Position numbers and translations under genes: made by a program. A stretch of DNA of 39,329 nt, taken from NCBI RefSeq assembly GCF_027484545.1, contig NZ_JAIXST010000305.1, positions 1 to 39,329 of the forward strand, given 5' to 3'. The DNA comes from Runella sp. Lineage in GTDB: Bacteria; Bacteroidota; Bacteroidia; Cytophagales; Spirosomataceae. The notes beneath the pieces were generated by a model. The model was given only the letters and a program-made list of their open reading frames with translations. It ran no database searches and was not told the DNA's origin. Below are positions 1-39,329 of the stretch, piece after piece (position 1 is the first letter of the stretch; every line of letters begins with the position of its first letter).

Positions 1-111
1 AGTGACGTAAATTGGATTGAAAATCAACTAAACAACCGACCCCGAAAAACTCTTGGGTATTTATCTCCCATCCAGTTTGCTCTAAAACACCAAATTGCAC
101 TTCAAACTTGA
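1..111 (+). mobile_element. IS30-family transposase, C-terminal fragment (runs off left edge)
   Basis: The first base is in frame with a 36-codon reading frame ending in TGA at 109-111. It contains N-N-R-P-R-K-T-L-G-Y followed by a proline two residues later, the hallmark C-terminal end of the DDE catalytic domain of IS30-family transposases, where an LN-x-RPRK-x-LGY segment follows the catalytic glutamate. The terminal residues IALQT look like a native C-terminus. The catalytic residues lie left of the window. The right inverted repeat of the element should lie just after 111, but I cannot define it without the left end. The family call rests on this short motif. Confidence 0.72.
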
Positions 112-438
112 ATCCAAGTCTTTTAAAAACTCTTTTTTGTCATAAGGTGATATTGATATTTTGCCTGCAACAACGTTCTTAAATGTCAATACTCCGAAAC
201 CTTGGATTGTCGTTTCACTGTTGAGCGTTTTTTTTCTAATGGATTTTATATTAATTTCTTTGTTAAGGTCAATATATCTTTCCCAGTCAAAGTCAGGCAT
301 AAGTCCAACGCCCCAAACCTTAAATGATACAGTTGAAGGAAGAAATGTTGTAGCGTCAAAAAAAATTGTCTTGCTGTCATAAAAGTTGACAGTGCTCTCC
401 TCAAATTTTTGTATTGTCAAATCAACAGATACATTCAT
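82..438 (-). CDS. Hypothetical protein, 118 aa, C-terminus probably replaced by IS sequence
   Basis: This is an ATG-started frame (CAT at 436-438) of 118 residues with mixed alpha/beta composition, no signal peptide and no membrane segment. I do not recognise the family. Its last ten codons overlap, in antisense, the end of the IS30-type transposase reading frame. Its stop at 82-84 therefore lies inside the mobile element, so the original C-terminus was probably removed by the insertion. It is followed on the same strand by nothing visible in the window. It could be an intact small accessory protein if the IS boundary lies further left than assumed. No promoter with a good TAnnTTTG box was found before it. 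Confidence 0.45.
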   Translation of the reverse strand: MNVSVDLTIQKFEESTVNFYDSKTIFFDATTFLPSTVSFKVWGVGLMPDFDWERYIDLNKEINIKSIRKKTLNSETTIQGFGVLTFKNVVAGKISISPYDKKEFLKDLDSSLKCNLVF

Positions 439-533
439 TTTTGCAAAATATTGGTGGAATAGATACTCTTTTTACAAATTTGACAGAAATCAATAAGACG
501 AAAAGTTCTGTTTATGAGTATTTTATACGAAAA

Positions 534-562
534 ATTCTCCGTGTTTCCTTTCTCCGTTTTCC
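534..562 (-). repeat. Degenerate heptanucleotide tandem tract
   Basis: On the minus strand the units read GGAAAAC, GGAGAAA, GGAAACAC, GGAGAAT. A 20-base stretch (544-563) is an exact inverted copy of 21082-21101 in the alpha-2-macroglobulin signal-peptide region. The tract lies just downstream of the HipT stop codon. Confidence 0.6.
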
Positions 563-572
563 GAATCCCCTC

Positions 573-1559
573 TCATTCTTTCACCAATTGCTTCAACCGC
601 CCTTGGTAAGACTGCCAATAATTTCTTTTTGTGCTATCGTTGAGAAAAGAAGCGGCGACCATTTTTTCGACTGATTCCTGTCTTGATAGCAGGGTCGAAA
701 GCAGATTGTTGAAAGTGGTTTCACCGATGCCGGCTTTTGCTGCCAATGTGGCAAATTGTTGACTGATTTTTCCCTGAGCTAAGTTTCGGGGCAAAAGCCC
801 ATCATCCAAAGCAAAGTCTTTATCTGGCGTATGAATACGGCTGTTCAGTAAGTCATACGCAGGGCTTAGACGATAATCACCCATGGGTGTTTCGAGCAAT
901 GAAAAGTTTTTAAAGTGCGCATCACCGTTGGAAAAGAGATAATTGAACAGCAGGATTTTCAACAGTTTGGGCGCTTCCAATTTGTAGGCCGGTAAATAGG
1001 TCTGCATCAATTGAAATAATTCCAAGTAATTGCCTGCGTACTTATAATGTGTTCCGTGGGTTTGCGGGGTTCTCCCAGCCAAAGAGGCAAAATCTTCCTG
1101 CCCGGATTTAGTTCCGTCTTCTCGAATATCGAAACGCTTGGTGATGTAGGCCGGAGCGCCGTTTCTAAAGAATATCAGCACATTCTCTGCCGTTTCCAGT
1201 CCAAAAATCTGACGGGCAATCTGCATCGTAAGATGCTCATTGGCGGGCATTTGGTCGGGTTTTTTACCTGCGCTCGGAATAGGTTTCAGAATATGAGTAC
1301 CGCGTTCCCCTTCGTTCATGAGTCTCAACTTATTTTTCTCAAGCACAACCGAAAATTTCTCCTGCACCCCTGAAATTGACATACGAGTCCTGTTTTCTTC
1401 AAACAGTTCATCGGTTTCAGGATTAGAAGCCGGTGAATCGTAGGACAATACGTGATAGACCTTTTTGCCGGCAAATACCCGGTTCAGACAGGTTTTGCTG
1501 TAGGTGCTGAAACCTTCCGCTAAAGTGCCCGGGCAATGGGTGAATACAGGTAAGTTCAT
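573..1559 (-). CDS. hipT: HipT-type Ser/Thr kinase toxin (short HipA without N-subdomain 1)
   Basis: The 328-residue protein has the HipA C-terminal kinase fold. Visible motifs are S61-I-S63 followed by G-V-Q-E-K (the Gly-rich-loop region with the SxS autophosphorylation pair known from HipT), an ATP-binding lysine in THILKP (K92), the catalytic loop N-G-D213-A-H-F-K-N-F, and the metal-binding Asp in LSPAYD236. In enteropathogenic E. coli HipT the corresponding residues are Ser57/Ser59, Asp210 and Asp233, so spacing is almost identical. It lacks the N-terminal subdomain of full-length HipA, which is encoded by the separate gene just upstream; the two overlap by ATGA. The expected role is growth-arresting phosphorylation of a translation factor: TrpRS is the E. 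coli HipT target and GltX the HipA target. The target here is unknown. The N-terminus has Cys9 and Cys24 in a segment that is often cysteine-rich in stand-alone HipA C-domains. Confidence 0.9.
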   Translation of the reverse strand: MNLPVFTHCPGTLAEGFSTYSKTCLNRVFAGKKVYHVLSYDSPASNPETDELFEENRTRMSISGVQEKFSVVLEKNKLRLMNEGERGTHILKPIPSAGKKPDQMPANEHLTMQIARQIFGLETAENVLIFFRNGAPAYITKRFDIREDGTKSGQEDFASLAGRTPQTHGTHYKYAGNYLELFQLMQTYLPAYKLEAPKLLKILLFNYLFSNGDAHFKNFSLLETPMGDYRLSPAYDLLNSRIHTPDKDFALDDGLLPRNLAQGKISQQFATLAAKAGIGETTFNNLLSTLLSRQESVEKMVAASFLNDSTKRNYWQSYQGRLKQLVKE

Positions 1560-1885
1560 GGATTTTCCATTTTAATAATCCGAACGGCACCTATGCTGTC
1601 GGTGGCAGCTGTAACCATCAACAAACCAAAATAATCATCGGCATCAATTCGATGGTGTTTACAAACGACCTGTTTATTAGACCCTTCCGGCAGCATGTTA
1701 TAGAAAAATGGGAAAAGATAATCAGCATGAAATTCCCGGTGTGTTTTAGGGAATGTGAGGCTGATGCCAGACTTAGTACTGTCGGTCATCCACGCATCGT
1801 AATAGCGAAAGGTAAATGAGCCATCATCGTGTTGGGTCAATACCCCCGCTGCATCATCTCTGAAAATTATTTGGGCCTGTCTCAT
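1556..1885 (-). CDS. hipS: HipS-like antitoxin (HipA N-terminal subdomain-1 protein)
   Basis: This 109-residue protein corresponds to the N-terminal subdomain 1 of HipA kinases, here a free-standing gene. It shows the characteristic core ISLTFP (residues 41-46), FFYNMLPEG (60-68) and a C-terminal strand with AATDSIGAVRI. In HipBST systems HipS, not HipB, is the main antitoxin and blocks the kinase HipT. The gene starts at ATG 1883-1885, overlapping the hipB stop (ATGA), and ends overlapping the hipT start (ATGA), so all three are translationally coupled. The only tryptophan is W32; the position after LPEG, often W in related proteins, is serine. Assignment as HipS rather than a split pseudogene follows from both reading frames being intact and coupled. 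Confidence 0.85.
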   Translation of the reverse strand: MRQAQIIFRDDAAGVLTQHDDGSFTFRYYDAWMTDSTKSGISLTFPKTHREFHADYLFPFFYNMLPEGSNKQVVCKHHRIDADDYFGLLMVTAATDSIGAVRIIKMENP

Positions 1886-2100
1886 GAGTGACGGGAAATC
1901 GTTTTTAATTGTAAACTAATTTCCATTCCCAATACATCGGCCAGTTTTTGTAGCGTTTGCAGCGTAGGATTGCCCTTTCCGCTTTCAAACTGTTTTAACG
2001 TTCGTAAACCAACACCAGATAACTCTGCAAGGCTTTCCTGCGTTACCTTTAACATTTGTCGGCGTTCTTTTATTAATTTTATCAGTTCTTCAAAGTGCAT
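1882..2100 (-). CDS. hipB: HipB-like XRE-family DNA-binding antitoxin/autorepressor
   Basis: This is a 72-residue helix-turn-helix protein with the XRE/Cro fold: T-Q-E-S-L-A-E-L-S-G-V for helices 2-3, then G-L-R-T-L-K-Q-F-E-S-G-K-G-N-P-T for the recognition helix and following turn, then LQKLADVLG. I chose ATG at 2098-2100. An in-frame start at 2130 would lie inside the promoter, because a TAnnTTTG box sits at 2120-2127. It is the first gene of the hipB-hipS-hipT operon and overlaps hipS by ATGA. Family knowledge predicts binding to its own operator and to the HipS/HipT complex; the inverted GCTCTTTTT half-sites around the promoter are candidate operators. Confidence 0.9.
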   Translation of the reverse strand: MHFEELIKLIKERRQMLKVTQESLAELSGVGLRTLKQFESGKGNPTLQTLQKLADVLGMEISLQLKTISRHS

Positions 2101-2106
2101 TGTACG

Positions 2107-2159
2107 GCTCTTTTTTATACAAATATACAATTGGATTTATTAATTGCGTCAAAAAGAGC
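2107..2159. promoter_or_regulatory. Inverted half-sites flanking the hipBST promoter (candidate HipB operator)
   Basis: GCTCTTTTT at 2107-2115 and its exact complement AAAAAGAGC at 2151-2159 bracket the -7 and -33 elements. Two HipB dimers, or one looped pair, could bind here. This is inferred from symmetry and position only. Confidence 0.35.
2120..2152 (-). promoter_or_regulatory. Bacteroidota-type promoter of hipBST
   Basis: On the minus strand TTG (2150-2152) is followed after 22 bases by TATATTTG (2120-2127), matching the Bacteroidota consensus TTG-N(17-23)-TAnnTTTG. Transcription would begin near 2114, giving a short leader before the ATG at 2100. Confidence 0.65.
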
Positions 2160-2448
2160 ATTTTAATGCACTATTTAATGTTTTATTATGTATTTAGTCA
2201 CTCCAATGACTCAATAGTGTATTATACAGCACTTTTTGGGATATTTATTCTTAATTACGCTTAATGAGGCTTTTGGTGTGAGTTTGGCTCTTTTGGAAAA
2301 AGAAGATTTATAAGCATAAATGTGCATTAATCGCATTAGCCAATAATCTCTTAAAGTGCCGTGTATAGTGAGTTCTATCCTTGAAAAAGTAGAGTATGCA
2401 ATGATTTTGGTAAAAAAATGGTTTATTTGAGTAGAAGTATTTATAAGT
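2160..2448. other. Intergenic region between hipBST and rnr
   Basis: This AT-rich divergent region holds no gene I can support. It contains nested inverted repeats: CACTATT (2169-2175) with AATAGTG (2213-2219), and inside them AGTCA (2196-2200) with TGACT (2207-2211). It must contain the rnr promoter, but I found no convincing TAnnTTTG box; the nearest approximation is TTTATTTG, about 25 bases before the ATG at 2449. Confidence 0.5.
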
Positions 2449-4839
2449 ATGAAGAAAAATCAAAAATCACGCGAGCCTAAAAAGAGACAGGCTCGCCCCC
2501 AAAAAAAGATTGTCTCGTTTTTGGATGAATTCAAATCAGAGATTGCCGCTTTTTTTGAAATTAACAACGAACAGCCATTTGAACTGCAACAGCTCCACGA
2601 CCATTTTGATGCCGATGACCAAAAATTAAGGTTGATTTTTAATGGATTGCTGGATGAATTGATTGAAGAAGAACGCATAAAACGTACGGAAGAAGGTTTA
2701 TATTCTGCCAATGAAAGCGCTAATGTGTTGATTGGAAGAGTAGAACACGTGAATAAAAATTACGCTTTTGTCGTGCTTGACTCCGAGCCTTTGGGTAAGC
2801 CAAGCCTTTCGGGAAGTCCCGATGTGTGGATTGATTCTGATGATTTGCGCGGAGCCGTGGACGGAGATACGGTACGAATTACGCTTTTTAGCGATTATCG
2901 AAGCGGTCGCCGTCGCGAAGGGCGCGTAGAAGAAGTTCTCCAACGCGGACGTACGGAGTTTGTAGGAGAGCTTGAACTTTGGCCTAAATATGGAATTGTC
3001 TCGCTCGACAATCGTCGCATGTATGAAGAAGTACACATTTCTGAATCAAAACTCAAAAATGCGCAGGATGGCGATAAAGTACTGATACATATTACTCAAT
3101 ATCCGACTCGGTCGAGGCGAATGGAAGGTGAAGTCGTGGAAGTACTCGGGAAAGCAGGCTCGAATGAAACCGAAATGCACGCTATTTTGGCGGAATTTGG
3201 ACTGCCTTACAAGTTTCCCGAAGAAATTGAAGCCGAAGCCAACGCGATTCCAGAAACCATTTCGGTCGAAGAAATTGCCCGTCGCCGCGATATGCGCGAT
3301 ATCCTTACGTTTACCATTGACCCCACTGATGCCAAAGATTTTGACGATGCAATTTCGGTGAAGTATTTGGACAACGGAAACTACGAAATCGGAGTTCACA
3401 TTGCTGATGTAACGCATTACGTTCGTCCCAATACGGGCATTGAGCGTGAAGCTTACGCACGAGCTACTTCGGTGTATTTGGTGGACAGAACGGTACCGAT
3501 GTTACCCGAAAAACTTTCCAATAATCTTTGCTCACTCCGACCTAATGAAGATAAATTGACTTTTTCCGCCGTTTTTGAACTGAACGAAGAAGCCAAAATC
3601 ATAAATGAATGGTTTGGGCGTACCGTGATACATTCCGACAGGAGGTTTAGTTACGAAGAGGCGCAGGAGGTGTTGGAAAATCCCACCTCACCCCCTACCC
3701 CCCTCTCCTTTCAGGAGAAGGGGAATTTACCTCCTTCTCCTGAAAGGAGAGGGATTGAGGGTGAGGTTTTTTCGCAACCTCTCACGCTTCTTAACAAACT
3801 CGCCCATAAACTTCGAGCCGAGCGATTTGCGAAGGGGGCCGTTAATTTTGAAACAACAGAAGTGAAGTTTAATCTGGATGAAAATGGAAAGCCACTCGGG
3901 CTTTATACCAAAATACGGAAAGATGCTCACAAACTGATTGAGGAGTTTATGCTGTTGGCCAACAAGCGTGTGCCGGAGTTTATTCACCGAAAATCGAAAG
4001 ACAAGAATCATCCCAACACCATGATTTACCGTATCCACGAAGAACCGGATATGGAAAAATTACGCATTTTTGCTGCGTTTACCGGACGATTGGGTTATAA
4101 AATGAAGATTGAAAATGAGAAAATTGCTGCTCAGTCGCTCAATCAACTCATGGAAGATTTGGAGGGAAAACCCGAGCAAAATGCGCTGGAGCAGTTGGCG
4201 ATTCGTACCATGGCAAAAGCGCGGTACAGCACCGAAGATGTGGGTCACTTTGGATTAGCATTTAGAAGGTATTCGCACTTTACTTCACCTATTCGTCGCT
4301 ACCCGGATATGATAGCGCACCGTTTGTTGCAGCATTATTTGGACGGAAAACCTGCTCCAGAACGAGCTGAATATGAACCTGCCTGCAAGCATTCATCGTC
4401 GCGGGAGCAATTGGCTGCCAACGCCGAACGGGCCAGTATTAAGTACAAACAAGTGGAATTTATGGCTTCCATGGAGCCAAATCGTGAATGGGATGGAATC
4501 ATTACAGGCGTGACGGAATTTGGAATCTTTGTTGAAATTACCGAAACGGCTTCCGAAGGATTGGTACGGATGAATGATTTGAATGATGATTACTACGAAC
4601 TCGACAAAGAAAATTACCGTCTTGTAGGAAAACGCTCGAAGCGGTTTTATACGTTTGGTGATGCGGTGAAAGTAAAGGTAAAAGAAACCAATATTTCGCG
4701 CAGAAGCATGGATTTAGTGTTGGCCAATGCCACACCAATGCATAGTGGTGGTTCTTTGAAAAGTGAACGTAACTTCCAACGGAGCAGTACACGTAAAGAA
4801 AAAGGAGCGGCTCCCAAGGAACGGAAAAGACGCCGATAA
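2449..4839 (+). CDS. rnr: Ribonuclease R (3'-5' exoribonuclease) with palindromic-repeat insertion
   Basis: This 796-residue RNase II/R-family enzyme degrades structured RNA from the 3' end. In order it has a basic N-terminus and winged-helix-like region (to about 90), two cold-shock domains (about 90-235), the RNB catalytic domain (about 285-650) with the metal-binding set D291-P-T-D-A-K-D297-F-D299-D300, an S1 domain (about 680-755) and a Lys/Arg-rich tail ending KERKRRR. The RYSHFTSPIRRYPD motif (607-620) is typical of the family. Residues about 411-441 are a Pro/Ser/Gly-rich insertion encoded by an 81-base palindromic repeat (3686-3766) that falls between two RNB helices and keeps the frame. 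The rest of the gene looks intact, so the enzyme is probably functional. A strong bidirectional terminator follows. Confidence 0.96.
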   Translation: MKKNQKSREPKKRQARPQKKIVSFLDEFKSEIAAFFEINNEQPFELQQLHDHFDADDQKLRLIFNGLLDELIEEERIKRTEEGLYSANESANVLIGRVEHVNKNYAFVVLDSEPLGKPSLSGSPDVWIDSDDLRGAVDGDTVRITLFSDYRSGRRREGRVEEVLQRGRTEFVGELELWPKYGIVSLDNRRMYEEVHISESKLKNAQDGDKVLIHITQYPTRSRRMEGEVVEVLGKAGSNETEMHAILAEFGLPYKFPEEIEAEANAIPETISVEEIARRRDMRDILTFTIDPTDAKDFDDAISVKYLDNGNYEIGVHIADVTHYVRPNTGIEREAYARATSVYLVDRTVPMLPEKLSNNLCSLRPNEDKLTFSAVFELNEEAKIINEWFGRTVIHSDRRFSYEEAQEVLENPTSPPTPLSFQEKGNLPPSPERRGIEGEVFSQPLTLLNKLAHKLRAERFAKGAVNFETTEVKFNLDENGKPLGLYTKIRKDAHKLIEEFMLLANKRVPEFIHRKSKDKNHPNTMIYRIHEEPDMEKLRIFAAFTGRLGYKMKIENEKIAAQSLNQLMEDLEGKPEQNALEQLAIRTMAKARYSTEDVGHFGLAFRRYSHFTSPIRRYPDMIAHRLLQHYLDGKPAPERAEYEPACKHSSSREQLAANAERASIKYKQVEFMASMEPNREWDGIITGVTEFGIFVEITETASEGLVRMNDLNDDYYELDKENYRLVGKRSKRFYTFGDAVKVKVKETNISRRSMDLVLANATPMHSGGSLKSERNFQRSSTRKEKGAAPKERKRRR
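3686..3766. repeat. Palindromic repeat element inserted in frame within rnr
   Basis: The left arm (3686-3721) and right arm (3733-3766) form a long inverted repeat. The inner 21 bases, starting CCCTCTCC and ending GAGAAGG, pair perfectly; the outer parts, starting CCTCACCC, pair with small gaps. The loop is about 11 bases. The length of 81 bases is 27 codons, so the rnr frame is preserved. The base composition (C/G-rich, low complexity) is unlike the surrounding gene. Confidence 0.85.
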
Positions 4840-4848
4840 GTGATTGAT

Positions 4849-4890
4849 TTTATCAGCCTTTTATGCTTTAACCCATAAAAGGCTGATAAA
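4849..4890. terminator. Bidirectional terminator between rnr and the 1654-aa gene
   Basis: A perfect 17-bp stem (4849-4865 with 4874-4890) surrounds an 8-base loop; the outer stem is A/T-rich on both sides. It sits between two convergent stop codons, ten bases after rnr. Confidence 0.85.
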
Positions 4891-4894
4891 GTGA

Positions 4895-7800
4895 TTAAAA
4901 GCCTTCTTTCTCTTCAGCCTTCTCTTTTTTCTTCACAGGAGCTTTGGCGGGTGTTTGAACAACCTTGGTTCCTGGTTTAGCTTTAGAAGCAGTATCCTTG
5001 GCAGCAACTTTAGGGTCTTTGGAATTTGCTGCCACTTTAGTATCCTTGGTTCCTTTTTCAGTTTTGGAGGCTTTGTCAGCTACTTTGGGTGTTTCCTCTT
5101 CCACAATTTCTTCTTTTTCCTCTGATTCTTTCGTAGCTACAACGGGAGGAGTCTTTGCTGCAGTTTTGCTGCCAGGAGCAGGGGTCGCTGTTTTGGTCGG
5201 AGCACCTTTGACGGGGGCTTTGGCCAGCGTTGTCTTTTTCGGTTTTGGACGATACAACGAATTGAACCTGTCTACGAACATATCCCGCTCTTCAAGTCCA
5301 ATTGCCAATACAGCCGTTTCCTTTTTGTCTTTTGATTTGATGGCAATAAAATCATTGATTTCCTGCGTCGATGATACCATGGCGAGTTTGTCCTGCTGCC
5401 AATCGAAATAATACCATACATCGTCGGATGATTCAAGGTAAATGCTGATTTCATCACCTCGGGTACTTTTTCGGATTTCAATCATCCCTACCATCTCTGC
5501 GTTAATGTCGGTATTGCCAAGGTTGGATACCCCTATTTTCCCTACACTGTAAAACGCATTTTGGGATGGCGACCAACGTAAATTGACGCTGGATAAGACC
5601 AGCGTAGCATTGAATTTAGGCGAGGCATCAAACAAAGGTTTATAGGCCGCCGCAGTGCGAGCAATGTAGCCATCGGTTGCTTTACGGCCAATCAAGGCAG
5701 CTAATTTCGCCCCCAGGCGCTCAAAATTAGGTTCAGCAGGGTCGCTGTTTTGCTCGTCTAAGTTGGTTTGTACAATGTTTTCGGCCGCTTTGGTAATGAT
5801 TTCGCGGTTGGCAGGAAAGTTAAAGGATAAAAGGCTGTTGAACCGATACGTCATGCTGTCAATATTGGTTTGCACAGAGCCTGCCGACATAAAGAGTTCT
5901 TCGCCTTCTTTCACTCCTTTCTCATTGATAAAGTTGAGTTTGCCCTGATACGTGATGGTTCCTTTCGCATCATTAAAGGTGTATGCGTTTTCTTCATCAA
6001 TCAATTCATCGGGTGTTTTGGGTTCAGGAACAATGCGGAAAGACTTGGTTTTGTCGTCAAATCGCAGCAGCCCATTTGCTTCAAAAATAGTTTGGTCGTT
6101 CTTGGCTTCCTTTGCCGAGAGAAAGGTTGAATACAATCCATCAGCTCCTGCGCGGTAGTGTAACCCCACAGAAATAGGCAAATCTGACTCATTTTTGAGC
6201 GTTGGTGTTACTTTGAGGGCTGCATCTTTGGTAGGTGTTTCTTTGAACGGAATCCAAGACGCGACTAAGTCAAGGCGTTTTTTGATGATGGGTTTGACAT
6301 ATCCGTCAAATTGTAAATTAGGTTCGGGTGCCAGCATCGTCATGCGGCCTTTATATTGCATTCGGGGCGCAACTACAAAGTTGTCAAGCTCCACAATTTC
6401 GGCTTTGGCTACTGTGTAAGACACCTTATTTTTGGATTGCGGCAAGCGATTACTCGCCGAAGCGGTTAAGGAAGCCTGCTGTAAATTGAAGTTACCCATT
6501 TTTACCGGGATGGTATCGTTGGTAACGGTGGCGTACAAATAAGTAGCATCTCCCGTAAACTTCGTTCTGGATACCACTTGGATATTGCCGTTTTTGAGGC
6601 GGTGATACTCATTAAGTGTATCTAGCACTAAACGTGCATTTTTGAAGGGCATCATTTCTCCGTTTCGGTGAACTACCACTAAGCCTTTATCAGGCAGCAC
6701 TTTGGCATCAGCGGTAGTTACGAACGGTACGCCGCCAATGTTGAGCGTCATTTTCTCAATTTCGTACAAAGCTGATGATCCGTTGAAGGTCAGGCCTTCC
6801 TGTTCTGGAGCAGTAGCTGTAAAAGTTGACGTTGCTACGTCTCCTTTCATAGCAATGGTCTTGGCGTTGATATTCCATTGGGCGCGGTTAATGGAAGTTC
6901 GATAGGCTGTAAAAGGAAATTCCATCGACGTATTTTCAAGAGAGTTCTTATTGGTCGAAATGCCTACCAATCCTTTTACTAAATTAAAGTCCACATCCAC
7001 ATTTTTACCTAAAAGGATAGGGCGCGTGGTATTGGTATTTGAAATGATCTTGTACTGAGACTCGCCCGCTAAAAATCCTTCTTTGTTAAATTTAATATCC
7101 TGCGATGTCAATTCGGAGTCATCACGACGCAGGAGCCCTTTTCCATATAAACCTGTGGATCGCAGCACGATACGTCCGTCTAACTTGGTGGTTCCGTTAT
7201 AAAAATTAAAGGTATTGACTTTGGTTGTTAGCGACATGCTGTCGGCTTTGGGAGTCCAACGCATGGTATAATTTCGCAAATCTACTTTCGGGAAATAGGC
7301 TTTGCCAATAATAGCTTCTTTGATTTCGGCCTGCGCACCGTTGGCAATCATTGAATCCGCCATAAACAACATGCCTTCGGTGGGAATACGAGCGCTCAAG
7401 TGCGTAATTTCCCCTTGCGACCGCAACCCCTGCTTGTCCATTGTCAACTCTTTTGTGAATTTGACGTTGGTTGTTGTTCCGTACACTTTGTAGCCAGCAG
7501 CTGGAGGGATGTATTTAAAACCCAGTGAGTTGTCGGGCATAGAACGCAATTCTGCCTTGAAAGGGGGAAAGATTCCGTTAGAGTTGAATATCCCGATGAA
7601 GACGATGTCCTGCGTGGCAAGGCTGTCGTAGTCGATGGACGGAATCTTGAAAAATACTTTTCGGTCGTAAGCCAGATTTCCTCGGTCGGCTTGGTCAAAA
7701 TACACCGTCATCCCTTCCGGTACATTCAAACGGGGAAAGACAGAATTTTTCTTGGCCCCTGATTTATTGGTTGGATCGTTCAGGTAAATACGCCCCGATT

Positions 7801-9859
7801 TTTCATAGACAATATCTCCGCCCACTTCCGCTTTGCTGCCCTTGTCATAAGCGGCTTTGGGAATATAAGTAATGTTGTCGATTTTATTCAAGTCCACAAA
7901 AAACTTGTTGTAGTTAAAGACCAAATCGCGGCCATTGAAGCGGAAATTGGCCGATACCAACAGGCCATTCATTGAAAAATCCCGATTTTTGAGGACTTTG
8001 ATTTGTTTATCCGAAGGCATCGCTACGATTTTGAGGGAGTCACTGACGGTGAATTTATCCACACCTCGTATCGTCAATACGTTGTCTTTGAGATCAATAC
8101 TGGCATTGGCCGTTGTGCTGTTGGCAGGATAAAGCGAAGAAATCTGAAGATTGTCAAAGTCAGCCTGTTTGTTATTGGCCAAAACGTACAAAATTCCCTT
8201 GTTGGTTAATCGTAAAAGCCCATTTTTGGGATCAGTAACCACATATCCTTCAAAGTATAACTGATTGAAAGCTGCCCGAACGGCGTTCATATCCTTCTTA
8301 TAAAATTCGGTAATTTCTTCGGGAGCAAACGTAGGTGTTTTTTGTTTGGCTACGTAATTGGCTGCCATCAACAGCGGGTGAAATCCATACTGCTCGCTCA
8401 TGGCCCGAAAACGTTCCTGTTTGTAGAAATTGAACGATTCAAACCGAATAGGGACCACTGTTTTGCCCGAAATAACCGAAAACTCAATTTCATTTTTGAC
8501 AAAATTCCACCGCAGCATCTCGGCTTCAATGAACATCTTATGGTAAGAATCGGAGTACGGAGTATACTGAAAACCGGTACGACGATCAGCCGGTTGTGTT
8601 TTTACCAATCCTTCCGTATCGTTGTAAGAAAGTTTGATTCCTGGGTGATGCAGGGAGTCAGTTCCCAAATACGTAGTAAAGGTAGCCAACGGCGAAGTAA
8701 TCAGAGAATCCGTCAGTTCAAAGCGGCGACTGCTGGATTTAAAGGCTGTTTTTCCGTTGTAACTGATGGTTATGGTAGAAGGGTCCTGGGTCAATGAGGC
8801 TCCGGATAGTTTCAGTCCTACCAACGATAATCCCCCCTGATAACGAATGTTTTTGCTTAAACCGCGTAATTGAGCATCGTTTCGATACGAAACAAACTTT
8901 GGATAAGGCGATGGGTGTCCTTTGCCGCGTTTTTTACTTTCGTATTCAAATACTCCTTCCACGGGTTGCGACAACTTCGTATCGTAATGGAGCTTTGCCT
9001 CGTCTGCGATGAGTTTTGGTAAACCAACGTTAAAGCTATATCCACTGAGGGTCACATACGCCTCGGGACTGCCGGCGGTTTCCCACGTCATTTTTCCGCC
9101 TGTTCCTACCCAAATCCCTTCCCGTACCGCCAATTTTCCGCTCGTTTGGGTAAGAGGGACTGAGTCATTGGCCGTAACCATGACCAAATTGACGTTTTTA
9201 AACTCAATAATAGCACCTGTAACGGTTGGTAATGGCTTTTTTTCGTAAGCATTTAACTTCAATACCCCTGCTGAATCGCCCACTACGTCACCCCACCCAT
9301 CGTTGGCAGGAGTTGTTTTAGCAGGCTCTATCGGTTTATTCGGGTCGGGGGTACTCTCGAAACGAAAACTGTACGTGCCTTCATACGCAAACAAACGATT
9401 GAAATTAGAAGTATATATCAGTCTGTTTTCAAATAAGTTACGCGCCGTTTCGAAGTACTTTAATGAACTTTTGGTATCGTACGTCTCTATCACTTGAGCG
9501 GCGGTAGTCAAATACCCTTCCACTTCAGTGGGGACTGCATACGTCCCGTTGAAGGCGGCGTAAGTCCCGTTAAAAAACTGCTCAAAGTGAGGTGTAGTCG
9601 GTTTATAGCCTTTGGCTACCATCCGTTTGGTAATTGTAACGATACTTTTCTGATGACTTTGCGTCAAACGACTGTCCAACCACAAAGTTTCGAGGTTTTT
9701 AGCTGCCTTGATATAAGTGGGGTTCCCGCTCATGGCCATCATCTTTTGTGCGTCGGCAATAAATTGTACCGGATCGTCCGAAAGCTTGACTACCTGAGCT
9801 TTTAAACTTTGCCCAGTCAAGAATATAAGTAGGGTGAAATATAGAAAAAGCCGTTTCAT
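4895..9859 (-). CDS. Very large secreted protein of unknown function (1654 aa)
   Basis: The protein starts with a Sec signal peptide (hydrophobic core FLYFTLLIFLTG, cleavage likely after LKAQ at residue 21-22). It has no later obvious membrane helix. Residues about 22-1536 are rich in short alternating strands, suggesting stacked beta domains. Residues about 1537-1654 are a low-complexity Lys/Ala/Pro/Thr tail with an acidic patch (ESEEKEEIVEEE), probably disordered. I do not recognise a named domain. I recall similar long proteins as conserved hypotheticals in Cytophagales, but that is recollection and not a search. The gene is monocistronic: a strong terminator follows and the divergent DUF2851 gene starts 78 bases upstream. 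A periplasmic or surface structural role is possible but unsupported. Confidence 0.88.
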   Translation of the reverse strand: MKRLFLYFTLLIFLTGQSLKAQVVKLSDDPVQFIADAQKMMAMSGNPTYIKAAKNLETLWLDSRLTQSHQKSIVTITKRMVAKGYKPTTPHFEQFFNGTYAAFNGTYAVPTEVEGYLTTAAQVIETYDTKSSLKYFETARNLFENRLIYTSNFNRLFAYEGTYSFRFESTPDPNKPIEPAKTTPANDGWGDVVGDSAGVLKLNAYEKKPLPTVTGAIIEFKNVNLVMVTANDSVPLTQTSGKLAVREGIWVGTGGKMTWETAGSPEAYVTLSGYSFNVGLPKLIADEAKLHYDTKLSQPVEGVFEYESKKRGKGHPSPYPKFVSYRNDAQLRGLSKNIRYQGGLSLVGLKLSGASLTQDPSTITISYNGKTAFKSSSRRFELTDSLITSPLATFTTYLGTDSLHHPGIKLSYNDTEGLVKTQPADRRTGFQYTPYSDSYHKMFIEAEMLRWNFVKNEIEFSVISGKTVVPIRFESFNFYKQERFRAMSEQYGFHPLLMAANYVAKQKTPTFAPEEITEFYKKDMNAVRAAFNQLYFEGYVVTDPKNGLLRLTNKGILYVLANNKQADFDNLQISSLYPANSTTANASIDLKDNVLTIRGVDKFTVSDSLKIVAMPSDKQIKVLKNRDFSMNGLLVSANFRFNGRDLVFNYNKFFVDLNKIDNITYIPKAAYDKGSKAEVGGDIVYEKSGRIYLNDPTNKSGAKKNSVFPRLNVPEGMTVYFDQADRGNLAYDRKVFFKIPSIDYDSLATQDIVFIGIFNSNGIFPPFKAELRSMPDNSLGFKYIPPAAGYKVYGTTTNVKFTKELTMDKQGLRSQGEITHLSARIPTEGMLFMADSMIANGAQAEIKEAIIGKAYFPKVDLRNYTMRWTPKADSMSLTTKVNTFNFYNGTTKLDGRIVLRSTGLYGKGLLRRDDSELTSQDIKFNKEGFLAGESQYKIISNTNTTRPILLGKNVDVDFNLVKGLVGISTNKNSLENTSMEFPFTAYRTSINRAQWNINAKTIAMKGDVATSTFTATAPEQEGLTFNGSSALYEIEKMTLNIGGVPFVTTADAKVLPDKGLVVVHRNGEMMPFKNARLVLDTLNEYHRLKNGNIQVVSRTKFTGDATYLYATVTNDTIPVKMGNFNLQQASLTASASNRLPQSKNKVSYTVAKAEIVELDNFVVAPRMQYKGRMTMLAPEPNLQFDGYVKPIIKKRLDLVASWIPFKETPTKDAALKVTPTLKNESDLPISVGLHYRAGADGLYSTFLSAKEAKNDQTIFEANGLLRFDDKTKSFRIVPEPKTPDELIDEENAYTFNDAKGTITYQGKLNFINEKGVKEGEELFMSAGSVQTNIDSMTYRFNSLLSFNFPANREIITKAAENIVQTNLDEQNSDPAEPNFERLGAKLAALIGRKATDGYIARTAAAYKPLFDASPKFNATLVLSSVNLRWSPSQNAFYSVGKIGVSNLGNTDINAEMVGMIEIRKSTRGDEISIYLESSDDVWYYFDWQQDKLAMVSSTQEINDFIAIKSKDKKETAVLAIGLEERDMFVDRFNSLYRPKPKKTTLAKAPVKGAPTKTATPAPGSKTAAKTPPVVATKESEEKEEIVEEETPKVADKASKTEKGTKDTKVAANSKDPKVAAKDTASKAKPGTKVVQTPAKAPVKKKEKAEEKEGF

Positions 9860-9937
9860 ACTGTCTGTGTTATTTGCGCAAGACCAATCAATACAATATA
9901 ACTAAATTTAGTATCATTTTATTTTTAACAAAGCATT

Positions 9938-11218
9938 ATGTCCGAAGATTTCCTGTACTTCTTGTGGCAATTTCAGTATTTTGATAAAACAAATTTGCAA
10001 ACCGTTGCCGGTGAGTCACTTCAGACGTTGGCGGTGGGACAGCGCAATACCAATGCCGGCCCCGATTTTTTGAACGGTCGTGTCTTAATTGATGGCCTCG
10101 AATGGGTCGGAACGATTGAAATGCATCTCCGAAGCTCGGATTGGCATCGGCATACCCACAGCCACGACCGAGCGTACGACAGTGTTATACTGCATGTAGT
10201 CTGGGAAAATGATGCAATTATTCAGCGCCCCGATGGGACTTCTGTCCCCACTTTGGAGCTAAAGCCGCTGACTTCAAGGCAATTGCTTTACAAATACCAA
10301 GCCCTGACGGAAAGCAAAGAGGTGATTCCCTGTGCCAGTCAATTTGCAACTTCTGCCGAAATTCAAAAACTGTCTATGCTCGACCGAGCATTAATGCAAC
10401 GACTTGAGCGTAAAGCAGCTGCAGTTCATGAAATGTTGGAACGCAACCATCAGGATTGGGAAGAAACGGCCTATCAATTATTGGCTCAAAACTTTGGGTT
10501 TAAAATCAACGCCGAACCAATGCTTCGATTGGCACAGGGATTGCCGCTGAAAGTCCTCCAAAAACACCGCGATAATCTTACTCAAATGGAAGCACTTCTT
10601 TTGGGACAGTCGGGTATGCTGCCTGCAATCGAAAACACGGATAATTACGTAGATATACTGCGACGGGAGTATGATTTTTTGTCGGCAAAATATTCCCTGA
10701 AACCGCAGCAACTTCGGGCACACGAGTGGAAGTTCCTGCGATTGCGCCCTGCCAATTTTCCTACAGTGCGTTTGGCTCAATTGGCCACTTTAGTACAGCG
10801 CCAACCGAGTTTGTTTTCGTTGTTTATTCATACGGAGACTCTTAAAATGTTGCAGAATGCCTTGCGTGTGGAGCAGTCAGGATATTGGCAAAAACACTAT
10901 CAGTTTCAAAAAGAAGCTACCGGCAAAGTCCCTGCTTTGGGAAAAACATCGGTAGAAAATATCATTGTCAATACGGTTGTGCCGTTGTTGGTGGCTTACT
11001 CAGAAGCAAAGGACAGTCGACTGTTTTTAGACAAAGCATTGGAACTTTTGGAACAACTTCCTGCCGAGCAAAATCACATAACCGAGATGTGGGAAGGATT
11101 AGCGTTGAAAACGAAAACAGCATTTGATTCTCAGGGAGTTATTGAGCTTTATAATAATTTTTGTTCTGAAAAACGATGTTTGAATTGCGGCATAGGAACG
11201 GCACTTTTGAAGTCTTAA
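9938..11218 (+). CDS. DUF2851 family protein
   Basis: This 426-residue cytoplasmic protein matches the DUF2851 family of Bacteroidota. The N-terminal motif N-A-G-P-D-F-L-N-G-R, then V-G-T-I-E-M-H-L-R-S-S-D-W-H-x-H and V-I-L-H-V-V-W-E-N-D form a nuclease-like pattern of acidic and histidine residues. The C-terminus carries a cysteine cluster (C-S-E-K-R-C-L-N-C-G), possibly a metal site. Biochemical function is not established; a PD-(D/E)XK-like nuclease is only a guess from the residue pattern. It is divergent from the 1654-aa gene and followed 81 bases later by the M28 peptidase, which has its own promoter. Confidence 0.9.
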   Translation: MSEDFLYFLWQFQYFDKTNLQTVAGESLQTLAVGQRNTNAGPDFLNGRVLIDGLEWVGTIEMHLRSSDWHRHTHSHDRAYDSVILHVVWENDAIIQRPDGTSVPTLELKPLTSRQLLYKYQALTESKEVIPCASQFATSAEIQKLSMLDRALMQRLERKAAAVHEMLERNHQDWEETAYQLLAQNFGFKINAEPMLRLAQGLPLKVLQKHRDNLTQMEALLLGQSGMLPAIENTDNYVDILRREYDFLSAKYSLKPQQLRAHEWKFLRLRPANFPTVRLAQLATLVQRQPSLFSLFIHTETLKMLQNALRVEQSGYWQKHYQFQKEATGKVPALGKTSVENIIVNTVVPLLVAYSEAKDSRLFLDKALELLEQLPAEQNHITEMWEGLALKTKTAFDSQGVIELYNNFCSEKRCLNCGIGTALLKS

Positions 11219-11237
11219 TTAACCATTTGATAAATAG

Positions 11238-11270
11238 TTGAAATAATCAGATGGCATCTTTGTATTTTTG
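11238..11270 (+). promoter_or_regulatory. Promoter of the M28 peptidase gene
   Basis: TTG (11238-11240), 22 bases, then TATTTTTG (11263-11270) match TTG-N(17-23)-TAnnTTTG. The ATG follows 29 bases after the -7 box. Confidence 0.6.
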
Positions 11271-11299
11271 CAGGTTTTCTTAGCTACCCCATAACTTCC

Positions 11300-12769
11300 A
11301 TGTACCGTAACCTATTTCCTGCCTTTTTAGTAAGTGTCAGCCTGCTTGTTTTTTTTGCCTTTCGTGGAGACGATGAATTTGTTCCAACTTTTCAGAAAAT
11401 TAATGATGATGTCCTCAAAAACAGCCGCGCTTATGAAACATTGGGCGATGCTACTTCTACCATCGGGCATCGTTTGACAGGTAGCCCCAATGGGGCAAGA
11501 GCAGAATTATACGCTTTCAATCTGTTCAAAAAATACGGCTATGCCGACGTAAAATTTCAATCGTTTGAAGTGGAATCTTGGATGCGGGATACGGTTACGC
11601 TCGATGTCGTTCCTAATAAAAGTGATAACTTTCGTACGGTACCCGTCGTGGCCTTGGCACATTCTCCCGTTCAGGCAAAGGTGAGCGGACGTATTGTGGA
11701 TGTAGGAAATGGATTGGAGGAAGACTTTGAGGCGGTAAAAGATCAGATTAGAGGTAAAGTAGCCTTGGCCAATATCGGATTGGTGAATGGCAAACCGGGT
11801 CAAAAAAACCTGCATCGCTCTGAAAAAACGGCTTTGGCCATTCAATACGGTGCTACAGGGATTATCACTGTTAATCAAGTGCCGGGAAATGTACTTCTTA
11901 CGGGTACTGCTTCAGTAACGGGGTCGTTGATTGCTATTCCTGCCGTGAATATTTCGAAAGAAAGTGGTGAAGAAATTCGCAATTGGATGAAGGTCGATAC
12001 CGATTTACACGCCATTGTTGACATGCGCAACGTGAGTAAGAAAATCAAAGTACGGAATGTAATAGCCACTATTCCCGGAAAGTCTGACGAGCGCATCATC
12101 ATCGGAGGGCATTTAGATTCGTGGGATTTAGCAACCGGAGCCTCTGACAATGGCCTTGGTTCTTTTACCATTATGGATATTGCACGTACCTTCAAAACCC
12201 TGAAAATAAAACCCAAACGGACCATAGATTTCGTGCTTTTCATGGGAGAAGAGCAGGGGTTGCTCGGTTCTCGCCAAGTTGTCAAAGAATTGATCAAAAC
12301 CAAACAGGTGGATAAGGTGAAGTTCATGATGAACCTCGACATGACCAATAATGTGTACGGAATGAATGTGGGAGGACGGGACGAATTGATTCCTTTCTTC
12401 CAGTCGGTGGGGGAACAGATTAAGAAAGTGGATGGCAATTATGCCAATGCCGTCAGCAGTCGGGCAGGGCTTCATTCTGATCATCAGCCTTTTATGCTGG
12501 AAGGTATCCCGACGGGTGCACCTGCGGGACGTCTCGGCCCTAACGTATTTGGCTGCTACCACGCCAATTGTGATAATTTCAACCTCATCAACCGGGAAGA
12601 AATGGTCAATGGCGTACGATTCTCGGCTATGCTTCTCTACGCTCTTGCCAATGCCAATGACTTACCTGCCAAAAAATTAGACAGCTACAAAACCCGCGAT
12701 TTGCTCATCGCCCAAGGCCTTAAAAAAGAATTGATTTTGGGGAAAGACTGGAAATGGGGTGAGAATTAA
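11300..12769 (+). CDS. M28-family metallopeptidase with PA domain, exported
   Basis: This is a 489-residue di-zinc aminopeptidase/carboxypeptidase-type enzyme. An N-terminal hydrophobic segment (residues 5-22) serves as export signal. A PA-type insert (about 125-235) precedes the catalytic core. The zinc ligands and catalytic residues of clan MH are visible in order: G-G-H-L-D-S-W-D (His and catalytic Asp), A-S-D-N-G (bridging Asp), M-G-E-E-Q-G (catalytic Glu and ligand Glu), N-L-D-M (ligand Asp) and C-Y-H-A-N-C-D (ligand His). The likely role is trimming extracellular or periplasmic peptides. Substrate preference cannot be read from the sequence. The cleavage site of the signal is not clear, so it may remain membrane-anchored. 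Confidence 0.93.
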   Translation: MYRNLFPAFLVSVSLLVFFAFRGDDEFVPTFQKINDDVLKNSRAYETLGDATSTIGHRLTGSPNGARAELYAFNLFKKYGYADVKFQSFEVESWMRDTVTLDVVPNKSDNFRTVPVVALAHSPVQAKVSGRIVDVGNGLEEDFEAVKDQIRGKVALANIGLVNGKPGQKNLHRSEKTALAIQYGATGIITVNQVPGNVLLTGTASVTGSLIAIPAVNISKESGEEIRNWMKVDTDLHAIVDMRNVSKKIKVRNVIATIPGKSDERIIIGGHLDSWDLATGASDNGLGSFTIMDIARTFKTLKIKPKRTIDFVLFMGEEQGLLGSRQVVKELIKTKQVDKVKFMMNLDMTNNVYGMNVGGRDELIPFFQSVGEQIKKVDGNYANAVSSRAGLHSDHQPFMLEGIPTGAPAGRLGPNVFGCYHANCDNFNLINREEMVNGVRFSAMLLYALANANDLPAKKLDSYKTRDLLIAQGLKKELILGKDWKWGEN

Positions 12770-12895
12770 AAATAATTTTATGTCAAAATACAAAATATAA
12801 ATAAGCGGAAACTATATATTAGTTCCTCATAAATACATTTAATTTGAGAAAACTCAGAAGCTAAAAATTACTCGGCAAATAGAAGCTGAAATTAT

Positions 12896-14458
12896 CTAAA
12901 TTGTTTCAAATATTTGATTCATAATTTTTATTAAATAGAGCGTCTTGCCTAAGAACTCAAATTGTTCAGTAGAAGTCCCGTTTAAATTAAATATATATAC
13001 ATTTTTATTTAACTCCGAAATAATGTTATGTGGTAAATTATCTAATTCCTCCTCATCGCAAAATAAGATTATTTTCTTTCCAAGCCCATAGGCATAACCA
13101 AGTTCTGTCAATGAGGATGATAACCGAATTTTATCTTTTTCATTAGGATATTTCATTTTGGGATATAACAATACAAAATATTTACTTTTTGCGATTGCTT
13201 CAAAGGTTTTTTCATAAATACCTGGCCGTATAAACTGTTTATAATTTTTAGAAATGTCTGTATGTTCACATGTTGAATATTTTGTTTTAAGTCCAAACTT
13301 TTGAAGCATTTCTGATAGCTTAACTGACAAATTACGGTTTGTTTGGTATGTCACCTCCGCAGACTCTTCCGAAGAGTTATTGTAAGTAAGAGGAACTGAT
13401 AAGAAATAGTCAAATCTATATAAACGAACATCCTTATTAATGCCTCGTTCTCTTACTTTCTCAATAGTTTTCCCCAATTCTTCTAAAGTAAATTTCCCCA
13501 GCCCTTTGGGTATTTTTATGAAATTTTGATCACGCCTTTCTAAAAAATCAATAATTGCATTGTCAATTTTAGTTTCTAAACCCTTAATTTCATCATGAAT
13601 TATACATTTGTACTTTTTCAGAGTGTCAATTTTTTCTTTATTATCAAGTTTCAATAATAAAGCAGTTCCACAAAAAAGAGTACCTTCTTCTCTGACATTG
13701 TAATAAACACCTAATGCAATTTGATTAATTTGATCTTTGTTGAAAAATAAAATTAATCTTAAATACCGTTGATTCTCGTTGACTCTCAACGGTTTTGTTT
13801 CCAAATAAATACCTCCTTCTTTATTTTTTACAATTTTATATTCTCCTGTATAACTATTCTTTTCCCCTTTCCTGTTGATGTTCCCTATTTCAATGATGTT
13901 TTCCTTAAATTCGACAAGGGACTCTTTAATTCCATATTTCTTAAGTAAAGAATCTTCATTTTTTAATTCTGACTGTTCCCAAAAACAATACAAAGCCCAA
14001 TTGTTTTGTTTTAAAATTGCTCTTTCATGTATTGCTTCTGGATATATAGCATCATTGTAGTTGTTTGTATAATCTAATTCGTTTCTATATTTTTCTTCAA
14101 AAAGAAATGCAAAAACTCCTTTAATTGTCTCTGTCTTAATCTTTCCTTTAAGTTTTCCATCATTAAGATAGGCATATCTATAAATATCCTTATATAAAAT
14201 CGAAAAGTTACTGAGGAGAGGCGCATTTTTTAGTGGATTCTTCTCAAAATACCTTAATTCTGCATATCTACTTCCTACGGTTTCTTTAGACTCGCCACTT
14301 AGAAACTCTCCAACTACACGCCAATATCTTGACTCTGACAAGTTTTCATCACTAAAAACCTCTCCTGTTATATTATGATAGAATTTAGGGAAGCATTCTT
14401 TAATCCTTTCAAGAAACAATTTTGCACCATTCGTTGAGAATTCGACATACTTACCCAT
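12896..14458 (-). CDS. Unknown protein with C-terminal TIR/deoxyribosyltransferase-like domain (candidate defence effector)
   Basis: The protein has 520 residues. Residues 1-170 look helical, 175-275 are strand-rich, and about 345-490 have the Rossmann-like pattern of the nucleoside-deoxyribosyltransferase/TIR superfamily: a first strand F-D-Y-F-L-S-V-P-L, then K-S-K-Y-F-V-L-L-Y-P, then S-S-S-L-T-E452-L-G-Y-A-Y-G-L-G-K-K-I-I-L-F. Glu452 is in the position of the catalytic glutamate. Such domains cleave N-glycosidic bonds, including NAD in immune effectors. The N-terminal parts match nothing I recognise. The gene is visibly more AT-rich than its neighbours (a hand count of 13021-13080 gives 16 G+C in 60, against 25 in 60 for 12001-12060) and is divergent from another AT-rich orphan gene, suggesting transfer. 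The NADase or defence role is inference. Confidence 0.7.
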   Translation of the reverse strand: MGKYVEFSTNGAKLFLERIKECFPKFYHNITGEVFSDENLSESRYWRVVGEFLSGESKETVGSRYAELRYFEKNPLKNAPLLSNFSILYKDIYRYAYLNDGKLKGKIKTETIKGVFAFLFEEKYRNELDYTNNYNDAIYPEAIHERAILKQNNWALYCFWEQSELKNEDSLLKKYGIKESLVEFKENIIEIGNINRKGEKNSYTGEYKIVKNKEGGIYLETKPLRVNENQRYLRLILFFNKDQINQIALGVYYNVREEGTLFCGTALLLKLDNKEKIDTLKKYKCIIHDEIKGLETKIDNAIIDFLERRDQNFIKIPKGLGKFTLEELGKTIEKVRERGINKDVRLYRFDYFLSVPLTYNNSSEESAEVTYQTNRNLSVKLSEMLQKFGLKTKYSTCEHTDISKNYKQFIRPGIYEKTFEAIAKSKYFVLLYPKMKYPNEKDKIRLSSSLTELGYAYGLGKKIILFCDEEELDNLPHNIISELNKNVYIFNLNGTSTEQFEFLGKTLYLIKIMNQIFETI

Positions 14459-14570
14459 ACTAAAAAATGTTCATTTGATGAAAAAAAAGGAAAATGTTGC
14501 ATAAAATAAGACAATTAAAATGGAAAAAACGAGAAAAAATAAGAAATATTTTAGAAATAAAGTAAATATT

Positions 14571-14606
14571 AAATCCAATACAAAACCCCTGTTTTGTATT
14601 GGATTT
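14571..14606. promoter_or_regulatory. Perfect hairpin in the divergent intergenic region
   Basis: A 16-bp perfect stem (14571-14586 with 14591-14606) has the tetraloop CCCT. It lies 41 bases before the ATG at 14648 and 112 bases before the divergent start at 14458. It could be a terminator insulating the two genes, an attenuator or an operator. On the plus strand a CTCTTTTTG tract follows. Confidence 0.6.
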
Positions 14607-14647
14607 ATTACTCTTTTTGTCCCCATAAACTAAATATCAAATAACCC

Positions 14648-15613
14648 ATGAAAAATTTAATGCGTTTTATTAACGAGCTAAAGCTGGAAAATCGGTACTT
14701 ATTGGCATTAATTGCAATTTTGGGACTTTGCTTAGTTTGCATTGCCTTAATTGTTCCAGAAGACTGGAAGTTTATTAAAGAAGCCCTAAGCAAATTAGGC
14801 TCGGCGGTTCTAATAGGTGGCGTAATACATTTTTTAGAACATTGTTTTCTTAGACATTCTGAAGATGAGCAACGAAAAATTGATTTAAAAATAGTGCTTG
14901 AAGACCTTAAAAACCAAATTCTTGATGAAGTACAGCAAATAGTTGACGAGTCAGGCAAGAACCTTATTGGTAACTATACGTTAACCAAATACGATATTAA
15001 AATAATGACAGAGAGACTTTTACATAAGTATCTTCCAGCAAATAAACACTTTGAAAATGTGGGGTTAGCAGATATTCTTCCACGCTTTGATCTTGATGGT
15101 TTTTTTAGTGATGTGCGCAAAAGAAGAAATACTCGAATTCGTTTTTCGGTACTTCATTTACCTTTTACTAACCGAACTGAAAACGAGATTTATAGAACAA
15201 TTGTGGAAGATGGAAATAGTGTAGAAATTTTGATATATGATAAGTATGCTAAAGAAGCATTAAAAAAACGAGTTGAATCTCTCGGAAAAAATGATTGGTG
15301 GGAGCTCAAAAAGGCCATTGAGATGGATGAAAAAATGTTGAGAAGTCTTCGTAATCGCCTACCAAATCAATTTAAAGATAAACTTAAAGTGAAAATTTAT
15401 AAAGGATTTATTTCAGCTAGCATTTATGGTGTTGGTGAAACTTACTGGTGTGGCCTATATTTACAAGACCGTTCGGCTTTAGAAGGTACAATGTTGAAAA
15501 TTCAAGGTACTTCAAGTACATTTTTCCATGATATAGATCATCATTTTGAGTGTATGTGGAATGCATCCACTACCATTGATTTAAATTGGTTTTTGAAGCA
15601 ACATGAAAACTAA
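14648..15613 (+). CDS. Two-TM membrane protein with PLD-like/DUF5919-like C-terminal domain (unknown function)
   Basis: The 321-residue protein has a short cytoplasmic N-terminus, two probable membrane helices (about 18-37 and 48-66), a charged helical or coiled-coil segment (about 70-115) and a C-terminal domain (about 135-315). That domain has the pattern I associate with PLD-like or DUF5919-type domains: I-R-F-S-V-L-H-L-P, E-I-L-I-Y-D, then V-K-I-Y-K-G-F-I-S-A-S-I-Y and W-C-G-L-Y near a final H-H-F-E-C-M-W. No HKD motif is present, so phospholipase activity is not supported. It lies in the AT-rich island opposite the TIR-like gene. A membrane-associated sensor or effector is possible; this is inference. 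A bidirectional terminator follows directly. Confidence 0.65.
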   Translation: MKNLMRFINELKLENRYLLALIAILGLCLVCIALIVPEDWKFIKEALSKLGSAVLIGGVIHFLEHCFLRHSEDEQRKIDLKIVLEDLKNQILDEVQQIVDESGKNLIGNYTLTKYDIKIMTERLLHKYLPANKHFENVGLADILPRFDLDGFFSDVRKRRNTRIRFSVLHLPFTNRTENEIYRTIVEDGNSVEILIYDKYAKEALKKRVESLGKNDWWELKKAIEMDEKMLRSLRNRLPNQFKDKLKVKIYKGFISASIYGVGETYWCGLYLQDRSALEGTMLKIQGTSSTFFHDIDHHFECMWNASTTIDLNWFLKQHEN

Positions 15614-15614
15614 T

Positions 15615-15648
15615 ATGGTAGCGGTAAAAGTATTTTTACCGCTACCAT
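15615..15648. terminator. Bidirectional terminator between the two-TM gene and the alpha-2-macroglobulin gene
   Basis: A perfect 15-bp stem (15615-15629 with 15634-15648) with a 4-base loop lies between two convergent stop codons, with A/T runs in the inner stem. Confidence 0.85.
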
Positions 15649-15651
15649 TTA

Positions 15652-18600
15652 TCAATACACTTTCACTTTTCCGCCTCCCGAATAACTCCGAAAATCGCCT
15701 GAATACATCGCATCGGCCGAAACGGGCCCAAGGGTGAATGTACCTTTGGTGATAACGCGAACCATGTAATAAAACGTCTTTTCGACGTTGTTGGCGGTAG
15801 TGTAATAGTTGATGCGGTCGTCGCGAATATCGAAATGATCGGGTGTTGTGGGGTTCTTAATCCAAGGCATATCACGCGGCTCAGTCAGGCGCGGGTTTTC
15901 AACTTCAAAAGCTGCCGGAAGCAAATCCGTCACCACCACGTTTTCAACGGGTGAGCCGTCAGTGCTTGTCAATGTAATTTTGACAACAACCAAATCATTT
16001 TGGTGGAAAGCGCTGAGTGGCTGTCCGTTGCGGTTCAGGAACTGCTTGCGTACGCGCAATCCTGCATCTTCCTCTACATAAGCGCCTGTGGCACTTAAAC
16101 CTTCAGACTGAGCAAACCAATACAACGAGCCTTTGCCGGAAGCAGTAATTTGTAATTTTTGATTTAGTGGTTTAGTGATTATTAAGTCTTTCCCGTCAAA
16201 TTTACTCACTACTCGCTTCTCGCTACTCACTACTGCCGTTACCGTTGAACCTGCATTTTTCTTGGCCAATTTTCCCAAAGCTAAAAACGAGAACGCCGCT
16301 TCCTGAGTATTAAGATAGGCGGTTGAATTAAGTGCCTGCGATAATCGACGCGCTAACGTTGGAATTTGAATGTTGTTGGGGTCGGTTTCGATTAAGGTAT
16401 TCAAGGTCAACGCTATATTTCGAATAGGCGAAGCAAAACTGCCGCTTAATTGGCGCGATGAGCGAGTTTCGGCAAGCGTAGCCGGCAATAACGCGTAATA
16501 ACTTCGTTCGTCACCGATTTGCTTGAACGCCGCCGCTAATAGGTAGCGGGTATCCGAAGTCAACAACTGCTGATTTTGTTTGTAATAATTCATGGAAGCG
16601 CGGTTGGCTTTACCACCCAACGCCAAAGCATACAGCGAATACAGCGACGAACGACTTCCAATCGTCACTTGGGTATAGCCGCTTGCCTCATCGTAAACAT
16701 AATCATATTCGGTAGCGGGAGTACCTGTTTTTACCGTCAAATAGTTCAACATCCGACCTACAGCTGATTGATTGATTTCAAATCCGGCACGTTGGGCTTC
16801 GAGCAGGAAATGCGTGGCGTAGGCAGTTCCCCAAGGCGATTCTTCGGTTCCTGCGGGCCAGTAACTTACCGCCCCATTGGGCAACTGCATACTTTCAACC
16901 TTTTGAATAGCCGCCTGCACATTGAAGGTAGGGTTAAAATCGCTTTCGCCCGTTTTGACTACGTACGTTTTGGGGGCAATGGATTTGGCAATATCAGCAA
17001 AGTACAGCTGCGGAAAAGCCTTGGAAATCGTTTGCTCAATACAACCGTGCGGATAACCCAACAGATAATCCAATGCCTTGGCATACTGCACCATAGGCGA
17101 ACGACTCACTACCAATTTGCTGCTCACCGTGGAAGGAATAAAACCATTGCCGCTTAAATCAACGGTTCCTGCGCTTCCTCCCGCAATTATGCCTGATTGT
17201 GATGTTTTTAACAGCGAAGTCGCAGGGCGAATGGTTAATTCGGTTTTTTCAACAAATTTCTCCTTGCCATTATTTACTGTCACGGTTACGCTGCCCATCC
17301 CCATTGCTTGGGCGGCTTTGACCACAAAAGCCGTACGACTTTCCTTTTCAGGCGCAATGCTCAGCGTTTGAGTTTTGCCCTGAAGATTTTGAAGTTGTCC
17401 GTTTACGCTGATACTCACTTGGACATTAGCGGCTGTTTTCTCCGTATTCGTTACGTTAACCGGGACAATTAACTCATCATCAGGGCTGAGAAAACGCGGC
17501 AAAGCTGTGCTGATCACAATAGGGTCAGCAACTTTCATGTTTTTGTTGCCTGACCCAAACGCATTGTCTTTGTAAGCCACTGCCATAATGCGCAAATCGC
17601 CCGAAAACTGCGGAATATCCACTTCAAATTCTGCTTCTCCGTCAAAACCTGCGTCTATTTGTCCCGACCAATAGGCCACCAAATTGACACGTCCGTTAGA
17701 AAGCGGATTGATGCGTTTTTCCAAATCGTATCCGTCACCCCCCACACTGCTCGCTGAAGCCAACGAAAGTTCGGGGAAAAGGAACGGATATAAATCGTGG
17801 CTATTGACTTCCAAGGCCCGTTTTTGATAGAAAAATCCGTGAATGTCAGGCGTTTGGAAATTTTTGATTTGCAGGATGCCTTCGTCTACCACGGCTATCG
17901 TCACCTGCGCATTACGAGCCGTTTTTATCCTGATTTTTTGTTTGGTTTTGGAACGGGATTTTTCCACGGCAACAATTTCCACGGGCAATTTGGTATCATC
18001 GTCTTCGACCTTGACCGAAGCAAAACCGTGCGCTACGGTAAGCGGCAAATTAGAATTGTCCAAAGGTCGAATCAGCGTAGCCGTGATGAAGGCATTCGGT
18101 AAATGTTCACTTCCTACTGAAAAACTGAATGCCGCCGACTTGTTATCCGTCTCCAAATAGTGATGCTCCAGCACTTTGTTGCGCTCAACCGTCACCAAAA
18201 GTTTACCCACAAAAGGTGTTTTAAACAATACCTTGGCTTTGTCTCCTACTTTATAATTAGGTTTGTCAAATTCCATTAACACTTCGCCTTCGTTGCTTAC
18301 CTCAAACGAAGAGGCCGATGTGCTGCCCCAACCATAGGCGTAAAAATTAATCACCGAATACCCCGTACTGCCAACACGCCGTATTCTGACTTCGTATTCT
18401 CCCGAAACGGTAGGCACATAACGAACCTCCGCCAGTCCATTTTTGAAAGAAACCACGTTGGAATACACTATTTTCTCCCGTTTTTTGGAAGCATAGCGAA
18501 GTTGGTCATTTTGTTTTTCAACCACGGTTTGGTAATCCATTCGGATAACTTCAACTTGGGCCGTGGCGGTCGCTTTGGGCTTACCGTCTTTGTCCACAGC

Positions 18601-21126
18601 CACGAGTCCAATGGGGACGGGAGCGTTGAGGCCCACGTAATTGTCCGCCATTTTTACCCCGTAAAAAACATCCTGCGTAAAAACATCAAAGCGTTTGAGA
18701 CGATTCACGGGACGTCCCGTTTCGTCAAAAACGGTTACGTATATTTTTCCTTCCAATACGCCCAAATCCTGATACTCGGCGGGAAGCGGAAACGTTTCTT
18801 TTGCCAAGCCATTGTCATCCGTGACTCCCTGTCTGACAACGCTCTCGAATTTTGTAGCGTTGTCAGGCATGTCGAAAATGTATTCTTTGTATCTGTCCGC
18901 AAAAAAGGCTTTTCGTTTGAGCGAAAACTCCATTTCATAATTACGGCCCGACGCAGGAGGTCCAAATAAATTGAGGGCCGTGGCGTTAAGGGAGATAGCT
19001 TGTCCGGTGCGGTAAAATTCCTGATTGGTTTTGGCATCTACCTTGATGCGGTCGGGCATAAATTCCTCAATGTTCAGCTTTTTGGAAGCCAGCAGTACAT
19101 CATTTCCGTTGTACACTTCCACGCTGTAGCCACCCGTCACGGCGGCTTTGTCGAGCACCAACGACGTTTCTACGGCTCCTTCGCTATTGGTATTCAATCT
19201 GTATGATTTTAACTCTTTACCGTTGGGCAATAACACTTTGATTTTCAACGGAATCTCTCCCACACTTTTCCAGGTTTGCTGACGCACAACGGTGTTAAAA
19301 TGAATGGTTTCGCCGGGGCGATAAATATCACGGTCGCCATAAATAAATGCCTCAAAACCCGACGTATTATCACGCTTGCCTTCCACTTCAAAACGAGAAG
19401 TTTCGACTTGGGTATCTTCTAAAAACAGGTAGTTAAAATCGTCGTCGATGTTGTTTTTGGAGGGAGCCGTTTTTGCTATCACCATGGCAATGGTGAAATT
19501 GGGAGCTTTCTCGGAAAGTTTTTCAAATTTAGCGACCCCTCGGCTATCGGTTCGACCCGTCAGTACCGTTTGGTTGTTGGAAGATATAAGGCTGATTTCC
19601 AGATTATCAAGCGGTTCGGCGGTTTTGATGGAATTGGCAAAAACCCAAAATTCATCCTGCCCCTGCTTAGCAATCAGTCCAATGTCCGATAAAGACACCA
19701 TTTTCACGGCCCGTTGGTATTGTTCGTCCTTGGACTGAACAGTGACGACGTAAATCCCCCGAAAGGCATTAGGGGCATCGGGCAAGCCCAAATTAAGTGC
19801 GGAAACGCCCTTTACTTTTGGTAAATTGTCGGTTTCGATGGTTTTGTCAACAATAATGTCGCTATAAACCTGATTGTAATCGTCTTCATAAGTATAATTG
19901 CCCGTTGGTCCCCAATTGTCTTCGCCACCTAAGTTTCCGTATTCTTCGTAGCGATTGGTACGCAGGTATTGCAAAATGTTGTTTTCGTAAATCTTCGCAA
20001 TTTTGACCTGAACTTTGGGGATATTCACCACCTGCACGCCTACGTTACGTGCACCTTTGGAAGACAGATAAATGGCTTTTTTATTGACAAATGAAATACT
20101 CGCGGGCATATTACCAAAAAACAAATCCTTCGTGATTTCTTCTTCCAAATGCGCTCCCAATACGCCTTTGACTTGGTCGGTCAGAGTTAAAACGTAGGTG
20201 TCCGTTTCATTAAAATCACCGCGAATAGTGAAGCCGTTTTCGGTCAATTCGGCCTTCGTTTGTACCGCGGGCTGAATAGAATAATACGAAGCTAAGTCCA
20301 CATTTTGAAGCTCTTGTGTGGTGATAATGCGTACTACGCCGCGATAGTTTTCAAAGCCCGTTTTTACGTCTTTTACCTCCAGCGTTGTTGCAGATGGAAT
20401 GGTGCCGGAAAGCTTGATTTCTTCTTTGGTCGTGTAAGCAGTGTTGGGGACTTTAACCCCTTTTTCAACCGAAAATTCCAAAGGTTGTTCGTTTTTGTCA
20501 GCCGCTGCGTCGTTCAAAACCACCGTAATTGCCTCTGAGGGTTGGGTTTGAGTGGTGGAAGAACGAAAAGACTTATCTTCACTTTTTACCTTCAATTTGC
20601 TAACTACTTCGTTTCCGTTGACACCGTAATTGAAATGCAGTTTGGTTTTGGCCAACGGTTTGCCCGATTCGCGCGATTTGGTCCAATAGGTCTCGGCATC
20701 CGTCAATTGAAGATACGGCGTATGAAATTCTATCTCTTCGCCCGAAACGCCGTATTTTTTGTCGGTGGTTTTCTTGGCCAATTCTTTGCTCAACTCCGCT
20801 CGGTATTCAGTAGCGGGTTCAAAGCCGCTGGCGGGGGAGAATATTAGTTCGTTGGGAGCTGTCCATTTGAATTTTCCCGCCACGGCAGGGATAAATTCCA
20901 CAAATTTGGTGGATTCCCAACTGTTTAGTTCTGACGCGGGCACAATGTCTTTATTGAAAGTAAAGACCAGATTTTGAGCCAAATTGATTTCATCCTCAAA
21001 ATTTCGTCCCACTACCCGAATTTCGTTGAGTTTTCCACATTGAGTGAGGAATAGTGTGGAAAAAAACAGGAAAATGGAAAACGGAAAACGGAGAAAGGAA
21101 AAAGAACGACTGAACGGCGTTTTCAT
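15652..21126 (-). CDS. Alpha-2-macroglobulin family lipoprotein (thioester type)
   Basis: This 1824-residue cell-envelope protein has a signal peptide with lipobox L-T-Q-C30, with Gly at +2 and no Asp, so it is probably on the outer membrane. Macroglobulin-type beta domains fill the first two thirds; G-D-R-D-I-Y-R-P-G-E-T-I-H-F near residue 600 is the typical MG2 motif. The thioester motif is Y-P-H-G-C1362-I-E1364-Q1365, followed by the all-helical thioester domain. Family knowledge: the protein traps attacking proteases, often alongside penicillin-binding protein 1C. No pbpC gene is next to it here; the AT-rich island follows instead. The start at 21124-21126 gives a good signal peptide, whose core (residues 8-19) is encoded by a heptanucleotide repeat tract. 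Two more such tracts lie near the 3' end (16161-16234). Confidence 0.95.
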   Translation of the reverse strand: MKTPFSRSFSFLRFPFSIFLFFSTLFLTQCGKLNEIRVVGRNFEDEINLAQNLVFTFNKDIVPASELNSWESTKFVEFIPAVAGKFKWTAPNELIFSPASGFEPATEYRAELSKELAKKTTDKKYGVSGEEIEFHTPYLQLTDAETYWTKSRESGKPLAKTKLHFNYGVNGNEVVSKLKVKSEDKSFRSSTTQTQPSEAITVVLNDAAADKNEQPLEFSVEKGVKVPNTAYTTKEEIKLSGTIPSATTLEVKDVKTGFENYRGVVRIITTQELQNVDLASYYSIQPAVQTKAELTENGFTIRGDFNETDTYVLTLTDQVKGVLGAHLEEEITKDLFFGNMPASISFVNKKAIYLSSKGARNVGVQVVNIPKVQVKIAKIYENNILQYLRTNRYEEYGNLGGEDNWGPTGNYTYEDDYNQVYSDIIVDKTIETDNLPKVKGVSALNLGLPDAPNAFRGIYVVTVQSKDEQYQRAVKMVSLSDIGLIAKQGQDEFWVFANSIKTAEPLDNLEISLISSNNQTVLTGRTDSRGVAKFEKLSEKAPNFTIAMVIAKTAPSKNNIDDDFNYLFLEDTQVETSRFEVEGKRDNTSGFEAFIYGDRDIYRPGETIHFNTVVRQQTWKSVGEIPLKIKVLLPNGKELKSYRLNTNSEGAVETSLVLDKAAVTGGYSVEVYNGNDVLLASKKLNIEEFMPDRIKVDAKTNQEFYRTGQAISLNATALNLFGPPASGRNYEMEFSLKRKAFFADRYKEYIFDMPDNATKFESVVRQGVTDDNGLAKETFPLPAEYQDLGVLEGKIYVTVFDETGRPVNRLKRFDVFTQDVFYGVKMADNYVGLNAPVPIGLVAVDKDGKPKATATAQVEVIRMDYQTVVEKQNDQLRYASKKREKIVYSNVVSFKNGLAEVRYVPTVSGEYEVRIRRVGSTGYSVINFYAYGWGSTSASSFEVSNEGEVLMEFDKPNYKVGDKAKVLFKTPFVGKLLVTVERNKVLEHHYLETDNKSAAFSFSVGSEHLPNAFITATLIRPLDNSNLPLTVAHGFASVKVEDDDTKLPVEIVAVEKSRSKTKQKIRIKTARNAQVTIAVVDEGILQIKNFQTPDIHGFFYQKRALEVNSHDLYPFLFPELSLASASSVGGDGYDLEKRINPLSNGRVNLVAYWSGQIDAGFDGEAEFEVDIPQFSGDLRIMAVAYKDNAFGSGNKNMKVADPIVISTALPRFLSPDDELIVPVNVTNTEKTAANVQVSISVNGQLQNLQGKTQTLSIAPEKESRTAFVVKAAQAMGMGSVTVTVNNGKEKFVEKTELTIRPATSLLKTSQSGIIAGGSAGTVDLSGNGFIPSTVSSKLVVSRSPMVQYAKALDYLLGYPHGCIEQTISKAFPQLYFADIAKSIAPKTYVVKTGESDFNPTFNVQAAIQKVESMQLPNGAVSYWPAGTEESPWGTAYATHFLLEAQRAGFEINQSAVGRMLNYLTVKTGTPATEYDYVYDEASGYTQVTIGSRSSLYSLYALALGGKANRASMNYYKQNQQLLTSDTRYLLAAAFKQIGDERSYYALLPATLAETRSSRQLSGSFASPIRNIALTLNTLIETDPNNIQIPTLARRLSQALNSTAYLNTQEAAFSFLALGKLAKKNAGSTVTAVVSSEKRVVSKFDGKDLIITKPLNQKLQITASGKGSLYWFAQSEGLSATGAYVEEDAGLRVRKQFLNRNGQPLSAFHQNDLVVVKITLTSTDGSPVENVVVTDLLPAAFEVENPRLTEPRDMPWIKNPTTPDHFDIRDDRINYYTTANNVEKTFYYMVRVITKGTFTLGPVSADAMYSGDFRSYSGGGKVKVY
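16161..16234. repeat. Two degenerate heptamer tracts inside the alpha-2-macroglobulin gene
   Basis: At 16204-16234 the units are ACTCACT, ACTCGCT, TCTCGCT, ACTCACT, ACT, with an exact 10-base repeat spaced 21 bases (16204-16213 and 16225-16234). At 16161-16186 units of GTGGTTTA/GTGATTA type repeat. The tracts encode a Ser/Val/Lys-rich linker-like stretch after the thioester domain. Confidence 0.6.
21069..21103 (+). repeat. Five-unit heptanucleotide tandem tract encoding a signal-peptide core
   Basis: Units read GGAAAAT, GGAAAAC, GGAAAAC, GGAGAAA, GGAAAAA. The opposite strand encodes residues 8-19 of the alpha-2-macroglobulin signal peptide. A 20-base part (21082-21101) recurs inverted at 544-563. 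Confidence 0.75.
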
Positions 21127-21315
21127 TTGACAATGGGTTTTGGGAGTTTAGGCAATAAAACGATGAAATTACGGGAAATTGTTGACAGCGAACAACAAAA
21201 AATCGGCACATTTATTTGGCGGTCTCATTAAGCACTTAACTATACGGTTGTGGGGTTTACACCACGTTCTTTGGGGTGTTTGCCACCTTTATTTTTAAGC
21301 TTGACAGTCTCGTTT

Positions 21316-21343
21316 TTGCTTTGCGTCAACCTTCTTATCTTTA
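21316..21343 (+). promoter_or_regulatory. Probable promoter of the histidine kinase/response regulator pair
   Basis: TTG (21316-21318), 17 bases, then TATCTTTA (21336-21343), one mismatch to TAnnTTTG. The predicted start of transcription falls just before the ATG at 21349, so the message would be nearly leaderless. Confidence 0.4.
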
Positions 21344-21348
21344 CGACT

Positions 21349-22530
21349 ATGCAAATCAATAAATGGCGACTTTTCGGGCTTCATTATGCCTTCGTTTTTA
21401 CGGTTCTATTTTTTTGGACTTTTACGGTTACACATAGATACGGCTATAATGGCGGGGATTGGTTTCATTGGGTTTCATTCATTTGGCCTTTAGTTGTTAG
21501 GGCTTTATTTTTAGAGAAAGATGCTCCCGTGTTAAATGCTCTGTTGCTTACACTATTTGCAACCTTTTTTTATTTGTTTATTTTTCAGGATTTAATTCAA
21601 AAGCGCTTTAAACGTTTTGCAATTAAATTTTGCCTGTTCCTTGGGTTCTTGCTATTACTTCAAATCGTTCTTTGGGCTTTTTACGATTGGTTGCTGTTTA
21701 ATTACACTTACGAATATGAAAAAAATCAAGCATGGATAGAGACTCAAAAAAATAATGGCAACCTCTTTCGTCCATTTTTTTCTCTTTTAGCAGATTCTTT
21801 TAAAATTCTTACTCACAACGGATTTGCGAATATGCTGCTTATGTTTGGGATAGAAGATATTATCTTTTATTTCTTATACACCGCCTTCTTCACCCTCATT
21901 ATGTACGTTTGGCAAAGCCGCAAGCGGGAAGCAGAATTGGAAAAACTGCAACGGGAAACCGAAATTCAATCCCTGAAAGCGCAGTTGAATCCGCATTTTT
22001 TGTTCAATTCACTCAATACCATTTACAGTTCGGCGCTGACTGAAAAAGATACCTCGACGGCGCAATTGGTCCAACAACTTTCGGGGATTTTGCGGCACAA
22101 TGTTGAAGAAGTGCAGCAGGAGAAAACGGATATTCAAAAAGAAATGGCATTTATTGAAAAATACGTGGCTCTCCAACGCGCCCGCTTGCCCGAGCATCCC
22201 AATGTATCTATTCAATCTCAACTTTTTTGGGATCAGGAATCCGCTGAAATTGCGCCGTTGCTGCTGATTCCGTTTGTTGAAAATGCGTTTCAGTATGGGG
22301 TGAGTATTGACGAACCCAGTTTTGTGAAGGTGGACTTACGCGTGGAAGACCGAAAATTGCACCTCAAGGTAACGAATAGCATTACCACTCACCATGAAGA
22401 GAAGAAAGGTGCAGGAACGGGTTTGAAAAATGCGGAAAAACGCTTGGCGTTGCTTTATACTGACCGATATTCGTTGCGGTGTGAACCACAAAAAGATACA
22501 TTTGAACTCCATTTGACCATTGACTTATAA
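21349..22530 (+). CDS. LytS/YehU-type sensor histidine kinase
   Basis: The 393-residue membrane sensor kinase has four or more membrane helices in its first 180 residues, a short coiled coil (KREAELEKLQRETEIQSLKAQ), the His_kinase domain with L-N-P-H-F-L-F-N-S-L-N (phospho-acceptor His) and a HATPase region with P-F-V-E-N-A-F-Q-Y-G (N box) and G-T-G-L-K-N (G box). It should phosphorylate the LytTR regulator encoded three bases downstream. I chose ATG 21349 because the upstream in-frame start at 21250 is a GTG that would add 33 unlikely residues and lies before the promoter-like element. There is no recognisable periplasmic ligand domain, so the signal is unknown. Confidence 0.94.
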   Translation: MQINKWRLFGLHYAFVFTVLFFWTFTVTHRYGYNGGDWFHWVSFIWPLVVRALFLEKDAPVLNALLLTLFATFFYLFIFQDLIQKRFKRFAIKFCLFLGFLLLLQIVLWAFYDWLLFNYTYEYEKNQAWIETQKNNGNLFRPFFSLLADSFKILTHNGFANMLLMFGIEDIIFYFLYTAFFTLIMYVWQSRKREAELEKLQRETEIQSLKAQLNPHFLFNSLNTIYSSALTEKDTSTAQLVQQLSGILRHNVEEVQQEKTDIQKEMAFIEKYVALQRARLPEHPNVSIQSQLFWDQESAEIAPLLLIPFVENAFQYGVSIDEPSFVKVDLRVEDRKLHLKVTNSITTHHEEKKGAGTGLKNAEKRLALLYTDRYSLRCEPQKDTFELHLTIDL

Positions 22531-22533
22531 TCG

Positions 22534-23214
22534 ATGAAAATTTCCTGCATTGCCATTGACGACGAACCAGCCTCCTTGACTGTCATTGAGCAATATGCTG
22601 AATGGGTACCGTTTTTGTCGTTGAAAAAGACCTTTGTAAGCGTAAAAGAGGCGTTGTCTTTTCTTAAAAACGAGCGCGTGGATTGTGTTTTTTTGGATGT
22701 AAAAATGCCTGATTTACTCGGTACGGAGTTGGCCCGTATTCTTCAGGGCCAAACACAGATTGTCTTCATAACGGCGTATTCGGAATATGCCGTGCAGGGT
22801 TTTGAAGTGCAGGCCCTTGATTATCTGCTGAAACCCATTGAATTTGACCGCTTTTTGCAAACGGCAAATCGGGTTCATGCGCAATTGAGTCAGCGCGTGG
22901 AAGGGCAAAGTTCAATTTTTGTAAAAGAAGGCTACGATTGGGTCCGTGTGCAACTCAACGAAGTGCAATACATTCAGTCGGATACCAATTTGCTGTTTAT
23001 TTACGAACGTAATCGTCGGGTCATTACGCGCATGACCATGACCGAAATGCTGAGTCTATTGCCGGCAGAACGGTTTATTCGAGTCCATAAATCGTACATT
23101 GTAGCGGTAGACTCCATTCAAAAAATAGAACGCCATCAGCTTGCTTTGGCAAAAGCAACTATTCCGATTGGGGAATTGTATCGGGATGGGTTGGAGCGGT
23201 TGTTATTGAGGTAA
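22534..23214 (+). CDS. LytTR-family response regulator
   Basis: The protein has 226 residues. The receiver domain (1-120) contains the acidic pair D9-D10, the phosphorylated D55 in VFLDVKMPD, T80 and K100 in LLKP. The LytTR DNA-binding domain (about 125-226) has the typical I-Q-S-D-T-N-L-L-F-I-Y start and R-F-I-R-V-H-K-S-Y-I-V core. It is co-transcribed with the kinase gene, three bases between stop and start. Regulated genes cannot be deduced here; in this family they are often neighbouring exporter or envelope genes. A strong hairpin follows. Confidence 0.95.
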   Translation: MKISCIAIDDEPASLTVIEQYAEWVPFLSLKKTFVSVKEALSFLKNERVDCVFLDVKMPDLLGTELARILQGQTQIVFITAYSEYAVQGFEVQALDYLLKPIEFDRFLQTANRVHAQLSQRVEGQSSIFVKEGYDWVRVQLNEVQYIQSDTNLLFIYERNRRVITRMTMTEMLSLLPAERFIRVHKSYIVAVDSIQKIERHQLALAKATIPIGELYRDGLERLLLR

Positions 23215-23221
23215 AATTAAA

Positions 23222-23245
23222 AAGCCGCCCAAGAATAGGCGGCTT
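23222..23245. terminator. Terminator hairpin after the LytTR gene
   Basis: An 8-bp stem AAGCCGCC (23222-23229) with GGCGGCTT (23238-23245) starts seven bases after the stop codon. There is no long U-tract on the plus side, so it may act with the following hairpins. Confidence 0.6.
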
Positions 23246-23251
23246 ACTGCC

Positions 23252-23316
23252 GTTGGTGGTGGTTTTCACCGCCAACTTGCGAGGATTAGAAACTTGACGG
23301 TGATAACACCGTCAAG
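23252..23316. repeat. Paired GGTG/CACC hairpins (dispersed-repeat-like block)
   Basis: Hairpin one: GTTGGTGGTG (23252-23261) with CACCGCCAAC (23267-23276), one wobble. Hairpin two: CTTGACGGTG (23293-23302) with CACCGTCAAG (23307-23316), perfect, loop ATAA. The two share a GGTG-loop-CACC core and lie between convergent genes. Confidence 0.7.
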
Positions 23317-23344
23317 GGCAAAATAGTGACAAAATTATATCTCC

Positions 23345-25105
<1,761 letters not shown>

Positions 25106-25144
25106 TAGTCAACCGACACTTCTTCATCCACAAACACAACGAAC

Positions 25145-26437
25145 TTGAACTACGAGACTCTACATTCGCTTTCTCCGCAGGAATTACACACTTGGGCGTT
25201 ACAACAGGATCAAACCGACCCACTTCGTGCTTTTCGTGACCGGTTTTTTATTCCGGAACGCGAGGGAAAGCCATTGACTTATTTCTGCGGAAATTCCCTT
25301 GGACTGCAACCCAAAACGGCTCGTGCGGCTATTGATAAAGAATTGATTACGTGGCAAAATCACGGTGTAGAAGGCTGGTTTGAAGGAGAAGAATCGTGGT
25401 TGTCGTATCATCGTTGTTGCCAACAATCGTTGGCCAAAGTGGTAGGGGCTTTTCCGGAAGAGGTTTGTCCTATGAACCACCTGACGGTCAATCTGCACTT
25501 GATGTGGGCGTCGTTTTACCAACCTACTCCAAAACGGTATAAAGTGTTAACAATCGCCGGGGATTTTCCTTCTGACCAATATGCAATTGAAACCCACCTG
25601 AAATTTCGCGGTTATGACCCTGCGGAAGCACTTATTGAGGTAAGCCCGCGAGTCGGTGAATATATCATTCGTACGGAAGATTTGCTGACATCTATTGAGC
25701 AAAACGCCGATGAACTTGCTTTGGTTTGTATGAGTGGGCTGAACTATTACACAGGGCAGGTGTATGATATGAAGACCATTGCTGCCAAAGCGCATAGTTT
25801 AGGTATTTTGGTTGGGTTTGACTTAGCGCACGCCGCGGGCAATGTTTCTCTTCAGCTCCACGATTGGGGCGTTGATTTTGCGGTTTGGTGTTCGTATAAA
25901 TACCTCAATTCGGGTCCAGGGGGCGTGTCGGGAGTTTTTGTTCATGAAAAACATCATCATTCCAACATGATACGTTTGGCAGGTTGGTGGGGGTATGACG
26001 AAGCACGGCGTTTTGAAATGACCAAAGGATTTGTTCCAATGAATGGGGCTGCCGGTTGGCAATTAAGTACGCCTAACATTATGGCCCTAGCAGTTCACCG
26101 GGCCTCGTTAGCTATTTTTGACGAAGCTGGTATCGAAAATTTGCGCCAAAAAAGTGAAGCGTTGACGGGGTTTTTAGAGTTTGTGATTCAGCGAGTTAAT
26201 CTAAGGGCAGGATACGAAAAAATTCGGTTAATCACTCCTATTGACCCGGTTCAACGAGGAAGTCAATTGTCATTGTTGATTGATGAAGGGGGAAAACAAC
26301 TCTTCGATAAGTTAGTAGAAAACGGCATTATCGGCGATTGGCGCGAGCCGAATTGCATTCGACTCACGCCCGCGCCGCTTTACAATACGTTTGAGGAAGT
26401 ATGGAAAGTAGGGAATGTGTTGGGTTCTGTACTTTAA
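25145..26437 (+). CDS. kynU: Kynureninase
   Basis: The 430-residue PLP enzyme cleaves kynurenine to anthranilate and alanine, and 3-hydroxykynurenine to 3-hydroxyanthranilate. It is a fold-type I aminotransferase-like protein with Y-F-C-G-N-S-L-G-L (46-54), the PLP-phosphate and ring region D-F-P-S-D-Q-Y (140-146), the ring-nitrogen Asp in F-D226-L-A-H-A and the Schiff-base Lys in W-C-S-Y-K252-Y-L-N-S-G-P-G. No other kynurenine-pathway gene is nearby, so it is a solitary gene with its own promoter. It is divergent from the ABC-F gene, and its stop lies three bases from the convergent lipoprotein stop. Confidence 0.97.
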   Translation: MNYETLHSLSPQELHTWALQQDQTDPLRAFRDRFFIPEREGKPLTYFCGNSLGLQPKTARAAIDKELITWQNHGVEGWFEGEESWLSYHRCCQQSLAKVVGAFPEEVCPMNHLTVNLHLMWASFYQPTPKRYKVLTIAGDFPSDQYAIETHLKFRGYDPAEALIEVSPRVGEYIIRTEDLLTSIEQNADELALVCMSGLNYYTGQVYDMKTIAAKAHSLGILVGFDLAHAAGNVSLQLHDWGVDFAVWCSYKYLNSGPGGVSGVFVHEKHHHSNMIRLAGWWGYDEARRFEMTKGFVPMNGAAGWQLSTPNIMALAVHRASLAIFDEAGIENLRQKSEALTGFLEFVIQRVNLRAGYEKIRLITPIDPVQRGSQLSLLIDEGGKQLFDKLVENGIIGDWREPNCIRLTPAPLYNTFEEVWKVGNVLGSVL

Positions 26438-26440
26438 TCC

Positions 26441-27061
26441 CTATTTCAAGTCCGCTAATTTGCTTAAATCAATATCGCCCAACACTGACTTGATTTTGTC
26501 AATGCTGACACCATTGCCTTCAACCTGTACGATGTAGCGATTGGCAACGATAACCGATATTTCGCCGTTTTTAGATTGGGTATCGTATTTTTCAAAGGCT
26601 TTATGGCCTTGATATTCAGTGGTTTTTTCGTAACCATTGTCAGTTTCTTTATCAATCGAAGCCATTGACCAAGCGGCCATGCCCATGAGTGCTACGCCCA
26701 TTCCTGCTACATCCGTAATGTTAACATCAATGTCTTGGCCACTATCATCACGGTAGGATGCTTTGGCAGTGGAAACTCCAAAGCCCATCGCAGAGGTTTT
26801 TTCGCTAGATGCTTCTTTGCGTTTAATTCCATCGGCATCTTCGGGCAGTAAAGCTTTCAGCAATTTAGGGTCAATGGTTTCTTTTGGTCCTTCTTTTGAC
26901 ATTTTTTCGGCTTCACCGGCCATTTTTTGGAGTGCCTCCAAGCCGTTTTTAGGCTCTTCTTTGGCTTCCTCTTCTTTAGTCTCTTCTTCTGATTTACTGG
27001 TGCAATTCCACAGAATAACGGTTAATGAAAGAAGCAGGGCAAGAAATTTCATCTTTTTCAT
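26441..27061 (-). CDS. Putative lipoprotein, conserved in Bacteroidota, unknown function
   Basis: The 206-residue protein has a lipoprotein-type signal peptide: FLALLLSLTVILWNC20, followed by an acidic Ser/Glu/Lys-rich tether (about 21-60). The W-N before Cys is atypical for a lipobox, so lipidation is likely but not certain. The mature domain (about 80-206) contains G-F-G-V-S-T-A-K-A-S-Y, D-V-A-G-M-G and Y-Q-G-H-K-A-F-E-K-Y, and ends with a conserved-looking V-A-N-R-Y-I-V-Q-V-E-G strand. I know of no assigned function. It lies downstream of lgt, the lipoprotein-maturation enzyme, but a terminator between them suggests separate transcription; a -7 like box TAATTTTG lies at 27112-27119 without a good -33. 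Confidence 0.85.
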   Translation of the reverse strand: MKKMKFLALLLSLTVILWNCTSKSEEETKEEEAKEEPKNGLEALQKMAGEAEKMSKEGPKETIDPKLLKALLPEDADGIKRKEASSEKTSAMGFGVSTAKASYRDDSGQDIDVNITDVAGMGVALMGMAAWSMASIDKETDNGYEKTTEYQGHKAFEKYDTQSKNGEISVIVANRYIVQVEGNGVSIDKIKSVLGDIDLSKLADLK

Positions 27062-27085
27062 GTGTATTTTTCAGAGTTTATGAAT

Positions 27086-27111
27086 AAAAAAAGGGGAACT
27101 TTATGTTCCCC
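27086..27111 (-). terminator. Rho-independent terminator of lgt
   Basis: On the minus strand a GGGGAAC/GTTCCCC stem (27105-27111 with 27093-27099, 5-base loop) is followed by seven T residues (27092-27086). Confidence 0.8.
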
Positions 27112-27169
27112 CAAAATTACGTTTTTTCTGTAATCACATTACTTTCACCAAATTAAAATTACTAATCGG

Positions 27170-28033
27170 TTATGACTTTACAGTAGTAGAATCAATCCGA
27201 TTGGCCTCTTCGGCCAATTTATCGGTGAAAATAAATTGCTCTTTATCCTTATTTTTGAAAGCATACGCTAAGAATACAATGCCTAAGACGATGGCCGGGA
27301 TACTCAAAATTTGCCCCATATTAAATTGCAGTTCGTTTTCAAAGGCCACTTGGTTTTCTTTGAAAAACTCAAACACAAACCGCAATCCAAACACCCAAAT
27401 CAGGAAAATACCCAGCAGTAAGCCTTGTGGGGTTTGAGTTTTACGTTTATTCCACATCCAAAACAGCAGGAAGCATAAAACCAAACACGCCATTGCTTCG
27501 TACAATTGAGCCGGGTGGCGCGGATACTGCGTAAACTCGAAGTTGCGAGTGAAAACAAACGCCCAGGGAACATCCGTTACTTTACCCACGATTTCTGAAT
27601 TCATAAGATTTCCCATGCGGATAAAGCAACCTGCCAAAGCTACTACAATCACAATGCGGTCTACTACCCACAAAAAATTCATTTTCTTGGCACGGGCGTA
27701 GAAATACAATCCTAATAAAATTCCAATGGTAGCCCCGTGGCTGGCCAAACCTGCAAAAGGCGGCGTAATTACCTGAAGAGGATTGTTGAGTAATACTTCG
27801 GGTTCGTAAAACAAAAAGTGACCCAACCGAGCTCCGACCACCGTTGTGATGACCATGGTGAGCAAAAGCGAGTCAAGAAGTGTTTCTTTCAGGCCTTCTT
27901 TACGAAATATGTGGGCCATAATGCGCTGACCTACCAAAAAACCGGAGGCAAACAGCAACCCGTACCAACGAATCGAAAAACTACCGATACTGAAAATTTC
28001 GGGATTAACATCCCAGATAATGTAGCCAAACAT
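27170..28033 (-). CDS. lgt: Prolipoprotein diacylglyceryl transferase
   Basis: The 287-residue inner-membrane enzyme has about seven membrane helices and transfers diacylglycerol to the lipobox cysteine of prolipoproteins. Diagnostic motifs are W-Y-G-L near residue 23, the essential His in G-L-A-S-H-G-A-T-I-G (near residue 98, aligned to E. coli His103) and the Lgt signature I-R-M-G-N-L-M-N-S-E (near 138-147, with the essential Arg). The Y-P-R-H-P-A-Q-L-Y-E motif is also typical. The charged C-terminal tail is cytoplasmic. It supplies the lipidation needed by the lipoproteins in this window, including the alpha-2-macroglobulin and the 206-aa protein. Confidence 0.97.
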   Translation of the reverse strand: MFGYIIWDVNPEIFSIGSFSIRWYGLLFASGFLVGQRIMAHIFRKEGLKETLLDSLLLTMVITTVVGARLGHFLFYEPEVLLNNPLQVITPPFAGLASHGATIGILLGLYFYARAKKMNFLWVVDRIVIVVALAGCFIRMGNLMNSEIVGKVTDVPWAFVFTRNFEFTQYPRHPAQLYEAMACLVLCFLLFWMWNKRKTQTPQGLLLGIFLIWVFGLRFVFEFFKENQVAFENELQFNMGQILSIPAIVLGIVFLAYAFKNKDKEQFIFTDKLAEEANRIDSTTVKS

Positions 28034-28120
28034 AAGTGACTGATTTTGAATGAAGGTATCAATGATACTAAAACCTTCGCAAAAATCAAGAAAGATTATT
28101 AGAAGTGCATAATTGTTGGG

Positions 28121-28177
28121 AGTTAAAAGTTAAAACTTAATTATAAGCTGTTGATAATCAGTTTACAATTAAGTTTT
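28121..28177. repeat. Heptamer repeat and inverted repeat between tolC-like gene and lgt
   Basis: AGTTAAA (28121-28127), AGTTAAA (28128-28134) and ACTTAAT (28135-28141) form a short heptamer tract. AAAACTTAATT (28132-28142) pairs perfectly with AATTAAGTTTT (28167-28177) around a 24-base loop; it may end transcription from the TolC-like gene. Confidence 0.45.
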
Positions 28178-28206
28178 AATAATCCGATGCAATCTGAGAT
28201 TTTACC

Positions 28207-29529
28207 CTAAAACTCCCATTTTCCTTTTTGATAAAAGTCGATGATTTGGCGTTGGAGTGCGTACTCGTAACGCGAGCGAATGGAATTGGCTTCGGCGCGG
28301 GCCAAATTGGCTTTGGCAAGCGTATATTCAAATATATTCACGGTTCCAGCGGCAAGGCGGCTTTCAGCGGCTCTGAAGTTGGCCTGCAATGATTCTACCT
28401 GACTCTGTGCGGCAGCGTAGCGGTCGCTGGTGGCAGCGAGTTGTTGAACTCCCTGCTCAATGGCTTGGCGGAGTTGTTGCTTGACTATATTGAGGTTATT
28501 TTCGGCCAATTGCTGTTGCGCTGTGGCTACGGCTACACGCGGGCGTATTTGCCAACGACCCATGATAGGTACATTCAATCCTAAGCTGATAGAACCGTTA
28601 CGAGTGGCATCTAATTGTTTTAAATAGCTGCGTTCATCGTTGGAAGACGCATAAAAAGCCCCAAAGTTTCCTGATAGATTCAACGAAGGAATATTGTTGG
28701 CTTTGATAGCTCGTATCTGACTGCTGAAGCTGCTCAAACGGAGTTCTCCGCTTTTAATTTCAGGAAACATCTTTGTCGCGTCTTCGTAAATGGTTTCGGC
28801 AGAAGGGACAAGAGCCAATGCACCGGCGGCATCACCGATAGGTTCAAACATAATGCTATTATCGGGTTGAAGATTCATTAACTGGAAAACGCTCAATTTG
28901 GCCAATTGCTCATTGTTTCGCGCCGTTACTTCGTCAAACTTATCATTAGCAAGTTGTGCTTTAATTTCATACAGGGTATTTTGCCCTACTGTACCGGCGG
29001 CTACCTGCTTTTCAACGCGGTCTACCTGCTGCTGCGACGAAGCCACCTGCTCCTGAGCAGCTTTGTACAACGCCTTTGTTGCCAATACCTGAACGTACGC
29101 CTGAAGCAGGCGAATGATCTGCTGATTAAGTACTGCTTCCTGATTTTTTAGTGCTGCATCGCGCAGGGCAATTCCCTGCTGAACTTGGTGCTGAATCTGA
29201 AAACCCTGAAACAGGGGGACTTGAAATCCAACTCCCACGTAGTTTGTATTGTAAAGCTGGTCAATGTAAGAATTGGTAAATCGGTCAATACTGCGACCGA
29301 AATTTAGGTTTTGACCTGCATTGAAGCCTAATTGCGGTAATTGCAGCGACTTGGTTTGTTGCAATTGAGCAACGCTTCCCTGCGCCTGCAACTGGCTTTC
29401 CCGATAAAGAAGATTGTTCTTGATGAGCAAGTCAACGCACTCCCGTAACGATACCATTTTTTGAGCGTTCGTCGAAAGTGTAAAGAGTAAAGTGCAAAGT
29501 AAAGGGAGGACTATTTTTAATGCTTTCAT
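28207..29529 (-). CDS. TolC-family outer-membrane efflux protein
   Basis: The 440-residue protein has a Sec signal peptide (cleavage after STNAQ, residue 23) and two OEP repeats rich in long amphipathic coiled coils (Gln/Ala-rich heptads), typical of TolC-like trimeric outer-membrane channels. The N-terminal V-S-L-R-E-C-V-D-L-L-I-K-N-N and the V-P-L-F-Q-G-F and V-P-I-M-G-R-W strand starts are characteristic of Bacteroidota members. It lies 46 bases downstream of a MacB/LolD-type ATPase gene, suggesting one efflux system, but no membrane-fusion protein is adjacent. Codons 9-17 are encoded by a four-unit heptamer tract (29478-29505). A -7 box TACGTTTG lies at 29562-29569 on this strand. Confidence 0.94.
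   Translation of the reverse strand: MKALKIVLPLLCTLLFTLSTNAQKMVSLRECVDLLIKNNLLYRESQLQAQGSVAQLQQTKSLQLPQLGFNAGQNLNFGRSIDRFTNSYIDQLYNTNYVGVGFQVPLFQGFQIQHQVQQGIALRDAALKNQEAVLNQQIIRLLQAYVQVLATKALYKAAQEQVASSQQQVDRVEKQVAAGTVGQNTLYEIKAQLANDKFDEVTARNNEQLAKLSVFQLMNLQPDNSIMFEPIGDAAGALALVPSAETIYEDATKMFPEIKSGELRLSSFSSQIRAIKANNIPSLNLSGNFGAFYASSNDERSYLKQLDATRNGSISLGLNVPIMGRWQIRPRVAVATAQQQLAENNLNIVKQQLRQAIEQGVQQLAATSDRYAAAQSQVESLQANFRAAESRLAAGTVNIFEYTLAKANLARAEANSIRSRYEYALQRQIIDFYQKGKWEF
29478..29505 (+). repeat. Four-unit heptamer tract encoding TolC-like signal-peptide core
   Basis: Units GTGTAAA, GAGTAAA, GTGCAAA, GTAAAGG. The opposite strand encodes residues 9-17 of the TolC-family protein, within its signal peptide. 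Confidence 0.6.
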
Positions 29530-29575
29530 TGAAATTAAAATAAGCGGTAAACCGTAAACTTCAAACGTATGGATT

Positions 29576-30238
29576 TTAACTTACCCAACCATCTTTGAGT
29601 CGAATGACCCGATTGCCGTACCCTGCATTTACTTCGGAGTGAGTCACCTGAACAATCGAAACTCCGTCTTTTTGGTTGAGTTCTTTAAACAGTTCCATGA
29701 TCTGTTGGGCTTGTTCGGAGTGCAAATTGCCTGTAGGTTCGTCGGCAAAAATGATTTTGGGCTCATGAACAATGGCGCGTGCCACACCCACTACCTGTTG
29801 TTGTCCACCTGATAACTGACTGGGGAACAGGTCTTTTTTAGCTACCATGTTGAAACGGTCCAATAATTCCGCTACGCGGCTTTTCCGCTCTGACGACGAG
29901 GTGCCTTTGTATAATAAGGGCGTTTCAATGTTTTCATAAACCGTCAATTCATCAATGAGGTGATACGCCTGAAAGACAAAGCCGATGCGGTGGCGGTGAA
30001 GTTCGGTGCGTTTCTTTTCGCTCAATTTATCTACTTTTTCGTCCATAAACAGGTACTCACCCTCCGAAGGCTCTTCCAACAACCCTAAAATATGTAACAG
30101 GGTAGATTTTCCAGAACCCGACGGCCCCATGATGGATACGAACTCTCCTTCATTTATGTCTAAATTGATGTTGCGCAGTACGTATGTTTTTCCAAAACCT
30201 GCGGGATAGTATTTGGAAACGCCTTTTAATTGAATCAT
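29576..30238 (-). CDS. ABC transporter ATP-binding protein, MacB/LolD type
   Basis: The 220-residue ATPase has Walker A G-P-S-G-S-G-K-S-T (39-47), a Q-loop F-Q-A-Y-H, signature L-S-G-G-Q-Q-Q, Walker B I-I-F-A-D-E-P and the H-loop V-T-H-S. The Q-Q-Q-V-V-G-V-A-R-A segment differs from the usual Q-Q-Q-R-V-A-I-A-R-A, with Val for Arg. This type drives MacB or LolCE permeases that act on periplasmic substrates. The TolC-like gene follows directly. No permease is adjacent; the nearest FtsX/MacB-type permease is at 35626-38013 and partnership with it is only possible. Confidence 0.94.
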   Translation of the reverse strand: MIQLKGVSKYYPAGFGKTYVLRNINLDINEGEFVSIMGPSGSGKSTLLHILGLLEEPSEGEYLFMDEKVDKLSEKKRTELHRHRIGFVFQAYHLIDELTVYENIETPLLYKGTSSSERKSRVAELLDRFNMVAKKDLFPSQLSGGQQQVVGVARAIVHEPKIIFADEPTGNLHSEQAQQIMELFKELNQKDGVSIVQVTHSEVNAGYGNRVIRLKDGWVS

Positions 30239-30392
30239 GAACTTGCTGCTAAGTGATTATAAATTTGAATCAAATAAGGTCTTCCCTAAGTGGTGAAGAT
30301 TTAGATGGGGTTCGTTAGTAGTTTGCACGAGTTGTGCCAATTTGTTATTTGGCTGATTATCAGTTTTTAAATTTAAATTGGGGCACAAAAAA

Positions 30393-30429
30393 CGTCCGAA
30401 AACGGACAATAGTTGTACGTCTTCGGACG
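30393..30429 (-). terminator. Rho-independent terminator of rny
   Basis: The outer stem CGTCCGAA (30393-30400) pairs with TTCGGACG (30422-30429); inside, ACGGACAA pairs with TTGTACGT with one mismatch around a 3-base loop. On the minus strand a six-T run follows, 26 bases after the rny stop. Confidence 0.8.
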
Positions 30430-30454
30430 GGGTACTTTATGATGTCAGAATAAG

Positions 30455-32035
30455 CTATTTTGCGTAGGCTACTGCACGCATCTCACGAATCACGGTCACT
30501 TTTATTTGGCCGGGATACTGCATTTCCTTTTCAATTTTCTGCGAAATATCAAACGATAGTTTTCCTGCGGTTTCGTCGTTTACACTATCAGAGTTGACAA
30601 TCACGCGCAACTCACGTCCTGCCTGAATAGCGTAACATTTGTCTACACCCGGGAAATTAGTGGCCAATGCTTCCAGATCTTTCAATCGTTGGATGTACGA
30701 TTCCATCATTTCGCGGCGTGCACCTGGACGTGAACCCGAAATCGCGTCACATACCTGAATGATGGGCGACATCATGCTGGTCATTTCGATTTCGTCGTGG
30801 TGGGCTCCAATGGCATTACAAACTTCGGGGTTCTCTTTGTATTTCTTAGCCAATTCCATCCCTAAGATAGCGTGCGGAAGTTCTGATTCTTCGGGCCATA
30901 CTTTGCCGATATCGTGTAAAAGGCCGGCCCGTTTTGCCAACTTAGCATTGAGTCCCAACTCAGCGGCCATGGTAGCGCAAAGTCGGGCTACTTCACGAGA
31001 GTGTTGGAGCAGGTTTTGACCATAAGAAGAACGGAAACGCATCCGTCCAATCATCTTTACGAGTTCGGGATGCAGACCATGAACCCCTAATTCAATGACG
31101 GTACGCTCGCCTATTTCGACGATTTCATCGTCTATATTTTTCTTGGTTTTAGAAACAACTTCTTCAATGCGTGCCGGGTGAATACGTCCGTCCTGTACGA
31201 GGCGGTGCAGCGACAGGCGGGCGATTTCGCGGCGTACTGGGTCAAATCCTGAAATGACGATGGCTTCCGGGGTATCGTCTACGATGATTTCGCAGCCGGT
31301 TGCGGCTTCCAAAGCTCGAATATTACGTCCTTCGCGTCCGATGATTTTTCCTTTTACATCGTCGCTTTCGATGTTAAAAACAGAAACTGTATTTTCAATG
31401 GCGTGCTCAGAAGCAGTACGTTGGATGGTTTCAATGACAATTTTCTTCGCTTCTTTGGTGGCGGTTAACTTGGCCTCGTCAATGGTATTTTTAATGTAGG
31501 CAGAGGCTTGCGTTTGGGCATCGGCCTGAATGGCTTCGACGAGTTGGAGTTTGGCTTGCTCAGCAGTGAGATTAGCAATGCGTTCCAACTGTTCTACCTG
31601 CGATTTGTGCATTTTTTCAGCTTCCTCGCGACGTTTTGCAGCTATTTCAGTTTGTTGTTCAAGGGTCTTTTTCTGGGTTTCCAACTCATTTTCGCGACGT
31701 TTATTTTGTTCCGTCATCTGGTTGAGCTGTTGTTCCTTCTGCGTGAGTTGCTGCTCGCGTTGTTTGATTTTTTGCTCGTTCTGGATGATGATTTGTTTCT
31801 TTTTGTTCGAATCATCTTCAAATTCTGATTTGAGCTTTAAATACTTTTCTTTGGCTTCGAGAATGCGGTCTTTTTTGATGTTTTCTGCGGTTACTTCGGC
31901 ATTTTTGACAATGTCAGAGGCTCGTTGTTGGGCATCTTCTTCTGTTTTTTTATTCGCTTTTCTTAGGGCAAAATACATAATCGCTGCTCCAACGGCTGCC
32001 GAAACAACGGCGCTGAGCAAAAGTAGTATATCCAT
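30455..32035 (-). CDS. rny: Ribonuclease Y
   Basis: The 526-residue membrane-anchored endoribonuclease begins mRNA decay. An N-terminal membrane helix (residues 3-23) is followed by a long charged coiled coil (about 25-200; heptads rich in Gln, Glu, Lys). A KH domain comes next ([11 protein letters not shown]), then an HD domain with L-L-H-D-I-G-K-V and G-A-H-H-D-E, which binds the catalytic metals. I chose ATG 32035, since M-D-I-L-L-L-L begins the usual membrane anchor; the frame is open to 32113 but those residues are polar and arginine-rich. It is last of the pheT, coiled-coil, zapA, rny series and ends in its own terminator. Confidence 0.97.
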
Positions 32036-32133
32036 AGTGTTGCTGTGTGTTTGTTGGTTGAACATATTCCCAACGCAGCGTCGAATAGCGTAAGACTGAA
32101 ATCTACAGGACAATTAGATGCGAATCAAATGGC

Positions 32134-32442
32134 TTAATTTTGACTCGACGGACTGAAGTGGTTTTGGATAGTGTCTAACTTCTTGAAGACTTCATTTTTT
32201 ATTATCTTCAAATCATGATCTCCTTTTAATCGCGCTACCATCGCATCTAAGCAGACCATAGACAGTATTTCTTCTATATTAACTTCGCCTTTTTTTTTCT
32301 TCATTCGATGCTCAATCTGTTCCGTCACCAGCTTAGCTGCCTTTCGTATCAATTCCTCCTCATGCTCCGAATTACTGCGTAATTCGTAAGATTTATTACC
32401 AATTGTTATCTTAATAGGAGGTCTTAATTTTTGAGGTTCCAT
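32134..32442 (-). CDS. zapA: Cell division protein ZapA
   Basis: The 102-residue protein binds FtsZ and bundles its protofilaments at the division ring. It has the ZapA pattern: strand I-K-I-T-I-G-N-K-S-Y-E-L, then helix E-H-E-E-E-L-I-R-K-A-A-K-L-V-T-E-Q-I and a C-terminal dimerising helix. I chose ATG 32440-32442; a TTG three codons upstream is the only other option. It lies ten bases downstream of the coiled-coil gene and 98 bases upstream of rny. Confidence 0.92.
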   Translation of the reverse strand: MEPQKLRPPIKITIGNKSYELRSNSEHEEELIRKAAKLVTEQIEHRMKKKKGEVNIEEILSMVCLDAMVARLKGDHDLKIIKNEVFKKLDTIQNHFSPSSQN

Positions 32443-32452
32443 GGGTGTCAAA

Positions 32453-32851
32453 TCAGATTGTTCGTAACCATGCTATCGTTTCATCAATGTATCGAATGTA
32501 ATCGTCCAATTTGGTGTTCAGCTCCGTAATCGCGTTTGCGTTTTTCGGGTTTTTTACAATTATAGACAATTGTTTGAAATTATTTAACTTTTCCTTCAAA
32601 GAAACTTCTTTTTCGCGCAATTGTTTGTTTTCATTTTTTAAAACTTTGACTTCCTGCCGATCATATTTCAGTTCGGCATTTTGCTTATCATATTGATTTT
32701 GGAGCAACTCAAATCGGGTTTTCAGTTCATTATGAGCCGCTTTTTCGTAATTAAGTGATGCCTGTAAAGTAATAACGCGCTGCTCAATCTGCTGAAACTG
32801 ATTGTTGAGCCTCTCCAAAACGTCACCATTTCCAAAAGTTACAAGTTTCAT
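32453..32851 (-). CDS. ZapB-like coiled-coil protein
   Basis: The 132-residue, almost entirely coiled-coil protein (about 10-105) is rich in Lys, Gln, Asn and Glu, with no signal peptide or membrane segment. The position directly before zapA, in the pheT-zapA-rny order, points to a division-associated partner similar in role to ZapB; sequence alone shows only the coiled coil. I chose ATG 32851, since the frame is open to 32962 only from a TTG start and the upstream part runs through a repeat tract (32867-32898). Confidence 0.8.
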   Translation of the reverse strand: MKLVTFGNGDVLERLNNQFQQIEQRVITLQASLNYEKAAHNELKTRFELLQNQYDKQNAELKYDRQEVKVLKNENKQLREKEVSLKEKLNNFKQLSIIVKNPKNANAITELNTKLDDYIRYIDETIAWLRTI

Positions 32852-32866
32852 GCCTAAGTGCAAATT

Positions 32867-32898
32867 GTGAATGAGCGAATAGTGAATTAGTGAATAAG
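32867..32898 (+). repeat. Degenerate 7-8 base tandem tract before the coiled-coil gene
   Basis: Units GTGAATGA, GCGAATA, GTGAATTA, GTGAATAA lie just upstream of the ATG at 32851 and downstream of the pheT stop side, in the same intergenic position class as the other heptamer tracts. Confidence 0.6.
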
Positions 32899-32970
32899 CA
32901 GTTGGTAATCCAACGTTTAAATCTGCCTGATTGCTTAATTCAAAATAGTTTACAGCGCGCAAGTTTATTT

Positions 32971-35403
32971 TTACTTCCGAATCACCGCTCCCAAATCTTT
33001 CTCAAAGGCCATCATCAATTTTTGCATTGTTTTGTCAATGACCTTGTCGGTAAGTGTTTGCTCAACATCCTGTAGGGTAAAACTTACGGAATACGATTTT
33101 TTGTCAGCCCCAATATTTGCGCCTTCGTACACATCAAAAACGTTGATATTAGTCAGCAAATTGCGTTCGTATTTTTGGGCTGTTTGACGGATTTGTTCAA
33201 AGCTAACCGCTTTGTCCAAAACCAGCGATAAATCGCGGCGTACTTCGGGGTATTTGGGTACTTCGGTAAAGCGTACTTTGTCGTTGTATTGCTTCAATAA
33301 ATAGGCCCAGTCAAAATCTGCGTAGAATACGGGTTGCTTGATGTCGAGTACTTTCGTCAGTTTGCCCTTCACTTGGCCAAAACTCACAATCGGCTTTTTC
33401 TTTACCGTGTACGTGAGGCCGTATTCAAAAATGGTTCTGTCCTGAATTTCCTGTTTTTCTACGTTTTGGACGCGCATGGCATTCAGTACCAAATGCACCA
33501 TACCTGCCAAATTGTGAAAAACGAGTTTTTGGTCTTTTTCCAACCAACTTTCGGCTTGCTGATTACCTGCTAAAAATAAGGCTAAATGCGAGAACTCTTT
33601 GTATTTGCCCTCGGGCATTTTATGGTAGGTTTTGCCAAATTCACAAATTTTGAGGTCTCTTTGGCGACGGTTTAGGTTATAAGAAACCGTTTCCAAACCC
33701 GAAAACAACATTGTTTGCCGCATTGCCAAAAGATCTTCACTCAAAGGATTAAGCATGATGACATCCTCTCCCGGTAGGCTTGACCGAACTGCGTCGTTGT
33801 AAAGCGGTTTAGTGAGGGAATTGGTCATGGTTTCGTTGAAGCCATTGGCCGCTAATAAATTAGCGACACGCAACTTTTGTTTGTCAGGGTCAACAAGCGG
33901 GAAGCCTGAGAGGAAATCGGTGGCTAAGTTTTCCGAAAGTTCAATGTTGTCGAAACCATAAATTCGCAATATTTCTTCAACAATATCTGCTTCACGGGTT
34001 ACATCAACGCGGTAAGGCGCGACTGATGCGGTGAAACCTTCGGGAGTTTCGTTTTGAATGGCAATGTCGAGATTCGTCAAAATTTGCTTGATTAAATCAC
34101 GGTCCAACGCCTTGCCAATCAGTCTGTCCACATTTTTATATTTGACAGCGACTTGTTGGTTGGCAATGGGATTGGGATAAATGTCCACAATTTCAGACGC
34201 AATTTGTCCGCCGGCCACTTCCTGAATCAATAAAGCGGCACGTTTGAGGGCATAAATGGGCAAATTAGGGTCTGTGCCACGCTCGAAACGAAAAGAAGCA
34301 TCGGTTTTCAAACCATGAAAAGTGCTCGTTTTACGAATCCAACCGGGCGAAAAATAAGCGGCTTCCAAGAAAATAGCCGTCGTTCGTTCAGAAACACCCG
34401 ACTTGGTTCCTCCAAAAACACCCCCGATACACATGGGTTCTTCGGCATTGCAAATCATCAAATCGCGGTCGGAAAGCTTACGCTCTACGCCGTCGAGCGT
34501 GACAAACGGAGTGCCTGCCGGTAGGGTTTTGACAATTACTTTATTACCTAAAATCTTAGCAGCGTCGAAAGCATGGAGCGGCTGACCTAATTCATGGCAA
34601 ATGAAGTTAGTGATGTCCACGACATTATTAATAGTGCGAACACCAATTGCCTGAAGCTTTTCTTTCAACCAATCGGGCGATTCAGTCACAGTCAATCCTG
34701 AAATCGTTACGCCTGCGTAACGCGGGCAAGCTTCGTTATTTTCGACCGTTACCTGAAGTGGTTCGGCCAATGGGGTAATGGGCTGTTGGTCAAAAATTTC
34801 TACCGATGGTTTTGTCAATTCACGTCCCCAAACCGCTTTCAAATCTCTCGCTACACCCAAGTGCGAAGCGGCATCAGCGCGGTTAGGCGTTAGGCCGATT
34901 TCAATAACGTAATCGGGTAAAACGCCAAAATACTGAGCGGCGGGAGTGCCGTTGGGGAGATCGGTGTCTAACACCATGATGCCCGCGTGCGAATGCCCGA
35001 TACCGATTTCATCTTCGGCACAAATCATACCTTCGGATGGATTGCCGTATACTTTGCGTTTGGCAATGGTAAACGGTTCTCCTTCGCTCGGATAAATAGT
35101 TGCTCCTACAGTTGCTACGATTACCTTTTGTCCGGCAGCCACGTTAGAAGCTCCGCAAACGATGGTACTTGGTTCGCCTGCACCAATATCAACCGTAGTT
35201 AGGTGCAATGTTTTTTCTTTTACCGTGAAAGGTTCGCAAGTAAGTACTTCGCCTACCACAATACCTTCCAATCCTCCTTTTACGCGTTCGACCGGTTCGA
35301 TGCCTTCCACTTCCAAGCCCGTTGCAGTCAATAATTTACCAACTTCTTCGGGAGACTCTTGAATATCAATGAGTTGCTTAAGCCAATTATAAGAAATTTT
35401 CAT
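32971..35403 (-). CDS. pheT: Phenylalanyl-tRNA synthetase beta subunit
   Basis: The 810-residue subunit forms the (alpha-beta)2 enzyme that charges tRNA-Phe. In order: an N-terminal M-K-I-S-Y-N-W-L-K-Q-L-I start, an EMAP-type tRNA-binding domain (about 40-150) with I-V-C-G-A-S-N-V, the B3/B4 editing domain (about 210-390), the B5 domain (about 400-475), the catalytic-like core, and an FDX-ACB anticodon-binding domain at the C-terminus (P-K-Y-P-E-V-R-R-D-L-S). I chose ATG 35403; an extension to 35454 would translate part of a palindromic repeat. pheS is not in the window, as is usual in this phylum. A TAATTTTG box at 35490-35497 would place a palindrome in its leader. Confidence 0.97.
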   Translation of the reverse strand: MKISYNWLKQLIDIQESPEEVGKLLTATGLEVEGIEPVERVKGGLEGIVVGEVLTCEPFTVKEKTLHLTTVDIGAGEPSTIVCGASNVAAGQKVIVATVGATIYPSEGEPFTIAKRKVYGNPSEGMICAEDEIGIGHSHAGIMVLDTDLPNGTPAAQYFGVLPDYVIEIGLTPNRADAASHLGVARDLKAVWGRELTKPSVEIFDQQPITPLAEPLQVTVENNEACPRYAGVTISGLTVTESPDWLKEKLQAIGVRTINNVVDITNFICHELGQPLHAFDAAKILGNKVIVKTLPAGTPFVTLDGVERKLSDRDLMICNAEEPMCIGGVFGGTKSGVSERTTAIFLEAAYFSPGWIRKTSTFHGLKTDASFRFERGTDPNLPIYALKRAALLIQEVAGGQIASEIVDIYPNPIANQQVAVKYKNVDRLIGKALDRDLIKQILTNLDIAIQNETPEGFTASVAPYRVDVTREADIVEEILRIYGFDNIELSENLATDFLSGFPLVDPDKQKLRVANLLAANGFNETMTNSLTKPLYNDAVRSSLPGEDVIMLNPLSEDLLAMRQTMLFSGLETVSYNLNRRQRDLKICEFGKTYHKMPEGKYKEFSHLALFLAGNQQAESWLEKDQKLVFHNLAGMVHLVLNAMRVQNVEKQEIQDRTIFEYGLTYTVKKKPIVSFGQVKGKLTKVLDIKQPVFYADFDWAYLLKQYNDKVRFTEVPKYPEVRRDLSLVLDKAVSFEQIRQTAQKYERNLLTNINVFDVYEGANIGADKKSYSVSFTLQDVEQTLTDKVIDKTMQKLMMAFEKDLGAVIRK

Positions 35404-35410
35404 ATAAAAT

Positions 35411-35478
35411 CCAGCCCCCAGCCCCAATGGGGAGCTTTTTGATAGTAAGTACAAATCCCCCTTTGGGGTTAGGGGTGG
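35411..35478. repeat. GC-rich palindrome in the pheT leader
   Basis: The left arm 35411-35433 and right arm 35456-35478 form an imperfect inverted repeat of about 23 bases (CCAGCCCC... against CCACCCCT...), with a 22-base loop. It resembles in style the element inside rnr: C-rich arms starting CC-A/T-CACCCC-like and ending in GGGGA. Confidence 0.7.
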
Positions 35479-35489
35479 TAGTTGTAGCG

Positions 35490-35497
35490 CAAAATTA
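35490..35497 (-). promoter_or_regulatory. Possible -7 box of pheT
   Basis: TAATTTTG on the minus strand is a perfect TAnnTTTG, 87 bases before the ATG. No TTG lies at the expected -33 distance, so support is partial. Confidence 0.35.
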
Positions 35498-35539
35498 GAG
35501 GTTTTTGGGGAAATTTATGACTTTATAAGTCATCGATTG

Positions 35540-35607
35540 CCCCCAGAGGGGTCACAGGTTTATAGATAGTGTCACTATTGCTACAAACCTATGACTCTGG
35601 AGGGGTC
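35540..35607. repeat. Palindromic MITE-like element between pheT and the permease gene
   Basis: The arms, each about 33 bases, start CCCCCAGAGGGGTCA and, on the other strand, ACCCCTCCAGAGTCA; both continue with AGGTTT and TAG and meet in the exact palindrome ATAGTG-T-CACTAT (35566-35578). It holds no reading frame. Its termini and central palindrome suggest a small non-autonomous element or a processed structured RNA. Confidence 0.7.
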
Positions 35608-35625
35608 AAACTAATTTGTTTTATG

Positions 35626-38013
35626 CTATTCGGATTTCAATGAATTCACAGGGCTCATAAGGGCGGCTTTGATGGCTTGGTAGCTGATGGTTAGGAAAGA
35701 AGTGAGCATAATAATCAGCGTTGTATAGCCAAAAGCCCCCCACGAAATGGGGATGCGGTAGGCAAAATTTCGGAGCCATTGATCCATCAAATAGTACGCA
35801 ATCGGCGAAGCAACCACCACGGAAAGGAGAACCAATTTTAAGAAGGCCTTGGAAAATAAAGCCACAATCCCTGTGACCGAAGCGCCCAATACTTTGCGGA
35901 TTCCAATTTCTTTGGTGCGCTGCTGAATGGCTAAATGTGTTAAACCAAACAAACCCATGCCGCAGAGAAGCATCGAAAGAAGCGTAGCAAAGCCCACAAT
36001 TTTCTGCCAACGTTGTTCCTGAAGATATTCACGGTTGTTGAGTTCATCCATAAAATTGTACTCAAACACCGCATTAGGAAGGGCTTTTCGGTAGATCTTT
36101 TCAAAGGCTTTGATGCCTTCCTGCTGTCGATTTTTGTCAATTTTAAGCCAAATGCCTCCGTAATAGACATCGTTTGCAGTCATGACCAGCGGAGTAATTC
36201 GATTGCGAAGTGAACCGAAATGAAAATCCTTGACAACACCCACAATTCGGGCGGGCGACTTGATAAAAAAGTCTTCTGTTTTTACTAAGGTTCCAATAGG
36301 ATTGACTAAAGCTGCTGCTTTTACAAACGCCTCATTGACAATAACTTCCTGACGGGCGGAGAGGTTTTTTCCTTCTTTTAGACGAATGCCCAACACAGCT
36401 AAATAATTTTGGTCAATAGTTTGGTAAGTACTTTTCACTATGCGTTGATTCACTTTGGTTTTGTAATTACCGCCCCGTTCATCGCCAAATGAAACTTGTA
36501 CAATTGAGGGCTCTTTGGTTGCTTCGTTTTTAATAAATTCTGCAATGGGCTCGGTCTCGCGATTGCCACTGATGTACGAACGAATGACCTGATACGGATT
36601 GTAGCCCAGATCCTTGGTGCGGACGTAATTCATTTGTTGGTAAAAAACAATGGAAGAAATCAGCAAAATGGCCGCTAAGGCAAATTGAACAACCACCAAA
36701 CTTTGCCCCAAAAAACCGCCTCCGGAAAGCTTTTGTTTACTGTATAAAACTTCGGTGGGTTTGAAATTAGAAAGGATATAGGCAGGGTATAAGCCCGATA
36801 GTAATATATTGAGCAGCAATACAATAACGAAAGACACAATAAGCTTCCACTCAAAGATTTCCCTGATTTCAATTTTCTTATTGGCCAGTTCATTGAATAC
36901 TGGAAGCAAAATCAGCATAAGTAAAATAGCCAAAAGAAAGGCCGCTACGCATAAAATTGCCGATTCGCCCAAAAATTGGATGATAATTTGGCTTTGACGA
37001 CTGCCCGTTACTTTGCGAATTCCTACTTCTTTGGCCCGTTTGAGCGAACTTGCAATACTGATGTTGACAAAATTGATGCTCGCCATCAGTAAAATAAATA
37101 GCGCAATACCCAGAAAAACGTACGAATAAAGAGGGTTGCTGTAATTGATAGCCCCTCCTTCGCCGCCGGTATTTAAGGGATTTAAATGAATATCCGTAAT
37201 AGGCTGTAATCCATAACTCGTTTCAGGATCGTAGCCATTGTCTTTGATTTGTTCCTGCGCATTTCGGGCGTGAACTTGGTTGAATTTTTTAATGACCAAT
37301 GACGTATCCGCTTTAGGATTCAATACCACAAAAGTGCCGAGGTACGTATTCAACCAATTGGTATCTTCAAAACTCAACTGCATAAAACTAAAAGGATGCA
37401 GTACATCAAACTGAATGGAGGAGTTTTTAGGAGGATTTTCCACAACGCCCGAAATTACCAACGGTTTCCCCAAACGATCGGCGGAAGGATCGGCTTCCAT
37501 GTGTAAAATTTTACCAACGACGTTGGTTGAGTTGAAAAATTTGAGGGCGGTCTTTTCAGTAATTACTACCGACCCTACATCTTTCAGTACTGTTTTAGGA
37601 TTGCCATGAATCAACTTGAAACTAAAGACATTAAAGAAGTTAGGATCCACAAAAAGCAGTTGGAGTTTGAATGCTTTTTGGTCGGTGCGAATGTCACCGA
37701 AAATGGCTCCGCCCATTACTCGTACATACTCTTCCAATTCGGGTATTGCCGCTCTGAAAGCAGGACCCTGTATTTGCCCCGTACCTCCTGACGTTTGAGG
37801 GTCTTCGCCTTTATCGACAATCAAGGTAGTGGTAACTCGGTATAAATGAGGGCTTTTTTGGTGGAACGTATCAAAATTATGTTCATCCCGAATGTTTAAA
37901 ATAGCCAACAACACACAAGTGAGACCAAAGGCCAAACCAACGATGTTAATGCCTGAATACAGTCGATTTTGCCAAAGATGGCGCAACGCGATTTTGAAAT
38001 AATTATGCAGCAT
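35626..38013 (-). CDS. FtsX/MacB-type ABC transporter permease
   Basis: The 795-residue inner-membrane permease has the duplicated FtsX layout: an N-terminal helix (about 20-42), a periplasmic MacB_PCD-like domain (about 50-280), three or four helices (about 285-460) with the cytoplasmic motif K-R-A-K-E-V-G-I-R-K-V-T-G, a second periplasmic domain (about 465-670) and a final set of helices with Q-R-T-K-E-I-G-I-R-K-V-L-G-A. The C-terminus S-P-V-N-S-L-K-S-E is standard. Such permeases need a MacB-type ATPase, which is not adjacent. The start (38011-38013) overlaps by 11 bases the end of a broken sigma-factor gene, indicating a deletion that brought them together. Confidence 0.94.
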   Translation of the reverse strand: MLHNYFKIALRHLWQNRLYSGINIVGLAFGLTCVLLAILNIRDEHNFDTFHQKSPHLYRVTTTLIVDKGEDPQTSGGTGQIQGPAFRAAIPELEEYVRVMGGAIFGDIRTDQKAFKLQLLFVDPNFFNVFSFKLIHGNPKTVLKDVGSVVITEKTALKFFNSTNVVGKILHMEADPSADRLGKPLVISGVVENPPKNSSIQFDVLHPFSFMQLSFEDTNWLNTYLGTFVVLNPKADTSLVIKKFNQVHARNAQEQIKDNGYDPETSYGLQPITDIHLNPLNTGGEGGAINYSNPLYSYVFLGIALFILLMASINFVNISIASSLKRAKEVGIRKVTGSRQSQIIIQFLGESAILCVAAFLLAILLMLILLPVFNELANKKIEIREIFEWKLIVSFVIVLLLNILLSGLYPAYILSNFKPTEVLYSKQKLSGGGFLGQSLVVVQFALAAILLISSIVFYQQMNYVRTKDLGYNPYQVIRSYISGNRETEPIAEFIKNEATKEPSIVQVSFGDERGGNYKTKVNQRIVKSTYQTIDQNYLAVLGIRLKEGKNLSARQEVIVNEAFVKAAALVNPIGTLVKTEDFFIKSPARIVGVVKDFHFGSLRNRITPLVMTANDVYYGGIWLKIDKNRQQEGIKAFEKIYRKALPNAVFEYNFMDELNNREYLQEQRWQKIVGFATLLSMLLCGMGLFGLTHLAIQQRTKEIGIRKVLGASVTGIVALFSKAFLKLVLLSVVVASPIAYYLMDQWLRNFAYRIPISWGAFGYTTLIIMLTSFLTISYQAIKAALMSPVNSLKSE

Positions 38014-38413
38014 AAATTGAATACTCTTCCACGTCCCGTAAGTACAGTATGAGTTTTTGCTGTTCGGGCAATGCTTCTATCAGTTGCTGCATGAGAGCCG
38101 CGCTGTCGGCCAACTCTGTTTGCTGATAGGGTGAACTGCTTTCTGTTCTCAAGTCCTGCAAATCCAAATCTCCCGTAGTGGTTTGGTATGCTTTTGATTT
38201 CAGTTTATCCAAACACAGATTCCGGGTCATTTGTACCGCAAAAGCCTCCACACTTTGATACGATTCTAATTATTGACGATTGGTCCAAAGCTTCAACAAC
38301 ACTTCCTGCAAGGTATCCTCGGCCTCTTCACGATTGCGAAGAAACAGTTGTGCCAACCTGAAAAGTCGGCCCTGCGTGGGAAGTACCAGTTGTGTAAAGG
38401 CTTTTAGTTCCAT
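38003..38413 (-). pseudogene. ECF sigma factor, interrupted by in-frame stop and 3'-truncated
   Basis: A single frame encodes an ECF-type sigma factor: region 2 with R-L-A-Q-L-F-L-R-N-R-E-E-A-E-D-T-L-Q-E-V-L-L-K-L-W, then T-R-N-L-C-L-D-K-L-K, a linker, and region 4 start A-L-P-E-Q-Q-K-L-I-L-Y-L-R-D. A TAA at 38270-38272 interrupts the frame between L-W-T-N-R-Q and L-E-S-Y-Q-S-V-E-A-F; one base change would restore it. The 3' end is also missing: after E-E-Y-S the frame passes into the permease start, so the helix-turn-helix of region 4 is gone. Two independent lesions point to a real pseudogene rather than a sequencing error. I chose the start ATG at 38413 (M-E-L-K-A-F-T-Q-L). Confidence 0.88.
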
Positions 38414-38520
38414 TTCAAGAGCATAGACGATTGAGCCGAAAAAACATTGCAAATTATCGTTATTTTTTACAACTATTTTTTACTAAAATTTAACTTACAG
38501 ATATTGAGCTATTTACATAG

Positions 38521-38561
38521 CAAAACAAAAAGAGTAAGCCCACTATCAGCAGACTTGCTCT
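38521..38561 (-). terminator. Terminator of the sugar dehydrogenase gene
   Basis: On the minus strand a 13-base stem (38561-38549 with 38543-38531, one mismatch and several wobbles, 5-base loop) is followed by TTTTTGTTTTG, 22 bases after the stop codon. Confidence 0.7.
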
Positions 38562-38582
38562 CCTCCTATTTTTTTGCTTTAT

Positions 38583-39230
38583 CTACTCTACCACAGGAGT
38601 AACTTCAACGATTACATCCGCATTCCCTCCGTAGCTGGTACAGATGTAAACCTTTCCCGCAGGCGAAATGGCGATGTCTCGCAAGCGCCCGAATTGATTG
38701 ACAAAATACTGCGTCGGCGGACCGGTGATGGTACTCCCATCGGCGCTTAATTGGAAGCTATAAAGCGTTTGATTTTTTAAAGACACCATCAACAAATTGT
38801 TTTTCCAACGCGGATACGCATCATTATTATAGTAATCGAGTCCGCAAAAGGCCCAAGTAACACCTCCCGACGAAAAAATAGGCGGAACGACGGAATTTGC
38901 ATTGCAAAAGGTGATTTCTCCAGGCGTATCGCAGGGGCCTTCCACGTTGGGCCATCCATAATTTCTACCTGCCCGAAGGAGGTTGATTTCGTCTTCAATG
39001 TTCCCCCCGTGCGATGAACAATACAGTTTTCCGTTGGCATATACCATTCCCTGCGGATTACGATGCCCAATGCTCCAAACTGGGCTTCCTGCAATCGGAT
39101 TGTCGTTGGGAATCGTTCCGTCCAAATTCATCCGCAGGATTTTACCCGACAAATGAGCAGGATTTTGAGGTGCTTCCGTAATTCCCGCATCCCCCGTAGA
39201 TACAAACAGATTTGGCAGTGCGCGCAAAGT
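38583..39230 (-). pseudogene. PQQ-dependent sugar dehydrogenase, 3' part only (5' end lost)
   Basis: About 215 residues match the C-terminal half of soluble aldose/glucose-sorbosone dehydrogenases. They include S-T-G-D-A-G, N-P-x(n)-L-S-G-K-I-L-R, the PQQ-contacting I-G-H-R-N-P-Q-G, and N-Y-G-W-P-N-V-E-G. Upstream of about 39230 the frame continues but becomes unrelated (cysteine-rich residues, TTG-only start), and the N-terminal half with the signal peptide and catalytic His is absent. The junction coincides with the beginning of sequence that looks like an insertion. The fragment cannot make an active enzyme. If the N-terminus lies beyond the window, the missing part would still be separated by the inserted DNA. 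Confidence 0.8.
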
Positions 39231-39264
39231 AATGCTATAACAAAAAAATAGACAACGGGGGCAA

Positions 39265-39329
39265 ATGCCTAACTTTGGAGTGACTAAACTCAAAGATTAT
39301 GTACCTATTTTGCCCAAGTTGTCACAGCA
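39265..39329 (+). CDS. Partial reading frame at right edge, possible transposase N-terminus
   Basis: ATG at 39265-39267 opens a frame of 21 codons (M-P-N-F-G-V-T-K-L-K-D-Y-V-P-I-L) running off the window. It starts about 35 bases inside the point where the sugar dehydrogenase homology breaks off, which is where a transposase start would be in an insertion sequence. The family cannot be identified from so few residues. Confidence 0.35.
   Translation, partial: MPNFGVTKLKDYVPILPKLSQ

Follow-up and report, generated by a model that had tools for sequence, protein, structure and literature searches.

The gap between an M28 peptidase gene and an alpha-2-macroglobulin (A2M)-like gene in the window, the whole 39,329-nt Runella sp. 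stretch analysed here, is best read as a variable insertion site for defence genes in the chromosome, and the low-GC insert filling it as foreign cargo. We put at about even the chance that one product of this insert, P1, is a stand-alone NAD+- or nucleotide-cleaving anti-phage protein within a defence site, with the second product, P2, being separate. P1 is considered a probable phage-defence gene because of the foreign character of the insert, the rarity of P1, its TIR/NDT-like tail and the presence of PD-T4-4 at the same site of a sister genome. The locus comprises:

11300..12769, plus strand: M28 peptidase gene (flank; PF04389, 1.8e-35), present in 13 of 13 genus genomes, the window's included
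12770..15651, no strand: insert of 2,882 nt with low GC (0.30), flanked by the convergent genes for M28 and A2M
12896..14458, minus strand: P1, putative sensor-effector defence protein, 520 aa
14648..15613, plus strand: P2, N-terminal membrane segment(s) and a C-terminal domain, 321 aa
15652..21126, minus strand: gene for a bacterial A2M-like protein (flank), adjoining M28 in 6 of 13 genus genomes, the window's included

P1 and P2, which are divergent and separated by 189 nt, make up the gene content of the insert. Both open reading frames, as well as the two flanking genes, are as the preliminary description had given them. The distinctly lower GC content claimed for the gene pair was also recovered from the window composition, with 0.304 for 12896-15613 compared to a mean of 0.438 (sd 0.015, minimum 0.391) over the 31,176 segments of equal length in the stretch that do not overlap it; the rest of the window as a whole has a GC of 0.44 and the insert 0.30.

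Comparison of the same site across the genus supports the horizontal acquisition proposed earlier. The site is empty in 4 of the 12 other genus genomes (G170, G164, G161 and G167), where the aligned coding ends lie 54 nt apart. In a fifth, G165, it is filled by foreign DNA of another kind and the M28/A2M junction spans 3,221 nt. A2M is absent beside M28 in the remaining seven. In G165, the insert carries the genes for PD-T4-4_A (2e-112, over nearly the whole length) and PD-T4-4_B (5e-20, over residues 22-146 of 182), a pair with GC 0.29-0.30, along with a transposase split over two ORFs. A defence-type occupant was found in this one sister genome only, and it speaks for a defence-type location. 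PD-T4-4 shares the M28/A2M site with the P1 island, but its protein families, an AAA ATPase and a PD-(D/E)xK nuclease (excerpts of PMC10952713), differ from those of P1 and P2. Across the genus, the site contains a known anti-phage pair in one species, different cargo here and nothing in four others; following it through more strains would be a cheap way of searching for further Bacteroidota defence genes.

P1 is rare. Homologues were found in 2 of 221 other family genomes (G046 and G169), while searches of 395 phylum genomes or 341 order genomes returned only the window's own protein. The G169 homologue has a GC of 0.30 against 0.43-0.55 for its neighbours, and the G046 homologue, at 0.33, lies inside its neighbours' range of 0.28-0.41. 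AAA ATPases are encoded 2-4 kb from the G046 homologue, with ordinary-looking genes intervening. These ATPases weigh little because PADLOC matches lack specificity: of 18 other window proteins, 5 also match with E-values of 1e-6 or better, and two of these 5 proteins are ABC-type ATPases. No P1 homologues were present in viral contigs, phage records or plasmid records, the G169 homologue had no relatives in phage or plasmid records, and P1 gave no sequence match to solved structures. A Curtissbacteria protein (L014) served as an NDT-like comparator and is excluded from the homologue count.

The putative effector end of P1 contains two features:

12899..13426, minus strand: TIR/NDT-like (TIR-DrHyd-SLOG class) domain, P1 residues ~345-520, from sub-threshold PF05014 matches and Foldseek matches of a low-confidence model
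13103..13105, minus strand: codon of E452, the predicted catalytic glutamate, invariant in three P1-family proteins and the Curtissbacteria NDT-like protein

The C-terminal ~175 residues of P1 resemble the TIR/NDT (DrHyd) class, a fold class that we infer from sequence and modelling. Nuc_deoxyrib_tr (PF05014) is the top Pfam match in all three P1-family proteins, with E-values of 0.006 for P1 and 0.013 and 0.16 for the homologues, but these matches (17.1, 16.1 and 12.5 bits) stay under the 28.8-bit cut-off, as every P1 domain match falls below its curated cut-off. E452 lies at its previously assigned place, within SSSLTELGYAYGLGKK. It is invariant, together with S447, G454, A456 and G458, in an alignment of P1 with its G046 and G169 homologues, which are ~30% identical. 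NDT-like members of the TIR-DrHyd-SLOG (TDS) class carry their conserved Glu in an E-L/I-G-x-A motif, and this Glu is present, as E452, in all three family members and also in the Curtissbacteria protein. P1 thus shares with NDTs (PF05014; DrHyd) an ELGxAxGxxKK motif, which we take to supply a catalytic-type Glu. NDT enzymes also have an aspartate at position -6 relative to the catalytic Glu. In P1 this position is Leu446, so that P1 differs from NDTs in having the Asp replaced, as well as in its sub-threshold score and its long fused N-terminal region.

The TDS class is characterised by a Rossmannoid alpha/beta domain with a five-strand sheet. The AF2 model of P1 has low confidence (mean pLDDT 43.9, pTM 0.36), and its C-terminus alternates strands and helices. 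Foldseek matched this low-confidence model to the RRS1 and SARM1 TIR domains and a viral Cap12/Pycsar-type TIR at probability 1.00, and to a viral NDT at 0.97. No PDB match reached E 0.001, and the two viral matches that did, with probabilities of 0.20 and 0.18, look like chance. Probabilities from hhalign were low for P1 (NDT 16%, TIR 6%, ThsB 2.5% and a single NDT-like sequence 33%, over 25-47 columns); these four scores exceeded 60 of 60 column shuffles, but for a different single NDT sequence 1 shuffle of 60 attained the score. Taken together, several weak lines, namely sub-threshold profiles, the E452 motif and a low-confidence fold, lend support to the TIR/NDT-like C-terminus of the preliminary description. 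TIR and DrHyd domains are described as belonging to a single clade of immune domains that use NAD (excerpts of PMC9503650). An NAD- or nucleotide-cleaving output is a plausible prediction for P1.

The remainder of P1 is the unfamiliar, presumptively sensing half of this short candidate defence protein. It includes:

13634..14026, minus strand: conserved all-beta region, P1 residues ~145-275, possibly a lipocalin-like barrel, from AF2, Foldseek and conserved columns

The low-confidence AF2 model has ~8 strands at residues ~145-275 and yields lipocalin-type Foldseek matches; we infer the placing of the possible barrel, since the aligned Foldseek ranges are not shown. The part of P1 preceding the C-terminal domain is conserved in the two rare homologues. 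Elsewhere, the lipocalin fold binds small hydrophobic ligands. It is conceivable, if doubtful, that P1 is the founding member of a rare family of bacterial immune receptors consisting of a single protein, with a lipocalin-like ligand-binding barrel in direct control of a TIR/NDT-type NAD-cleaving domain. PMC7159879 and PMC8195603 describe fusions of DRHyd domains with NTPase-type immune proteins, and excerpts of both do not mention 'lipocalin' or 'calycin'. A protein joining such a barrel to a TIR/NDT domain was not found in the literature searched, itself partial text, and a published case may exist. In the mechanism that we propose, the N-terminal part, including the conserved beta-barrel-like region, would sense something made or changed in infection. 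This would lead to release or assembly of the C-terminal domain, which would cleave NAD+ (or another nucleotide) via E452, and the cleavage would halt the infected cell.

Known systems offer partial parallels. In type I retrons such as Retron-Eco1, an NDT-like effector cleaves NAD, and a reverse transcriptase and a retron RNA are encoded beside it; Retron-Eco1 was reportedly described by Carabias et al. in 2024 (cited in PMC12548924) as an NAD+-hydrolysing immune complex. P1 resembles it in the NDT-like domain, there within the immune complex, but P1 has no sequence match to any solved structure, no reverse transcriptase match was obtained for P2 or for 18 of the 22 further window ORFs of at least 90 aa, and a scan of the whole window at gathering scores gave no Rfam match. 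Thoeris bears on a neighbouring reading that we consider improbable, in which P1, comparable to ThsB or ADP-ribosyl cyclases, is a signal-generating TIR/NDT enzyme: it would produce a cyclic ADP-ribose-type messenger, to be received by P2 or another protein of the genome. This is consistent with ThsB being the sole PADLOC model to match the G046 homologue (3.7e-4, at the C-terminus) and with the cyclases among DrHyd members (excerpts of PMC9503650). However, the ThsB model matches neither P1, a 520-aa fusion, nor the G169 homologue. The neighbours of P1 are M28, P2 and A2M, with no adjacent ThsA; of the other 22 ORFs in the window, the 18 searched gave no ThsA, and P2 has no PADLOC match. Alternatively, P1 may play no part in defence: its domain could be a catalytically inactive nucleotide-binding sensor, or the protein a housekeeping NDT-like enzyme that came along as neutral cargo. 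Sub-threshold domain scores across the P1 family, loss of the NDT aspartate and the nucleotide-binding sensors within the TIR/DrHyd/SLOG class (excerpts of PMC9503650) would all suit such a protein. We judge it unlikely, given that E452 is invariant despite only ~30% identity among the family proteins and that PD-T4-4 occupies the site in G165.

The insert contains two inverted repeats:

14567..14610, no strand: near-perfect palindrome, 20-nt arms and 4-nt loop, between the divergent genes, terminator-like on both strands
15615..15648, no strand: terminator-like hairpin with a perfect 15-bp stem, in the gap where P2 and A2M converge

The divergent two-gene module proposed earlier was not supported. 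Among 222 family genomes, the P1 and P2 families occur together in the window's genome only; in the other 221, P1 is found in G046 and G169 and P2 in one (G102), never jointly. An obligate module is unsupported because of this pattern and because a terminator-like palindrome separates the genes. One divergent system, in which membrane P2 senses infection or is the target and cytosolic P1 is the NAD- or nucleotide-cleaving effector, would explain their sharing one insert in divergent orientation across a 189-nt gap, and the palindrome could serve as a shared operator. The separate distributions and the resemblance of the palindrome to a bidirectional terminator make this a rather remote prospect. 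Instead, P2 is probably separately acquired, membrane-anchored cargo of the same site.

The bordering terminators of the preliminary description were confirmed in part: the hairpin follows P2, but the other palindrome lies between the genes and the consensus scan listed no terminator at the left insert edge. The 36-nt core of the palindrome (14571-14606) has a single genomic occurrence at up to 3 mismatches, and a repeated element was rejected on this basis. For the L009 cassette repeats, attC-like sites with strong folding were rejected as well, since a single 357-nt copy folds no better than shuffles (z 0.63). A promoter scan was uninformative, with 15 sites against 14.5 expected.

P2 had been described as a two-TM protein with a PLD/DUF5919-like domain. 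A simple hydropathy scan found one strong hydrophobic stretch (~residues 13-43), while the second (~50-68) is only marginal. The PLD superfamily motif is HxK(x)4D, and no HxK occurs in P2 or its two relatives. DUF5919 scored 13.9 bits (E=0.049) against a cut-off of 23.5 bits and was not listed for the two relatives. The single-sequence model of P2 (mean pLDDT 45) is unusable, and no PLD structure appeared among the 50 matches listed of 308. A PLD enzyme was therefore rejected. A DUF5919 search of 149 relatives gave 0 matches, but its controls were also silent, so it is uninformative. The P2 family was absent from viral contigs, and P2 from phage and plasmid records. Matches in G1004 and G1030 were dropped as relatives since they are confined to the membrane segment (profile positions 3-86). 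Although both genes had been called orphans, P2 is not strictly one: another contig of the same genome encodes a relative with 27% identity over residues 117-304.

The insert carries two divergent genes, P1 and P2. The low-GC two-gene island of the preliminary description was borne out: both genes are as described, and GC is 0.304 over 12896–15613, compared with a mean of 0.438 (s.d. 0.015, minimum 0.391) in 31,176 equal-length windows without overlap of this interval. The claimed neighbours were also found, as an M28 peptidase and a bacterial alpha-2-macroglobulin (A2M)-like protein.

12896–14458, minus strand: P1, 520 aa
14567–14610: near-perfect 44-nt palindrome resembling a terminator on either strand, between the P1 and P2 5′ ends
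14648–15613, plus strand: P2, 321 aa

All 13 genus genomes (the window's genome counted) carry the M28 gene, and 5.8–10.1 kb of DNA beyond it was compared in all 12 others. A convergent A2M gene follows in five of these 12; in the other seven, M28 is followed by different genes, and the 5.8–10.1 kb compared gave no A2M match. Four genomes (G170, G164, G161, G167) have 54 nt between the aligned M28 and A2M coding ends, with an inverted repeat, judged by eye, within this gap. The gap of genome G165 is 3,221 nt and contains an AAA ATPase gene (GC 0.30), a small partner gene (0.29) and a transposase in two ORFs (0.54 and 0.50).

L031:1630–4638 (G165, M28/A2M gap): PD-T4-4 pair, then transposase (winged HTH and DDE_3 parts in two ORFs)

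In PADLOC, the ATPase is PD-T4-4_A (E = 2e-112, nearly full length) and the partner, which has no Pfam match at 0.1, is PD-T4-4_B (5e-20, residues 22–146 of 182); the call rests on the agreement of both components and on a score of 375 bits. PD-T4-4 was recovered from E. coli by selecting experimentally for anti-phage loci, and sat there within an ICE-like element (PMC9519451). The M28–A2M order is thus occupied in two of the six genomes having it, the window included. Because the G165 gap holds PD-T4-4 and a transposase while four sisters are empty, both insertion and re-use of the site by foreign DNA are directly seen: the window insert occupies a site into which foreign DNA has also entered elsewhere, and in G165, the only other occupied genome, that DNA is of defence type.

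P1 relatives occur in two of 221 other family genomes, G046 and G169 (32 and 30% identity to P1 in a three-sequence alignment). Evenly sampled sets of 395 phylum genomes and 341 order genomes gave none beyond the window's own, and a wider scan of genome contigs returned the same two contigs and one short Curtissbacteria NDT-like protein (NDT, nucleoside deoxyribosyltransferase-like); these scans used short patterns or a first look, which distant relatives can escape. GC of the G169 homologue is 0.30, with neighbours at 0.43–0.55, and that of the G046 homologue is 0.33, within its neighbours' range of 0.28–0.41. E452 of P1 sits, as had been proposed, in SSSLTELGYAYGLGKKIIL, near the C-terminus, and this motif is conserved: invariant residues of the C-terminal domain include S447, E452, L453, G454, A456, G458, K461 and K462. 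Those of the middle region include Y218-L-E-T221, R231, L249-G250, R256, G259, G264 and A266-L-L268. Residues 1 to ~140 differ among the homologues, and the G169 member begins near P1 residue 67.

The proposed TIR/deoxyribosyltransferase-like C-terminus stood in part, in that weak sequence and model matches agree but all Pfam scores are under cut-off. Nuc_deoxyrib_tr is the top Pfam match in all three members (E = 0.006, 0.013 and 0.16, all below cut-off). In PADLOC, ThsB (TIR-like) matches the G046 homologue at 3.7e-4, P1 matches SP_VI at 0.23 and nothing else, and the G169 homologue has zero matches at 0.01. The C-terminal part of the latter (L013:49–1356) matches PHROG 23497 at 4.7e-5, so this phage family, whose function is not annotated, may be NDT/TIR-like. 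With hhalign, the three-sequence C-terminal profile gave low probabilities of 16% for NDT, 6% for TIR, 2.5% for ThsB and 33% for the NDT-like locus L046 alone, over 25–47 columns (targets: four NDT loci, four ThsB loci with the L050 piece partial, and 17 of 30 TIR loci). These scores beat 60 of 60 column-shuffled targets; that of locus L043 alone was equalled by one of 60.

The AF2 model of P1 is poor (mean pLDDT 43.9). Among the best 50 of 1,449 PDB matches, none reached E 0.001, and the TIR domains of RRS1 and SARM1 matched with probability 1.00 (target TM 0.51 and 0.57, respectively). The best 50 of 923 matches to viral models include a Cap12/Pycsar-type TIR (probability 1.00, TM 0.40), a Hokovirus NDT (0.97, TM 0.55) and a phage deoxyribosyltransferase (0.94, TM 0.49); the two that pass E 0.001 have chance-like probabilities of 0.20 and 0.18. 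Domain lengths and strand order would place the TIR/NDT matches on the C-terminus. We judge that the P1 C-terminus very probably belongs to the TIR-DrHyd fold class, as outlined in PMC9503650, on weak lines that agree and are mutually non-independent. The N-terminal half is unfamiliar. Residues ~145–275 form about eight strands in the model, and many top PDB matches among the best 50 are lipocalin-type barrels (anticalins, siderocalins and odorant-binding proteins; E = 5e-3 to 3e-2, target TM mostly 0.3–0.4), a lead only that this region may be such a barrel.

Two defence-type ATPases lie about 2 and 4 kb from the G046 P1 homologue, AriA-like (8e-25) and HEC-01A-like (2e-23), separated from it by ordinary-looking genes (PADLOC scan of the L010 ORFs other than that at 1–285).

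L010:320–1000 (G046): HEC-01A-like AAA-ATPase ORF (PADLOC), one side of the P1 homologue
L010:8428–10306 (G046): AriA-like AAA-ATPase ORF with a small, weakly PDC-M47B-like partner, other side

As a control, 18 of the 22 window ORFs besides P1 and P2 (24 of at least 90 aa after overlap removal) were scanned against PADLOC, and 3/10 plus 2/8 matched at 1e-6 or better: a HipA_C protein, two ABC-type ATPases (mad3, 1.4e-37 and 7.1e-29), a PLP-type enzyme (DndA/SspA) and a protein with an HD-type match (Cas3, 3.6e-7). Since such proteins, ATPases included, match PADLOC too, the G046 neighbours are weak evidence. The G169 homologue and these window results slightly weaken the ThsB link and the G046 neighbourhood argument. 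At 573–1885 (minus strand), HipA is spread over two ORFs (Couple_hipA N-terminal domain; HipA_C), an arrangement resembling that of the three-gene HipBST toxin.

The defence reading of P1 is carried by the site evidence and E452 conservation. We regard P1, encoded at an acquired site, as a credible candidate for a defence gene. The TIR/NDT-type domain would cleave NAD+ or a nucleotide, the N-terminal part may serve as a sensor, and the role would be defence. The known precedent is Retron-Eco1, an NDT-containing immune complex in which NAD+ is reportedly hydrolysed; the P1 locus itself does not qualify as a retron or as a Thoeris system.

P1 and P2 had been suggested to form a single module, a claim that the comparison did not support: the two families occur together only in the window's genome among 222 family genomes, and the genomes of both P1 relatives lack a P2 homologue. 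Terminators usually mark 3′ ends. As the terminator-like palindrome instead parts their 5′ ends, P1 and P2 may have been acquired separately. The palindrome, 37 nt upstream of the P2 start codon and with a core that is single copy in the genome, could possibly be a shared operator or attenuator, or possibly a relic terminator.

For P2, the two-TM prediction held for one strong hydrophobic stretch near the N-terminus, but the second is marginal. The 222 family genomes yielded two relatives in all, one on another contig of the window's genome (27% identity over residues 117–304) and one in G102 (23% over 123–307); extending the search to 295 genomes of the class brought only two further matches, both confined to the membrane segment. 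Invariant columns are scattered over the C-terminal half, the last being D297-x-H299-F300. The suggested PLD-like character was not upheld: HxK is absent from all three proteins, and PLD-type catalysis is therefore not expected. The P2 structure model was unusable (mean pLDDT 45, top PDB match E = 0.074).

In G102 (L009:3855–17715), about ten small same-strand genes lie downstream of a gene for a tyrosine recombinase, the P2 relative being one cassette; the non-coding repeats between them are related and measure roughly 350 nt or more. This position in a repeat-separated array behind a recombinase gene suggests that genes of the P2 type can move as cargo. The array is like an integron cassette array in layout, but its repeats are long, and one repeat copy folded no better than shuffles.
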